From Parabacteroides sp. (lineage in GTDB: Bacteria; Bacteroidota; Bacteroidia; Bacteroidales; Tannerellaceae), in the NCBI GenBank assembly GCA_022775005.1, contig JALFJR010000047.1, positions 20,325 to 84,324 on the forward strand: a stretch of DNA of 64,000 bases. The letters are read 5' to 3'. Shown one piece after another: positions 1 to 64,000 of the stretch. Positions within the stretch are counted from its first letter, which is position 1. Each line of letters begins with the position of its first letter. The notes below the pieces were generated by a model, which worked only from the letters and a program-made list of their open reading frames with translations, made no database searches and was not told where the DNA came from. Position numbers and translations under genes: made by a program.

Positions 1-770
1 AACGTTCGATGATAGATAGCAGCGGTATCTATGGTGAACCGACTCAAACGATAACCTATACCGATAGAGGGAAGCAAAGGAGCGGATTGCACACCTGCCC
101 GCAAGAAGAAAGTGGAATAAGGGGTATATTCCATACCGAAACTACCCATTGGTTTATGCCGTTCATCCACCGAAATACTTCCAGTTATCGACAAATTGTT
201 CATAAACAGCCAGTGGAAACCAAATTGCACCAAATAAGATTCAAAATCAGCAATTTCTAATTGCTTATCACCAACTATTACAGCAGGTAGATTCGTTGTC
301 AACAATCCAATCAACAGATTATCCAAAGGTTTGAACAAGATACCCACATCGGTAGCTATCCTTCCTTGTGGTTGCTCCAACAATGCTGTTTGCAGAAAGC
401 TATAATGAAAAGCAACACCAAGACTCCAACGCTTCCCCAATACCTTAGCCACTGAAAGCCTTACCATCAACTCCTTATATTCCTCATATCCAAAAGCCGA
501 CAGATCCAATCCGGTGGATAACCAATGATTAGGCAAATAACAGCTCCCGGAAAAAGTGCCCAACTCTTTCAACAGGTATCGGTTGATATAATTCACATGT
601 ATGGATTTTTGCGGTTGAAAAGCGATCAAGGCCGGATTGAAAAGGGAGGATTGCGTTACCTCGTTACCCCCCATACCTACACTGCGCATATCTGGAGCAC
701 GTAGATTATCCGCTCCGTATGCCGCCCAAAAAAGATTTCCCGCTAAGAGGAAACAACCCAAGCGTTTCAT
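1..770 (-). CDS. PorV/FadL-like outer-membrane beta-barrel protein, C-terminus cut by window edge
   Basis: Minus-strand frame open from ATG at 770 to the window edge; translates as MKRLGCFLLAGNLFWAAYGADNLRAPDMRSVGMGGNEVTQSSLFNPALIAF..., a signal peptide plus a 'RSVGMGG...NPAL' motif. Absent from the ORF track because it runs off the window. Confidence 0.7.
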   Translation of the reverse strand, partial: MKRLGCFLLAGNLFWAAYGADNLRAPDMRSVGMGGNEVTQSSLFNPALIAFQPQKSIHVNYINRYLLKELGTFSGSCYLPNHWLSTGLDLSAFGYEEYKELMVRLSVAKVLGKRWSLGVAFHYSFLQTALLEQPQGRIATDVGILFKPLDNLLIGLLTTNLPAVIVGDKQLEIADFESYLVQFGFHWLFMNNLSITGSISVDERHKPMGSFGMEYTPYSTFFLRAGVQSAPLLPSIGIGYRLSRFTIDTAAIYHRT

Positions 771-800
771 AGTTAAGTCTGTTTTAGTCGTTAATTGGTG

Positions 801-808
801 CAAAGATA
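801..808 (-). promoter_or_regulatory. Bacteroidetes -7 element TATCTTTG (TAnnTTTG) for the 1..770 gene
   Basis: CAAAGATA on + strand, about 30 bp upstream of the minus-strand ATG. Confidence 0.5.
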
Positions 809-831
809 GGATTTATATCCCATACTCTTTT

Positions 832-839
832 TATTTTTG
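832..839 (+). promoter_or_regulatory. -7 element TATTTTTG, 6 nt before ATG 846
   Basis: Matches TAnnTTTG; predicted TSS is close to the start codon. Confidence 0.45.
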
Positions 840-845
840 CAGCAC

Positions 846-1448
846 ATGATTTGGAAAAAACATATCTATGTAGGACTGTTATTCAGCGGATCACTGTTCG
901 CTGAAGCACAAACCGTAAAAACCAACATTGTTCCAGAAGGTTATCAACGGGCACAGGTGGTGAATGGAGATACTGTGCCGGTGGTCAACCTCAGAGAGGT
1001 GTATGTTTATCCACCTGTTAAATTCAAGAATAAAAGGCAACAATATCAATACAATAAGTTAGTGAGAGATGTGAAACGTACCCTGCCCTACGCCAAACTG
1101 ATTTATGAAACACTTATAGAAACCTACGAATACATAGAGACTTTACCCACTGAGAAGGAGCAACGAGCGCACCTGAAACGGATGGAGAAGGAACTGTTCG
1201 AACAATATAAACCGGAGTTGAAAAAGATGACCCTTTCACAGGGTAAACTACTTATTAAACTGGTAGATAGGGAGTGCAATCAATCGGCTTACAACTTAGC
1301 GAAAGCCTTTTTAGGTCCCTTCCGTGCCGGCTTCTGGAACATCTTTGCCGGTATGTTCGGAGCCAGCCTCAAATCTGAGTATGACCCCAAAGGAAAAGAT
1401 GCCCAGACCGAACGGGTAGTGGTGCTTGTGGAGAACGGGTTAATCTGA
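846..1448 (+). CDS. DUF4294-like protein
   Basis: ORF 837..1448 with first ATG at 846; YAKLIYETLIETYEYIETLPTEKEQRAHLKRMEKELFEQYKPELKKMTLSQGKLLIKLVDRE resembles the DUF4294 family. Confidence 0.75.
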   Translation: MIWKKHIYVGLLFSGSLFAEAQTVKTNIVPEGYQRAQVVNGDTVPVVNLREVYVYPPVKFKNKRQQYQYNKLVRDVKRTLPYAKLIYETLIETYEYIETLPTEKEQRAHLKRMEKELFEQYKPELKKMTLSQGKLLIKLVDRECNQSAYNLAKAFLGPFRAGFWNIFAGMFGASLKSEYDPKGKDAQTERVVVLVENGLI

Positions 1449-1970
1449 TAGTTGCTTAAAGAAATCCCAGATCACAATACCTGTCGTCACGGAGACATTC
1501 AACGAATGTTTCGTGCCATATTGAGGGATTTCAACACATAAGTCACAACGATCCACTACCTCTTGTTGTACACCCTTCACCTCATTGCCCATGATGATGG
1601 CATATTTCTTTTGCTTGTCTAACTGCAATTTATCCAGCATTACACTACCTTCTGCCTGCTCCACGGCACAGACGATGTAACCTGCCTCATGCAACTTTTC
1701 AACAGCTTCCTGTGTATTGTTGAAATACTGCCAGTTCATACTGTCTTCTGCTCCTAAAGCAGTCTTATGAATCTCGGCATTCGGTGGACAAGCGGTAATC
1801 CCACACAGGTAAATCGCTTCTACCCGAAACGCATCAGCTGTACGAAAGACAGATCCCACATTATTCAAACTTCGTACATGATCCAACACTACAACCAAAG
1901 GAATCTTTTCGCAGGCTTTGAAAGCCTCCGTTGTCAATCGATTCAACTCTGTTACTTTTAACTTTCTCAT
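1440..1970 (-). CDS. TrmH/SpoU-family RNA 2'-O-methyltransferase
   Basis: DHVRSLNNVGSVFRTADAF ... IIMGNEVKGV ... IPQYGTKHSLNVSVTTGIVIWDF, the SPOUT motifs. Confidence 0.93.
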   Translation of the reverse strand: MRKLKVTELNRLTTEAFKACEKIPLVVVLDHVRSLNNVGSVFRTADAFRVEAIYLCGITACPPNAEIHKTALGAEDSMNWQYFNNTQEAVEKLHEAGYIVCAVEQAEGSVMLDKLQLDKQKKYAIIMGNEVKGVQQEVVDRCDLCVEIPQYGTKHSLNVSVTTGIVIWDFFKQLSD

Positions 1971-1990
1971 AGCTCATTTTTCTTTGTCCG

Positions 1991-1998
1991 CAAAAGTA
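1991..1998 (-). promoter_or_regulatory. -7 element TACTTTTG for the SpoU methyltransferase
   Basis: CAAAAGTA on + strand, 21 bp upstream of the minus ATG at 1970. Confidence 0.5.
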
Positions 1999-2542
1999 AT
2001 CAATATCCGTTGAAACCCGGTTGAAAAGCGTTGGATAAGTCGTGAATAGAAAATGAAAAATAAAACTTGCAGAATCCAGAAAGTCGTCCATACATCCCCC
2101 TTCTCTTTTCCTCCAAATAAATAAGCTTTTTCTTTGAGACCTCGTTTCAACATCGGTTTTACACCAATCTACCCCCCTTTGACTATCCTATTTTTTCCAC
2201 AAATCCTCTTTTCAACAATGAACAGCTAAATGCGAATATCAGAGCTAATCCATAGAAAACAAAACTTTTTCAAAGCGATTGGTTTGTTCTTTTCGTATGG
2301 ATAACGGTTACTCTTATCTTAATAAGTTGATGGGCAAACTTTCGATCCAAAAACTTTTAACGGTTTCAACACCCCATCATATACATCCTTTTTTCTAATT
2401 AAAGAGAGAATAAATTAAACCTATATATAAATATGATGTGTGGAAAACGGGGGAAAAGAACTGTTTTGTATCCCAAGGAAAGTTTATACCTTCGCGCCGT
2501 ACGGATAACAGCCGTGATAACAACAATCAAAAAGTGAAGGTT

Positions 2543-3529
2543 ATGGAAAAGAACCAGTCAATAGGGTATATGGATGTACCCGTTCCGAAAGATGTAAATT
2601 TGAAGGAGGCGATTGATCAGTTGCGCAAGGAGAAGAATGCGGTGATCTTGGCGCATTACTATCAAACAGGCGATATACAAGACATTGCCGATTATGTAGG
2701 CGATAGCTTGGCATTAGCACAGTGGGCCGCCAAGACGACAGCCGATATTATTGTGCTTTGTGGTGTGCATTTCATGGGTGAGACCGCTAAGATTCTTTGT
2801 CCGGAAAAGAAGGTGCTGGTGCCCGATTTGAATGCCGGTTGTTCTTTAGCAGATAGCTGTCCGGCGGAAGAGTTTGCGCAATTCGTGAAAGCGCATCCCG
2901 GTCATACAGTCGTTTCCTACGTGAATACGACAGCAGCGGTGAAAGCGGTGACCGATGTGGTAGTGACCTCTACCAATGCCCGTCAGATTGTGGAGAGCTT
3001 CCCCGAGGGTACACCGATGATCTTTGGTCCCGATCGCAACTTGGGTAATTATATCAACAGCATCACCGGCCGAAACATGTTGCTTTGGAATGGCGCTTGC
3101 CATGTGCATGAGCAGTTCTCGTTGGAGAAGATTCTATCCTTGAAGAAGGAGTATCCCGAGGCTGAGGTGATCACCCATCCGGAGTGTAAACGACCGATTA
3201 TTGAGATCTCCGACTTCGTAGGTTCTACGGCTGCACTCTTGAAACATACGATCAAGTCTGAGAAGAAACAGTTCATCGTAGCTACGGAGAGTGGTGTGAT
3301 TCATGAGATGCGTAAGCAGAGCCCGGAGAAGGAGTTTATCCCCGCACCTCCCAACGATAGCACCTGTGCTTGCAACGAGTGCAACTTCATGCGCTTGAAC
3401 ACGATGGAGAAGCTCTACAACTGTTTGAAATATGAGCTTCCCGAGATCTTCGTGGACGAGGAGGTGCAGAAGCAGGCGATTAAGCCGATTCGCAAGATGC
3501 TGGAGATCTCAGCACAATTAGGGCTGTAA
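2543..3529 (+). CDS. nadA: Quinolinate synthase NadA
   Basis: AVILAHYYQTGDIQDIADYVGDSLALAQWAA, CGVHFMGETAKIL, HPEC, CACNECNFMRLNTMEKLYNCL. Start ATG 2543 preferred over the track start at 2438. Confidence 0.96.
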   Translation: MEKNQSIGYMDVPVPKDVNLKEAIDQLRKEKNAVILAHYYQTGDIQDIADYVGDSLALAQWAAKTTADIIVLCGVHFMGETAKILCPEKKVLVPDLNAGCSLADSCPAEEFAQFVKAHPGHTVVSYVNTTAAVKAVTDVVVTSTNARQIVESFPEGTPMIFGPDRNLGNYINSITGRNMLLWNGACHVHEQFSLEKILSLKKEYPEAEVITHPECKRPIIEISDFVGSTAALLKHTIKSEKKQFIVATESGVIHEMRKQSPEKEFIPAPPNDSTCACNECNFMRLNTMEKLYNCLKYELPEIFVDEEVQKQAIKPIRKMLEISAQLGL

Positions 3530-3533
3530 GAAT

Positions 3534-4421
3534 ATGAGTGCGAAATTATTGTCTCTCTCGCAAGCGATCTGGCTGCGAGAGCTGAAGGATTATCTGATGA
3601 TTGCCATAGGATTGATCTTCTATGGTGTGGGATGGACGGTGTTCTTGTTGCCGAATGACATCACGTCAGGGGGTGTTCCGGGTATCTCTTCCATTGTCTA
3701 TTGGGCGGTAGGAATCCCGGTGCAATATACCTATTTTGTGATTAATGCGTTTCTGTTGGTCTTATCGTTGCGCATATTGGGTTTCAAATTTTCCATTAAG
3801 ACTATTTTTGCCGTCTTTACCTTGACTTTCTTCCTCTCGGTGATTCAGAAACTGACGGAGGGCACACACCTGTTGTCCGACCAACCTTTCATGGCTTGTG
3901 TCTTGGGAGCTACCCTGTGTGGCATTGGTTTAGGCATCGCTTTCACCAGCAATGGTAGTACGGGTGGAACAGATATTATCGCTGCGATTATCAATAAGTA
4001 TTGCGACATTACCTTGGGGCGTGTCATCATGCTATGCGATTTGATTATCATCTCATCCAGCTACTTTGTGTTGCAAGACATGGAGAAGGTACTCTATGGT
4101 TTTGTGACGTTGTTTGTGTGCAGCTTTATGCTCGATCAGGTAGTGAATGGCAGTCGGCAGTCGGTTCAATTCTTCATCATTTCTAAGAAGTATGAGGAGA
4201 TAGCGAAAGAAATCAATGCCTTGCATCGTGGCGTAACATTGATTGATGCGAAAGGTTTCTATACGGGTCAAGAGCAACCCATGATGTTTGTCTTGGCGAA
4301 ACGTCGGCAATCCACGACCATTTTCCGCATCATCAACGATATTGATCCGGATGCGTTTGTCTCTCAGAGTGCCGTGATTGGTGTCTATGGAAATGGTTTT
4401 GACCATATCAAAGTGAAGTAA
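3534..4421 (+). CDS. YitT family membrane protein (DUF161/DUF2179)
   Basis: Multi-TM plus [16 protein letters not shown] and C-terminal MMFVLAKRRQ. Confidence 0.9.
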   Translation: MSAKLLSLSQAIWLRELKDYLMIAIGLIFYGVGWTVFLLPNDITSGGVPGISSIVYWAVGIPVQYTYFVINAFLLVLSLRILGFKFSIKTIFAVFTLTFFLSVIQKLTEGTHLLSDQPFMACVLGATLCGIGLGIAFTSNGSTGGTDIIAAIINKYCDITLGRVIMLCDLIIISSSYFVLQDMEKVLYGFVTLFVCSFMLDQVVNGSRQSVQFFIISKKYEEIAKEINALHRGVTLIDAKGFYTGQEQPMMFVLAKRRQSTTIFRIINDIDPDAFVSQSAVIGVYGNGFDHIKVK

Positions 4422-4426
4422 GCCGG

Positions 4427-5194
4427 TTATTCCGCTTGCTTCACGAATATGAGTTGATTAGGTTCTTCCCGCAGGAAGTGGAAGCCTTCATAATCGAAGG
4501 TGGACAGTTCTGCGGGATTTTTTATTTGTTGGGTCAGCAAGAAGCGAGTCATTGCTCCTCGGCAACTTTTGGCCCATACTGCTTGAACCTTGAAGGAGTT
4601 TCCCTTGCGCACATAGAAGAGTGGCTGAATTACACGTACCTCGTTTGTGACCCGTTTCCAGTCGAACAGGTGTTCAAATTCTTCCGTGCTGAGGTGGATC
4701 AATAGGCCATCGTCAGCCTTGACGGAGGCAATCAGTAGGTCGGTCAATCGGGTCTTCCAGAAGTCAAACAGCCGTTTTCCTTCGCTCGAAGGCAACTCTA
4801 CATGCCCCTCTAAACGGTAGGGATGAATCCCGTCCAACGGCCGCAATAGGCCATAGAGAAAGGAGGTGATCCACAGATGTTGATCCGCATAGTGTAAGGT
4901 TTCCTCGCTCAACTGTTCTGCCTTGAGATGTTTATAAGCTTGCCCGTGATAGGCAAGGATGGCGGGTAGTGGAACATTATCGCTATCGAAGAAACGAAGG
5001 TAGCGCAACTTGTTCTGTTGAGCTATTTGGCGGTTGCATTTCAGTATTTCTTGTAGCGAGGAGCTGTCGTATTGGGCTAAGTCGTGCGCAAAGGCTTCCG
5101 CTTCCTGCTGGAAGTGGGGAGTATGCAATGCGAGACCCTTCGACGGAAGGACCTCGCATTGCATGATTTTTGCGCAAGCTAATAAGAGCTGCAT
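4427..5194 (-). CDS. yaaA: Peroxide stress protein YaaA (DUF328 family)
   Basis: LRYLRFFDSDN...PAILAYHGQAYKHL...LRPLDGIHPYRLE...SCRGAMTRFLL. Confidence 0.9.
   Translation of the reverse strand: MQLLLACAKIMQCEVLPSKGLALHTPHFQQEAEAFAHDLAQYDSSSLQEILKCNRQIAQQNKLRYLRFFDSDNVPLPAILAYHGQAYKHLKAEQLSEETLHYADQHLWITSFLYGLLRPLDGIHPYRLEGHVELPSSEGKRLFDFWKTRLTDLLIASVKADDGLLIHLSTEEFEHLFDWKRVTNEVRVIQPLFYVRKGNSFKVQAVWAKSCRGAMTRFLLTQQIKNPAELSTFDYEGFHFLREEPNQLIFVKQAE
5123..5164. repeat. 42-nt near-perfect palindrome inside the yaaA CDS
   Basis: atgcaatgcgag-ac-ccttc-gacg-gaagg-ac-ctcgcattgcat: 12-bp outer and 5-bp inner stems. Confidence 0.85.
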
Positions 5195-5197
5195 CTT

Positions 5198-6622
5198 TTA
5201 AACCTTGTAATATTGTTCCCAACCCTTGCGAGGAGGCAAGCCACAAAGCATCCGATTAGCCTCCGGATCGTTGGTGATTTGCTTCGTATCTCGGTCGAAC
5301 ACCAATTTACGGTTGAGGCGTTGACTCAGCACACCAAGGCAGAAAACTTGGCTCAATGGACCGGCAATGTGGAATGGTGAGCGGGTTTTCTCTTTACCCA
5401 TACAGCTGAGCAGGAAGTTTGCGTAGTGATTGGAGGGGCTTTTCGGTACCTCCGGCAACCGAGATTCCATCTCTTTCGCCTTCTCACTGGGGATGATCGA
5501 GAGGGTACTTCCGTGCGATCCACCCTTAAAGGTCAACTCTTTCGAGTAAATCTCTTTACCCGGATTCAATTTAGCGGGTTGAATCTTACCACCAGCTACG
5601 GTCGGGATGTTGGGATCCAACTCCGACACGCCATAACCTTCGGGAACAGCCGGAATATTGTCCAATCCATCATACCAAGTTACATCCACGCCTGGCATAT
5701 CACCCCGTTTCGGGAAGCGGAACAGGATCGTGGAAGACATCGGGAAGAAGAAGGGATTATGATCCTTCAGGTAGAGCGGATTCACCTCAGTAGGCAAGCC
5801 CAGGTCGAGGAACTCATGGGCCGTATCGAGGATATGTGCACCCCAGTCGCCTAAGGCACCCATACCATAGTCATACCAGCAACGCCATTGACCCAAATGG
5901 TAATCGTGGTTATAATCGTGATATTGCGCTACGCCAATCCAAGTGTCCCAATCCATGGTTTGCGGAACGGGTTCACCCATCGGCATGTGTGTGATATGTG
6001 GGTTCCAGCCATGCCAACGGCGAGAGTTATTCATGTGTGCTGTGATGGCGGTAACATCCTTGATAATGCCTGCCTCTTTCCAAGCCTTGAACTGGAAGTA
6101 GTTGGCCTCAGAGTGCCCTTGATTGCCCATTTGAGTAACCACACCATATTTCTTGGCCGCACGCATCATGATTTCGATCTCCTCGAAGGTACGTGCCATC
6201 GGTTTCTCCACATAGACATGTTTGCCATGTGCCATTGCCTCGATAGAGATGGGGAAGTGAGAATGGTCAGGAACACCCACTGTTACGGCATCTATCTTGT
6301 TTGAGATGCGATCGAACATCGTTCGGAAATCCTGGAAACGCTCTGCCTTGGGAAACATGTTCATGATCTCCTGCGTGTGAGGAGCGCCCATATCCACATC
6401 ACAAAGTGCCACTACATTACATAACCCAGTTTTGTATAACTCTTTGGCAATTTCTCCGCCACGTTGTCCGATACCAATAAAAGCGATATTAACCTTGTCG
6501 TTTGCGCTGACACGTGGAGTCATGCCTTTGGCCGGGATCCAAAACGAGGGGATAGCCGAGGCTGCCGAAAGCGCAAGGGCCCGTTTGAGAAACGAGCGTC
6601 GAGATAGATCTTCAGATTTCAT
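5198..6622 (-). CDS. Gfo/Idh/MocA-family oxidoreductase with Tat-like leader
   Basis: SRRSFLKRALALSAASA leader; NIAFIGIGQRGGEIAKELYKTG; VYVEKPMART. Confidence 0.92.
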   Translation of the reverse strand: MKSEDLSRRSFLKRALALSAASAIPSFWIPAKGMTPRVSANDKVNIAFIGIGQRGGEIAKELYKTGLCNVVALCDVDMGAPHTQEIMNMFPKAERFQDFRTMFDRISNKIDAVTVGVPDHSHFPISIEAMAHGKHVYVEKPMARTFEEIEIMMRAAKKYGVVTQMGNQGHSEANYFQFKAWKEAGIIKDVTAITAHMNNSRRWHGWNPHITHMPMGEPVPQTMDWDTWIGVAQYHDYNHDYHLGQWRCWYDYGMGALGDWGAHILDTAHEFLDLGLPTEVNPLYLKDHNPFFFPMSSTILFRFPKRGDMPGVDVTWYDGLDNIPAVPEGYGVSELDPNIPTVAGGKIQPAKLNPGKEIYSKELTFKGGSHGSTLSIIPSEKAKEMESRLPEVPKSPSNHYANFLLSCMGKEKTRSPFHIAGPLSQVFCLGVLSQRLNRKLVFDRDTKQITNDPEANRMLCGLPPRKGWEQYYKV

Positions 6623-6665
6623 GCTATATCAATTGATTTAAGTAACACATATACTTTATTAGCAG

Positions 6666-6673
6666 CAAAGGTA
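6666..6673 (-). promoter_or_regulatory. -7 element TACCTTTG for the oxidoreductase
   Basis: CAAAGGTA on + strand, 44 bp upstream of ATG 6622. Confidence 0.45.
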
Positions 6674-6708
6674 GAAAAAATAATAGGATTAAGCTTGAAA
6701 TTGGAATG

Positions 6709-6953
6709 ACAATGACAAATGACAAATGACAGTTCGTTTTTTGCTGCTTACCCTGCTTCCCTTAGGTAGATGTAGATACTATTATATACTATATATATTA
6801 TATATAATAATATATATTAATAATATAATATATAATAAATATATTTATATATATATATATATTTATTTATTAAGTATAGAATGATAGGAGTAGTCGTGCA
6901 GGAAGGTAGGGGAGGGGTTGATTTTCTAACTGTCATTTGTCATTTGTCATTGT
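6709..6953. repeat. 245-bp element: 26-bp perfect inverted repeats of heptamer AATGACA flanking an AT-only core
   Basis: acaatgacaaatgacaaatgacagtt (6709-6734) and aactgtcatttgtcatttgtcattgt (6928-6953); 6790-6873 is 84 bp of A/T only. Confidence 0.85.
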
Positions 6954-7089
6954 GGGGAGAAAAGAGGGATAGGTGATAGAGGAAAATAGGTTACCCGAGC
7001 TACTAAATGAAAATAGGTGGGCGGGTAGTGTGTGCATCCTTTGAACGAAAAATAGCAGGAACGGCTCAGACAGTCGTTCCTGCTTGTTT

Positions 7090-7968
7090 TTAGGCTTTTA
7101 TTTGGTCGAATCCCTCGCCATACACCCCTCTGACAATGCTTTGGGAGATGAAGGCTTGATGGTCGATGCGTTTCACTAAGCGGAAGACGGCATTGGATTC
7201 CGACTTCTTGGCTAAAAGCACAACCACCTTCACGGGCCTCTTGGAGTAGCCGCCTACGCCATCGAGGATGGTGCAGCCACGGCCGATCTTGGTGATGATG
7301 GCATCGGCTATCTCGTCATATTTCTGCGAGAAGATCAAGAACTGTACCGACTGCCGGTTGCCGTTCAAGACCATGTCGAGCACGTTGTTGCTGACAAACA
7401 TCTCTACGAAACCAAATACGATCTTCTCCACGTCGTGGAACAACACGAAAGAGGAGCTGATGATGATGAAGTCGCAGAAGAGCAAGATGCGCCCGATGGA
7501 GATGTTCTTGTATTTGTTGACCACGGCTCCGATGATGTCTGTACCTCCTGTACTTCCTCCTACGGAGAAGACCAATCCCAATCCGGCTCCACAGAGGAAG
7601 GCACCGATCAAGATCGACATGAAGGGCTCATCAGGCAAAAGCGCTTTCCCTTGCAGCAACCACTCGAAGAAGGAGAGGGAGGCGGAGAGGGAGAGCACAC
7701 CGAAGATGGTCTTGATCAAGAACTTCAAGCCCAATATCTTCAGGGCTACCAAGAGCAACGCTACGTTGATGACGAAGTAGGAGACGGAGACAGGGATCAT
7801 CTCGTTCGAGGCAAAGAAGATGAGGGCACAGATACCACTCACACCTCCGGTCACGATCTCGTTGGAGAGGATGAAGGCATTGAATCCGAAGCCATACATC
7901 AAGGTGCCCAGCAGGATCATTAGATAATCCTGCGAGGCGAAATAGAGTTTAGTGATCTTGCTGCTCAT
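7090..7968 (-). CDS. YitT family membrane protein, paralog of 3534..4421
   Basis: Same layout: [27 protein letters not shown]...[23 protein letters not shown]. Confidence 0.9.
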
Positions 7969-10802
7969 CCCACTACAATATTAACGATCTTTCCGGGAAC
8001 AACAATCACCTTGCGGACGGTCTTACCCTCCAGCCATTTCTGCGAAAGCTCGTTCTCCAAGGCTACCTTCTCGGCCTCCTCTTTGCTGATACCCGCAGGG
8101 AGCTGCAGGTTGTAGCGAGCCTTACCGTTGAAAGAGATGACGTAAGAGACGGATTGCTCCACCAAGTAATCTTCGTTGTAAGTGGGCCACTCGGCATCGC
8201 AAACCGTCGTCTCATGACCCAACTGGTGCCACAGCTCCTCGGCAATGTGGGGAGCGAAAGGCGCTAACAGGATAACCAACGGCTCCAAAACGGCCTGTTT
8301 GCTGCATTTCAAGCTGGTCAGCTCATTCACGCAGATCATGAAGGCACTGATGGAGGTGTTGTAAGAGAAGTGCTCAATGTCGTAGGTCACCTTTTTGATC
8401 AGCTTGTGGATAGCCTTCAACTCGGCGGGAGTCGGCTCTCCGTCGGTCACCTTCAAGCCGTCGTTGCCAAAGAAGAGGCTCCAGAGCTTCTTGAGGAAGC
8501 GATGTACACCATCAATACCGTTGGTGTCCCAAGGCTTGGATTGCTCGATCGGGCCCAGGAACATCTCGTAGAGTCTCAATGTATCAGCACCATATTTCTC
8601 GACGATCATATCCGGGTTGACCACGTTGAACATGGACTTGGACATCTTCTCGACCGCCCATCCGCAGATGTACTTGCCATCCTCCAAGACGAACTCCGCA
8701 TCGTTGTACTCCGGACGCCACTGCTTGAAGGCCTCAACATCCAATATATCATTTGATACGATATTCACATCCACATGGATTGGCGTGACCTCATAGTCCT
8801 TCTTCAAGTTATAAGAGACGAAGGTGTTCGTGCCATTGATGCGATAGACGAAGTTTGAGCGACCTTGGATCATGCCCTGGTTGATCAGCTTCTTGAAGGG
8901 CTCTTCCTCGCAGACAATACCCAGGTCGAAGAGGAACTTGTTCCAGAAACGGCTATAGATCAAGTGGCCTGTGGCGTGCTCCGTACCGCCGATGTAGAGA
9001 TCGACGTTGCGCCAGTATTGATCTACTTGTGCATCTACCAAGGCATTCTCGTTGTGCGGATCCATATAGCGCAAATAGTAAGCAGAAGAACCGGCGAATC
9101 CCGGCATGGTGCAAAGCTCCAAGGGGAAGATGGTCTCGTTGTCGATCTTCGCGTTCTCCACCACCTGCTTGTTCACCGTGTCCCAAGCCCATTTCGTAGC
9201 GTGTCCCAATGGCGGTTCACCCGTCTCAGTCGGCAGGAATTTTGCTACCTCCGGTAGTAACAAAGGCAGGCACTCCGACGGGATCATCTGCGGCATTCCC
9301 TCCTTGTCGTAATAAACGGGGAACGGCTCACCCCAGTAACGCTGACGGCTGAAGATGGCATCACGCAGACGGTAGTTCACCTTCACACGTCCTAAGTGGT
9401 GTGCCTTGACATATTGTTTGGTGGCGGCAATCGCCTCCTTGATGGTCAATCCATTCAAAGAGAGGTCGCAATAGGGGGTAGCACCCGCTTTCGGTGAATT
9501 GCAAACGATACCCTCCTTGGCATCGAAGCTCTCCTCGCTCACGTCGCATCCCTCTACCAAGGGGCGAATCTCCAACCCGAAATGCTTAGCGAAGGCATAG
9601 TCGCGGCTATCGTGCGCAGGAACGGCCATGATGGCACCCGTACCGTAACCAGCCAATACATAGTCGCTGATCCAGATGGGCACAGCCTCACCCGTGAAGG
9701 GGTTGATGGCGTAGGAACCACTGAATACACCCGTCACGCCACGATCGGCAATGCGCTCACGCTCGGTGCGCTTGCGTGTTCTTTCCAGATAGGCCTCTAC
9801 CTCGGCCTTTTGCTCAGCGGTAGTCACTTGCGGTACCAACTCACTCTCCGGTGCCAATACCATGAAAGTAACACCAAACATCGTGTCCGCACGGGTCGTA
9901 AAGATGGTGAACTCCATGTCGCTGTCTTTCACCTTGAAGCGTACCTCCGTACCCTCTGAGCGACCGATCCAGTTCTTCTGTGTCTCTTTCAAGGAGTCTG
10001 TCCAGTCGATCGTCTCCAAACCATCCAACAGCCGTTGTGCGTAGGCGGAAACACGCAAACACCACTGGCGCATCACCTTCTGCTCAACGGGATAACCACC
10101 ACGCTCAGATACGCCATTTACGACCTCATCATTCGCCAAAACGGTACCCAGAGCGGCACACCAGTTGACCATCGTCTCACCTCGGTAAGCGATGCGGTAG
10201 TTCATCAAAACCTGCTGTTTCTCCTTCTGGCTCATTGCTTTCCACTCGTCGGCTGTGAAGCTCAACTCCTCAGAGCAAGCCACGTTCAAACCTTCCGTAC
10301 CATTGGCCTCGAAAGCCTCCACCAACTCACTGATGGGGCGAGCCTTTTGCAGGTCGTTGCAATAGTAGCTGTTGAACATCTGTTGGAAAGCCCATTGGGT
10401 CCATTTGTAATAACCCGGGTCACACGTACGCACCTCGCGGCTCCAGTCGAAGCAGAAACCAATCTTTTCCAACTGCTCACGGTAACGGGCGATGTTGTTC
10501 TTCGTCGTGATCTCGGGATGCTGTCCGGTTTGGATCGCATATTGCTCAGCGGGCAATCCGTAGGCGTCATATCCCATCGGATGCAACACGTTGAAACCCT
10601 GCAAACGCTTGTATCTGGAGTAAATATCGGAAGCAATGTATCCTAAGGGATGGCCGACGTGCAAACCCGCACCTGACGGATAGGGGAACATGTCCAGCAC
10701 GTAATACTTCGGCTTCTTGGGATCCATCTCCACTTTATACACCTGTTTGGCCACCCAATCGTCGTGCCATTTCTTCTCGATCTCTCTGAAATTGTATTCC
10801 AT
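7965..10802 (-). CDS. leuS: Leucyl-tRNA synthetase
   Basis: [47 protein letters not shown] (KMSKS). Confidence 0.98.
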
Positions 10803-10841
10803 GACAAAATATCGTATTTGTATCGTTTTCTAATTGAGGGG

Positions 10842-10849
10842 CAAAGGTA
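10842..10849 (-). promoter_or_regulatory. -7 element TACCTTTG for leuS
   Basis: CAAAGGTA on + strand, 40 bp upstream of ATG 10802. Confidence 0.5.
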
Positions 10850-10872
10850 GTGAAAATCTTCGCATTTTATAC

Positions 10873-10880
10873 TATCTTTG
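10873..10880 (+). promoter_or_regulatory. -7 element TATCTTTG for the acyltransferase gene
   Basis: TAnnTTTG 47 bp before ATG 10927. Confidence 0.5.
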
Positions 10881-10926
10881 GCGGTGCGGTAATATCGCCG
10901 CAATTAAATCTAATGAACTACTGAAT

Positions 10927-12033
10927 ATGACACAGGTTTCAAACAGGTTGCTCTCGCTCGATGTGATGCGAGGACTGACGATCGCAGGCATGATCATGGT
11001 GAATAATCCCGGATCTTGGAAGTATGTATATGCGCCTTTGCGCCATGCCGAATGGAATGGATTGACCCCAACTGACTTGGTCTTCCCCTTCTTTATGTTT
11101 ATCATGGGCGTTTCCATGTTTTTCTCGTTGCGCAAGTATGATTTCAAGCTCACGAAAGCCAGTTTCTGGAAGTTGAAGAAGCGTGCGGTCTTGATCTTCT
11201 TGGTTGGCTTCGCCATCAATTTTTTAGTTACCCTGCTCTATAACGGTTGGGAGGGAATGAAAGGGCTCCGTATCCTGGGTGTCTTGCAGCGATTGGCGTT
11301 GGCTTACGGCTTTGGCTCGTTCATTGGCTTGACGATCAATCACAAATATCTGCTGCATACGGCAGCGGGCATCTTGCTCTGCTATGCGGCTCTATTAGGC
11401 TTCACCGGGAGCACGGAGCTTTCGGAGGGCAATCTGATCGCGGTGATCGACCGGGCATTGTTTGGCCCTACGCATATGTATCACGACTATTTGCCGGATG
11501 GCACACGCATCGCTTTCGATCCGGAGGGATTATTGAGCTGCTTGGGCAGTATTGGCCATGTGTTGATTGGTTTCTATGCTGGAAAGTTAATTGCGGACAA
11601 TAAGCAAGATAAGGGGGTAATCGTGCAGAAACTCTTCATCTTGGGTACGGTCATTCTTTTTGCCGGCTTGTTGCTCAGTTACGGTTGCCCAATCAATAAG
11701 AAGATTTGGAGCAGTACGTTTGTGCTGACCACTTGCGGATTCGCCTCGTTGCTTTTGGCGTTGTTGATGTGGATTATCGACATCCAAGGGAAGAAAGGTT
11801 GGACGCTGTTCTTCGAGTCGTTTGGTGTCAATCCGCTCTATCTCTATGTGCAGGCAGATGTGTTGGCTGTGTTGTTGGAGTTTAGTGGGATCTCCGCTTT
11901 CGTCTATATGGATTTGCTTCGTCCGTTGTTTGGCAATTTCGGAGGCTCCTTGGCTTTCGCCCTCCTGTTTGTGCTGCTCAACTGGTTCCCCGGTTACTTG
12001 CTGTATAAGAAGCGAATCTACATCAAATTATGA
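10927..12033 (+). CDS. DUF5009 / heparan-alpha-glucosaminide N-acetyltransferase-like membrane protein
   Basis: RLLSLDVMRGLTIAGMIMVNNPGSW...GLTPTDLVFPFFMFIMGVSM; start ATG 10927. Confidence 0.88.
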   Translation: MTQVSNRLLSLDVMRGLTIAGMIMVNNPGSWKYVYAPLRHAEWNGLTPTDLVFPFFMFIMGVSMFFSLRKYDFKLTKASFWKLKKRAVLIFLVGFAINFLVTLLYNGWEGMKGLRILGVLQRLALAYGFGSFIGLTINHKYLLHTAAGILLCYAALLGFTGSTELSEGNLIAVIDRALFGPTHMYHDYLPDGTRIAFDPEGLLSCLGSIGHVLIGFYAGKLIADNKQDKGVIVQKLFILGTVILFAGLLLSYGCPINKKIWSSTFVLTTCGFASLLLALLMWIIDIQGKKGWTLFFESFGVNPLYLYVQADVLAVLLEFSGISAFVYMDLLRPLFGNFGGSLAFALLFVLLNWFPGYLLYKKRIYIKL

Positions 12034-12127
12034 ATTATGAGTTTTGAATTATGGATTATGAATTATAAATTAATCTTGGAATGGCCAGATTTACATATTC
12101 ATAATCCATAATTCTAATTCATAATTA
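12026..12127. repeat. Heptamer-repeat inverted element between convergent genes
   Basis: aatta|tgaatta|tgagttt|tgaatta|tggatta|tgaatta|taaatta (12026-12072) opposes attcataatccataattctaattcataatta (12097-12127). Both arms include gene stop codons. Confidence 0.8.
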
Positions 12128-13807
12128 GCATAGCTTCGCTGCTGCATTCGCTTTGGCTACGGCCTCGTTGATATTGCTGCAGATATTCTCTGCGCCAATC
12201 TTTTGGTCGAAGCCAGATTTGGTCAATACCTTATGTACATTTTCGTTGACACCGGAGAGGATCATGTGGATATGCTCGGCATTAGACAAACGCCAGAGGC
12301 TCTCCAAGTTGTGCAAACCGGTAGAGTCGATGAAAGAGACCTTACGCATACGGATGATACGGATCTTCGGTTTGTCTCCCATGTTCTTCATCACACTGTC
12401 GAACTTATTTGCCACACCGAAGAAGAACGGGCCATCAATCTCATACACCTCGATACCCTTCTCTAACTGCAAGACCTCCTCGTCGTGGTGGATCTCACCC
12501 TCGTCGCTCAAGTCGATCTCATTAGTCGTGACAGATACGTGAGTCGTCTCCGCCACACGACGCATGAAGAATAACATCGCGATCAACAAACCAATCTCAA
12601 TAGCGATCGTCAAGTCGAAGATAACGGTCAGGAAGAAGGTCACTAATAAGACGGATACATCGCTCTTCGGGTTTTTCATCAGCGAGCGGAACGTGCGCCA
12701 CTCACTCATATTGTAGGAGACAATGATCAACACACCTGCCAAGCAAGCCATCGGGATATGCTTTGTCAACGGGCCGAGGAAAAGCAGGATCAGCAGCAAG
12801 ACAATCGCATGGATGATGCCGGCTACCGGGGTACGTCCACCATTATTGATGTTGGTCATCGTGCGGGCGATAGCTCCGGTGACGGGAATACCACCAAACA
12901 AAGGTACAATGATATTAGCGGCACCTTGGGCAATCAACTCCGTGTTAGAGTTATGTTTATCGCCTATCACACCATCAGCCACCGTAGCGGAGAGCAACGA
13001 CTCGATAGCGCCCAGGATAGCGATCGTGAAGGCGGAGGGAAGCAACAGGTTGATCATATTCATATCGAAGCTAATCGGCTCCGGTTGAGGCAGCGAGGCA
13101 TTGATGGTGAAGCGGTCGCCAATCGTCTCAATCGCCGTGATGCCCGCATAGTTGCGCAGGAGATAAGCCACAATCGTCATCACCACGATAGCCACCAACG
13201 AGCCGGGGATCTTTTTCGTCACCTTCGGGGTGAGCGCAATCAATAAGATACTGAGCAAGCCAACACCAAATGCCCAGAAGTTGACGGTGTGTGCCGCTCC
13301 GAAATAGGCAATCCATTTCGAGATAAAGTCAGCAGGCACCTTGTCCATGGTCAAGCCAAAGAGATCTTTCATCTGCGTAGTGAAGATGGTCAAGGCGATA
13401 CCGCTCGTGAAACCTACGACAATGGGGTAGGGGATGAACTTGATGACCGTACCCAACTTCAACGCACCCATCACCAAGAGGATGATACCGGCAATAACCG
13501 TAGCGATCGCCAATCCCTCAATGCCGAAGTTCTGGATGATGCCATACACGATTACGATGAACGCACCGGTAGGACCACCAATCTGCACGTTCGTACCTCC
13601 GAGGAAAGAGACGATAAAGCCTCCGATGATAGCGGTGATCAAACCCTTCTCCGGGCTTACTCCCGAAGCGATACCAAAAGCGATGGCAAGCGGCAACGCT
13701 ACGATACCCACAATGATACCCGCCATCAAGTCAGTCATGAATTTCTCTTTCGAGTAGTTCTTCAGCGCAGCAAGGAGCTTTGGCTGAAAGTCAAACCTGT
13801 TTCTCAT
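12125..13807 (-). CDS. SulP-family anion permease with C-terminal STAS domain
   Basis: DLMAGIIVGIVALPLAIAFGIASG...PTGAFIV; C-terminal VSFIDSTGLHNLESLWR (STAS). Confidence 0.95.
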   Translation of the reverse strand: MRNRFDFQPKLLAALKNYSKEKFMTDLMAGIIVGIVALPLAIAFGIASGVSPEKGLITAIIGGFIVSFLGGTNVQIGGPTGAFIVIVYGIIQNFGIEGLAIATVIAGIILLVMGALKLGTVIKFIPYPIVVGFTSGIALTIFTTQMKDLFGLTMDKVPADFISKWIAYFGAAHTVNFWAFGVGLLSILLIALTPKVTKKIPGSLVAIVVMTIVAYLLRNYAGITAIETIGDRFTINASLPQPEPISFDMNMINLLLPSAFTIAILGAIESLLSATVADGVIGDKHNSNTELIAQGAANIIVPLFGGIPVTGAIARTMTNINNGGRTPVAGIIHAIVLLLILLFLGPLTKHIPMACLAGVLIIVSYNMSEWRTFRSLMKNPKSDVSVLLVTFFLTVIFDLTIAIEIGLLIAMLFFMRRVAETTHVSVTTNEIDLSDEGEIHHDEEVLQLEKGIEVYEIDGPFFFGVANKFDSVMKNMGDKPKIRIIRMRKVSFIDSTGLHNLESLWRLSNAEHIHMILSGVNENVHKVLTKSGFDQKIGAENICSNINEAVAKANAAAKLC

Positions 13808-13843
13808 AAATCTTTTTGCCTAATGTATTGTTATTTGAAGCCG

Positions 13844-13851
13844 CAAAGTTA
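13844..13851 (-). promoter_or_regulatory. -7 element TAACTTTG for the SulP gene
   Basis: CAAAGTTA on + strand, 37 bp upstream. Confidence 0.45.
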
Positions 13852-13968
13852 ATGCAAATTAATAAGGTATAAAGCATATTTCCTCATTTTCCATAAACCA
13901 TAAACGACGTTTATCTAAGTATAAAAAGAATTGAATGAAAAGATTTGGTCTATTTCCAAGGAAAAAAC

Positions 13969-13976
13969 TACTTTTG
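13969..13976 (+). promoter_or_regulatory. -7 element TACTTTTG for rubrerythrin
   Basis: TAnnTTTG 48 bp upstream of ATG 14024. Confidence 0.5.
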
Positions 13977-14023
13977 CTGCAAAGAAAAACGAAGTATAAA
14001 CTTACATTAAAGAATTAGCACGT

Positions 14024-14602
14024 ATGGAAAAAAGTTTGAAAGGTACACGTACCGAGCAAAATTTGTTGAAGTCTTTCGCAGGTGAGTCACAAGCACGCAG
14101 TCGTTATACCATGTTCGCTAAGGCAGCGAAGAAAGAGGGTTTCGAGCAGATTGCTGGCGTCTTCATGGAGACAGCAGAGCAGGAGTTGGAGCACGCTAAG
14201 CGTTTCTTCAAGTTCTTGGAGGGTGGTATGGTAGAGATCACAGCCGCTTTCCCCGCTGGTAAGGTAGGTACGACAGCTGAGAACTTGGCTGCAGCCGCTG
14301 ACGGTGAGAACGAGGAGTGGGTAGATCTTTATCCCCAGTTCGCTGACATCGCTGAGGAGGAGGGTTTCAAGGCGATCGCAGTAGTTTGGCGCATGATCGC
14401 TAAGGTTGAGGCTGAGCATGAGAAACGCTACCGCAAGCTGTTGCAGAACGTTCAAGAGGGTAAGGTATTCGAGAAGGATGAGGCTATCTTGTGGCAGTGC
14501 CGCAACTGTGGCTTCGTGATCGAGAGCAAGAAGGCTCCGGTAACCTGTCCGGCATGTGCGCATCCGCAAGCCTACTTCGAGCCGATGAAGCAGAACTATT
14601 AA
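14024..14602 (+). CDS. Rubrerythrin
   Basis: Ferritin-like SFAGESQARSRYTMFAKAAKKEGFEQIA plus C-terminal rubredoxin WQCRNCGFV...CPACAHPQAYFE. Confidence 0.97.
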   Translation: MEKSLKGTRTEQNLLKSFAGESQARSRYTMFAKAAKKEGFEQIAGVFMETAEQELEHAKRFFKFLEGGMVEITAAFPAGKVGTTAENLAAAADGENEEWVDLYPQFADIAEEEGFKAIAVVWRMIAKVEAEHEKRYRKLLQNVQEGKVFEKDEAILWQCRNCGFVIESKKAPVTCPACAHPQAYFEPMKQNY

Positions 14603-14634
14603 TCCTTATTGGATATAATAGAGCTAAACATTAC

Positions 14635-14679
14635 TAATCCCTCGCTCCAGTCATTATGAATGACTGAGGCGAGGGATTA
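14635..14679. terminator. Long hairpin between convergent rubrerythrin and nadB
   Basis: taatccctcgctccagtcatt / aatgactgaggcgagggatta, 21-nt arms with one mismatch, 3-nt loop. Confidence 0.75.
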
Positions 14680-14715
14680 CTATTGTCTATGGATAAGCCT
14701 GCTTGAAGAGGAGGC

Positions 14716-16290
14716 TTACTTCTTCTTGGGGGGATAGTCGATCGTGTAGTGCAAACCGCGACTCTCCTTGCGCTCCATCGCTTGACGGGTGATCAAGTAA
14801 CCCACGTTGATCATGTTGCGCAACTCGCAGAGCTCACGCGAAGCCTTGCAACGCTTGAAGAGCTTCTCCGTCTCCTCGTAAAGGATGTCGAGGCGGTTCC
14901 AGGCACGGATCAAGCGGGTATTGCTACGCACGATACCCACATAAGCCTCCATGATCTGATTCACCTCCTTCATGCTCTGCGTGATCAATACACGCTCCTC
15001 GTTGGAGATGGTGCCCTCATCGTTCCACTCGGGGATATCTTGCTCGAAATCGTAGCGATCGAGCACGCTCAAGGAGTGCTTAGCGGCTGCGTCCGCATAG
15101 ACCACGGCCTCAATGAGTGAGTTGGATGCCAAGCGGTTACCACCATGCAAGCCGGTGCAAGAGCACTCGCCAATCGCATAGAGGCGACGGATGCTGCTCT
15201 GTCCGTCCAGATCCACTTTGATACCTCCGCAGAGGTAGTGTGCCGCCGGCGCTACGGGGATGTAATCTTTCGTGATGTCGATGCCCAAGCTGAGGCACTT
15301 CTTATAGATATTGGGGAAGTGACGTTTGGTCTCCTCTGGGTCTTTGTGGGTCACGTCGAGATAGACATGATCCTCACCCCGTTGCTTCATCTCGCTGTCG
15401 ATGGCACGTGCCACGATGTCGCGTGGCGCGAGGGAGAGCCGCGGGTCATATTTCTGCATGAACTCCTCGCCACTCAGGTTGCGGAGCACTGCCCCATAGC
15501 CACGCATGGCCTCGGTGATCAAGAAGCTGGGGCGATCGCCCGGATGGAAGAGGGCCGTCGGGTGGAACTGGATGAACTCCATATCTTTCACCGCACCCTT
15601 CGCACGATACACCATGGCGATGCCATCGCCCGTGGCCACCAAGGGGTTGGTCGTGTTCCGATAGACCGCCTCGCAACCGCCGGTCGCCATCACGGTGATG
15701 CGTGAGAGGAAGGTATGCACCTCGCCCGTCTCCTCGTTCAAGACGTAAGCGCCATAGCACTTGATGCCCGGTGTGTGGCGAGTCACGATAATGCCTAAAT
15801 GGTGCTGCGTGATAATCTCTACGGCATAATGGTTGGTATATACCTTAATATTCGGATGCGCCTGCACGGCACGGATCAAGCTGGTTTGGATCTCTGCGCC
15901 GGTATTGTCGGCATGGTGCAAGATGCGAAACTCCGAGTGGCCACCCTCCTTGTGGAGGTCGAACTCGCCATCCGCCTTCTTGTCGAACTGTACTCCCCAG
16001 TTAATCAATGCTTTAATCTGTTCCGGGGCTTCCCGAACTACTTTCTCTACGGCCGCGCGATCGCTGATCCAGTCACCCGCGATCATCGTGTCTTCGATAT
16101 GTTTCTCGAAGTTATCCACCTTCAGATTGGTCACTGAGGCAATGCCTCCCTGGGCGAAGTAGGTGTTGGCCTCTTCCTGACCTGCCTTGCAGATGAGCGC
16201 CACACTGCGTCCCTCGTTGGCTACCTTCAAGGCGAAGCTCATGCCCGCGATGCCGGAGCCTATCACTAAGTAATCGTATTTCTCTACCAT
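14716..16290 (-). CDS. nadB: L-aspartate oxidase
   Basis: DYLVIGSGIAGMSFALKVA; GGHSEFRILHHADNTG; GLHGGNRLASNSLIEAVVY. Confidence 0.97.
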   Translation of the reverse strand: MVEKYDYLVIGSGIAGMSFALKVANEGRSVALICKAGQEEANTYFAQGGIASVTNLKVDNFEKHIEDTMIAGDWISDRAAVEKVVREAPEQIKALINWGVQFDKKADGEFDLHKEGGHSEFRILHHADNTGAEIQTSLIRAVQAHPNIKVYTNHYAVEIITQHHLGIIVTRHTPGIKCYGAYVLNEETGEVHTFLSRITVMATGGCEAVYRNTTNPLVATGDGIAMVYRAKGAVKDMEFIQFHPTALFHPGDRPSFLITEAMRGYGAVLRNLSGEEFMQKYDPRLSLAPRDIVARAIDSEMKQRGEDHVYLDVTHKDPEETKRHFPNIYKKCLSLGIDITKDYIPVAPAAHYLCGGIKVDLDGQSSIRRLYAIGECSCTGLHGGNRLASNSLIEAVVYADAAAKHSLSVLDRYDFEQDIPEWNDEGTISNEERVLITQSMKEVNQIMEAYVGIVRSNTRLIRAWNRLDILYEETEKLFKRCKASRELCELRNMINVGYLITRQAMERKESRGLHYTIDYPPKKK

Positions 16291-16317
16291 TTTCTTTCTA
16301 TCGTTGCTTTAGGCGCA

Positions 16318-16325
16318 CAAAATTA
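16318..16325 (-). promoter_or_regulatory. -7 element TAATTTTG for nadB
   Basis: CAAAATTA on + strand, 28 bp upstream of ATG 16290. Confidence 0.45.
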
Positions 16326-16391
16326 GGAATTAACTGAAAAGGTTGTCATTTTTCGCTTGATTTTTTGCCCTTTTTCCTTGCGTGGATAGGG

Positions 16392-16411
16392 CTACTATTG
16401 CCCGATAGTAG
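16392..16411. other. Hairpin ctactat-tgcccg-atagtag
   Basis: 7-bp perfect stem. Confidence 0.5.
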
Positions 16412-16632
16412 GGCGGGAAACGGCATTTAGTAGCGCAGTTTTCCGAATGTTCCACGTGTAACATTTTGTGGAGCAGTGCCTGAAAAAGCCGCTAAACCCT
16501 TGATACTATGCTGCTAAAGCCGATTTTCACTGTTCAACGAAAAGTGTGCAACGAAATAGATACATAGCGCACACAATACCTTTTAGGTGAATTAATAAAT
16601 AGTTGATTATCAGGATTGAATCGTAGGTGGGA

Positions 16633-16668
16633 TTGCGCAGGGAAAAGGTTCCATTTCCCTGAGCGCAA
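16633..16668. other. Hairpin ttgcgcagggaaa-aggttcca-tttccct(ga)gcgcaa
   Basis: 13-bp stem with a 2-nt bulge. Confidence 0.65.
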
Positions 16669-16835
16669 AGGTACGCGTATTTTCCTAATCACCAAGGGTT
16701 GCGCACAGAAAAAGATGCGTCACCCCATTTTTATGAACAAGCCCTTTGGTTTGCGCGACGAAAGCACCGATTTCTTACATAACTTCGCTTGCTCCTGTTT
16801 GTACGTCATTCGCAAACAGCTCACTATCTGTGTCT

Positions 16836-16854
16836 TTGCGGGCTTGACCCGCAA
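16836..16854. other. Hairpin ttgcggg-cttga-cccgcaa
   Basis: 7-bp GC-rich perfect stem. Confidence 0.55.
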
Positions 16855-16874
16855 GCTCATCCTCGCTCCATCTA

Positions 16875-16890
16875 ACGCAACACGTTGCGT
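16875..16890. other. Near-palindrome acgcaac-ac-gttgcgt
   Basis: 7-bp arms, 2-nt centre. Confidence 0.55.
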
Positions 16891-16975
16891 CCCTACCCCT
16901 TTTATTGAATGAAATGACGGGGCAATATTGGCAGGACAAAAGGGTCAAAAAATACCCCTTTTGCTCTACGGTGAC

Positions 16976-17007
16976 TGCTCAACGAATGTGAACCTTTTCG
17001 TTGAGCA
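16976..17007. other. Hairpin tgctcaacgaa-N10-ttcgttgagca upstream of the surface-protein gene
   Basis: 11-bp perfect stem; the 'tcaacgaaaag' part also occurs near 16533. Confidence 0.65.
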
Positions 17008-17108
17008 ATGACCAACCTGGAGGGTTTCCCATTTTCCCAATGTGATGAAGAAGAACAAGAACAACGTATTTAGTAATACATTTTTTATTAACATCTAAAT
17101 TATTTATT

Positions 17109-20100
17109 ATGAACAAAAAGTTCTTTACTTTGGCAGCCGGCTTGTTGCTGACATCTGCGTTTACCGCAAATGCTGCAAGCGTAAGCTTGGCGAATTCTAA
17201 GAAAGGGCAGTATGTCGAGATCAAGGTAGGCACAAATGCCTTACAGATCAAGAGCAACAATGAGCTGGAAAAAGCAGCTGTTGCTGATGTGACTACTGCT
17301 AAGACGTTGGAAGCTGCTTTTGATCAGCAGAGGCAGATCGCTTCTCTGAAGTATGATACCAACTCTGGAACACCTATCTACCAGTTCGTAAACAAAGGTA
17401 CAGGTCAGTACTTGGCAATCAATTTGAAAACCAATAACAAGGGTGCTTCTACTTCCGTTGCAAAAATCAATGCAGCAGGTAACAAGGATTGGTGTGTAGA
17501 TGCTGCTGGTCACCTTTATGTTTTCCAGAATGACTCAACTTACACATTGGACAGCAATTTAAAGTTGGTTGCAAAGAAAGGTAATCAAGTTCCTTCAACT
17601 GCAGAAACTTTTACAATTGCGCAACGTGATGGTGCTGTCGACTTGAATGCAGCTATTTTGAATGCATTGATGGGTAAGGCTGGTAAGCTCTATTTCAATG
17701 GTGAGGATGTAACGGATGGTGAGAAAAATCTGATCGCTGATCATACGTGGAAGGCTTATCAGGAGGCTACAAATACATCATTGGGTATGGTGTTGGCTGC
17801 TCAGGATAAGGACAGCACGGATATCAAGAACCCGTATGTATTGGTTGTGGATACGGTTTTCTACAAGGGTCAAAATACCTATCATTCTTTGAAGTTGGAT
17901 ACTTTGGCATTGACTCCTGCTCAGGTTAAGAGCTTGAAGAAGAATGAGTGGGCTTACACAGCGAATACTTACAACACCGCTAAGCCTGCGAAGTTTGCTC
18001 ACCAAGCAAAAGCTGCTCTTTGGAATGGTACCTATACATTAGGTAACGACTCTATTGCGTTGGCAGTGGTAGGTGAGCCAAAGGTTTCTGCTATGGTTTC
18101 TGCTATTACTAATGGTACTTATAACTTGGGACAAGCAGAGGGTGCGTTAACAGCTGATATTAGCGTTGTTTGGGCTAACTATCCGAATTTTGGAACTGTA
18201 ACCACGAATTTTGAATCTGCTGCTGCCTCTGATGCTAAAACAGCTGTTAGTTATTTGCAAGCTGCTTTGACTGCTTGGGCAGGTATTGGATCTGCTGATG
18301 CCGAAACTGACTATTTGAAGTATACGATTGCTGCTTCTAAGTTCACTTCAGAAGGTGCTTTGGCTACTTCTTCTACGAATGTTTCCTATCAGGATCTTTT
18401 GAATGCTGCTAAGACAAAGTTGGATGCCGTAACCGATAAGAAATCAACCGATTATAAGGCATTGAAGGCTTATTATGACATGGCTGATGACTTGAAGACT
18501 TTGAAGCGTACGTATTCTGCAGCTAGTGTGAATTATTATCATTCTGAAGGTGCTGCTTACGCTGAAAGTGTTGAGTCGAATGCCGGTGTTGTAACTCTCG
18601 CTCAGTTGAGTAATACAAAGGTATTGACTGTTAAGGCGGAAATTACTTCAACAAATCACCAGGGCACTGTTATGCCGCTCATCCAGGCTGTTTCTACCAA
18701 GGGTGGTGACGCTGTGATCGACGGTAACGGTAAGGTTTACTTCATGCAGTTGGCTTCTGAGCCGGAATCAGACTTGCGTGCTACTGCTTTGAAGGGCAAA
18801 TATGTTGTAGCTGATCCGAATACAACGGTAATGTTCGACTTGGCTGACGAGGTAGATGCTGCTAACGTATATGCACAGTGGGGCTTCATCGAGGGCGCAA
18901 CCGGTTACTATCAGATCGTGAACCGCGCTACGGGTGATGCTGTTTCTCTACCGATCAACAAGACTACAAAGGCTGGTGTTTATGAGATCGATGGTGAGGA
19001 GTATCGCTTGATCGAGGTTGACCTCTCTAACGCAGACATCCGCGAGGAGAAGGGTGTGAAGTATGACTACACGGGCTTCTATTATGGTGGTCCGGCTGAT
19101 GGCGTTAGCCAGAGCTTCCAGATCACTCCGGCTTCTGCATTGCTTTCTAACGTAGCTGTTCAGTTCAACAAGTATAGCGTATTGGTATTGGGTAGCGCTG
19201 AGAACGCTCCGGTATGGTATCTCGAAGGTGGTGACAAGACCGAGATTTGGGGTGCTGAGATTCCGGGTCTGCCGCAGTTGAAGCGTGTAAAGGGTTACAA
19301 GATCTACACGAAGGATGCTGATGACAAGAAGTACTATGTATATGCTACAGCTACTGCTCCGAAGGTATATGCTATCACAAAGGCTGAGTATGCAGGAGAT
19401 GCTTCTGAGTTCAAGTTCCAGACACAGGCCGCTAACGCTTATCTGTTCGTGGATGGCGCAAATAAGGCTACTATCAACTTGAACCTGAATGTTCCGACGA
19501 TCGAGGTATCTAGTGTTACTAATGAGCGCAACGACTACTTCAGCTTCGCGAAGAGCGAGTATAGCGACTACCGCACATTGGTAGCTGAGGATGGCTTATT
19601 AGGCAACGCGAAGATCTACATGGAGAACGAGCCTAACCGCTACCTCTATGAGAACACGAAGAACATCGTGGCTAACAACGGTAACGGCATCGCTAAGGAT
19701 AGCTTGAACTTCTTGGGTATCTATAACACAGCCGCTTCTGTTCAGAACGCAGCACTCTATGTAGATACCGCTTATGTAGATCGCAAGGACAACACTCGTC
19801 CGCAGTATATGTTGGCAGTAGGCGTAACTGAGGTAGCTGCTACTGAGGGTCACGCTTGCACCGAGAGCGGCAAGCACTTCGACGCTGACGGCAAAGAGAC
19901 AACCGCTGACAAGTGCGTACACGCAACTCCGGGCACTGAGGGTTACAAGACTGGTCGTTACTTGGTAACATTGCAGGATTCTGTAGCTACTGGCTTCACG
20001 AAGCATCCGGCATTGTATGATGGCAACTATCGTTTGGCATTCGTTGAGGCTAAGCACATCAAGGATACGTTGGAGATCGCTAACTCTAAGTTCACTGTAG

Positions 20101-20528
20101 AGGATCACAGCGCAGATACGATCAAGATTGGTAAGGATCTGAAGAAGGCAACCTTTGCGTTGAAGATCGTTGATCAGGCAACGAAGAGCTTCGTGATGGA
20201 GACAGAGAATAAGACTTACGTTCGCATCTTGAACGGTGTTCCTGTCTTGACTTCTAACATCAACGACACAGCTGTATTCAACATCGAGGCTACTACTGAG
20301 GAGCCGACCGCTAACGAGGTAATCGCTGCTGAGGGTGTTCAGGTAATCGCTGGTAAGGGTACTGTAACTGTACAGGGTGCAGCTGGTAAGGTGATTACCG
20401 TAGCTAACATCTTGGGTCAGACGATCGCTAACCAGGTAGCTGCTTCCGACAACGTAACGATCGCTGCTCCGGCAGGTGTAGTTGTAGTTGCTGTTGAAGG
20501 CGAGGCTACGAAGGTAGTGGTTAAGTAA
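17109..20528 (+). CDS. Large secreted/surface protein, DUF6383-like C-terminus
   Basis: Signal peptide MNKKFFTLAAGLLLTSAFTANA; C-terminus VQVIAGKGTVTVQGAAGKVITVANILGQTIANQVAASDNVTIAAPAGVVVVAVEGEATKVVVK. Confidence 0.8.
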   Translation: MNKKFFTLAAGLLLTSAFTANAASVSLANSKKGQYVEIKVGTNALQIKSNNELEKAAVADVTTAKTLEAAFDQQRQIASLKYDTNSGTPIYQFVNKGTGQYLAINLKTNNKGASTSVAKINAAGNKDWCVDAAGHLYVFQNDSTYTLDSNLKLVAKKGNQVPSTAETFTIAQRDGAVDLNAAILNALMGKAGKLYFNGEDVTDGEKNLIADHTWKAYQEATNTSLGMVLAAQDKDSTDIKNPYVLVVDTVFYKGQNTYHSLKLDTLALTPAQVKSLKKNEWAYTANTYNTAKPAKFAHQAKAALWNGTYTLGNDSIALAVVGEPKVSAMVSAITNGTYNLGQAEGALTADISVVWANYPNFGTVTTNFESAAASDAKTAVSYLQAALTAWAGIGSADAETDYLKYTIAASKFTSEGALATSSTNVSYQDLLNAAKTKLDAVTDKKSTDYKALKAYYDMADDLKTLKRTYSAASVNYYHSEGAAYAESVESNAGVVTLAQLSNTKVLTVKAEITSTNHQGTVMPLIQAVSTKGGDAVIDGNGKVYFMQLASEPESDLRATALKGKYVVADPNTTVMFDLADEVDAANVYAQWGFIEGATGYYQIVNRATGDAVSLPINKTTKAGVYEIDGEEYRLIEVDLSNADIREEKGVKYDYTGFYYGGPADGVSQSFQITPASALLSNVAVQFNKYSVLVLGSAENAPVWYLEGGDKTEIWGAEIPGLPQLKRVKGYKIYTKDADDKKYYVYATATAPKVYAITKAEYAGDASEFKFQTQAANAYLFVDGANKATINLNLNVPTIEVSSVTNERNDYFSFAKSEYSDYRTLVAEDGLLGNAKIYMENEPNRYLYENTKNIVANNGNGIAKDSLNFLGIYNTAASVQNAALYVDTAYVDRKDNTRPQYMLAVGVTEVAATEGHACTESGKHFDADGKETTADKCVHATPGTEGYKTGRYLVTLQDSVATGFTKHPALYDGNYRLAFVEAKHIKDTLEIANSKFTVEDHSADTIKIGKDLKKATFALKIVDQATKSFVMETENKTYVRILNGVPVLTSNINDTAVFNIEATTEEPTANEVIAAEGVQVIAGKGTVTVQGAAGKVITVANILGQTIANQVAASDNVTIAAPAGVVVVAVEGEATKVVVK

Positions 20529-20558
20529 GTATATTCAGAAAAGACAGAATATAAAGTT

Positions 20559-20687
20559 GGGATCCCGTGCGGTGCATCACCAAGTAGCTTGCGAAAGTGA
20601 ACAGGCGGGTTCCTTAGTTAATAATAGTGTAAAATTGAAATAATAAAGTTCTACTTGCGGAGTAGCTCCGGGAGGAGCGAACAGCAA
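20559..20687 (+). ncRNA. Candidate tandem structured RNA: two AGUA-stem-GNRA-stem-GAACAG modules
   Basis: Module 1: AGTA-GCTT-GCGA-AAGT-GAA (20583-20601) inside GGGATCCCG/CGGGTTCCT. Module 2: AGTA-GCTCC-GGGA-GGAGC-GAA (20661-20681) inside TTGC/GCAA. Apical stems differ in sequence but keep pairing. Confidence 0.5.
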
Positions 20688-20698
20688 TCACAAAAAGG

Positions 20699-20733
20699 AA
20701 AGCCGTTAGGATCATGGTCTTAACGGCTTTTTC
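20699..20733 (+). terminator. Intrinsic terminator
   Basis: aaagccgtta...taacggctttttc. Confidence 0.85.
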
Positions 20734-20799
20734 TTGCTTTTTTGTCGTTCAAATCTCCCTAAAACGACATAGAATCGTGAAATGGTGTATCTTCGCGGT

Positions 20800-22014
20800 A
20801 TGAAGGAGTTTATCATATCTGAAGCGCAGACCGAGAAGGCGGTCTTGGTGGGTTTGGTCACCCCGGAGCAGAATGAGCAGAAAGTGGCCGAGTATTTGGA
20901 TGAGTTGGCTTTCTTGGCGGATACAGCCGGGGTGGAGGCGGTGAAGCGTTTCACCCAGAAGTTGGATTATCCGAACTCAGTGACCTTTGTCGGTACGGGA
21001 AAGCTACAGGAGATCAAGGAATATGTGGTGGAGCATGAGATTGGTGTGGTGATCTTCGATGATGAGTTGTCGGCGAAGCAGTTGCGCAACATCGAGAAGG
21101 AGCTGCAGGTGATGATCCTCGACCGTACCAATCTGATCTTGGATATTTTCGCTAAACGTGCGCAAACCGCCCATGCGAAGGCACAGGTGGAGTTGGCGCA
21201 ATATAAATATATGTTGCCTCGTCTGACCCGCTTGTGGACCCACTTGGAGCGTCAGCGCGGTGGCGTGGGTATGCGTGGCCCGGGTGAGACGCAGTTGGAG
21301 ACCGATAAACGTATCATCTTGGATAAGATCTCTCGCTTGAAGCGGGAGCTGGTCGATATCGACAAGCAGAAGAGTGTGCAGCGGAAGAACCGTGGTAAGA
21401 TGGTGCGTGTGGCGTTGGTAGGTTATACCAATGTCGGTAAATCCACCTTGATGAACCTGCTGAGCAAGAGCGAGGTGTTTGCTGAGAACAAACTGTTTGC
21501 CACGTTAGACACCACCGTACGGAAGGTGATTATCGAGAACCTGCCCTTCTTATTGTCTGACACGGTCGGGTTTATTCGCAAATTGCCTACGGAATTGGTG
21601 GAGAGTTTCAAATCTACACTGGATGAGGTGCGTGAGGCAGATCTTTTGGTGCACATCGTGGATATCTCGCACCCCTCGTTTGAGGAGCAGATCGAGGTGG
21701 TCAATCGCACGTTGGCTGAGATTGACAAGCAGGAGAAGCCGATGATCATGGTGTTTAACAAGGTAGATGCCTTCACCTTTGTGCCCAAGGAGGCCGACGA
21801 CTTGACGCCACGCACCCGTGAGAACATTGATTTAGATGAATTGAAACGGACGTGGATGAACCGCTTACCGGGCGATTGCCTCTTTATCTCGGCCAAGGAG
21901 CGCACCAATATCGAGGCACTGAAAGCCCTGCTTTACGAGCGGGTGAAGCAGATACACATCACCCGTTTCCCCTATAACGACTTCCTCTTCCAGCATTACG
22001 AGGAGGAGGAATAA
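20800..22014 (+). CDS. hflX: GTPase HflX
   Basis: RGGVGMRGPGETQLETDKR; VALVGYTNVGKSTLMNLL; DTVGFIRKLP; start ATG 20800. Confidence 0.96.
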   Translation: MKEFIISEAQTEKAVLVGLVTPEQNEQKVAEYLDELAFLADTAGVEAVKRFTQKLDYPNSVTFVGTGKLQEIKEYVVEHEIGVVIFDDELSAKQLRNIEKELQVMILDRTNLILDIFAKRAQTAHAKAQVELAQYKYMLPRLTRLWTHLERQRGGVGMRGPGETQLETDKRIILDKISRLKRELVDIDKQKSVQRKNRGKMVRVALVGYTNVGKSTLMNLLSKSEVFAENKLFATLDTTVRKVIIENLPFLLSDTVGFIRKLPTELVESFKSTLDEVREADLLVHIVDISHPSFEEQIEVVNRTLAEIDKQEKPMIMVFNKVDAFTFVPKEADDLTPRTRENIDLDELKRTWMNRLPGDCLFISAKERTNIEALKALLYERVKQIHITRFPYNDFLFQHYEEEE

Positions 22015-22033
22015 TGGCTTTTAATTGGTTGGT

Positions 22034-24028
22034 ATGAAAAGATTGTTGAGGGCGATCACGCCGGCTGAGGTCGAGCGGTTGGTCGCACAAGGTTGTTCGG
22101 CGGAGTCTTGGGCCGAGGTTTGGGTGCCCGAGCAGTTTGATATTGCGCACGTCGTGGATGTGCATTTCTCAGGCACGGTTTGCTTGGGTGCATTCCGCAA
22201 GTCGTTTACCCTGCCCGGTGGATTAGTGCGTCATAGTGGTGTGCGCCATGCGACGCTGCATAATGTGACGTTGGGCGATGATGTGCTGATTGAGCAGGTG
22301 CATAACTATATCGCCAACTATCGCATTGGTCGGGAGAGCATCATTCAGCATGTCAATCTGCTGTTGGTGGAGGGGCGCACCTCGTTTGGCAATAACGTGG
22401 AGGTGTCGGTGTTGAACGAGACGGGCGGTCGTGAGGTGCCTATCTACGATGGCTTGTCGGCCTCGTTGGCCTATTTGATCGCGTTGTATCGACATCGTCC
22501 GCAGCTGATCGCTCATCTGCGTCAGCTCATCGCTGATTATGCGGAGCGTGTAACCGACACGATGGGAACGATTGGCGAACGGGTGGTTATCCGCAATGCG
22601 GGGACGATTCGGAATGTACGCATCGGCAGCTATGCCTGCGTGGAGAATTGCACCCGGTTGGAGAATGGCTCGATCAATAGCAAGCAGGAGGCACCTGTGT
22701 TTGTGGGCGACAGCGTGATCGCGGAGGATTTCATTCTCTCTTCCGGAGCGCAGGTGGCGGATGCGGCCAAGCTGATACGTTGCTTTGTAGGGCAGGCTTG
22801 CCACGTGACCCATAACTTCTCCGCACACGATTCGCTGCTGTTCAGCAATTGCTCGTTTGAGAATGGGGAGGCTTGCGCAATCTTCGCGGGGCCGTTCACG
22901 GTCTCTATGCACAAAAGCAGCTTGCTGATTGCCGGAATGTATTCGTTTCTCAATGCGGGCAGTGGCTCTAACCAGAGCAATCACATGTATAAGTTAGGAC
23001 CTATCCATCAGGGTATTGTAGAGCGAGGCTCAAAGACAACCTCTGATTCCTATATATTGTGGCCGGCTCGTGTGGGGGCGTTCTCTTTAGTGATGGGTCG
23101 TCATTATCACCACAGCGACACCTCGGATATGCCCTTTTCCTATCTGATTGAGCAGGATGACGAGACCTATTTGGTGCCGGGTGTCAACCTGCGCAGTGTG
23201 GGTACGATTCGCGATGCGCAGAAATGGCCACGACGGGATAAGCGCACAGATCCAGAGCGGCTGGATCAGATCAATTATAACTTGCTGAGTCCGTACACGA
23301 TCCAGAAGATGCTACGGGCCGTGGAGCTCTTGCGTAACTTGCAGTCGTTGGTGGGTGAAACCTCCGATGTCTATTATTACCAGAATACCCGTATCAAAGG
23401 TTCCTCTTTGCGGAATGCGCTTTCGCTCTATGGCATGGCGATCAATAAGTTCTTGGGCAACTCCTTGATCAAGAAGTTGGAGGGCACACGTTTCCGCTCA
23501 ATGGAGGAGGTGTGGGCACAGTTGCAACCCACTGAGTGCAAAGGCTCGGGCGAATGGTTGGATCTGGCTGGCTTGATTCTTCCGAAAGAGCCGTTAGAGG
23601 CTTTGTTGACCGACATTGAGGTGGGCGAGGTGCAATCGTTAGCGGACATCGAAGGCTTCTTCCGTTTGGTGCATGCTCGTTATTATGCGCTGGAGTGGAC
23701 CTGGGCGTATGAGATGATAGAGCGGTATTACGGGGTGAATCTGCGTACGATCTCCGCACAGCAACTGATCGCCTTGGTACGTCGTTGGCAGGAATCCGTG
23801 ATCCACTTGGATGAGCAGCTGTATGCTGACGCACGCAAGGAGTTCTCGTTGGCCATGATGACCGGTTTTGGCGTGGATGGCTCACGCAAGGAGCAATTGG
23901 AGGATTTTGAGGGGGTACGTGGCGATTTCGAGAACAATCCTTTTGTCTCAGCCGTGCGCGACCATATTGTCAAAAAACGGGCGTTGGGAGAGGAGCTGAT
24001 CACCCGCTTAGCGCCTTTGGTGGAGTAG
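22034..24028 (+). CDS. DUF4954-like protein (left-handed beta-helix style)
   Basis: Hexapeptide-like IGERVVIRNAGTIRNVRIGSYACVENCTRLENGSI; HNFSAHDSLLFSNCSFENGEACAIFAGPFTVSMHKSSLLIAG; start ATG 22034. Confidence 0.75.
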   Translation: MKRLLRAITPAEVERLVAQGCSAESWAEVWVPEQFDIAHVVDVHFSGTVCLGAFRKSFTLPGGLVRHSGVRHATLHNVTLGDDVLIEQVHNYIANYRIGRESIIQHVNLLLVEGRTSFGNNVEVSVLNETGGREVPIYDGLSASLAYLIALYRHRPQLIAHLRQLIADYAERVTDTMGTIGERVVIRNAGTIRNVRIGSYACVENCTRLENGSINSKQEAPVFVGDSVIAEDFILSSGAQVADAAKLIRCFVGQACHVTHNFSAHDSLLFSNCSFENGEACAIFAGPFTVSMHKSSLLIAGMYSFLNAGSGSNQSNHMYKLGPIHQGIVERGSKTTSDSYILWPARVGAFSLVMGRHYHHSDTSDMPFSYLIEQDDETYLVPGVNLRSVGTIRDAQKWPRRDKRTDPERLDQINYNLLSPYTIQKMLRAVELLRNLQSLVGETSDVYYYQNTRIKGSSLRNALSLYGMAINKFLGNSLIKKLEGTRFRSMEEVWAQLQPTECKGSGEWLDLAGLILPKEPLEALLTDIEVGEVQSLADIEGFFRLVHARYYALEWTWAYEMIERYYGVNLRTISAQQLIALVRRWQESVIHLDEQLYADARKEFSLAMMTGFGVDGSRKEQLEDFEGVRGDFENNPFVSAVRDHIVKKRALGEELITRLAPLVE

Positions 24029-24060
24029 TCGCCTCCTTCGAGATGCCTTCGAGATGCGTT

Positions 24061-24080
24061 CGAGAGCCCTACGGCTCTCG
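24061..24080. terminator. Hairpin cgagagcc-ctac-ggctctcg spanning the xerD stop codon
   Basis: 8-bp perfect stem at the convergent junction. Confidence 0.5.
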
Positions 24081-24992
24081 CGTCACTTGGATTTTGTAGC
24101 GGGGATGATGTGCTAAAATCTCTTGGCGCAGGAAGGTGCGGTCGATGTGGGTATAGATCTGGGTGGTGGTAATCTGCTCATGCCCTAACATCTCTTGGAT
24201 CGCCCGCAGATTGGCACCTCCCTCCAACAGGTGCGTGGCGAAAGAGTGGCGGAAGGTGTGGGGGCTGACCGTCTTGTGGATGCCCGCTGCTTCGGTCTGC
24301 ACCTTGATGATGTGAAACACCATGATGCGAGAGAGCGCTGTGCCCCGTCGGCTGAGGAATAGTGTATCCTCAAATCCCTTCTTGGCCACCATCTGGCTAC
24401 GCCCTTTCAGGTAGTTGTTGATCTCTCGCAAGGCAATCTCAGAGATAGGCACTAAACGCTGTTTATTTCCTTTACCCAGGACCCGGATGAATTGCTCCTC
24501 CGGATAGATGTCGGCATACCGCAGGTTGATCAATTCAGAGACCCGCAAGCCACAGCTGTAGAGCACCTCCAGCATGGCCCGGTTGCGATGCCCTTCGGCC
24601 GTGGAGAGGTCGATCGAGTCGAGGATGGCATTAACCTCGTTCACGGTCAGCACCTCCGGTAGCTTCAAGCCAATCTTGGGCGACTCTAACAGCTCCGTAG
24701 GGTCGCTCTCAATGTAGTCGTCGAGCAGCAGGAAGCGGTAGAACGATTTAATGCCGGAGATGATACGAGCTTGTGAGCGGGGATGAATCCCGATGTCGGC
24801 CAGTTGAGCGACAAACTGTTGCAGATCCTCATAGGAGATCTCATTGTATTTTTTCCCCTCGTCGGCCATGAACGATATGAGTTTGTCCAGGTCCATCAGA
24901 TAGGCCTCAATGGAGTTGGGTGAGAGCCCACGCTCCAACCTCAGATAGATTTCATATTTCTTACGAATGTCGTCGCTCGCTTGCATTGTCAA
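24069..24992 (-). CDS. xerD: Tyrosine recombinase XerD
   Basis: LYSCGLRVSELINLRYADI; HTFRHSFATHLLEGGANLRAIQEMLGHEQITTTQIYTHID. Confidence 0.95.
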   Translation of the reverse strand: MTMQASDDIRKKYEIYLRLERGLSPNSIEAYLMDLDKLISFMADEGKKYNEISYEDLQQFVAQLADIGIHPRSQARIISGIKSFYRFLLLDDYIESDPTELLESPKIGLKLPEVLTVNEVNAILDSIDLSTAEGHRNRAMLEVLYSCGLRVSELINLRYADIYPEEQFIRVLGKGNKQRLVPISEIALREINNYLKGRSQMVAKKGFEDTLFLSRRGTALSRIMVFHIIKVQTEAAGIHKTVSPHTFRHSFATHLLEGGANLRAIQEMLGHEQITTTQIYTHIDRTFLRQEILAHHPRYKIQVTREP

Positions 24993-25025
24993 ATATGTCG
25001 TTATGTATGTGTCAAATAAAATCCT

Positions 25026-25033
25026 TACCTTTG
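25026..25033 (+). promoter_or_regulatory. -7 element TACCTTTG for aroQ
   Basis: 63 bp upstream of ATG 25096. Confidence 0.5.
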
Positions 25034-25071
25034 TCGAGTTAAACTAAAACGGCTCCGTCGTAAGGAGTGTA

Positions 25072-25079
25072 CAAAGGTA
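25072..25079 (-). promoter_or_regulatory. -7 element TACCTTTG facing left, for xerD
   Basis: CAAAGGTA on + strand. Confidence 0.4.
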
Positions 25080-25095
25080 ATAAACTTGTAGAAGA

Positions 25096-25512
25096 ATGAA
25101 GAAGATCCAGATCATCAATGGCCCTAATCTGAATTTGTTAGGGAAGCGAGAACCCACCATCTACGGCCATAGCTCGTTTGAGGATTATTTACAGGTGTTG
25201 CGTCAACGCTATCCGGATTGTGAATTCGCCTATTACCAGAGCAATGTGGAGGGTGAGCTGATCAATAAGATCCATGAGGTAGGCTTTAGCTATGACGGCA
25301 TCGTCTTGAATGCGGGAGCTTATACGCATACCTCGATTGCCTTGCACGATGCGATCAAGGCAGTGACTACGCCGGTCGTGGAGGTACATATCTCCAATGT
25401 GCATGCCCGGGAGTCGTTTCGCCATGTTTCGATGTTGTCTGCCGCTTGCAAAGGGGTGATCTTGGGCTTCGGGTTGGATTCCTATCGCTTGGCGGTGGAG
25501 TCTTTTCTATAA
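25096..25512 (+). CDS. aroQ: Type II 3-dehydroquinate dehydratase
   Basis: IQIINGPNLNLLGKREPTIYG; LNAGAYTHTSIALHDAI; EVHISNVHARESFRH. Confidence 0.97.
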   Translation: MKKIQIINGPNLNLLGKREPTIYGHSSFEDYLQVLRQRYPDCEFAYYQSNVEGELINKIHEVGFSYDGIVLNAGAYTHTSIALHDAIKAVTTPVVEVHISNVHARESFRHVSMLSAACKGVILGFGLDSYRLAVESFL

Positions 25513-25590
25513 GGTGGCAGGTAAGGTCTGGCGAAAGGTCGTTTATCGGGAAGGAAAGTAGTATTTAGGTTATAATATAATAATAGGTAT

Positions 25591-27057
25591 ATGTTAAAGC
25601 ATACGAAGATTGTGGCTACCGTCTCTGACAAGCGTTGTGACGTGGAGTTTTTGGAGGCATTGTATAAAGCAGGTATGAATGTCGTGCGTTTGAACACGGC
25701 ACACTTGCAAGAGGAGGGTTTGACACGGATCGTCAATAACGTACGGGCTGTCTCCGATCGTATTGGCATCTTGATGGACACTAAAGGTCCGGAGGTGCGT
25801 ACGACCGCTACGGTAGGTGGTGATCCTATCGCATTCAAGACAGGCGATCGAGTAAAAATCACAGGAAATCCCGATCAGGAGAGTTCACACGAGTGCATCT
25901 ATGTCTCTTACCGTAATTTCGTGAACGACTTGGCGGTAGGCAGTGATATCTTGATTGATGATGGCGACTTAGAGTTGAAGGTAGTTGAGAAAACCGCGGA
26001 TTATTTGGTATGCGAGGCGCAGAACGAGGCCTCTTTGGGCAGTCGCAAGAGCGTGAATGTCCCCGGCGTGCGCATCAACTTGCCTTCGCTGACCGAGCGT
26101 GACCGCAAGAACATCTTGTGGGCGATCGAGCATGACTTGGATTTCATTGCGCACTCTTTCGTGCGTACGAAGCAGGATGTATTGGATATTCAGCGCATCC
26201 TTGATGAGCACAACAGCTCAATCAAGATTATCGCCAAGATTGAGAACCAAGAGGGTGTGGATAATGCGGATGAGATCTTGGAGGCAGCTTACGGTATCAT
26301 GATTGCCCGTGGCGATTTGGGTATCGAGGTGCCGGCAGAGAAGATCCCTGGCATTCAGCGTGTCTTGATCCGTAAGTGCGTGGCGGTGAAGAAGCCGGTG
26401 ATCGTGGCGACACAGATGTTGCACTCGATGATTAACAATCCGCGCCCGACCCGTGCGGAGGTGACAGATATTGCCAATGCGATCTATTATCGCACAGATG
26501 CGTTGATGTTGAGCGGGGAGACCGCTTATGGCAAATATCCGGTTGAGGCTGTGAAGACCATGACGAAGGTGGCTCGCGAGGCCGAGAAGACGAAGTTGGC
26601 GGCAAACGACATTCGTGTGCCTATCGAGGGCAACGACTTGGACGTAACTTCTTTCTTGGCCAAGCAGGCAGTGGAATCTTCCTCTAAATTGATGGTGAAG
26701 GCAATCATCACGGATAGTTACACAGGACGTACGGCACGCTATTTGGCCGCTTTCCGTGGTACCTCTACCGTATTCGCTATCTGCTACAATCCCCGTGTGA
26801 TGCGTATGTTGTCGCTCTCCTACGGTGTGTGGGCGGTTCATCAGCCTTACAACGACAGCCGTCGCAGTTATTTCTGCGACGCTTTGAAGCAGCTGATTCA
26901 GAGCGGATGGATCACTCCGGAGAACATGGTGGCCTATTTGAGCGGAAGCATCAACGAGGGTGGTACGACCTTCTTGGAGATCAACAACGTAGAAAAGGTA
27001 CTGAGGGCGGCTGGCGACTATCTGTTGCCCACTTTCAGGGAGCATACGAACAAATAA
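25591..27057 (+). CDS. pyk: Pyruvate kinase
   Basis: MNVVRLNTAHL; GIMIARGDLGIEVPAEKIPGIQ; PVIVATQMLHSMINNPRPTRAEVTDIANAI. Confidence 0.97.
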   Translation: MLKHTKIVATVSDKRCDVEFLEALYKAGMNVVRLNTAHLQEEGLTRIVNNVRAVSDRIGILMDTKGPEVRTTATVGGDPIAFKTGDRVKITGNPDQESSHECIYVSYRNFVNDLAVGSDILIDDGDLELKVVEKTADYLVCEAQNEASLGSRKSVNVPGVRINLPSLTERDRKNILWAIEHDLDFIAHSFVRTKQDVLDIQRILDEHNSSIKIIAKIENQEGVDNADEILEAAYGIMIARGDLGIEVPAEKIPGIQRVLIRKCVAVKKPVIVATQMLHSMINNPRPTRAEVTDIANAIYYRTDALMLSGETAYGKYPVEAVKTMTKVAREAEKTKLAANDIRVPIEGNDLDVTSFLAKQAVESSSKLMVKAIITDSYTGRTARYLAAFRGTSTVFAICYNPRVMRMLSLSYGVWAVHQPYNDSRRSYFCDALKQLIQSGWITPENMVAYLSGSINEGGTTFLEINNVEKVLRAAGDYLLPTFREHTNK

Positions 27058-27070
27058 TAACGCACGGCTG

Positions 27071-27706
27071 ATGTTTACGGAAGAGATCGAATCCTATATC
27101 CTTTCCCATATCGACGAGGAGGGGGATCTGCTGAGGGCCTTGAATCGGGATGCCAATGTCAACCTCCTTCGTCCGCGTATGCTTTCTGGTCATCTGCAAG
27201 GACGACTCTTGAAGCTATTCTGTCGGATGATGCGTCCACATCGGGTGTTGGAGATCGGTACCTATACCGGATATGCCACGCTTTGCATGGCGGAGGGCTT
27301 GGAAGAGGGAGCCTTGGTGCATACGATCGAGGTTAACGACGAGATGGAGGATTTCATTCAGAAATATCTCTCCCGTTCGCCGCATCAAGCGAAGGTGCGG
27401 CTACACATTGGCGATGCGATGGAGATTATCCCACAGTTGGATGAGACCTTTGACCTGGTGTTCATTGACGCAGATAAGCGGCTTTACTCCGCCTATTATG
27501 ATCTGGTCTTCCCGAAAGTACGTGCGGGAGGGCTGATCTTGGCGGATAATACGCTGTGGGATGGCAAGGTAATTGAGGAGGTAGCTCCTGCGGATAAACA
27601 GACGCAGGGCATCCTCCATTTTAATGATAAGATCAAGGCTGACGATCGGGTAGAGAAGGTAATCCTTCCGATGCGCGATGGCTTGACCTTGATCTGGAAA
27701 AAGTAA
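27071..27706 (+). CDS. O-methyltransferase (class I SAM)
   Basis: VLEIGTYTGYATLCMAEGL; FDLVFIDADKRLYSAYYDLV. Confidence 0.93.
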   Translation: MFTEEIESYILSHIDEEGDLLRALNRDANVNLLRPRMLSGHLQGRLLKLFCRMMRPHRVLEIGTYTGYATLCMAEGLEEGALVHTIEVNDEMEDFIQKYLSRSPHQAKVRLHIGDAMEIIPQLDETFDLVFIDADKRLYSAYYDLVFPKVRAGGLILADNTLWDGKVIEEVAPADKQTQGILHFNDKIKADDRVEKVILPMRDGLTLIWKK

Positions 27707-27726
27707 TAGATCAAAGAGAAAGTGTT

Positions 27727-28062
27727 ATGGAAGGTACAAGATTACAGAAGATTGAGCGACTCTTACAGAAAGAGTTGGGTGATATTTTCCAGAAGCAGAC
27801 CCAGGCGATGCATGGGGTTCTGGTTTCTGTCAGTGTGGTACGTGTAAGCCCGGATTTAAGTGTGGCGAAAGCCTATTTGAGCATCTTCCCCTCGGCGAAG
27901 GGCGAGGAGCTGCTGAAGGCGATCCGTGCGAATACGAAGGCTATCCGTTATGACCTGGGGCAGCGGGTGCGCTTGCAGTTGCGTAAGATTCCTGAGTTGA
28001 GTTTCTTCATCGACGATTCATTAGACTACATCGAGCATATCGACTCTTTGTTGAATAAGTAA
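27727..28062 (+). CDS. rbfA: 30S ribosome-binding factor RbfA
   Basis: RLQKIERLLQKELGDIFQ; VSPDLSVAKAYLSIFP; IPELSFFIDDSLDYIEHIDSLL. Confidence 0.93.
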   Translation: MEGTRLQKIERLLQKELGDIFQKQTQAMHGVLVSVSVVRVSPDLSVAKAYLSIFPSAKGEELLKAIRANTKAIRYDLGQRVRLQLRKIPELSFFIDDSLDYIEHIDSLLNK

Positions 28063-28068
28063 TTCGCG

Positions 28069-29298
28069 TTGAATCTCTCTTTCTACATAGCACGGCGCTA
28101 TCTCTTCTCGAAGAAGTCGCACAACGCCATCAACATCATCTCGTTGGTGTCCGTGTGTGGAGTGGCCGTGGCGACCCTTGCGCTGGTGTGTGCGTTGTCG
28201 GTTTACAATGGGTTCAACGACCTGGTATCCTCGCTCTTTGGTCATTTTGACGCTGAGCTGAAAATTACCCCTGTCAAAGGAAAGGTGTTCGACCCGGAAA
28301 CTGAGGCGATGCGTGCCGTTGAAGCTTTACCGATGGTGGCTTGTTACAGCGAGGTGTTGCAAGACAATGTGTTGGTACGCTATCATGACCGGCAGGGGGT
28401 AGCGGTCTTGAAAGGTGTGGATGCCTCGTATGAGCAACTGACACAGATAGACAGCATTTTGATAGATGGCTCTTTTAAGCTGGCCGATGAGGTGGTGAAC
28501 TATGCGAACCTGGGTATAGGCTTGGCTTATGCTTTGGGTATCAATGCGGGATTTGTCACCCCTATGGAAATTTATGCGCCTAAGCGAGCGGAGCGGGTGA
28601 ATATGGCTAACCCTGCCTCCTCGTTTCAGTTGGAATATGCTTACATCGGGAGTGTCTTTCGGACCGATCAACAGCTCTATGACGATTCTTACTTGATTGT
28701 GCCGTTAGCCTTAGCTCGTTCACTGTTTGATTATGAGCATGAGGTGTCGGCCATTGAGCTGAAACTGCATGATTCAAAGCAGGTAGCACAGGCGAAACAG
28801 GAGATCAGTCGTTTGTTAGGGGAGGAGTTTAAGGTGCAAGACCGCTTTGAGCAGCAGGAAGATTCATTCCGCATGATGCAGATTGAGAAGTGGATGACCT
28901 TCTTGATTTTGACCTTTATTTTAGCCATCGCCCTCTTCAATGTGGTGGGTTCCCTCTCAATGCTGATGATCGAGAAGCAGGCGGATGTCGCGACACTTCG
29001 TAATTTGGGTGCGGATAACCGGTTGATCCGTCGTATTTTCTTGTTGGAGGGTTGGATGATTTCCGCTTTTGGCGCAGGCATCGGTATAGTGATCGGTGTG
29101 ACGTTATGCCTGTTGCAACAGACAATTGGATTTATCTCCTTGGGTGACGCTGCCGGAGCATTTGTGATTGATGCCTATCCGGTGCGGATAGCCGTGGGTG
29201 ATATAGTGACTATTCTCTGTACGGTCTTGTTGATCGGTTTCTTAGCCGCTTGGTATCCTGTGCGTTATTTGGCCAAACGATTCCGGATCGAGCAGTAG
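28069..29298 (+). CDS. FtsX-like ABC transporter permease (LolC/E type)
   Basis: LSFYIARRYLFSKKSHNAINIISLVSVCGVAVATLAL; TTG start. Confidence 0.9.
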   Translation: MNLSFYIARRYLFSKKSHNAINIISLVSVCGVAVATLALVCALSVYNGFNDLVSSLFGHFDAELKITPVKGKVFDPETEAMRAVEALPMVACYSEVLQDNVLVRYHDRQGVAVLKGVDASYEQLTQIDSILIDGSFKLADEVVNYANLGIGLAYALGINAGFVTPMEIYAPKRAERVNMANPASSFQLEYAYIGSVFRTDQQLYDDSYLIVPLALARSLFDYEHEVSAIELKLHDSKQVAQAKQEISRLLGEEFKVQDRFEQQEDSFRMMQIEKWMTFLILTFILAIALFNVVGSLSMLMIEKQADVATLRNLGADNRLIRRIFLLEGWMISAFGAGIGIVIGVTLCLLQQTIGFISLGDAAGAFVIDAYPVRIAVGDIVTILCTVLLIGFLAAWYPVRYLAKRFRIEQ

Positions 29299-29343
29299 GC
29301 GGCTGTTGTCGTTGCGGCCATACCTTCCTTTCCCTTTTTTTCT

Positions 29344-29351
29344 TACCTTTG
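29344..29351 (+). promoter_or_regulatory. -7 element TACCTTTG for mutS
   Basis: 30 bp upstream of the GTG start. Confidence 0.5.
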
Positions 29352-29380
29352 CAGCAGTTAAAGATAAGGAGTTATAGAGC

Positions 29381-32002
29381 GTGGCGAAAATAGTGGAAAC
29401 CCCGTTGATGAAGCAATATTTCGACATCAAGGCAAAACACCCGGATGCGATCTTGCTTTTCCGTGTAGGCGATTTCTATGAGATGTATGGCGAGGATGCC
29501 GTGGTAGGTGCGGAGATCTTGGGGATCGTGCAGACCAAACGGGCCAATGGCGTGGCACAGCATGTGGAGATGGCCGGTTTCCCTCACCATGCGTTGGATT
29601 CCTACTTGCCTAAATTGGTGCGCGCGGGGAAGCGTGTGGCGATCTGTGATCAGTTGGAAGACCCAAAGATGACCAAGAAGCTGGTGAAGCGCGGCATTAC
29701 CGAATTGGTTACCCCCGGAGTCTCTATCAACGACAATATCTTGAACCACAAGGAGAATAACTTCTTATCCTCCATTCATTTCGTGAAAGATCATTGTGGC
29801 GTTGCCTTTTTGGATATCTCTACCGGTGAGTTCTTGACAGCGGAGGGTTCCGTGGATTACATGGATAAGCTGATCAACAATTTCTCGCCCAAAGAGGTGC
29901 TGATCGAGCGAGGCAACAAGAAACGCTTTGAGGAGGCTTTCGGCCCTCGTTATTTTGTCTTTGAGTTGGATGATTGGATCTTTACAACGAACGCAGCTGA
30001 GGATCGGTTGCTGAAACATTTTGAGACCAAGAACTTGAAAGGTTTCGGTGTGCAACACTTGAAGTTAGGCATTATCGCCTCAGGTGCTATTCTCTATTAT
30101 TTGGATCAAACACAGCATACGCATATTCAACACATCACGGCTCTCTCCCGCATTGAAGAGGAGCGTTTTGTCCGATTAGACAAGTTTACAGTGCGTAGCT
30201 TGGAGTTGGTTGACGCCATGAATGAGGGGGGCACCAGCCTGTTGCAGGTAATCGACAAGACCATCTCGCCGATGGGTTCGCGTATGCTTCGCCGGTGGAT
30301 GTTGTTCCCTTTGAAAGACCTCAAACCCATTCAGGAGCGACAGGATGTGGTGGATCATCTATTCCGTCATCCTGAGTTGAAGGAACTGTTGGAGACACAG
30401 TTAGAGCAGATTGGCGATTTGGAACGTATCATCTCGAAGGTGGCTGTCGGACGTGTCTCACCGCGGGAGGTCGTGCAGCTCAAGGTGGCATTGACCGCCT
30501 TGGAGCCGATCAAACAGGCCTGTATGACGAGTGAGGAGCCCAGTTTGCAACGGATTGGTGAGCAGTTGAATATTTGTGCCCTGATTCGTGATCGGATCGC
30601 GAAAGAGATTCAGCCGGATCCCCCTTCGTTGGTGAATAAAGGAGGTATCATCGCTACCGGGGTGAATGCGGAGCTGGATGAATTGCGTACGATTGCCTAT
30701 TCAGGCAAGGATTACCTGTTGAAAGTGCAGCAGCGAGAGAGCGAAGAGACCGGCATCCCCAGCTTAAAGATTGGTTTCAACAATGTTTTTGGCTACTATA
30801 TCGAGGTGCGTAATGCCCATAAGGATAAGGTGCCTGCCAGTTGGATACGCAAGCAGACCTTGGTGAATGCGGAGCGTTACATCACTGAGGAGTTGAAGGA
30901 ATACGAGGAGAAGATCTTGGGTGCGGAGGAGCGTATCCTCTCGTTAGAGACACGGCTCTTCAATGATTTAGTCTTGGCATTGAGCGAGTATATTCCTCCG
31001 ATTCAGATTGATGCTAACCAAATTGGTCGTTTGGATTGCCTGCTTTCGTTTGCGAAGGTGGCGGAGAGCAATCGTTATATCCGTCCGGTGGTGGATGAAA
31101 GTGACGTGATCGACATCAAAGGAGGAAGGCATGCGGTGATTGAAAAGCAGTTACCGCCAGGTGAACCCTATATCGCTAATGATGTCTATTTAGACAATGA
31201 GCGGCAGCAGATCATCATGATCACGGGTCCGAACATGGCGGGTAAGTCAGCCCTGCTTCGCCAGACCGCATTGATCACCCTCTTGGCACAGATTGGCTGT
31301 TTCGTGCCAGCTGAGAGCGCTCGAATAGGATTGGTTGATAAGGTGTTTACGCGTGTGGGAGCCTCTGATAACATCTCAGTGGGTGAGTCCACTTTTATGG
31401 TCGAGATGAATGAGGCAGCCGATATTCTCAACAACATGACAGCTCGCAGCTTGGTGTTGTTCGATGAGTTGGGACGAGGAACCAGTACCTACGACGGAAT
31501 CTCCATTGCGTGGGCCATCGTGGAATATATCCATGAGCATCCGAATGCCAAGGCGAAGACCCTTTTTGCCACGCATTATCATGAGCTAAACGAGATGGAG
31601 CGCAGTTTCCCTCGTATCAAGAACTTCAATGTCTCGGTGAAGGAGGTAGGCAACAAGGTGATTTTCTTACGTAAGCTGGTGCCGGGTGGTAGTGAACATA
31701 GTTTCGGTATTCATGTGGCGAAAATGGCCGGTATGCCGAAAAGTATCGTGAGCCGAGCCAACGAGATCCTGAAGCAGTTGGAAAAGGAGAATCGGCAAGA
31801 AGGTATCAGCGGCAAGTCGGTGAAGGCGGTTACGGCTCCTGCGGAGGGCTATCAACTCAGCTTCTTCCAGCTGGATGACCCGGTGTTGAGCCAGGTGCGG
31901 GATGAGATCCGCGACCTGGATGTCAACAACCTGACCCCGATTGAGGCGTTGAACAAGCTCAACGACATCAAGCGCATCATCACCGGGAAGACTCGTTCGT
32001 GA
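29381..32002 (+). CDS. mutS: DNA mismatch repair protein MutS
   Basis: [70 protein letters not shown] start. Confidence 0.97.
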
Positions 32003-32441
32003 TCTCTTGTATATCTTGCAAGGTAAAGTTACCTTTCAGCTGGATCACGCTGAAGTTTTCTTCCGTGTCGGCCAACATGATCAGCTCCTTGATCAGCTCA
32101 CCCTGCTGTCGGATATAGAAATTGGCTTTTGTCCCTTTGTCTTTTACCCGCATCAGCTCTTCATACTCCTTACCGATCATACCGCTAAACTCCTTGCGCA
32201 TCTGCGCTTGGAGTTCCTTGCGCTCGGTGCTGAGTATCTGTAATCCATCAATTTTTCCCTGCATATTGGCCAGTTCCAACCCGATGTGCTCCATGGTGGG
32301 CATCATCTGGAACATCTTCTTGGAGATATAGACAGTCGTCACCTCATCCATATCGGCATACTTCGAGAACCACTTGTCTTGCGCGAAGCTAAAGCTGGAG
32401 ACACAGAGCAGCAGTCCCAATAGATATAATTTCATGCTCAT
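31980..32441 (-). CDS. DUF4252-like protein
   Basis: [22 protein letters not shown]...[38 protein letters not shown]. Confidence 0.8.
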
Positions 32442-32445
32442 TGCT

Positions 32446-32844
32446 TTATTCCTTTAAATGTTTGTTGATAATCTGGTTGATTTGTCGCATCTCCTCGGTG
32501 GAGGCTTGGGCCTGTTCCAATCCCTTATTGAGGTTTTGCGAGAGCAAGACTAATGCCTTTTCAGCCACCAAGGCCGCCTCTTTTGGATCACTGAAGGTAT
32601 CGGCCATGACGGGCGGTTCGGAGGGTCGTTCAAGGGCGATCCAAAGCAAGGCCCCAGCGAAAGCCGCTGCGATCCCACTGATTCCGATCCACCATGGACG
32701 AAGCCTATGTGGATGGAGGCGAGGCTGTTCAGCTGCGGCTAACGCATCGATATGTGCGCTCAATCGTTTCTCCAGCCCTTCCGGTAGCTGGGCTTCCGTT
32801 TGTAGCGCCTGTTTGATCAGCGCATCAATCTGTTGTTCGTTCAT
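32446..32844 (-). CDS. Single-pass membrane protein next to ECF sigma gene, candidate anti-sigma
   Basis: Central TM RPWWIGISGIAAAFAGALLWIAL; 4-bp overlap with the sigma gene. Confidence 0.6.
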   Translation of the reverse strand: MNEQQIDALIKQALQTEAQLPEGLEKRLSAHIDALAAAEQPRLHPHRLRPWWIGISGIAAAFAGALLWIALERPSEPPVMADTFSDPKEAALVAEKALVLLSQNLNKGLEQAQASTEEMRQINQIINKHLKE

Positions 32845-33341
32845 AGATTCTCCTTTTTCAGTTTACCCTTGATGTATTTTCGTGCTCGTGAGAGCAATGT
32901 CCGCACGTTGGCCGGACTGAATCCCGTAATCTCCGCGATCTCTTCCACCGAACAATCCTCCATGCCTCGCAAGCGAATCACCTGTTGTTGGTTGGGTGGT
33001 AGTTCTTGGATCAGCCGAACCACCTGTCGCAGTTGGTCTCTCGTCTCTACCTGTCGCTCTGGCGAATCCTCGCAGTGAAGAATTACCGTCTCAAGCGGTT
33101 CACTCCGACTGTTGGTTCGAGGCGATCGGAGGAAATCCAAGCAGAGGTTACGCACGATGGTTACGGCAAATGCCTCCGGCTGTTGAACAGCCTCCAAGGA
33201 ATCTCGTTTGCTCCAGAGCTTGGTGTAAGCCTCTTGCAGGATGTCTTCCGCATCCTCGGGCGATTCTACCAAAGCGAGTGCGATGCGATAGAGTTTCGGA
33301 TGAAAGGAGAGAAAGCGTTGCTTGAACGTTTCCGCTTCCAT
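32841..33341 (-). CDS. ECF RNA polymerase sigma factor
   Basis: YRIALALVESPEDAEDILQEAYTKLW; ELPPNQQQVIRLRGMEDCSVEEIAEITGFSPANVRTLLSRARKYIK. Confidence 0.95.
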   Translation of the reverse strand: MEAETFKQRFLSFHPKLYRIALALVESPEDAEDILQEAYTKLWSKRDSLEAVQQPEAFAVTIVRNLCLDFLRSPRTNSRSEPLETVILHCEDSPERQVETRDQLRQVVRLIQELPPNQQQVIRLRGMEDCSVEEIAEITGFSPANVRTLLSRARKYIKGKLKKENL

Positions 33342-33348
33342 GCGTCTC

Positions 33349-33795
33349 CTATTTACTATTTTCTTCTACAATCTTTTCTATATCAGCAGGATTGATATTC
33401 CCTTTGATATGGATAAGGTTGCAGTCGTTACCCGTAGAGTAAAGGAGGATTTCCCGGATGCGATCTTTCTCGATCTTGAAGAGCACTTTCGTCCGTCCAT
33501 TGGCCTCATTGCTGGAGATAACTGTCTCGAAAGCTGGATCCTTGAAGTTGGAGATGGCTTTTTGAAAACGTTCCTTCGTATCCAAGGAACATCCGTCCAG
33601 CTCTAAGAGATCAACATTGTTCACCCCCAAGGTCTCCGTGAAGAGACTGGCTAACTTCATGGTGAATCCACCCACATGAACCGTGCTGGCCCCCTCCACG
33701 TCCTTGAAGGAGTTGAAAAGTTTCTCCACACTCTGTCCGTAACTCATTTGCGCGAAACATACGATCGCCACAAGTATCCATTTCATCTTTCGCAT
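33349..33795 (-). CDS. DUF4252-like protein, first gene of the ECF operon
   Basis: SVEKLFNSFKDVEGASTVHVGGFTMKLASLF...LLYSTGNDCNLIHIKGNINPADIEKIVEE. Confidence 0.8.
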   Translation of the reverse strand: MRKMKWILVAIVCFAQMSYGQSVEKLFNSFKDVEGASTVHVGGFTMKLASLFTETLGVNNVDLLELDGCSLDTKERFQKAISNFKDPAFETVISSNEANGRTKVLFKIEKDRIREILLYSTGNDCNLIHIKGNINPADIEKIVEENSK

Positions 33796-33863
33796 GATCT
33801 TCTCTGTTTTTTATCGTTCTCAGCCACCCTTTGCGCGCTTTATCAGGTGGCCTTTGTTGAGAA

Positions 33864-33889
33864 GACGAAGATAAGCGGAATTTGTGACA
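33864..33889 (-). promoter_or_regulatory. Candidate ECF-type promoter TGTCACA-N15-CGTC
   Basis: Minus strand: tttgTGTCACAaattccgcttatcttCGTCttc region, about 70 bp upstream of the 33795 ATG. Confidence 0.5.
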
Positions 33890-33986
33890 AACTTTTTTTC
33901 CTCCCGAGGAAAATTTTGCTACATGGCGAGGAAATAAATAATTGTGTACCTTCGCGCCGTCAACTGTAGCAAGGGTATTTAGAAGC

Positions 33987-34706
33987 ATGTTCGAGGGATT
34001 TGTGGGCATACGTTTGTGGGATGGACAATGGGTGAACGATGTGATTTTCGGTGTGGTATTCACATTGTTTGTCTGTTTCGCCATCGTATTCCAGGCCAAT
34101 TATCGACTGTTCCTGAAAATGCTCAATGACATCATCCATCTCAAGGAACGCCAGAACACCTTCGCTGTTTCGGGAGGTAACGAGTGGGTCTTCCGCAATT
34201 TCATGACGGTGCAAGCGCTGCTGCTTTGTGGGATCAGTCTTTTCGCTATCATGCGCATGAAGGGCTATCTCGATTTGTTGAGCGAATCACTCAAGCTATG
34301 GGTGTTGGCAGCGGTCGTTGGGCTGCTATTCCTATTCTATTGGGCCAAGCGTTGTTGTTATTGGATACTTGGTTTGGTCTTTGCGAATCCAGAGCAATAT
34401 CGGCTTTGGCGGACGGGGTATAATGCGTCGATAGGCTCGTGGGGAATGTTTCTTTATCTACCTACATTGTGGTTGCTTTTTGTCGAGTCATATCTGTATA
34501 TCCCTGTTAATTTGTTCGTATTTCTATATATATTAGGTAGATTTGTAATAATTAATAAGCTGATACGGATATTTCACAGGCGAAATAGTAGTTTTTTGTA
34601 TTTAAGTTTGTACCTTTGCGGCCAAGAAATACTACCATTGTTTTTTGTATATAAAGCAGTAGTTTATTTGTATAATTATTTTGGGTCAAGCACTCTATGG
34701 CATTGA
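33987..34706 (+). CDS. DUF4271-like membrane protein
   Basis: Multi-TM; conserved position upstream of hemD/rnpA in Bacteroidetes; start ATG 33987. Confidence 0.72.
   Translation: MFEGFVGIRLWDGQWVNDVIFGVVFTLFVCFAIVFQANYRLFLKMLNDIIHLKERQNTFAVSGGNEWVFRNFMTVQALLLCGISLFAIMRMKGYLDLLSESLKLWVLAAVVGLLFLFYWAKRCCYWILGLVFANPEQYRLWRTGYNASIGSWGMFLYLPTLWLLFVESYLYIPVNLFVFLYILGRFVIINKLIRIFHRRNSSFLYLSLYLCGQEILPLFFVYKAVVYLYNYFGSSTLWH
34611..34618 (+). promoter_or_regulatory. -7 element TACCTTTG inside the DUF4271 gene, for hemD
   Basis: TAnnTTTG 79 bp upstream of the hemD start. Confidence 0.45.
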
Positions 34707-35461
34707 GTATTAAGAAAGTATTGGTGTCGCAGCCGAAGCCGACATCAGAGAAGTCACCATATTTTGATATTGCAGAAAAGTACGGAGTAGAAATAGATTT
34801 CCGACCTTTTATCAAGGTGGAACCTTTAACCTCAAAGGAATTTAGACAGCAGCGAATTTCGATTTTAGACTATACGGCTGTGATTTTCACGGCGCGTACA
34901 GCGATTGACCATTTCTTCCATCTTTGTGAGGAATTGCGCGTGACTATTCCTGAAACGATGAAGTATTTTTGTATGACTGAGGCGATTGCGGTCTATTTGC
35001 AGAAGTATATCGTGTATCGGAAGCGTAAGATTTTTTACGGACAGACCGGTAAACCGGAAGACTTGGTGACCGTGATTGGTAAACATTCCAAAGAGAAATA
35101 CTTGGCTCCGGTTTCAGACGTACATAAGGATGACCTTTTCGCAATGCTGGATGCGAAACGCATCAACTATACGAAGGCGGTGATGTTCCGTACGGTTAGC
35201 AATGATTTCACGAAAGAGGAGGGTTTCGACTACGATATGTTGGTCTTCTTTAGCCCGGCAGGCATCGCCTCCTTATTGAAGAATTTTCCAGATTTCAAGC
35301 AAGATAATATTCGTATAGGCTGCTTTGGCCCTACTACTGCGAAGGCCGTGAAAGAGGCTGGCTTACGTCTTGACGTAGAGGCTCCTACGCCTGAGGCCCC
35401 CTCCATGACGGCTGCTTTGGAATTGTATCTCAAGCGTCAGCAGGAAGCGGACAAGGCATGA
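34697..35461 (+). CDS. hemD: Uroporphyrinogen-III synthase
   Basis: HemD fold pattern: VLVSQPKPTSEKSPYFDIAEKYGVEIDFRPF; FFSPAGIASLLKNFPDFKQDNIRIGCFGPTTAKAVKEAG. Confidence 0.88.
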   Translation: MALSIKKVLVSQPKPTSEKSPYFDIAEKYGVEIDFRPFIKVEPLTSKEFRQQRISILDYTAVIFTARTAIDHFFHLCEELRVTIPETMKYFCMTEAIAVYLQKYIVYRKRKIFYGQTGKPEDLVTVIGKHSKEKYLAPVSDVHKDDLFAMLDAKRINYTKAVMFRTVSNDFTKEEGFDYDMLVFFSPAGIASLLKNFPDFKQDNIRIGCFGPTTAKAVKEAGLRLDVEAPTPEAPSMTAALELYLKRQQEADKA

Positions 35462-35844
35462 CTATGAGAAGGTACACGCTCTCGAAAGAGGAGAGATTAT
35501 CATGGAAGCGCTACATCGATTTGCTGTTCGCACAAGGACAGTCGTTTGTAGCCTTCCCCTTGCGGGTTATCTATCTCCCGTTGGAGGAGAAGATGCCCGC
35601 AAGAGCCTCTTTCTTGGTCAGTGTGCCGAAAAAGAAATTCAAACGGGCGGTGAAACGTAACTTGGTTAAGCGACAGGTGCGTGAGGCCTATCGGGTGCGT
35701 AAATACAACCTGCTCGATCCTTTGGAGGCGAAAGGCAAGTATATGCTGATGGCCTTTCTTTATATAGACAAGGAGATTCATGCTTTCGCCAAGATGGAGA
35801 AGGCCATGGATAAGGCAATTAACCTGCTGGTTGAGAAAGCATGA
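35458..35844 (+). CDS. rnpA: Ribonuclease P protein component
   Basis: [25 protein letters not shown]. Confidence 0.95.
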
Positions 35845-36065
35845 TCCGTCGATTGCTCACGGCATTACTTTTGCTGCCTATCTATTTTTATCAACGTTGC
35901 ATTTCGCCTTTGACACCCCCCTCTTGCCGATTTACCCCTACCTGTTCTGAATATGCGGTGCAAGCACTTCGTAAACATGGCCCGTTGAAGGGGTTGTATT
36001 TAACTGTAAGACGTTTGTTGCGTTGTCATCCGTGGGGTGGTAGCGGCTATGATCCCGTACCTTAA
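35841..36065 (+). CDS. yidD: Membrane protein insertion efficiency factor YidD
   Basis: [64 protein letters not shown]. Confidence 0.97.
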
Positions 36066-36750
36066 TTCCTTACTTGGTTCCATGTGTTATTTGGATGTGC
36101 ATACGCATCGATTGGCTACCGATCCACAAGTGGTGTCGATTGTCTCTACCTTGGTGCAGCCGATGGGAGAGGAGATACAGGAGACTCCCTATCGTTCGTT
36201 TGGCATTCATCCTTGCCGGATTGAGGAGGATGGAGAGGCCCAGTGGGAGCTGTTGCGACAATATGTGGAACTTCCCTCTTGTGTGGCGATCGGGGAGGCT
36301 GGATTGGATCGCATGGCCGCTTGCTCAATGGAACGTCAAGTCTTACTTTTCGAGCGGCAGGCACGTTTAGCGGAGGAGTTTGGTAAACCCTTGATTATTC
36401 ATTGTGTGCGAGCTTGGGAGGAGTTGATTGCTTGTCGGAAGGCCATCCGTCCGAAGCAGCCTTGGTTGATCCATGGCTTTCGGGGTAAAGCATCGTTAGC
36501 TGATCAATTGTTGCGACAGGGTTTCTACCTCTCTTTGGGATATTATTTTCAGCCCGAGGCGGCACGACAGATGTGGCCAGAGCGGCTTTTCTTAGAAACA
36601 GATGTGGCTGAGGCATCGATACAGGTTGTTTATGAACGAGTAGCAGAAGCGCTGTCAATCGACTTACGGGCTTTGCGCGACCAAATCCAACGAAATAGCG
36701 TGATCCTTCGCTTAAAAAACACTACCTTTGCCGCCAACTATCCACAGTGA
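36049..36750 (+). CDS. TatD-family hydrolase
   Basis: [46 protein letters not shown] 36049 or 36082. Confidence 0.9.
36723..36730 (+). promoter_or_regulatory. -7 element TACCTTTG for tyrS
   Basis: 57 bp upstream of ATG 36787. Confidence 0.45.
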
Positions 36751-36786
36751 GTTTTATATTTGTAAATAAAAGAGATAACAATAACG

Positions 36787-38079
36787 ATGAATTTTATAGA
36801 AGAATTGAAATGGAGGGGCATGATTGCCGATATGATGCCCGGAACCGAGGAGCAGTTGCAGAAGGAGTTGACATCAGCTTACGTAGGTATTGATCCGACA
36901 GCTGACTCTTTGCATATTGGTCACTTGGTAGGAGTGATGATGTTAAGACATTTCCAGCGTGCTGGACATCGTCCGATTGCATTGATTGGTGGTGCTACCG
37001 GTATGATTGGTGATCCTTCGATGAAGTCTGCTGAGCGTAACCTGTTGGATGAGGAGACATTACGTCATAATCAGGAGTGCATCAAGCAGCAGCTGGCTAA
37101 ATTCTTGGATTTTGATTCAGATGCGCCTAATGCCGCTAAGTTGGTGAACAATTACGATTGGATGAAAGACTATTCTTTCTTGAACTTTATTCGTGATATT
37201 GGTAAGCACATCACGGTCAATTACATGATGGCGAAAGATTCTGTGAAGAAGCGCCTCAGTCGTGACTCCAGTGTGGGTATGTCGTTCACGGAATTCTCCT
37301 ATCAGTTGTTGCAGGGCTATGACTTCCTTTACCTCTATGAGCATGAGGGTTGCCGTTTGCAAATGGGTGGTAGCGACCAGTGGGGAAATATCACCACCGG
37401 TACAGAGTTGATTCGTCGAAAGGCTGGAGGTGAGGCTTTTGCTTTGACCTGCCCGTTGATCACGAAAGCGGATGGCGGTAAGTTTGGAAAGACGGAGTCG
37501 GGCAATGTGTGGTTAGATCGTCGTTATACCTCTCCCTATAAGTTCTATCAGTTCTGGTTGAACGTGAGCGATGCGGATGCCGTGAAGTACATCAAGATCT
37601 TCACGGCATTGGATCAAGAAGAGATCAACACGTTGATCGCAGAGCAGGAGGCAGCTCCCCACTTACGTCCGTTGCAGAAGCGTTTGGCGAAAGAGGTAAC
37701 AGTGATGGTACACTCTGAGGCTGACTATGAGGCTGCGGTGGAGGCATCTAATATCCTTTTTGGTAATGCAACACACGAGGCGTTGTTAAAGCTTGACGAG
37801 GATACCCTATTGGCGGTGTTCGAGGGCGTTCCTCATTTTGAGGTATCGCGTGAGGAGTTGGCAGCAGGCATCAAGGCCGTTGATCTGTGCACAGAGAAGG
37901 CCGCAATCTTTGCTTCCAAGGGTGAGATGCGTAAGCTGGTTCAGAGTGGTGGAGTCAGTGTGAACAAGGAGAAATTGGCGGCTGCAGATGCTGTGATAGA
38001 CAGTAATTCATTGCTCGATGGCAAATATCTCTTGGTTCAACGGGGTAAGAAAAACTACTATCTATTGATTGCTAAGTAA
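36787..38079 (+). CDS. tyrS: Tyrosyl-tRNA synthetase
   Basis: [56 protein letters not shown]-terminal S4 domain. Confidence 0.97.
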
Positions 38080-38118
38080 AAAATTGGTATAAATATTTGC
38101 GGGGTAAGAAAAACTTCT

Positions 38119-38126
38119 TACCTTTG
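38119..38126 (+). promoter_or_regulatory. -7 TACCTTTG with TTTG around 38096 as -33, for tRNA-Gln
   Basis: Bacteroidetes -33/-7 pair with about 19-bp spacing. Confidence 0.6.
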
Positions 38127-38151
38127 CAACGCTTTAGATAAAGCACCGGAT

Positions 38152-38222
38152 TGTCTCATGGTGTAATGGTAGCACTACAGTTTTTGGTTCTGTCTGTCGA
38201 GGTTCGAATCCTCGTGAGACAA
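38152..38222 (+). tRNA. tRNA-Gln(TTG)
   Basis: Acceptor tgtctca/tgagaca, D-loop taatggta, anticodon loop ttTTGgt, T-arm cgaggttcgaatcctcg; no encoded CCA. Confidence 0.95.
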
Positions 38223-38228
38223 CTCAAA

Positions 38229-38266
38229 GAAGGAGCTTAGAGATTTCTCTTTAGGCTCCTTTTTTG
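38229..38266 (+). terminator. Terminator after tRNA-Gln
   Basis: aaggagc...gctccttttttg. Confidence 0.7.
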
Positions 38267-38372
38267 TTTGTGTCTTATCAAATCCCATCAAGTACTTCTA
38301 TCTATATAGAATATTACTATAAATTTGTGCACTTAAATAGCCATTAACCATACAATTTAGCCGAATAATCGT

Positions 38373-38380
38373 TACTTTTG
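38373..38380 (+). promoter_or_regulatory. -7 element TACTTTTG for the M28 peptidase
   Basis: 49 bp upstream of ATG 38429. Confidence 0.45.
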
Positions 38381-38428
38381 CCAGCAATATGATATAAACA
38401 ATACGAATAACAAGTAACAGGCAAAAAG

Positions 38429-40036
38429 ATGAAAAAGAATTTATTGTGGATGCTGTGCTGCATGGCTGCATGGAGTCTTTCAGCTGTCGCACAGACAGAT
38501 GATGATGGGTTGGCTTATTTCAAGGAGCGTGTGAAGACCTTAGGATCAGATGCTTTTGGTGGACGTAAGCCGCTAACGGAGTATGAGACCAAGACAATCA
38601 ATTACATTGCTGATGAGTTTAAAAAACTCGGATTGGAACCGGCTAACAACGGTAGCTATTTCCAAGGCGTAAAAGAGATTTCTACATATACGCGTCCGGA
38701 AAACAACAAGATTACGGTAAAAGGTAGCAAAGGCAAGACCGACTTGAAGTTCTCGGACGATATCGTGATCTGGACGAACCGTGGTGCGGAAAAGGTGATA
38801 ATCCCGAATACAGATTATGTATTTGTGGGCTTCGGTATCAATGCCCCGGAGTATAATTGGAACGATTACGAGGGCTTGGACGTGAAGGGCAAGATCGTGA
38901 TTGCGATGGTGAACGACCCTGGCTTTTATGATGCCAAATTATTCCGTGGCAAGAATATGACCTATTACGGTCGTTGGACCTATAAACACGAGGAGGCAGA
39001 GCGCCAAGGAGCTGCCGGCTGTTTGGTGTTGCACAATGAGGCTGCGGCCTCTTATGGCTGGAAGGTTTGCCAATCTTCTCATGTGCAGAACAACATTGGC
39101 CTGTGCGACGAGACGATGAATGCTTCGGCCATTGCCATGAAGGGTTGGTTGGCTGAAGAGGCTTGCCGACGCATCTTCGAGGTGAGTGGTGTGGATTTTG
39201 ATGCGACGATTGCTGCCGCCAAGCAACCGGGCTTTAAGAGCATTACGATGAAGGCAAAGAGCAAGGTGCAGTTGAATGTGAAATACTCGGTTGGCGAGTC
39301 GAATAACGTGGCAGCTTTCTTGCCGGGCACTGACTTGAAGGATCAATATGTGGTTTGTACCGCACACTGGGACCACTTCGGTATCGGTACACCGGTTGAT
39401 GGTGACAGTATCTATAATGGTGCGAGTGATAATGCGTCGGGTGTCGCTGCTTTGATGTGGTTAGCTCGTAAATACCAGCAACTGCCGATTCGCCCCCGTC
39501 GCTCTATTGTGTTCGTAGCGGTTACCTCTGAGGAGTGTGGTTTGTTAGGTTCACAATATTATTGTGAGCATCCGTTGTTCCCCCTGTCTAAAACAGCTGC
39601 TAATCTCAATTTCGATGGTTCCGCTCCGGCTGAGCGCACGCATGATGTCTCGTTGCGAGCTGCAAGCAAGACAGATACCGATGCTTTGGTAGTGGCTATG
39701 GCTGCCGCTCAAGGTCGCCGTGTGAATGTCATAACCGAGGATCCGGCCGGTGGTTATTTCCGTTCAGACCATTTCAATTTCGTAAAGAAAGGTGTGCCGG
39801 CAGTTTTGGCTGGTGGTGGCCGTGACTATGTGGATAAAGCACGTCATGAGGCGAAACCGAAAGTTTATCGTTATCACCAACCGAACGATGAGTATGATGA
39901 GTCGTGGTGGGATTTTGACGGTGCTATGGAGAATCTAAACCTGATGTTCAGCATCGGTCTGGTTATCGCCAACAATGATGAGATGCCGAAGTGGACAAAG
40001 GAGGCAGATTTCCAGCGTATGCCGGATAAGGAATAA
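38429..40036 (+). CDS. Secreted M28-family metallopeptidase
   Basis: Signal peptide; AHWDHFGIGTPVDGDSIYNGASDNASGVAALMWLAR; VAVTSEECGLLGSQYY. Confidence 0.94.
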   Translation: MKKNLLWMLCCMAAWSLSAVAQTDDDGLAYFKERVKTLGSDAFGGRKPLTEYETKTINYIADEFKKLGLEPANNGSYFQGVKEISTYTRPENNKITVKGSKGKTDLKFSDDIVIWTNRGAEKVIIPNTDYVFVGFGINAPEYNWNDYEGLDVKGKIVIAMVNDPGFYDAKLFRGKNMTYYGRWTYKHEEAERQGAAGCLVLHNEAAASYGWKVCQSSHVQNNIGLCDETMNASAIAMKGWLAEEACRRIFEVSGVDFDATIAAAKQPGFKSITMKAKSKVQLNVKYSVGESNNVAAFLPGTDLKDQYVVCTAHWDHFGIGTPVDGDSIYNGASDNASGVAALMWLARKYQQLPIRPRRSIVFVAVTSEECGLLGSQYYCEHPLFPLSKTAANLNFDGSAPAERTHDVSLRAASKTDTDALVVAMAAAQGRRVNVITEDPAGGYFRSDHFNFVKKGVPAVLAGGGRDYVDKARHEAKPKVYRYHQPNDEYDESWWDFDGAMENLNLMFSIGLVIANNDEMPKWTKEADFQRMPDKE

Positions 40037-40063
40037 GGTTATAACAAGTTATATATAACTTTA

Positions 40064-40104
40064 GGCGGAACCTATCTTTTGCGGATAAGGTTCCGCCATT
40101 TTTT
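40064..40104 (+). terminator. Intrinsic terminator after the M28 peptidase
   Basis: ggcggaacct-N14-aggttccgccatttttt. Confidence 0.9.
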
Positions 40105-40116
40105 ATGATTTAATTG

Positions 40117-40124
40117 TACATTTG
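40117..40124 (+). promoter_or_regulatory. -7 element TACATTTG for murF
   Basis: 36 bp upstream of ATG 40160. Confidence 0.45.
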
Positions 40125-40159
40125 CGCGCTAAAAAACAGAAAGAATAAGGATAGGTTAT

Positions 40160-41443
40160 ATGAACTTGATTGACATTTACCAGCTGTTTCTTCATCATCA
40201 GCAGGTCACGACGGATAGCCGCAATTGTCCCAAAGGTGCGATGTTCTTTGCTCTCAAGGGGGAACGTTTTGACGGCAATAAGTTTGCGGAGAAGGCATTG
40301 GAGGCCGGATGCGCCTATGCGATTATTGATAATCCCACCTATTACAAAGATGAGCGTACGATCGTGGTGGACAACGTACTGACTACGTTGCAGCAGTTGG
40401 CGCATCATCACCGCAAAGCCTTGGGATTGCCTATTATCGGTATAACCGGTACGAATGGCAAGACCACCACGAAGGAGCTGGTTGCAGCGGTATTATCCAC
40501 GAAGTACAATATACTTTATACAGAGGGCAACCTGAATAACCAAATTGGTGTGCCCCTGACCCTCTTGCGTTTGAATCCGGATCATGAGTTGGCCGTCATT
40601 GAGATGGGAGCCAGTCATCCGGGCGACATCAAGGAGTTAGTCGATTTGGTTCATCCCAATTATGGTCTGATTACCAATGTGGGTTGTGCCCATTTAGCGG
40701 GTTTTGGTTCTTATGAGGGCGTATTGCATACGAAAGGGGAGCTGTATGACTTCTTGCGTCGAACCAAGGGAAAGGTATTTGTCCAGTCGGAGAATCAGGC
40801 ATTGCTCTCCTTGGCGAAGGGCATAGAGCAGGTTGCCTATGGCAGCAGTGAGACAGCCTTTGCGTCTGGTCATGTGGTAAGTTGTGATCCGTTCTTGACG
40901 TTCCATTGGAAACAGCAGGGCAAGATCCATACGGTAGAAACGCATCTGATCGGTAGTTATAACTTAGATAATGTGTTGGCGGCGGTCGCTATCGGTCGCT
41001 ATTTGAAGGTGCCGGCAGAGCGAATCAGTCGGGCCATTGCGGCTTACGAGCCCACCAACAATCGTTCACAGTTGAAGAAAACCGCAAACAATACGTTGAT
41101 TATCGATGCTTATAATGCCAATCCCAGTAGTATGAAAGTAGCGATTGAGAACTTCAAGCTGCTGCCTGTGTCACCCAAAGCGGTTATCTTAGGGGATATG
41201 CGAGAGCTAGGTGAAACCAGCGATGCCTTACATGCGGAGGTGGTTGAGCAAGTGAAGGCGGCCGGTTTCGACAAAGTGTTGCTGTGTGGCAAGCACTTCT
41301 CGAATGTAGGTCAGGCATTCGCTCCCTATGCCGATACCGAAGCTTTGGTGGCCGCCTTGAAGGCGCAGCCACTGAAAGGATACCACATCTTAATCAAGGG
41401 ATCGCATAGCATGGGATTAGAGAAAGTGGCTGAACTCTTGTGA
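40160..41443 (+). CDS. murF: UDP-N-acetylmuramoyl-tripeptide--D-alanyl-D-alanine ligase
   Basis: GITGTNGKTTTKELVAAVLS; EMGASHPGDIKEL; IIDAYNANPSSMKVAIENF. Confidence 0.95.
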   Translation: MNLIDIYQLFLHHQQVTTDSRNCPKGAMFFALKGERFDGNKFAEKALEAGCAYAIIDNPTYYKDERTIVVDNVLTTLQQLAHHHRKALGLPIIGITGTNGKTTTKELVAAVLSTKYNILYTEGNLNNQIGVPLTLLRLNPDHELAVIEMGASHPGDIKELVDLVHPNYGLITNVGCAHLAGFGSYEGVLHTKGELYDFLRRTKGKVFVQSENQALLSLAKGIEQVAYGSSETAFASGHVVSCDPFLTFHWKQQGKIHTVETHLIGSYNLDNVLAAVAIGRYLKVPAERISRAIAAYEPTNNRSQLKKTANNTLIIDAYNANPSSMKVAIENFKLLPVSPKAVILGDMRELGETSDALHAEVVEQVKAAGFDKVLLCGKHFSNVGQAFAPYADTEALVAALKAQPLKGYHILIKGSHSMGLEKVAELL

Positions 41444-41460
41444 TATAAGCCCTTTTTTGC

Positions 41461-41468
41461 TACTTTTG
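41461..41468 (+). promoter_or_regulatory. -7 element TACTTTTG for the PfkB kinase
   Basis: 51 bp upstream of ATG 41519. Confidence 0.45.
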
Positions 41469-41518
41469 CAGCAAAGCAGCGAAGAGTGGCTGCACAAAAC
41501 ATGAAATAAACAAGAACA

Positions 41519-42412
41519 ATGAATAGACATGAACTTTGCTGTGTGGGGCATATCACTTTGGATAAGGTGGTGACCCCCAAGAATACCGTTTATATGCCGG
41601 GCGGTACCTCTTACTATTTCTCTCATGCGATCAAGCATTTTGACGACATCGACTATACCTTGGTTACGGCCTTGGCGGAAAGCGAGATGAAATCGGTGGA
41701 GGAGCTGCGTGCGGAAGGCATAGAGGTGGCCGTGATGCCCAGTCGCCATACGGTTTATTTCGAGAATATTTATGGAGAGAACCAAGATAATCGTACACAA
41801 CGTGTCTTGGCGAAGGCTGATCCCTTCACAGTGGATTACTTACGACAGATCGAGGCAAAGATCTTCCACTTGGGCAGTTTGTTAGCGGATGATTTCTCGT
41901 TAGAGGTGGTACGTTACCTCTCTGAAAAGGGATTGGTCTCCGTGGATTCGCAAGGTTACCTGCGTGAGGTACGTGAGCAGAATGTGTTTGCTGTAGATTG
42001 GCCTGAGAAGAAAGAGGTGCTCCGTTATGTACACTTTTTGAAAGCCAATGAGCATGAGATGGAGGTATTGACGGGCTATACCGATCCGGAGAAAGCGGGC
42101 AAGGAGATTCACAGTTGGGGTGTGAAAGAGGTGCTGCTGACTTTCGGTAGCATGGGCTCGCTTATTTATGATGGGGAGACGTTCCATCGTATTCCCGCCT
42201 ATATCCCTAAGGAAGTTGTCAATGCCACGGGTGCCGGAGATACTTACATGACTGGCTATCTCTATCAACGGGCAAAAGGCGCCAGCATCGAGGAGGCTGG
42301 ACGTTTCGCCGCTGCCATGACCACCTTGAAAATCGAGGGTATGGGACCGTTTAACGGAACGAAGGCGGATGTGCTTCGCTGCATGGAAACAGCTAAAGAA
42401 AGATACTTGTAA
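41519..42412 (+). CDS. PfkB-family carbohydrate kinase
   Basis: GGTSYYFSHAIKHF; VNATGAGDTYMTGYLYQRAKGAS. Confidence 0.9.
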   Translation: MNRHELCCVGHITLDKVVTPKNTVYMPGGTSYYFSHAIKHFDDIDYTLVTALAESEMKSVEELRAEGIEVAVMPSRHTVYFENIYGENQDNRTQRVLAKADPFTVDYLRQIEAKIFHLGSLLADDFSLEVVRYLSEKGLVSVDSQGYLREVREQNVFAVDWPEKKEVLRYVHFLKANEHEMEVLTGYTDPEKAGKEIHSWGVKEVLLTFGSMGSLIYDGETFHRIPAYIPKEVVNATGAGDTYMTGYLYQRAKGASIEEAGRFAAAMTTLKIEGMGPFNGTKADVLRCMETAKERYL

Positions 42413-42466
42413 AATTAGGAATTAGAAATTAGGAATGAGGAATTAAAATCCTCACTCCTAATTTCT
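42411..42466. repeat. Heptamer-repeat hairpin between convergent kinase and MFS genes
   Basis: aaaatta|ggaatta|gaaatta|ggaatga|ggaatta; agaaattaggaatgagg (42424-42440) pairs with cctcactcctaatttct (42450-42466), one mismatch. Confidence 0.8.
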
Positions 42467-42468
42467 TA

Positions 42469-43722
42469 CTATTCTGTTTTGAATGCCTTGCAGAAGGTAG
42501 TCATCAACCAGATGCAGAGGCCCAACAAACCAACTACCATATAGGCATATTTCATATTGAAGGCTTGTGAGACAGCTCCGATCAACAACGGAGCGATCAA
42601 GGAGCCGATAAAGCTGATGCTTGAAAGGATGGTCAATGCGATGCTGACCGGTGTCTTCGACTTAGCGCCAACCAAGCTGTAAATCGTTGGAACCATGCAG
42701 GAGATACCTAAGCCAACTAACATGAATCCTAAGGAGTTAACAGCCACTTTCAAGGTCATTTGCTCAAATACACCACCCAACAACGAGGTGATAAAGAATC
42801 CGGCGAAGATGAAGAACCCCGCTAACTGCAACACTTTTTGCTTGCCTAAGAGATCATACGCCCAATTGGTCAAGAAACGTCCTACGGTCATCATCACCAT
42901 GAATACCAAGAAGCCGATTTGCAAGGATTTAGGTACCTGTAATACTGATTCAAAGTAGAGGCCGCTCCAGTCAAACATCGCACTCTCGACGACCAAGGCA
43001 AACAATCCAACAACACCCAACTGAATCAGTAGCAGTTCCGGCTTACGGATAAAACTCAACAAAGCGGGAGTTTCTTTGGTCGTGGATGTTTGCTCTTCAT
43101 TGGCTTCCTGTTTCGCCTGCGGTTCATCCTCTATATCAGCTTGCAGATAACGTCGTCCACATAGCACGATGATTGTGATCAAGGCAGCTATTAGGGTAAA
43201 ATGCCAAAAAGGCGGTATCCCAGAGACAATCATGATGAAACCGATTAATGCACCTAAGCAGGCGGCCAAACTCCAGCCACCATGGAAAGAGGCCATAATC
43301 GTTCGCCCATAGAGTCGTTCGATACCAATGCCTTGTGTGTTAAGCGAGATGTCACAGAGGTTCCAGAATGTACCGAAACAGAAGAGGCATACACCCAGCA
43401 GATAGATATTGGTGGCCAATCCTATGGCAAACAGGGAGAGCGCGTATCCCATGACACTGATTTGTACCATGATGCGACTACCCAGGCGGCTCACTAAATA
43501 ACCCGCTAATGGAATGGCTACAAATTTACCTACTGGAATGAGGAAAAGCACTAATCCCCAATAGAAGGCATAATTGACTGAGAAAATCTCCTTCACGTCG
43601 GGAATACGACTGGCCCATGAAGAGAAGCACAGGCCCTGAGCCAAGAAAAACGAAAGGACGGCATATCGAATACGCTCTTTCGGGAAGCGACTGCCCGCCA
43701 GGGCATTTGTTGTTTGATCCAT
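42469..43722 (-). CDS. MFS transporter (FucP/YbjJ-like)
   Basis: 12-TM; FFLAQGLCFSSWASRIPDVKEIF. Confidence 0.9.
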   Translation of the reverse strand: MDQTTNALAGSRFPKERIRYAVLSFFLAQGLCFSSWASRIPDVKEIFSVNYAFYWGLVLFLIPVGKFVAIPLAGYLVSRLGSRIMVQISVMGYALSLFAIGLATNIYLLGVCLFCFGTFWNLCDISLNTQGIGIERLYGRTIMASFHGGWSLAACLGALIGFIMIVSGIPPFWHFTLIAALITIIVLCGRRYLQADIEDEPQAKQEANEEQTSTTKETPALLSFIRKPELLLIQLGVVGLFALVVESAMFDWSGLYFESVLQVPKSLQIGFLVFMVMMTVGRFLTNWAYDLLGKQKVLQLAGFFIFAGFFITSLLGGVFEQMTLKVAVNSLGFMLVGLGISCMVPTIYSLVGAKSKTPVSIALTILSSISFIGSLIAPLLIGAVSQAFNMKYAYMVVGLLGLCIWLMTTFCKAFKTE

Positions 43723-43750
43723 GCTTATTTAGTTTAGGTATAGTAAAGAA

Positions 43751-43783
43751 AGCCCCCTTCCGGGATGATCCTGGGAGGGGGCA
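43751..43783 (-). terminator. Terminator of the TPR lipoprotein gene
   Basis: gcccccttccgggatgatcctgggagggggc, stem with two wobble pairs. Confidence 0.75.
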
Positions 43784-43805
43784 AATCTTATCGTGATTGG
43801 ATGAA

Positions 43806-45497
43806 TTACTTAACCAAAGCCTGGAAGTCAGCGTTATTTGCAAACTTAGCAAACTCCAAGTCGATAGCAGCCTCTTTCGCCATGCTCTTATCCTTAGCGA
43901 TAGCAGCTTTCAAGTTGCTTACTACACCGTTAGCGTCGTTTGTACGAGCAGCAACGATAGCCTTCAAATAAGAAGTTGTAGCGTCAGGATTTGCTACACC
44001 GTTCAAAGTCTGAGAAGCCTTGCTGTAGTCCTTCACCAAGATCTGTGCCAAAGCAGCATTGTTGGTCTTTACAGAACCGAAAGAGTTAGCGGCCTTTGCC
44101 CACTCACCCTGCTCCAAGTAGAGCACGCCTAATGCCTCGCTCAACTCGTTCACGCCAGAAGCGCTACCGAACAACTGCTGTGCCTTTGCCTGATCACCCT
44201 TCGTCAAAGCGATCAAACCTAAGTTCATGTTAGCCTCCGGATTGTTCTTTACAGAGTTGGACTTGTTGAACATTTGCTCTGCCTTGTTCAAATCGCCAGC
44301 CTTGAACGCCATCATACCGATGTTGTTCCAAGTACGGTAGCAATTCGGATAAAGCTCAGAAGCCTTCGTATAGATAGCCATCTTCTCAGCATCGTTGTTA
44401 GTCAATGTAGCGGCATAAAGAATCTCCTCAATATTCAACTCTTTCGGGTTGCTCTTAGCCAAAGAAGAGATCTCCTCGTCAGACTTACCGATGATCTCAA
44501 CGTTAGCTGTCAAGCGAGAACGACGCAACTGCGGCAAGATGGTCTCAGCCAAGTCAGAGTAGATAGCAGAGATGTTCTTGATCTCTTTCTCACGAGTCTC
44601 CGGATCCTGGTACATAGACAACACGCGCAATACCAAATCCTTATCTTGCAAGTTAGACTTAGAAACGAGCTCCTTGAAGCCATCCCAGTCCTGAGCGGTG
44701 TAACGAGCGTCAACCGGAACCTCAACCTTCATCTTCTTCAACTCCTTAGCCAAATACTTAGAGGTGTTGCCCTCACGATGCTCAGCCAAGCCAGTGTTCA
44801 ACTTCACACCACCATCCGGAGAAGCGTAAGCGCTGATCTCGATAGCTACGTTCTGGTTGGGAGCCTCGTCAGCGTTCTTAACCAACTCTTTCCACTCCTT
44901 GATAGCCTCAGAGTTTGTCTCGCTCGCACGCAAGTTAGCTTGGTGGATCAAGAACATGATGTTTGCGTCGTGAGCCTCCTTGATGATACGCTGGAACTTG
45001 TCAGCTGCGATAGCGGCAGTAGCTGTAGCGGCGTCAGCCAACTCAGAAGTAGCGATCACGCCCTCGCCGATCTTCACATCCGGCAATTTAACCACCTTAT
45101 TCTTGATTTTTGCGTCGAAAGTCAGATACAACTCAGACTTCTTCATCTCGGGCTTGTAAGTGAAAGCAGATTTCATCGTTACATTAGCACCAGCTACCTG
45201 CGGGATTACTTGGTTGTTACCCTTTACCTTCTCACCCTGGTAGGTGTAAGCGGTGCCCCAAGCCTCGCCACCTTGATAGCGCAATACCGGAGTTACAGTT
45301 ACAACGGCATTTTTGTTAAACCACTTAGCGGGGAAAGTTGCGTTGATTGTCACGGGCACTTTGCCACCAATTGCCTCCAGCGGCTGCGGCTCCGCCTTAA
45401 TGTACTGTTCTGCCAACGGTTTCAACTTGTTAGAACAAGAAGAAAGCGTCATAATGACTGCCAATACAAAGAATGGCAAGAAAAACTTTTTGTTCAT
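43806..45497 (-). CDS. TPR lipoprotein with OmpA-like segment
   Basis: Lipobox LSSCSN; VAIEISAYASPDGGVKLNTGLAEHRE; TPR AIYTKASELYPNCYRTWNNIGMMAFKAGDLNKAEQMFNKS. Confidence 0.82.
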   Translation of the reverse strand: MNKKFFLPFFVLAVIMTLSSCSNKLKPLAEQYIKAEPQPLEAIGGKVPVTINATFPAKWFNKNAVVTVTPVLRYQGGEAWGTAYTYQGEKVKGNNQVIPQVAGANVTMKSAFTYKPEMKKSELYLTFDAKIKNKVVKLPDVKIGEGVIATSELADAATATAAIAADKFQRIIKEAHDANIMFLIHQANLRASETNSEAIKEWKELVKNADEAPNQNVAIEISAYASPDGGVKLNTGLAEHREGNTSKYLAKELKKMKVEVPVDARYTAQDWDGFKELVSKSNLQDKDLVLRVLSMYQDPETREKEIKNISAIYSDLAETILPQLRRSRLTANVEIIGKSDEEISSLAKSNPKELNIEEILYAATLTNNDAEKMAIYTKASELYPNCYRTWNNIGMMAFKAGDLNKAEQMFNKSNSVKNNPEANMNLGLIALTKGDQAKAQQLFGSASGVNELSEALGVLYLEQGEWAKAANSFGSVKTNNAALAQILVKDYSKASQTLNGVANPDATTSYLKAIVAARTNDANGVVSNLKAAIAKDKSMAKEAAIDLEFAKFANNADFQALVK

Positions 45498-45570
45498 AAT
45501 TTTGATGTAAGTTTAAAATGTTATAATGTTACTATATTCGTTTCAATTGTCTATCAATCCCATTATCGCG

Positions 45571-45578
45571 CAAAACTA
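45571..45578 (-). promoter_or_regulatory. -7 element TAGTTTTG for the TPR lipoprotein gene
   Basis: CAAAACTA on + strand. Confidence 0.4.
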
Positions 45579-45666
45579 CTTATTTTTTTCTTCATGTAGT
45601 GTATCTCAACTCGAAAATATTTAATATTCACGCAAATTAATGCCCTCTGATTATACTAAAAGAAAT

Positions 45667-47919
45667 TTACATGCGTATTTTGAGCGTTTGCGTCTGCGCA
45701 CCGCAACGCACGGTGAGTAGGTAGATCCCTGTTCCCATTGAAGGAAGACGCAGTGTGGAAGTTGCCCCTTGTAGCCATCCTTCTTCAATAATTTGGCCAT
45801 TGATGGCTGTTACTTGATAAGTAGCCTGTTCATGGCCATCGGGCAACCAAACATGATAGACCCCCTTAGTTGTGCCTTGGCAGATGAGAGGTAGCTCTTT
45901 GCTTGATACAATCTCCTCATTCGCCACGCTGCCCCCGTATTGAATGACGGGATCGATGAAAAGCGATGTGCTATAGCCTACGCTTTGCACCTCGGGCGCA
46001 GGTTTCCATTCGTTGGAAATTTTCATCCAAGTGGTGTTTCGAGTGCTTACCCCTTCGGGAAGACTATAAGCGGAAAAATAGGCACCGTTCGGTTGTACAA
46101 ACTGATAACCGACATAAAACATGCCATTCACTGTTATAGGCTGACTAAATGGGATGAATGTTTCTTGTGAACGGTTGAGCGGTTTGGTACTTTCTTGAAA
46201 CTCCTGGTTGGTGAGTGCCAAGTTTGTGTAAGAGGGTTTAAAACGCTCTTTATGTAATAGGGTAGTAGGTTTAGTATCACCTGCATAGACAACAATCTCT
46301 ACCTCCATGTTCGCATAGGCACTTCCGCAAGAGGGAGTCACGATGTAGGCTCCATGCAGTGTAGCCGCACCGTTGCTTTGATAGACCTCTGCGCAGGCCT
46401 CTATACCTAACGGATTATTTCCGAACAAGGGTGTCTCTTCACTTTTCTCATAGTAGGCGGCCTCCGCCTCTTCTTGGTGACCTGATACGGCCACATTGCT
46501 TAATCGAAAAGCGGGAGCAGCCGCATAGGGATCTAATCCTTCGCACCTTTGTTGCCCATTGGCTTGTGGGTTCAACCAATGACTGAGTTGATGTTCAGGT
46601 TCAGTTTTGGTGTTCCATGTGGCAGCAAGACGGTAGTAATAATCATTTTTCGGATTGCTTGCCGTAGAGTTACCTCCCGTGAGCGCACCGATTACCTCCC
46701 CGTGCGCATTAAAAAGCGGACTTCCGGAGGAGCCGGCGTTGGTATAACCTATTTGCCAGTCGGATACGTGCCAATGGGCCTTGCCGTAAAATTTTATTTC
46801 AGAAATATCAAAAGTGGCTGGCTCCACTTGATCCGTCAAGCAAAAACGTTTGACAGTATAGTTGGGATGATGCAACCCCGTGAAAGGCCCCTTGCCCCCT
46901 TGTTCCGTGATGTTCCAACCGGCATAGTAGGGTTGGTAATAGACAGGGGGCGTCTCCAACAGTTCCAACAAAGCCATGTCGCCCTCCTCATCCACAGCCC
47001 GGTAATGGGCAGAGGCGGTACTCAGCTCTTCTGTGCCTCGCATGAGCGTGCCACAGAAAGGACTCTCGAATTGGTAAAAACAGACAATGCGTCCTGCCAC
47101 AGCTTCGTAGTCAGGATTCTTGACTTGAAACAGGTTGTTCAAGCAATGGGAAGCCGTTAAAAAGTAGGGACGACCATCTTGTGCTGTGTTGTTCAGCAAA
47201 ACACCGGTGCATCCTGTGGTACCGTCGATGATCAACAGAACGACACTTCGACGTAGTTGATCCAACTGCTCATCGCTGTCTTGGTAACAGATCACGGCCG
47301 GTGACGTACTGTTGGAGGAGGTATTGTCGTTCGGTTCCAAGCCACGCAGGCTCCGATAGCCATGATTTACTTCTCCCACGCAGAGTTTGCCCCGGAAAGC
47401 CGCTGAAGCGGGCTCTTGGTATTCGATGATCAAGCTGTCACCCTCAATGGGAGCGACAGGGAGTAGCCCCAGCTCGGAGTTGTTGAGGTGGTTGAATGCC
47501 CCTAACACCTGGCTCTGGTCGGCGTTGTAGAGGAAGAGTTGCGCCCCCTCCGGCAACTCATATTCGCTAAATAAGACGTTTAGCGACAAGGCTCCAGCAG
47601 AGTGGATGCCCAAACGCCAAACCTTTGTGCCTTCCGCCGTCGTGAAATGCACACCGGAGTTATCAGGTGTATAATCGGTCATAAACTTATAGGCGAAATG
47701 AAAGCCGTTGCGCAGGTCAGTCTGCTCTAAGGAGTCTATACGGAGTTGCTCTTGCAGGTCGAAGGCAGGCAAGGTCTCAAACAGCTGGGCGTTAGCCGCA
47801 GCACTGCGTAAAACGGACAAGGGAAGGGGATGCCCTCCATGACTGACTTGGGCAACAAGGGGCATAGCCACGAATATGCCAACTGCCCATAGGATATTTC
47901 TAATTGATAATCGTTTCAT
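45667..47919 (-). CDS. Secreted trypsin-like serine protease with T9SS-like C-terminus
   Basis: GCTGVLLNNTAQDGRPYFLTASHCL (His), EGDMALLEL (Asp), GSSGSPLFNAHGEVIGAL (Ser); C-terminus MGTGIYLLTVRCGAQTQTLKIRM. Confidence 0.87.
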   Translation of the reverse strand: MKRLSIRNILWAVGIFVAMPLVAQVSHGGHPLPLSVLRSAAANAQLFETLPAFDLQEQLRIDSLEQTDLRNGFHFAYKFMTDYTPDNSGVHFTTAEGTKVWRLGIHSAGALSLNVLFSEYELPEGAQLFLYNADQSQVLGAFNHLNNSELGLLPVAPIEGDSLIIEYQEPASAAFRGKLCVGEVNHGYRSLRGLEPNDNTSSNSTSPAVICYQDSDEQLDQLRRSVVLLIIDGTTGCTGVLLNNTAQDGRPYFLTASHCLNNLFQVKNPDYEAVAGRIVCFYQFESPFCGTLMRGTEELSTASAHYRAVDEEGDMALLELLETPPVYYQPYYAGWNITEQGGKGPFTGLHHPNYTVKRFCLTDQVEPATFDISEIKFYGKAHWHVSDWQIGYTNAGSSGSPLFNAHGEVIGALTGGNSTASNPKNDYYYRLAATWNTKTEPEHQLSHWLNPQANGQQRCEGLDPYAAAPAFRLSNVAVSGHQEEAEAAYYEKSEETPLFGNNPLGIEACAEVYQSNGAATLHGAYIVTPSCGSAYANMEVEIVVYAGDTKPTTLLHKERFKPSYTNLALTNQEFQESTKPLNRSQETFIPFSQPITVNGMFYVGYQFVQPNGAYFSAYSLPEGVSTRNTTWMKISNEWKPAPEVQSVGYSTSLFIDPVIQYGGSVANEEIVSSKELPLICQGTTKGVYHVWLPDGHEQATYQVTAINGQIIEEGWLQGATSTLRLPSMGTGIYLLTVRCGAQTQTLKIRM

Positions 47920-48002
47920 AACGCCAAAAATAGTTATTTTGTGGACGTATCTTTATGAGCGGCAAAGATAGCTGAAGTTTTAATGTAATAGGGATTGTTT
48001 TT

Positions 48003-49832
48003 ATGAGTAACCCGGTAAAAAATAAGAAAACAGGTAGGTCTGCAAGCACTATGTGGCGAGTCAGATTGCTTTTGGTGTGGTTTTGTGGGTTAACCTTTTC
48101 CGCCTACGCATGGGATTTTGCGGAGCATCGGAAGATTGGCGATCGAGCCATGATCCTGATGCCGGAGCGCTTAGTGGCAGCAGGCATTTTCCCTGATGAG
48201 ACAACTTTTTATGCACTGTTAGATTCAGTGTTGGATGTGCAGCTGAGTGAGGATAGCTTGTCGTTCGTGCTCAATGAATTGTCGCAAGCGCCTAACCGAG
48301 TTACTTATGGCACGCTTTGTGGATTGGCGGGCGATCATGTGTCTAATCTCCTGCTGTTGGAGACCGGTTTGCAGGCGCATTATTCCAAGACCAACCGCAC
48401 CCTGCTGTTGGAGGTGGATGCCATGCAGCATTTCCTGACAGGAGCCAACAGCGTGGAACTTCTGAAAGTGAATTTGGCGTACGGGGTGATGGCGATTAAG
48501 GACCTCTCCCATTTCTACAGTTATGGTGATGACTTGAATGATCATTTGCGCAAGATTGACACGGAGTTGATCCGGGCGTTGGCTTCTCCGGCCCATGTAA
48601 ATGACACGTTTGCCAAATTAGATCGCCTCCTTTCGATGAGCAAATATTTCTGCATCCATATCTTTGCCACCTATTTGGCGGAGGAGGCCGGCAAGGCACA
48701 CTTGGTTGGCGATGCGTATTCGGCGAGCGACTACCTATTTTATGCGATGCTGTATGAGGCGTTTGCCGAACATTTCTTGCAAGACTCTTTTGCCTCCGGC
48801 CACCAGATGGTGCGCCGTGGGTTTGGAGCCTCCGCCGTTTCCAACAACAAGGCACTGCACGATTTCTACAATACCGTCCCTGTTCAGACCGCGAATTTGA
48901 AAGGCGAGACTTGGGCCTCGTTTGGCGATAAGCGCTTGAACCAAAACATGGAGGAGTATGTGGGTAAGGAGAGCTATACGGAGATTCGGGTGACGGATCC
49001 CAATCCCTATAAATTGCCCAAAGGAGATAAGTACGAGCGGGAGACACGGGTGTTCTACCAAGTGGTGAATGCTACCTGTCAATCGCTTCTGGAGGTTTGG
49101 CAAGCGTATGGCAAGGCTGTGCAAGGAGAGGCAATGAATGTGTTAACGCAGTTGCCGGAGAAGCGTGCGGATTGGCCTGCTTTCGTGTATGCGCATTATC
49201 CCGTCGTGCGAGACTTCCCGCTCCCTTTCGGGACGAAACTGATCGAAGTACCTTTGGATAGTGTCGCTCTGGATCGGCAAAAGGAGCTGCAGCTGATCGT
49301 ACAAGAGCCCTTCACCCGCAATTTTATCCGCTCGCGAGTGGCCAACTCCTTCTCTTTCACCGTTACGGATGGAACGAACACCAAGACAGCTTTGGGGGCA
49401 GGCATCGGCGGTCGTTTGAGTTTGAGTATGTTCAACTGGCATCGCTTTGGCCGTGCCAATGCCATGTCTGCCCGTAAGGGAGATGTGATTCATTGGCTTT
49501 ATCCTATGATTTCTGGGAATTACTTCTGGGGCGATGCAGAGCAGGGACGTCCGGATAGCTGGGATGTGAAGGCTGGTGCGGCTTACAATCTCGATCTTTT
49601 TGTTTCGCCTCGTCGTTTCTTGGGTTTGTATGCTTACATGGAGATGGGTGTGGATCGGCGTAGCCAAGAGACCCGCTTCGTGGCGGCTCCTGCGATGGGT
49701 GTGCAGTTGGGCTCTTTGTTGGGTTTACACACCTTCAATATGCCGGGTTGGCTGCGCATTCCGTTCAGCCTCTTGCTGCCGTTGAAGTTTGCCATCACCT
49801 GCAATAAGGTAAAGGGAAGACCGGTGGAATAG
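48003..49832 (+). CDS. P1-nuclease/phospholipase-C-like zinc hydrolase domain with C-terminal extension
   Basis: Predicted cleavage SAYA|WDFAEH puts Trp1 and His6 at the mature N-terminus; DAMQHF, DLSHFYSYGDD, EHFLQDSFASGH. Confidence 0.6.
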   Translation: MSNPVKNKKTGRSASTMWRVRLLLVWFCGLTFSAYAWDFAEHRKIGDRAMILMPERLVAAGIFPDETTFYALLDSVLDVQLSEDSLSFVLNELSQAPNRVTYGTLCGLAGDHVSNLLLLETGLQAHYSKTNRTLLLEVDAMQHFLTGANSVELLKVNLAYGVMAIKDLSHFYSYGDDLNDHLRKIDTELIRALASPAHVNDTFAKLDRLLSMSKYFCIHIFATYLAEEAGKAHLVGDAYSASDYLFYAMLYEAFAEHFLQDSFASGHQMVRRGFGASAVSNNKALHDFYNTVPVQTANLKGETWASFGDKRLNQNMEEYVGKESYTEIRVTDPNPYKLPKGDKYERETRVFYQVVNATCQSLLEVWQAYGKAVQGEAMNVLTQLPEKRADWPAFVYAHYPVVRDFPLPFGTKLIEVPLDSVALDRQKELQLIVQEPFTRNFIRSRVANSFSFTVTDGTNTKTALGAGIGGRLSLSMFNWHRFGRANAMSARKGDVIHWLYPMISGNYFWGDAEQGRPDSWDVKAGAAYNLDLFVSPRRFLGLYAYMEMGVDRRSQETRFVAAPAMGVQLGSLLGLHTFNMPGWLRIPFSLLLPLKFAITCNKVKGRPVE

Positions 49833-49969
49833 CTAAGCACCTACGAAATTGATATTTTATTCTGATTTACGGAGGACGGGCAACCAACTATCAGCTTTTT
49901 TCGCTAAGTTTGCCCGTCTGAAAGATATACTAATACATATAATAATATTATAAACTAATTTCATCTGTT

Positions 49970-51598
49970 ATGGCAACACCTCCGTTTCACTATGAGCCGA
50001 TGTTCCAGAAAGGACCGGATCAGACAGAGTATTATTTGTTGACAAAAGACTATGTTTCCGTCTCTGAGTTTGAGGGGAAACCGATATTGAAGATCGCCAA
50101 GGAGGGCTTGACCGTCATGGCGAATGCCGCTTTCCGCGATGTTTCGTTCATGTTGCGTCGTTCTCACAACGAGCAGGTGGCGAAGATCCTCCGCGATCCC
50201 GAGGCAAGTGATAATGATAAGTATGTAGCATTGACCTTCTTGCGCAATGCCGAGGTTTCTGTGAAGGGTAAGCTGCCCATCTGCCAAGATACGGGTACGG
50301 CTATTATCCACGGTGAGAAGGGCCAGCAGGTTTGGACCGGTTACTGCGATGAGGAGGCACTCTCTGAGGGTGTTTACAAGACCTATACCGAGGAGAACTT
50401 GCGCTATTCACAGAACGCTCCCCTCAACATGTATGACGAGGTCAACACGAAGTGCAACTTGCCGGCTCAGATCGACATCGAGGCTACTGAAGGCATGGAG
50501 TATGAGTTCCTTTGCGTGACAAAGGGTGGTGGTTCTGCCAACAAGACCTATCTCTATCAAGAGACAAAGGCCGTGTTGAACCCGAACACCTTGGTGCCCT
50601 TCTTGGTAGAGAAGATGAAGACCCTGGGTACAGCCGCTTGTCCTCCCTATCACATTGCGTTCGTGATTGGTGGAACCTCTGCGGAGAAGAACCTCTTGAC
50701 CGTAAAGTTGGCCTCTACGCACTACTATGACGAGTTGCCGACGACGGGTAACGAGTATGGCCGTGCATTCCGCGACGTAGAGTTGGAGAAGCAGGTACTG
50801 GAGGAGGCCTATAAGATTGGTTTGGGCGCACAGTTTGGTGGTAAGTACATGGCACACGACGTACGCATTGTCCGCTTGCCTCGCCACGGTGCCTCTTGCC
50901 CGATTGGTTTGGGCGTAAGCTGCTCCGCAGACCGTAACATCAAGTGTAAGATCAATAAGGAAGGTATCTGGATCGAGAAGCTCGACTCCAATCCCGCAGA
51001 GTTGATTCCGGAGGAGTTGCGTCAGGCCGGTGAGGGTGACGCAGTGAAGATCGACTTGAACCAGCCTATGGCTGACGTTTTGAAGATCCTCGACAAGTAT
51101 CCGGTGGCAACCCGCCTCTCTTTGAACGGTACGATCATCGTAGGTCGTGACATTGCGCATGCGAAACTGAAAGAGCGTCTGGATCGAGGTGAGGAGCTTC
51201 CGCAATACATCAAGGATCACCCCATCTATTATGCAGGTCCGGCGAAGACTCCGGCAGGCATGGCTTGTGGTTCCATGGGTCCAACAACCGCTGGTCGTAT
51301 GGATCCCTACGTGGATCTCTTCCAGAGCCACGGTGGTAGCATGATCATGTTGGCGAAGGGTAATCGTAGCCAGCAGGTAACGGATGCTTGTAAGAAGCAT
51401 GGTGGTTTCTACTTAGGCTCTATCGGTGGTCCGGCTGCGATCTTGGCACAGAACAACATCAAGAGCATCGAGTGCGTTGAGTATCCGGAGTTGGGTATGG
51501 AGGCCATCTGGAAGATCGAGGTAGTTGACTTCCCCGCATTCATCTTGGTAGATAACAAGGGCAATGATTTCTTCAAGCAATTGAAGCCCCGTTGCTAA
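49970..51598 (+). CDS. Class I fumarate hydratase
   Basis: [67 protein letters not shown]. Confidence 0.95.
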
Positions 51599-51653
51599 TC
51601 ATTGCAAAGGGTCAAGTGTTCAAGAAATAGTGAACCACTAAGGCCTTTTTGAG

Positions 51654-51742
51654 CCGTAAGCTTACGATTTTTCAAGCCGCAAGCTTACGGTTATCTATAC
51701 TCGTAAGCTTGCGGTTTAACAAGTGATAAGCTTACGAGTATA
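51654..51742. repeat. Four HindIII-centred palindromes able to pair with neighbours
   Basis: ccgtaagcttacg, ccgcaagcttacgg, tcgtaagcttgcgg, tgataagcttacga. Confidence 0.85.
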
Positions 51743-51795
51743 TTTATTGATAATAAGATAGTTATAAAATCGATTCCAGTAAATATCGGGAGGAG

Positions 51796-52239
51796 TTATT
51801 GAGCCACCATATAGACAAACTCCATCCAAATCCAATAGCGGATGGCCTTGCCGATGAACATGGAGATGGCGACTATGTAAATATTCGCACGTAAGAAGCC
51901 GAGGGCTACGGCAATGAAATCGCCAATGCCGGGGAGGAAGACGAAGAAGCCCATCCATGAGCCTTTACCTTGGATCCAGTTTTGTACCTTCTGCAATTTC
52001 ACGGGATCCAGTTTCAGGTACTTCTCGATCCATTCCATTTTGCCTAACATCCCTAACCAATAACAGCTCATGCCACCTAAGAAGTTGCCCAAGGTAGCTG
52101 CGATCATGCAGGGCCAATAGGAAGCTCCAGCCAATAGCACACCCGTCAATACGACCTCGCTGCTAAATGGTAATACCGTAGCGGCCAAGAAAGAGGCGAT
52201 GAAGACACCGATGAATCCGTAAGCGATCAGAAATTCCAT
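51796..52239 (-). CDS. YqaA/DedA-like small membrane protein
   Basis: FIASFLAATVLPFSSEVVLTGVLLAG; LGNFLGGMSCYWLGMLGK; FLPGIGDFIAVALGFLR. Confidence 0.85.
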   Translation of the reverse strand: MEFLIAYGFIGVFIASFLAATVLPFSSEVVLTGVLLAGASYWPCMIAATLGNFLGGMSCYWLGMLGKMEWIEKYLKLDPVKLQKVQNWIQGKGSWMGFFVFLPGIGDFIAVALGFLRANIYIVAISMFIGKAIRYWIWMEFVYMVAQ

Positions 52240-53237
52240 AAACGAATGATCAAAAGGCTAATAAACAACAATAGGGCTATATGAAATAACCCAAAGATAT
52301 ACTTCCCTCGTTTGACCGTAAAGAAGTGTGCGGTCAAGATCGCTGCTGGTACGCAGCCTATGGCCAAAAACTCCTCCGAAGATTGCTCGTAGAGGAAGAA
52401 CTGTCCGAACGACCAAGTTAACAACATGATTAAGAAAGACAGGAATTGGCGGGTTCGCAAGTTATCTTCATATTCATGGGTCAGGATATTCAAGGAGGCA
52501 ATGACCGACAAGCAGGCGATCAGTATGATCTGGAACCAGTCGATCAAATCTATACCAACCATAGTCAATAGCCGCATCTTGAACAGGGTAGTAAAGGGTA
52601 GAGTAAGGGGTGTGAAATCATGCGCATACACACACCATCCTAGTACAAACCAATAGACGGTGCTAATCCCGACCAGGGAGGCGCAGATCGTGCGTAAGGT
52701 TAGACATCGGAAGTTATACATGCCTAACCAAAACAGTGGCAAAAACCATAAGATATAGACCCAAAGCAGACTGCCGATACCTATCAATAAGGCTGCATTG
52801 AAGGCTTTCTCTACGGAATAGGGATCGTGATAGGCGGTAAAGAGCTGATAAAGTGCCAAGATGAGGCAAAAGACACCCACTGAGCTTGCTTTCAAGGGAA
52901 AGAAATCGGGGTTGGTACTAATAAAGAGCGCATAAAATAGGAAAGGAAGATAACTTTTCTCTCGTATCAGCATCAACGCATAATTGGCTCGATGCACGAA
53001 AAAAGCACCTCCTAACATCAGCAGAAGTCCGATGAGATAGGTCCCTGATTTACTGGGCATCCGTGCACAGAGAGCATTCCAAAGTGGGGGAGCTGTTACC
53101 TCCCCATAAACAGGATATCCGGCAGAGGTGAAATAGCCCAATAACCAACAAAAGAGGCAGGCGACAAACATGTAGCTGTAAGTCGCCTTTGTGCTAATTT
53201 GATAGCGTTGCCTATAATAGGATGCCGATCTACTCAT
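52227..53237 (-). CDS. Multi-pass membrane protein, function unknown
   Basis: Long ORF with many TM segments; overlaps the next gene by 13 bp. Confidence 0.7.
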   Translation of the reverse strand: MSRSASYYRQRYQISTKATYSYMFVACLFCWLLGYFTSAGYPVYGEVTAPPLWNALCARMPSKSGTYLIGLLLMLGGAFFVHRANYALMLIREKSYLPFLFYALFISTNPDFFPLKASSVGVFCLILALYQLFTAYHDPYSVEKAFNAALLIGIGSLLWVYILWFLPLFWLGMYNFRCLTLRTICASLVGISTVYWFVLGWCVYAHDFTPLTLPFTTLFKMRLLTMVGIDLIDWFQIILIACLSVIASLNILTHEYEDNLRTRQFLSFLIMLLTWSFGQFFLYEQSSEEFLAIGCVPAAILTAHFFTVKRGKYIFGLFHIALLLFISLLIIRLWNF

Positions 53238-53249
53238 ACGTATAGTCGC

Positions 53250-54521
53250 TTAGAGATCAAATCCAATGTCACGACGGAAATACTTCTTCTCGAACTGGAT
53301 CGCTTTCGCTCCGGCAAAAGATTTCGCTAATGCCTCTTCTTTGTTGGCTCCGTATGAGCTAACCGCAATCACACGACCACCGTTGGTCACCAATTGACCC
53401 TCTGCCATCTTCGTGCCCGCATGGAATAGGATGCTTTCCGGATCTACCTGCTCGATACCGCTGATTGCCTTACCCTTCTCATAGGCCTCTGGATAACCTC
53501 CACTGACCAACATCACCGTGACTGCCGCACGCGGATCCTGTTTCAGTTCACGGTTAGCCAAATCTCCTGCGGCTACACCTTCCATCAGATCGACCAAATC
53601 ATTAGCAATGCGCAACATCACTACCTCTGTCTCCGGATCTCCCATACGGCAATTGTATTCAATCACCATCGGCTCCCCCTTGACATTGATCAAGCCTAAG
53701 AAAATGAATCCTTTATAATCGATGCCTTCGGCTTGCAGTCCCTCAATGGTCGGACGGATGATGCGGCTATCCACCTTCTCCATGAAGGTCTCGTCCGCAA
53801 ACGGAACAGGTGAAACTGCACCCATACCACCAGTATTCAAACCTACATTGCCTTCGCCAATGCGCTTGTAATCTTTCGCTACGGGAAGTACCTTGTAGTC
53901 CTTGCCATCAGTCAAAACGAAGACTGAGCATTCGATACCATCCAAGAACTCCTCGATGACAACCGTTTTGCTGGCATCGCCAAACATACCACCTAACATA
54001 TCGCCTAACTCTTTCTTGGCCTCGGCTAAGTTGTCGATGATCAACACGCCTTTGCCTGCCGCCAAGCCATCCGCTTTCAATACATAGGGTGCTGATAGCT
54101 GCTCCAAGAAAGCATAACCTTCCTCTAAGTTCGCTGCGGAGATACTCTTGTAACGAGCGGTTGGGATATGGTGACGCATCATAAAGGCCTTGGCGAAATC
54201 CTTGCTGCCCTCCAACTGTGCACCCGCTTTGCTGGGACCAATCACAGGAATAGCAGCCAACGCCTCATCCTGCTTGAAGTAATCGTAGATACCTTTTACC
54301 AAGGGATCCTCCGGTCCTACTACGACCATCTGCACCTCATGGGTCAATACAAAGGCCTTGATCGCATCGAAATCATCGGCTTTCATATTGACATTGGTAC
54401 CAACTAAGGCTGTTCCCGCATTTCCGGGAGCAATAAATAACTGATCTACTTTCGGACTTTGTGCGATTTTCCATGCGATCGCATGTTCACGTCCGCCTGA
54501 TCCTACCAATAATATATTCAT
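53250..54521 (-). CDS. purD: Phosphoribosylamine--glycine ligase
   Basis: [37 protein letters not shown]-like [16 protein letters not shown]. Confidence 0.97.
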
Positions 54522-54557
54522 CGTTCTTCTTTTTAAGATTTCTATGTTCAGTTGTTT

Positions 54558-56759
54558 TTATTTCAAGTAATCGTCAAAATAGCGGGTGATCTTCTCATGC
54601 AGATGAGGCCGGTCCTTGCCGATTACGTTGTGCTGGTGCCGTGGATAGACGAAGTAATCCGGATAGGTGTTGGCATCCACGCAGGCTTTCAAGAAGCCCA
54701 AACTGTGCTGCCAAACGACTACGGGATCCACATCGCCATGAATCAGCAGCAGATGCCCTTTGAGATTGCCCGCCTTTAATTTCAGGTTGGCATTCTTGTA
54801 CCCCTCCGGGTTATCTTGTGGCCGATCCATATACCGTTCGCCATACATAATCTCATAGTTGCTCCAATCGATCACCGGTCCTCCAGCCACACCTACCTTA
54901 AATACGTTGGGATAGGTCAACATCAGGTTGGTGGTCATGAAGCCGCCATAGCTCCAGCCATGTACACCGATCCGATCTGCGTCCACGTAGGGAAGGGATT
55001 TAAGAAAAGCTACGCCTTGCATTTGGTCGGCCATCTCGTTCACACCCAGATTACGGTGGATCACACTCTCGAAAGCATGTCCCCGATTGGCAGATCCCCG
55101 TCCGTCAACCGTGAAAAGTACATAGCCGCGCAAGGCCATGTAAATATCCCATCCGCGCACACCGTGCATCCAATCGCCAGTCACTAATTGCGCATGGGGA
55201 CCTCCATAGACATAGACAATGGTTGGATACTTTTTGTTCGGATCCAAATCGGGAGGGAGGGTCAACCGATAGTTGAGCTTTGTTTTCCCATCGGCCGCCG
55301 TGAGCGTGCCGGTTTGGATCTTCGGCATTCGGTAGCCTTTATAGGGATCGGGTGCTGTTAGCAAGGTTCGCACCACTTTTGCCTCTTTTACTCGAATGAG
55401 ATCGATCTCTCGGGGAACGGTTGAAGAGCTGACATTGTCGAGGGCGTATGCGCCTGACGGAGAGAGCTTCCAGTTATGTACACCTACCTTCCAACTGAGG
55501 CAGTTCATAAGCTCACGTTCCTTCAGGTTCACCTCCCACACATAGCGCGATAAGCCGTTGCTGTGCATGCTGGGGGAGACCGGATGAGGAGCGGTACCTT
55601 CGATGATCAGTTTATTGCCACCTTCACTGAATCCCAATATGCGGGTCACTACCCACTCGCCACCGGTCAACTTGCGCAGCTCGTTGCCATCGGTATCAAA
55701 GAGATAAAGATGATTATAGCCGTCCGCTTCGGTTTGCCAGATGAACTTGTTCGGGTCATTCGGCAAGAAGAGGATGGGCTGTTGTGGCTCCACATAGCGA
55801 TGATCGCTTTCTGTGATCAATACCGCCTCTCGCTCTCCGGTCTCTGCGGAATAGCGCACCAAGTGTTGCTCGTTCTGCTCTCGGTTCAGCTCGATGAGGT
55901 AGATGCTTCGTTCATCGGGGCTCCAGGCGATGTTGGTCAGGTATTTCTCTTTAGGCAATCCGGTTTTCAACCAGATGGTTTTCCCGGTTGCTAACTGATA
56001 AATACCCACTGTCACCTCATGGCTCTTCATGCCTGCCATCGGGTATTTATGGGGCACTAAGGTAGCACATCGGCTATCAATATTGACCAAGGGATAGGTT
56101 GTCACCATCCGTTCGTCCATCCGGTAAAAGGCCAAGGCATTTCCTTTGGGTGACCAGAATGTACCTTTCGTGATACCAAATTCCCGTTGATGCACCGCCT
56201 GCCCGCATACAATGCCCTCCTCTTGTTCGTTGGTGACGATCGTCGTATCGCCCTTGGGAGAAAGTAAGAAGAGGTTATTGCCGTTGGTGTAGGCAAAGTA
56301 TTGATTAGCCGTGCAGAAATCGAGGTTGTTCCATGCTGCCTTTAGTGCATAATCTGCCGTAACCTTTTGTTTCTGATAGTCATAATGAATCTGGTGGTTA
56401 TGACTGTTGAAGGCCAAGATCGTGCTATGTGTATCTAGCGCAAAAGGCACAGTGAAAGTCGGCAGTTTGCCCACTGTAGGCAGACTTGCCTGTGTGAGCG
56501 CCTGGTTTAACTGTTCACGGGTGAAAAGTACCTGCTCCTTTTTCTCTGGCAGGGCACCCCATACACTGTCGCCCTTCACGTAGAAATAGCGCTCACCGCA
56601 CCAATTGAGCTGTTTCAATGTTTTGGGAACGAAACGGCTGTAGCTCTTCCCGCCGGGAATGAGATCATGCAGCGTCAGCTCCTTTTCTTGTGCGGTGACA
56701 GCCATAGCCAATAGCAATGTATAAAAGACAGTTAGCAGTTGTATCCACTTAATCCTCAT
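54558..56759 (-). CDS. S9-family dipeptidyl peptidase
   Basis: VYVYGGPHAQLV; IGVHGWSYGGFMTTNLMLTYP; LLIHGDVDPVV. Track start 57272 is spurious; signal peptide begins MRIKWIQLLTVFYTLLLAMAVTAQ (ATG 56759 or 56762). Confidence 0.93.
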   Translation of the reverse strand: MRIKWIQLLTVFYTLLLAMAVTAQEKELTLHDLIPGGKSYSRFVPKTLKQLNWCGERYFYVKGDSVWGALPEKKEQVLFTREQLNQALTQASLPTVGKLPTFTVPFALDTHSTILAFNSHNHQIHYDYQKQKVTADYALKAAWNNLDFCTANQYFAYTNGNNLFLLSPKGDTTIVTNEQEEGIVCGQAVHQREFGITKGTFWSPKGNALAFYRMDERMVTTYPLVNIDSRCATLVPHKYPMAGMKSHEVTVGIYQLATGKTIWLKTGLPKEKYLTNIAWSPDERSIYLIELNREQNEQHLVRYSAETGEREAVLITESDHRYVEPQQPILFLPNDPNKFIWQTEADGYNHLYLFDTDGNELRKLTGGEWVVTRILGFSEGGNKLIIEGTAPHPVSPSMHSNGLSRYVWEVNLKERELMNCLSWKVGVHNWKLSPSGAYALDNVSSSTVPREIDLIRVKEAKVVRTLLTAPDPYKGYRMPKIQTGTLTAADGKTKLNYRLTLPPDLDPNKKYPTIVYVYGGPHAQLVTGDWMHGVRGWDIYMALRGYVLFTVDGRGSANRGHAFESVIHRNLGVNEMADQMQGVAFLKSLPYVDADRIGVHGWSYGGFMTTNLMLTYPNVFKVGVAGGPVIDWSNYEIMYGERYMDRPQDNPEGYKNANLKLKAGNLKGHLLLIHGDVDPVVVWQHSLGFLKACVDANTYPDYFVYPRHQHNVIGKDRPHLHEKITRYFDDYLK

Positions 56760-58353
56760 CATCCTCTCCGAAATCTCTTTTGAAGTTGGGTTTACCTCCT
56801 CGTTTGTCGAACGAGCGCTTGCCCTCTCGTTTGTGATCATTTTTCTTGTCACGCTTGAAGTCGCCAAACGGTTTTTTCCGATCACCGAAATCCCGCTTGC
56901 GATCCCGATCGCCGAACGACTTCTTGTGATCGCCATGCGGCTTCTCCTCTTCACTGCGATAACGCATCTTGGCGGGACGGCCTTCCCCTCTGCGACGGAA
57001 ATCCGCGTCTTCCTCCTTCTCCTCTCGGGGGCGACGGCGGCCCGGCATGGCAGCCATGCGCTCTTCCTCATTTTCGCTGTGGGCAGCGGCAAAACGGCGC
57101 TCCGGGCGGTCCATCCGGCGGCTGAAGTCGGGACGATCGGTCTTGTTGAAACGTTGTTCCCGTGGGGGACGCTGCTCCCGCTCGCCTTCTCGCTCATTGA
57201 GGGCCTTCTTATAATCTTTGTTTTTACCCTCGAACAGTTCATAACAACGATACTCACATTCCAACGAGCCATTCATCAGTTTCATCTTCTCGCAGGGACG
57301 CAGGCCGATCTTCTCGAAGCACTCCTCCTTGTAGCTGATGATCCATGCTTGATAACCGGTGAAGACATGTTTCAGTCGTTCACCGATGATGGCATACAAT
57401 CCCATCAAGTCATGCGACGAGATACGCTCGCCATAGGGTGGATTCATCACCAAGATACCGGGCTGCGGTGCCTCTTGATACTGCTGGAAAGGCATAGCCT
57501 TCAGGTTAATGTATTTCACCAATCCTGCGCTGCGGATATTCTCCAACGCAATGTCGATCGCTTGTTGGGAGATGTCGGAGCCATAGCAATGGAACTCAAA
57601 CGGACGCTCTTGGCTGTCATCGTTATAGATTCGGTCGAACAACTCCTCATCATAGTCAATCCACTTCTGGAAAGCGAATTCCTTGCGATAGATACCCGGT
57701 GCGATGTTGAGTGCGATCATAGCCGCCTCGATCAGCAGTGTGCCTGAGCCACACATCGGGTCCACGAAGTTCGACTCGCCTTTCCAACCGGTTTTCAGGA
57801 TCATGCCGGCTGCTAACACCTCATTGAGGGGTGCCTCGGTTTGATCCACACGATAACCGCGCTTGTGTAAAGACTCGCCGGAGCTGTCGATCGAAAGCGT
57901 ACAGTCGTTGTGGGAGATATGGATGTTGATATACAGATCTGGATTATTCACACGCACGGAGGGACGCTTCTGGAACTTCTCGATAAAGTAATCAACAATA
58001 GCATCTTTCGTGCGATAAGCCACGAACTTCGAGTGGTTGAAGTCCTCCGAATAGATAACGGAATCAATGGCGAAGGTCTTGTCTAATGTCAGGTATTTCT
58101 CCCACTCGATCTTCTTCACCTCTTTATAAACCGTATCCGCATCTTTTGCCTTGAAATGATAGATCGGCTTTAGGATGCGTAGGGCGGTGCGGCAACAGAA
58201 ATTCGCCTTGTAAAGCAACTCCTTGTCTCCCGTGAAAGATACCATGCGCCGACCTAATTGCAGGTCGTTGGCGCCCAAGGCTAATAATTCTCCGGCCAAG
58301 ATCTCCTCTAATCCGTACAGCGTCTTAGCCACCATTTCAAATGTCTCGTTCAT
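56749..58353 (-). CDS. THUMP/RlmL-like RNA methyltransferase with charged disordered C-terminal tail
   Basis: DPMCGSGTLLIEAAMIALNIAPG; ILVMNPPYGERI; tail of KRDE/FGDRK repeats. Confidence 0.92.
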   Translation of the reverse strand: MNETFEMVAKTLYGLEEILAGELLALGANDLQLGRRMVSFTGDKELLYKANFCCRTALRILKPIYHFKAKDADTVYKEVKKIEWEKYLTLDKTFAIDSVIYSEDFNHSKFVAYRTKDAIVDYFIEKFQKRPSVRVNNPDLYINIHISHNDCTLSIDSSGESLHKRGYRVDQTEAPLNEVLAAGMILKTGWKGESNFVDPMCGSGTLLIEAAMIALNIAPGIYRKEFAFQKWIDYDEELFDRIYNDDSQERPFEFHCYGSDISQQAIDIALENIRSAGLVKYINLKAMPFQQYQEAPQPGILVMNPPYGERISSHDLMGLYAIIGERLKHVFTGYQAWIISYKEECFEKIGLRPCEKMKLMNGSLECEYRCYELFEGKNKDYKKALNEREGEREQRPPREQRFNKTDRPDFSRRMDRPERRFAAAHSENEEERMAAMPGRRRPREEKEEDADFRRRGEGRPAKMRYRSEEEKPHGDHKKSFGDRDRKRDFGDRKKPFGDFKRDKKNDHKREGKRSFDKRGGKPNFKRDFGEDDED

Positions 58354-58388
58354 TTTAATGTATGTAGTGATGAATAAATATTGTTTGC

Positions 58389-59294
58389 TTACATAAGTTT
58401 GTTCTCTCTTTCCGGTTGGCTGACCGTGGCTCCGGCCGGCACATCCTCTGCCACCCAGACGTTACCGCAGATGGTCGCACCGTCACCAATATGGATTTTG
58501 CCAATCAGCGTTGCGTTGGAATAGACCGTGACGTGATCGCCTAAGATCGGATGGCGGGCAACTCCTCTGATTGTGTTTCCCTTCTCGTCGGGTGGCAATT
58601 TCGCTCCAGCCAAGCTAACCCCTTGGAAAATGCGTACATAGTTGCCAATCACACTCGTCTCGCCTATGACAGTGCCTGTGCCGTGGTCGATCGAGAAATG
58701 ATGACCGATCGTTGCGCCCGGATGGATGTCAATACCGGTTTCCGAATGGGCCATTTCTGTGATCATGCGGGGGATGAAGGGCACTTTCAGCTGATAGAGC
58801 GTATGGGCGATCCGATAATTGCAGATTGCTCGGAAACCCGGATAGCAAAAGATGACCTCTCCCGGATTCTGCGCGGCGGGATCGTTGTCGAACATGGCCT
58901 CCGCATCGGTCGCCAACAGGCTACGTAACGCAGGCAAGCCGCAGATAAACGCCTCGGCAATCTGTTCTGCCTTTGCTTTAGCCGCTTGGGAGGCGATTGT
59001 TTGCGAAGCATTCGCGAAGCACAATCCTGCATAGATCTGTTTGGAAAGTCCAGCGAACAGTTGTTCGACAGATACGCCTGTGTGAAAACGAATCGTTTGG
59101 CCGGTGATACGCGCCTGACCGTAATACCCGGGGAATAGAATAGCACGGCAGAGCTCCACCAAAGATTGCAGCACTTTGCCGGAGGGTAGCTCCTCCTCTT
59201 CGCAATAGGCATGAAATAGTTGCGTGTAAGAGCCCTCGTCCGAAAGCCGCTCAACCGTATCGCGCAGTGCGTCGTTATGCCTTTGTCTGTCCAT
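58389..59294 (-). CDS. Serine O-acetyltransferase
   Basis: [44 protein letters not shown]-like; start ATG 59294 preferred over 59318. Confidence 0.92.
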   Translation of the reverse strand: [301 protein letters not shown]

Positions 59295-59323
59295 TATATA
59301 GAAGCCATGCTTTTTCAATGGGG

Positions 59324-59331
59324 CAAAAATA
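59324..59331 (-). promoter_or_regulatory. -7 element TATTTTTG for the serine acetyltransferase
   Basis: CAAAAATA on + strand; supports ATG 59294. Confidence 0.45.
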
Positions 59332-59478
59332 GTATTTTATTTGTGAAAGAACGATGCGAATCGAGCAGGAACTTTGAAAAATGCCAAAATAGTCTTTATG
59401 CGACCAACAATCGAGGGAAAAGATCCGTTATATAAGCGAATGAGTAATGAAACACATAGTTATAAACGAAGAAGTAAT

Positions 59479-59685
59479 ATGATGAATTTTGAGAGGATCA
59501 AAGAGAATAGCAAAGCCGTCTATCAGGTGATACGCCAGGTTTACAGTTGTACATTCAACGAGTTACAACGTCTTACGCGATTGAGCAGCACAGACCTCTG
59601 CTTAGCACTGGCTCAGTTGTTGCGGGATAGTAAAATCGAACAAGGCAAAAACAACCTTGGTGTCTATTATCAATTGGCCGCCTGA
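59479..59685 (+). CDS. Winged-helix domain protein (DUF2582-like)
   Basis: SKAVYQVIRQVYSCTFNELQRLTRLSSTDLCLALAQLLRDSKIEQ; start ATG 59479/59482. Confidence 0.78.
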   Translation: MMNFERIKENSKAVYQVIRQVYSCTFNELQRLTRLSSTDLCLALAQLLRDSKIEQGKNNLGVYYQLAA

Positions 59686-59708
59686 TAGCATAAGCTATAA
59701 GTGAATGA

Positions 59709-59764
59709 AAAAGAGTCGCAAAGCGTAGTCGGATTCCGACCCTCGCTTTGCGGCTCTTTTTATA
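59709..59764 (+). terminator. Intrinsic terminator
   Basis: aaagagtcgcaaagcg...cgctttgcggctcttttta. Confidence 0.9.
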
Positions 59765-59768
59765 TTTA

Positions 59769-59834
59769 GAAGTTAGGAATGATGATTTAGGAATGATGAT
59801 TTATTCCCCCAATTCCTAACTCCTAATTCCTCAC
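59769..59834. repeat. Heptamer-repeat inverted element at the adhesin 3' end
   Basis: agttagg|aatgatg|atttagg|aatgatg|attta opposes aattcctaactcctaattcctcac; includes the TGA of the 59831 gene. Confidence 0.75.
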
Positions 59835-62800
59835 TTCACAATGACTTTCTCAGTGAGGCGATCGTTGCCCTTTTGGATAGCGACGATATAGATACCTGCC
59901 TTGGCCGGCATCTGTGTGAGGTAAGAAACCTCGTCGTTGAAGAGCAACTGGCCTGCTACGGAGTAGATCGCTACCTGCAGCGGCTCTGCCGGAGCTACCA
60001 CAATCGCGCCCTTCACCGTGTAGAGCTGTGAACCTTCAGAGATGGCCTCGATGCCAGTCGGCGTCTCGCTCAATGTCAGGCTCTTCTTCACGAGCAGCGT
60101 ACCCAATGCGTTGTAAGCGGCTGTCTCCACATAGTAAGACTTGCCCTCCTCCAAGCCGGTCAGGTTGAAGCTGATCGTTGTCGCTTTCAGCTTACCGTCC
60201 TTATCAAACTCATAGATCTTCAGCGGCGTGCTGTCGGTCTTCTTCGCATAGAGGAACAACTTATAGCTGGTTGCACCCGAAATCTTCTCCCAAGTGATCA
60301 CCGCTGTTGTTGCTGTACGCTCTGCTACCACCGGATTCGATACGGTCGGGATCTCGGGTTCGGGATCAGGATCAGAGCTTCCACCACCTTCATCAGGAAT
60401 GATTGGAGCCACATATTCTTTCGTTGTAGCCACGATCATTACCGTCGTACCATTGGCCACGGTGTAAGTGCCTCCATTCGAGAAGCTACTACCGTTTACC
60501 TTCAATGACTCTAATATGTAGCCATTCTCAGGTGTCACAGTGATGGTCAATACATCTCCATTTGCGATCAAGTCTCCTGATTGCAAGACGGTTTCACCTC
60601 GTTTTACCGTCAAAGTCGCATGTTCAGGCTGTGTGAAAGTCACGGCTTGTACATCGCTTACGGTCACATTAGCTTGAATACTACTTACTTCATTGAAGTT
60701 AGCTGCGTCGCTTGGAATAAATTTCATGTTGGCTGTTCCGTTTGTGGTAAACGTCGCATTCGGATTTTCCCAAACGAATGTACCATCTGTGGTGGAAGCA
60801 CCACCCGACAGCGCAGCCGTCGAAAGTAAAGCACCTTTCAAAACAGTAGCTGATGGTGCAGTTGCAGTCGGTGTCGCCTTTCCGATCACCAAAGCACCGC
60901 TATGCAACTGTCGATAAGCCTGATAGGTATCGTCCTCTTCACGTGTGATCAACAGATCATACGTACCTGCATTGATCGGGCTGACCGTGATGCCATTCTG
61001 TTGCACACTGTAATTCCAGCCCGTTGTTACATCCGTAGCACTGATCGTTACACTCTTTACCGTTCCATCGTAAACCAAATTATTGGTTCCTGAAATAGTT
61101 GGATTCAAAGATGCTTTTGCCTCGAATTCAGCAGATACCGTAATATCGGCTGTAGGTGTAACAGTGAAACTACCATCAGCCTGTGCTGTCTGAACTTCGT
61201 TACCGATCTTCAAGCTCTTCAACTTATAGCCAACAGCAGGAGTTGCATAGATCGTTAACTCACTACCGCTAAGAGCATTATTGCTCTCATTATTTACGAT
61301 CTGCAAGTTACCATCCCAAACGGAGATCGTACCAGAGCCGTCAGTAGGTTGATTAATTTTCACATTAATATTCATTGCGCTACCCGGCAAGCAATAGCCC
61401 TGTGCATAGTTGTCGCTGGAAGGTGTGAAGATCGCATACTGATCTTCTGCTGCTCTTAGGATAGGCTTCACGGGATTTTCAGGTTTTGCTCCGCTACTCC
61501 AAGTTCCAGCCACGGAAGCTTTACCACCCTTGTCATCTTCTGCCGATGGTGCAGCATTCGGTCTTGCTGTGATAATCACCGGAGCTTTCGTGATGGTTAA
61601 CGTTTTTGTTGCGGAGAAAGCTTTGTAGTTCTCATCCTCAGCACGAGTAATGAGCACATCATACTCACCGGCATCTGTCGGAGTGCCTACTTCTATACCA
61701 TTCTTCTTGTAGGTTACGTTCACATTCGTCAATCCAGCTGGAGTGGTCTTGACAACAAATGCTTGTGCACGACCATTATAGACGTAAGATTGATTTTCTC
61801 CTAAAATCTTCACCTCAGCCTTGGCTTCTACAATATATTTAACAGTCATATCGCCCGTTACGATAAAGGAGCCATTGGCGGGTACCTCCTTCTCATTTAC
61901 CATCATGGCAATGCCCTTGTAACCTGCGCTCAAAGAGCTGGTGTAAGTTACTACTTCTCCATAGAATAAACTACTTGTCTTGCTTACGGTCAACGTATAG
62001 CCAGTACCACTTGTTGGAGTAGTGACTGTGTAGGTCTCTTGATCAAAGCTGGCTGTAATTGTTACATCCGCATTGATTGTCTTTTCTTCACGGGCTTGTT
62101 CAGAACTTGCCAACTTATAACCCTTATTCGGTGTACGCTCAATGATGATTACCGTACCATCAGCTACTTCGCTACCAGCCACGATCTCTTTACCCGTTGT
62201 TTTGTCAGTCAAGCGGATTGTTTCGCCGGCCGGTTGCGTTACTGTAATCTTCTTTGGTGTAGCTGGTTTAGCCGCCAAAGTTGCTGTAATCGTTGTATTG
62301 GCATCCAAGAAGATTTCGCCCTTCACCAAAGCAGAACCGGTGGTTGTGATGGCTTCAGCGGTATAACCGTCATTAGCCGAAACCTCTACAGTCAAAACGG
62401 TTCCATAATCCAAGGTTGCACCGCTGGTTACAGTTGCTGATCCATTCTTCACGGTCAGTGTACCGTTTTCAGGGTTGGTGTAGTTCACGGTGAATTTCTT
62501 CTTTGCAAACTCTGCGATCAGCTCTTCATCTTTGGTGACCGTATAAGTAAGGCTGCTGTTATCCAAGCCTTTCCAGCCGGTAAAGGTATAACCCTCGTCT
62601 GGAGTTACAGTCAGCGTGAGTCGAGTGTCCTTCTCATAATGATCTGAAGCACTCTTGTTGTTGATCGTCGCTTTTCCGTTTGCGCTCACACCGGTCTTCA
62701 CTGTGAAATAGCGTTTTGCAGTTGCCTTAATTGTGCCGGTTGCGATGTCCATCTCAGCCAAGTTGGACGGCGTAAAGATGTAGGTCAATGTGTTCTCTCC

Positions 62801-63751
62801 TTCTGTCAATACTTGATTGCCATCGGCCCAGCTGTAGGTTCCGATCACTTTGGTCTCTCCGCTTACTGCCTTACCAGGAGTTAAATGATACATCGACAAA
62901 GGCAACCCAGCTTCTAAGACACTTTCTTGCAAAGCGGCAGGCGTGCTGATCGTTGGCACGGACTTATTGGTAATGGTCATGACAACCATTTCATTCAAAG
63001 CTTCATACTGCGAGTCTGCTTTGCGAGTAAAGAAGACATAATAGGTACCTACCTCTTTCACGCCATCTACCACCTCCGTATAAGTATCCTCGGATTTAGT
63101 GTAGTATTTCACTGTAATTCCTTTGATATCAGCTGGAGTTGTCGTATAGGTAAGCGTATAGGTCTTATTATCCTCTTTGATAAAGGTCGTTTTATCTACC
63201 TTGATCGTTATCTGAGGGCGATTCGTCCAGAACGTTTGTTTATAATCTTTCCCTGCTGGTTGACTCTCAAAGCTGGAATAGCCTTCGGCTTCAACCCAGT
63301 CGGCTAAAGAAGAGCCATTCTTTTCTGCATTTGTATCAGCCCAAATCTGTGCGTTCTCAGATAGCGTGCTGTTTCTAATAGTAAGCTTCGGATCTGTGGT
63401 TACGCCCTCGCCTTTACCGACCTCGATACCACCCCAAGCATTGCCGGAGGTTTGAATGCCGGTAGCGGTTACTGTAGAACCATTGACAAACATACCACCC
63501 GCCAAGTTGTCTTTCAGGGCTACGTTCTCTAACCTGATGTTTTCCGCTTGATAGACATGCAAGCCGTAGTTGTTAGCATCTTGGATGGTCAAGTTCTTGA
63601 TTGTTGTGCCATTTGCCCCTGATCCATTCAAGGTAATCAGGTTTTTGCCACTTACAGCAGGCTCACTTTTATCCTTATTCTTAATGATTGTCTCATTCGA
63701 GCTTTCTCCCACTAATGTAATAGATTTGTCAATCTTAAACGGCTCTGACAA
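59831..63751 (-). CDS. Large repeat adhesin: right-handed beta-helix, InlB-like B-repeats, MBG-like repeats, Fn3-like domain, T9SS-like C-terminus; 5' end incomplete
   Basis: IKNLTIQDANNYGLHVYQAENIRLENVALKDN (beta-helix); VTPDEGYTFTGWKGL; YNGRAQAFVVKTTPAGLTNVNVTYKKNG; C-terminus GIYIVAIQKGNDRLTEKVIVK. Frame runs to TAA 63872-63874 without an ATG. Confidence 0.8.
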   Translation of the reverse strand: MSEPFKIDKSITLVGESSNETIIKNKDKSEPAVSGKNLITLNGSGANGTTIKNLTIQDANNYGLHVYQAENIRLENVALKDNLAGGMFVNGSTVTATGIQTSGNAWGGIEVGKGEGVTTDPKLTIRNSTLSENAQIWADTNAEKNGSSLADWVEAEGYSSFESQPAGKDYKQTFWTNRPQITIKVDKTTFIKEDNKTYTLTYTTTPADIKGITVKYYTKSEDTYTEVVDGVKEVGTYYVFFTRKADSQYEALNEMVVMTITNKSVPTISTPAALQESVLEAGLPLSMYHLTPGKAVSGETKVIGTYSWADGNQVLTEGENTLTYIFTPSNLAEMDIATGTIKATAKRYFTVKTGVSANGKATINNKSASDHYEKDTRLTLTVTPDEGYTFTGWKGLDNSSLTYTVTKDEELIAEFAKKKFTVNYTNPENGTLTVKNGSATVTSGATLDYGTVLTVEVSANDGYTAEAITTTGSALVKGEIFLDANTTITATLAAKPATPKKITVTQPAGETIRLTDKTTGKEIVAGSEVADGTVIIIERTPNKGYKLASSEQAREEKTINADVTITASFDQETYTVTTPTSGTGYTLTVSKTSSLFYGEVVTYTSSLSAGYKGIAMMVNEKEVPANGSFIVTGDMTVKYIVEAKAEVKILGENQSYVYNGRAQAFVVKTTPAGLTNVNVTYKKNGIEVGTPTDAGEYDVLITRAEDENYKAFSATKTLTITKAPVIITARPNAAPSAEDDKGGKASVAGTWSSGAKPENPVKPILRAAEDQYAIFTPSSDNYAQGYCLPGSAMNINVKINQPTDGSGTISVWDGNLQIVNNESNNALSGSELTIYATPAVGYKLKSLKIGNEVQTAQADGSFTVTPTADITVSAEFEAKASLNPTISGTNNLVYDGTVKSVTISATDVTTGWNYSVQQNGITVSPINAGTYDLLITREEDDTYQAYRQLHSGALVIGKATPTATAPSATVLKGALLSTAALSGGASTTDGTFVWENPNATFTTNGTANMKFIPSDAANFNEVSSIQANVTVSDVQAVTFTQPEHATLTVKRGETVLQSGDLIANGDVLTITVTPENGYILESLKVNGSSFSNGGTYTVANGTTVMIVATTKEYVAPIIPDEGGGSSDPDPEPEIPTVSNPVVAERTATTAVITWEKISGATSYKLFLYAKKTDSTPLKIYEFDKDGKLKATTISFNLTGLEEGKSYYVETAAYNALGTLLVKKSLTLSETPTGIEAISEGSQLYTVKGAIVVAPAEPLQVAIYSVAGQLLFNDEVSYLTQMPAKAGIYIVAIQKGNDRLTEKVIVK

Positions 63752-63911
63752 TTCATAGGTGCCAGCAGGAAGAATGATTTGATAGTTATCAAAAGCTGTC
63801 GGAAGTAAAGCCGTATTGACTCCATCTGTAATGGAATAATATAAGCAGTTTGATAAACCGTAAGCATTCGATTAACCACAGTGCATCCATTTCGGCTCAT
63901 TCAACGGACAT

Positions 63912-63938
63912 AAAAAAGGGATCCCCGCAAGGATCCCT
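63912..63938 (-). terminator. Terminator-like hairpin + T-run at the 5' side of the adhesin gene
   Basis: Minus strand AGGGATCC-TTGCGG-GGATCCCTTTTTT. Confidence 0.7.
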
Positions 63939-64000
63939 CCAAAGATCATACATCTCATAGCCAAGGCTGTGGTTCTGTATATCTTTACATTCACATAGTT

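Follow-up and report, generated by a model that had tools for sequence, protein, structure and literature searches.

The 3'-untranslated region (3'-UTR) of a surface-protein gene in the analysed window, a 64,000-nucleotide stretch of DNA from Parabacteroides sp., carries an RNA element composed of two structured modules separated by a linker. The computations establish a conserved RNA structure, a fixed place between stop codon and terminator, a 5' box and a 3' element exclusive to the DUF6383 gene family, and above-chance complementarity between leader and linker. With its strong covariation, the element is a candidate for a new Rfam family. The interpretation that we favour, with a slightly better than even chance of being right, is that of a cis-acting bipartite 3'-UTR RNA, whose linker pairs with the leader, closes the DUF6383 mRNA and controls its translation and/or decay.

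DUF6383 is a type IX-like C-terminal domain of the surface protein, and the 1139-aa protein in the window also shows a weak RicinB_lectin_2 match near its N-terminus. A first-pass annotation had described two modules downstream of this gene that share the arrangement AGTA-stem-GNRA-stem-GAACAG. Both are present in the 3'-UTR, at 20583-20604 and 20661-20684, between the DUF6383 stop codon and the terminator, with the apical stems and GNRA caps as described; the pattern AGTAGCTN{4,12}GAACAG has 2 matches in the window and 0 in 100 shuffles. When 20525-20740 is folded without constraints, the minimum-energy structure (-61.1 kcal/mol, z = -4.0) contains the terminator and both modules. The coordinates of all features are collected in Table 1.

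Table 1. Features of the DUF6383 gene and its untranslated regions, in window coordinates.
Feature	Position	Strand	Basis or remark
DUF6383 surface-protein gene, owner of the 3'-UTR	17109..20528	+	1139 aa; PF19910 E=1.2e-26, residues 1066-1138
5'-UTR stretch complementary to inter-module linker (AAGAACAACGTATTTAGTAATACATTTTTTATTAACA)	17057..17093	+	ends 15 nt before ATG; RNAduplex
Module 1, three-way junction	20560..20613	+	minimum-energy fold, covariation
Module 1 P1	20560-20568/20605-20613	+	
Module 1 P2 (GGTG-CAT-CACC)	20571-20574/20578-20581; whole hairpin 20571-20581	+	
Module 1 P3	20587-20590/20595-20598; GCGA cap 20591-20594	+	
Module 1 junctions	J23 AAGTA 20582-20586; J31 GAACAG 20599-20604	+	
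Inter-module linker, ends in conserved AAAGTTC	20616..20653	+	cross-genome conservation; complementary to 5'-UTR
Module 2	20655..20687	+	pattern match, fold, covariation
Module 2 parts	P4 20655-20658/20684-20687; AGTA 20661-20664; P5 20665-20669/20674-20678; GGGA cap 20670-20673; GAAC 20679-20682	+	
Intrinsic terminator, predicted transcript end	20697..20732	+	16-pair stem, then T-run

Module 1 has the form of a three-way junction, its outer stem P1 enclosing first the hairpin P2 and then the AGTA/GNRA/GAAC arm P3. Module 2 is a simple stem-loop, interrupted by the same internal loop; a linker of ~40 nt connects the two modules. Each module has an outer stem of its own, as had been claimed, that of module 1 with one T-T mismatch. 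A terminator-like site, previously placed at 20699-20733, exists with the limits given in Table 1. The description of the modules as tandem copies is not supported, because their architectures differ (three-way junction and hairpin) and they do not repeat a single unit. The first-pass annotation had missed P2, the conserved linker between the modules and the 5'-UTR partner box.

The helices show compensatory covariation, as is expected of a structured cis-acting 3'-UTR RNA. In alignment A5, made with MAFFT without structure, double-sided changes occur at each of the 23 modelled pairs, with a covariation score of 0.599, compared with 0.269 (sd 0.016) for shuffled partners and ≤0.17 for slid partners. 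Among 93 non-redundant copies, in an alignment fitted to the model, the 15 strongest column pairs of an APC-corrected G-test are all helix pairs; a further covarying pair in the same model-fitted alignment, columns 130-137, supports a linker mini-hairpin, UAC-UAAA-GUA. The 13 module 1 sequences of this genome contain 97.6% paired cells, and both sides are changed in 7 of 13 pairs. G-U cells stand to A-C cells as 58:25, and as 16:0 within the genome; this excess suggests a sense-strand RNA. The structured RNA proposed in the first-pass annotation is borne out by the fold and by these compensatory changes, and the element is conserved by shape and not by sequence.

The residues that are unpaired and still invariant once covariation is removed are A.UA, GNRA, GAA and AAAGUUC, and the linker is conserved across genomes. 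The cap is GNRA in practically every copy and is frequently followed by one additional base. The AGUA opposite GAA beside a GNRA-capped stem resembles the bulged-G (loop E / sarcin-ricin) motif, which had been proposed in its classical form. The proposal is only partly supported: A.UA and GAA are kept across copies, and the G of AGUA is not fixed. In 112 module 1 copies, the position that follows the first A of A.UA is occupied by G in 84, by U in 21, by C in 5 and by A in 2. AGTA is absent from many module 2 copies. Given this variation, the strict bulged-G motif appears not to be required. A pseudoknot between the GAAC of J31 and the linker GUUC was rejected, because by inspection copies with GCUC still keep GAAC. 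At four loci (L054, L055, L056, L097), palindromes, e.g. GTAGAGACGNNCGGC..GCCGNNCGTCTCTAC and AAGGGCGGTTCGCGAACCGCCC, have been inserted into P2 of module 1 or just upstream of it; they resemble REP or MITE insertions that the RNA tolerates.

In every copy read, the element lies directly upstream of an intrinsic terminator, and P2 is hypervariable and takes large inserts. These features agree with a passive stabiliser, in which the GNRA-capped modules and the terminator would block 3'-to-5' exonucleases and keep the mRNAs of abundant surface proteins long-lived, with the linker as a mere spacer. Such a role is improbable, however, as it leaves the conserved linker, the junction nucleotides and the paired 5' box unexplained.

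The genome of the window has 15 matches to DUF6383, 13 strong and 2 weak. Module 1 is located right after the stop codon in all 13 strong genes, and module 2 and the terminator are also present in 12 of the 13; neither module was found at the 2 weak genes. A covariance model of module 1 has matches in 29 of 125 genomes of the family, distributed over four genera. The covariance-model search that the first-pass annotation had proposed has returned homologs with compensatory changes: the full model, built from 30 diverse copies, matches 31 of the 39 genomes of the genus, and the per-genome counts add up to 283 copies. Most carrier genomes hold from several to 24 copies. When 394 genomes sampled from the order were searched with the full model under strict filters, four matched, all within the family, and none was found outside it. 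A blastn search with the window copy returned nothing in plasmids or phages. One apparent copy (L003, C83) was rejected as a chance match of the short pattern, antisense to a coding region. On the minus strand of another locus (L064, G033), two full-model matches at 1357-1481 and 1149-1252 lie ~100 nt apart, the second being weak (E = 0.0057), which is possibly a double element.

Across seven near-closed genomes, 82 of 86 elements are found 19-137 nt past a strong DUF6383 gene on the same strand, and the element is present behind 82 of 98 strong DUF6383 genes. The exceptions among the 86 comprise a broken DUF6383 gene (L023), a divergent relative (L155) and a stand-alone locus common to G035 and G037. 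A fixed position between the stop codon and terminator of one gene family is what a structured cis-acting 3'-UTR RNA should occupy. The first-pass annotation had also considered an independent sRNA, and a trans-acting sRNA processed from the 3'-UTR would be consistent with the stand-alone copies, found at a single syntenic position in four species (G035, G036, G037, G038; L217, L219, L221, L222). This locus adjoins a gene for a small membrane protein (MKKINITTIALLVYL...), and no DUF6383 gene lies upstream of the copy. The stand-alone copy looks like a decaying relic, because in G038 it is losing pairs and the module 2 tetraloop, and in G052 and G057 it was undetected. An independent sRNA is therefore unlikely, and a trans-acting one processed from the 3'-UTR very unlikely, since nearly all copies adjoin a DUF6383 gene and the stand-alone locus looks decayed.

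Among paralogues in this genome, identity is 88% in the DUF6383 domain and 66% in the 3'-UTR element region, in contrast to the sequence before and after domain and 3'-UTR, which is at a background identity of 31-38%. The C-terminal domain and the 3'-UTR therefore form a single 3' cassette that is attached to proteins with nothing else in common. The same values fit a recombination cassette, in which domain and 3'-UTR would be kept alike by DNA-level homogenisation among paralogues, with the RNA shape as a side effect. This explanation is hardly credible, since compensatory changes accompany the divergence of the helices from genome to genome and G-U exceeds A-C, both of which require selection on the RNA.

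Immediately upstream of the ATG, the leaders of DUF6383 genes share a box, AACACTATTATTAATATTAA or a variant of it. In three genomes (G037, G043, G071; ~18 Mb), near-exact AACACTATTATTAATATTAA boxes (≤1 mismatch) precede an element-bearing gene in 39 of 39 cases, each sitting 1.5-6 kb upstream of the element on the same strand, for which the chance is <1% each. The box A[GT]TATTAAT also precedes 7 of 16 DUF6383 genes without a 3' element, according to a by-eye count.

The complementary leader stretch and the linker of the window pair with an RNAduplex energy of -16.8 kcal/mol (z ~ -2.5 to -2.8 against Markov shuffles), and only 2% of the linkers of other genomes pair as well with the window leader. 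For 48 genes in 21 genomes, z of the leader-linker pairing is negative in 48 of 48, the mean of genome means being -1.87; the accompanying P values overstate the support, because the genes are phylogenetically non-independent. The linker-only test was chosen after RNAduplex of leader and whole 3'-UTR had given a weak z (mean -0.67), the weakness arising because GC-rich helices absorb pairing. The own 5'-UTR of the 48 genes pairs with the linker better than its reverse complement, and DUF6383 leaders outpair the AT-rich 5'-UTRs of other genes in the linker test. GAAC is present in 24 of 48 leaders, compared with 5.9 expected, and GTTC in 1 of 48; the linker carries GUUC in 41 of the 48 genes. 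The complementarity resides in two separated boxes in antiparallel order, leader GAAC with linker GUUC and UAUUAAUA with UAUUAAUA, and the spacing is similar at both ends.

The main rival to closure of the mRNA is a shared protein site at both ends. According to this explanation, the element is an RNA-binding-protein platform, or the 5' and 3' boxes are two sites of one protein, which stabilises or silences all DUF6383 mRNAs, and the complementarity is incidental to a shared AU-rich motif. Leader and linker do share the same-sense motif UAUUAAUA(U/C)UAAA and, because the core UAUUAAUA is its own reverse complement, both ends may carry the same protein-binding site. The invariant unpaired A.UA, GNRA, GAA and AAAGUUC are also consistent with a platform, as is the absence of leader-linker covariation gene by gene or species by species, the own linker pairing no better than the linkers of other genomes (mean rank 0.49). 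Of the marks of icaR/hbs-type pairing, above-chance leader/3'-UTR complementarity is present, and compensatory leader/3'-UTR change across species was not observed. However, leader GAAC and linker GUUC are complementary, not identical, GTTC is depleted in leaders, and the leader outpairs its reverse complement; a candidate protein was not identified. We regard a protein-based explanation as rather unlikely.

In the preferred reading, closure of the mRNA by leader-linker pairing, two rigid GNRA-capped modules (three-way junction and hairpin) would flank a single-stranded AU-rich linker. The linker (UAUUAAUA...~30 nt...GUUC) would pair with the leader of the same mRNA (GAAC...~34 nt...UAUUAAUA), whose paired segment ends ~10-15 nt short of the AUG, close to the start codon without covering it. 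We infer that this pairing forms in cells, where the paired ends would yield a closed mRNA loop and permit control of translation and/or decay, and the whole DUF6383 family would be placed under one post-transcriptional rule. The effect may run in either direction: initiation could be blocked, as it is in icaR, or the message protected, as it is in hbs. More tentatively, at somewhat less than an even chance, the element could represent an "mRNA closure clamp" RNA family, in which a structured 3'-UTR platform presents an AU-rich capture strand flanked by two tertiary-folded modules. By pairing with a leader box specific to the family, the platform would circularise the mRNAs of the whole set of paralogous surface proteins, and sorting domain and RNA would move together as one 3' cassette.

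Pairing between 5'- and 3'-UTR is already known from single genes. In icaR, part of the 3'-UTR pairs with the leader of its own mRNA close to the start codon, as is predicted here. The icaR pairing is a short UCCCC anti-Shine-Dalgarno of one gene, in contrast to the present AU-rich linker, which has a conserved structured module on either side and recurs in as many as 24 genes of a genome. In B. subtilis hbs, a 14-nt 5'-3' UTR interaction protects from RNase Y (PMC7821165). The long-range pairing of mRNA ends is common to hbs and, as a prediction, to the DUF6383 mRNAs, but hbs is a single gene and a multi-gene structured RNA family is not described there (PMC7821165).

Neither the window nor 18 diverse relatives gave a match over the element in cmscan with Rfam 15 at the gathering threshold, and sub-threshold matches with E<1 near the element fall only on the terminator. 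The model of the small SRP RNA (RF00169) is not matched by the element, and no tRNA or tmRNA is present at it; the Rfam check recommended in the first-pass annotation returned no known family. Bacteroidales-1 RNA and other Rfam motifs of Bacteroidales are lineage-restricted structured RNAs found by comparative genomics. The present element shares their lineage restriction and differs in matching no Rfam family. A comparable kind of discovery is the set of 3161 candidate RNAs from human microbiomes described in the main text of Fremin and Bhatt 2021 (PMC8040213); that main text contains no DUF6383 or 3'-UTR surface-protein RNA and no "Parabacteroides", while the supplementary tables might list the element as an unnamed candidate. 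Neither in Rfam nor in the literature searched was a counterpart found to such a 3'-UTR RNA, which covaries, extends over a lineage and many genes, and is accompanied by a leader box exclusive to the gene family. Conserved structured RNAs in bacterial 3'-UTRs have rarely been described, and here one covarying RNA, together with a leader box, marks nearly all members of a surface-protein family. Closed-loop mRNAs as a means of co-regulating a bacterial surface repertoire are thereby made directly testable.

Some further observations concern the untranslated and promoter regions of DUF6383 genes. Orthologous DUF6383 genes without module 1 in G049, G048 and G046 (L347-L349 with L351-L353) keep a module 2-like GNRA hairpin and carry a 13-nt leader (ATTGATTTATTTA)/3'-UTR (TAAATAAATCGAT) complement, exact in G049 and near-identical in G048 and G046. 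About 100-150 nt upstream of the DUF6383 ATG (L255-L294), the promoter region contains a conserved inverted repeat, AATGACTAGAAAAAAGGAACGTTTTAGCTAGTCATTT in G043/G071 or AAAACGCAAGATCTAAACGATCGTTTAGACTAGTCGTTTT in G037, which may act as an operator or recombinase site or form a 5' hairpin. Sites resembling TTTCGTTGAGCAGT recur, in part as inverted pairs, upstream of the surface-protein gene in the window (16527-16544, 16970-17013) and also near other DUF6383 genes (G000 C9, C42 and C105), and are possible invertible-promoter sites.
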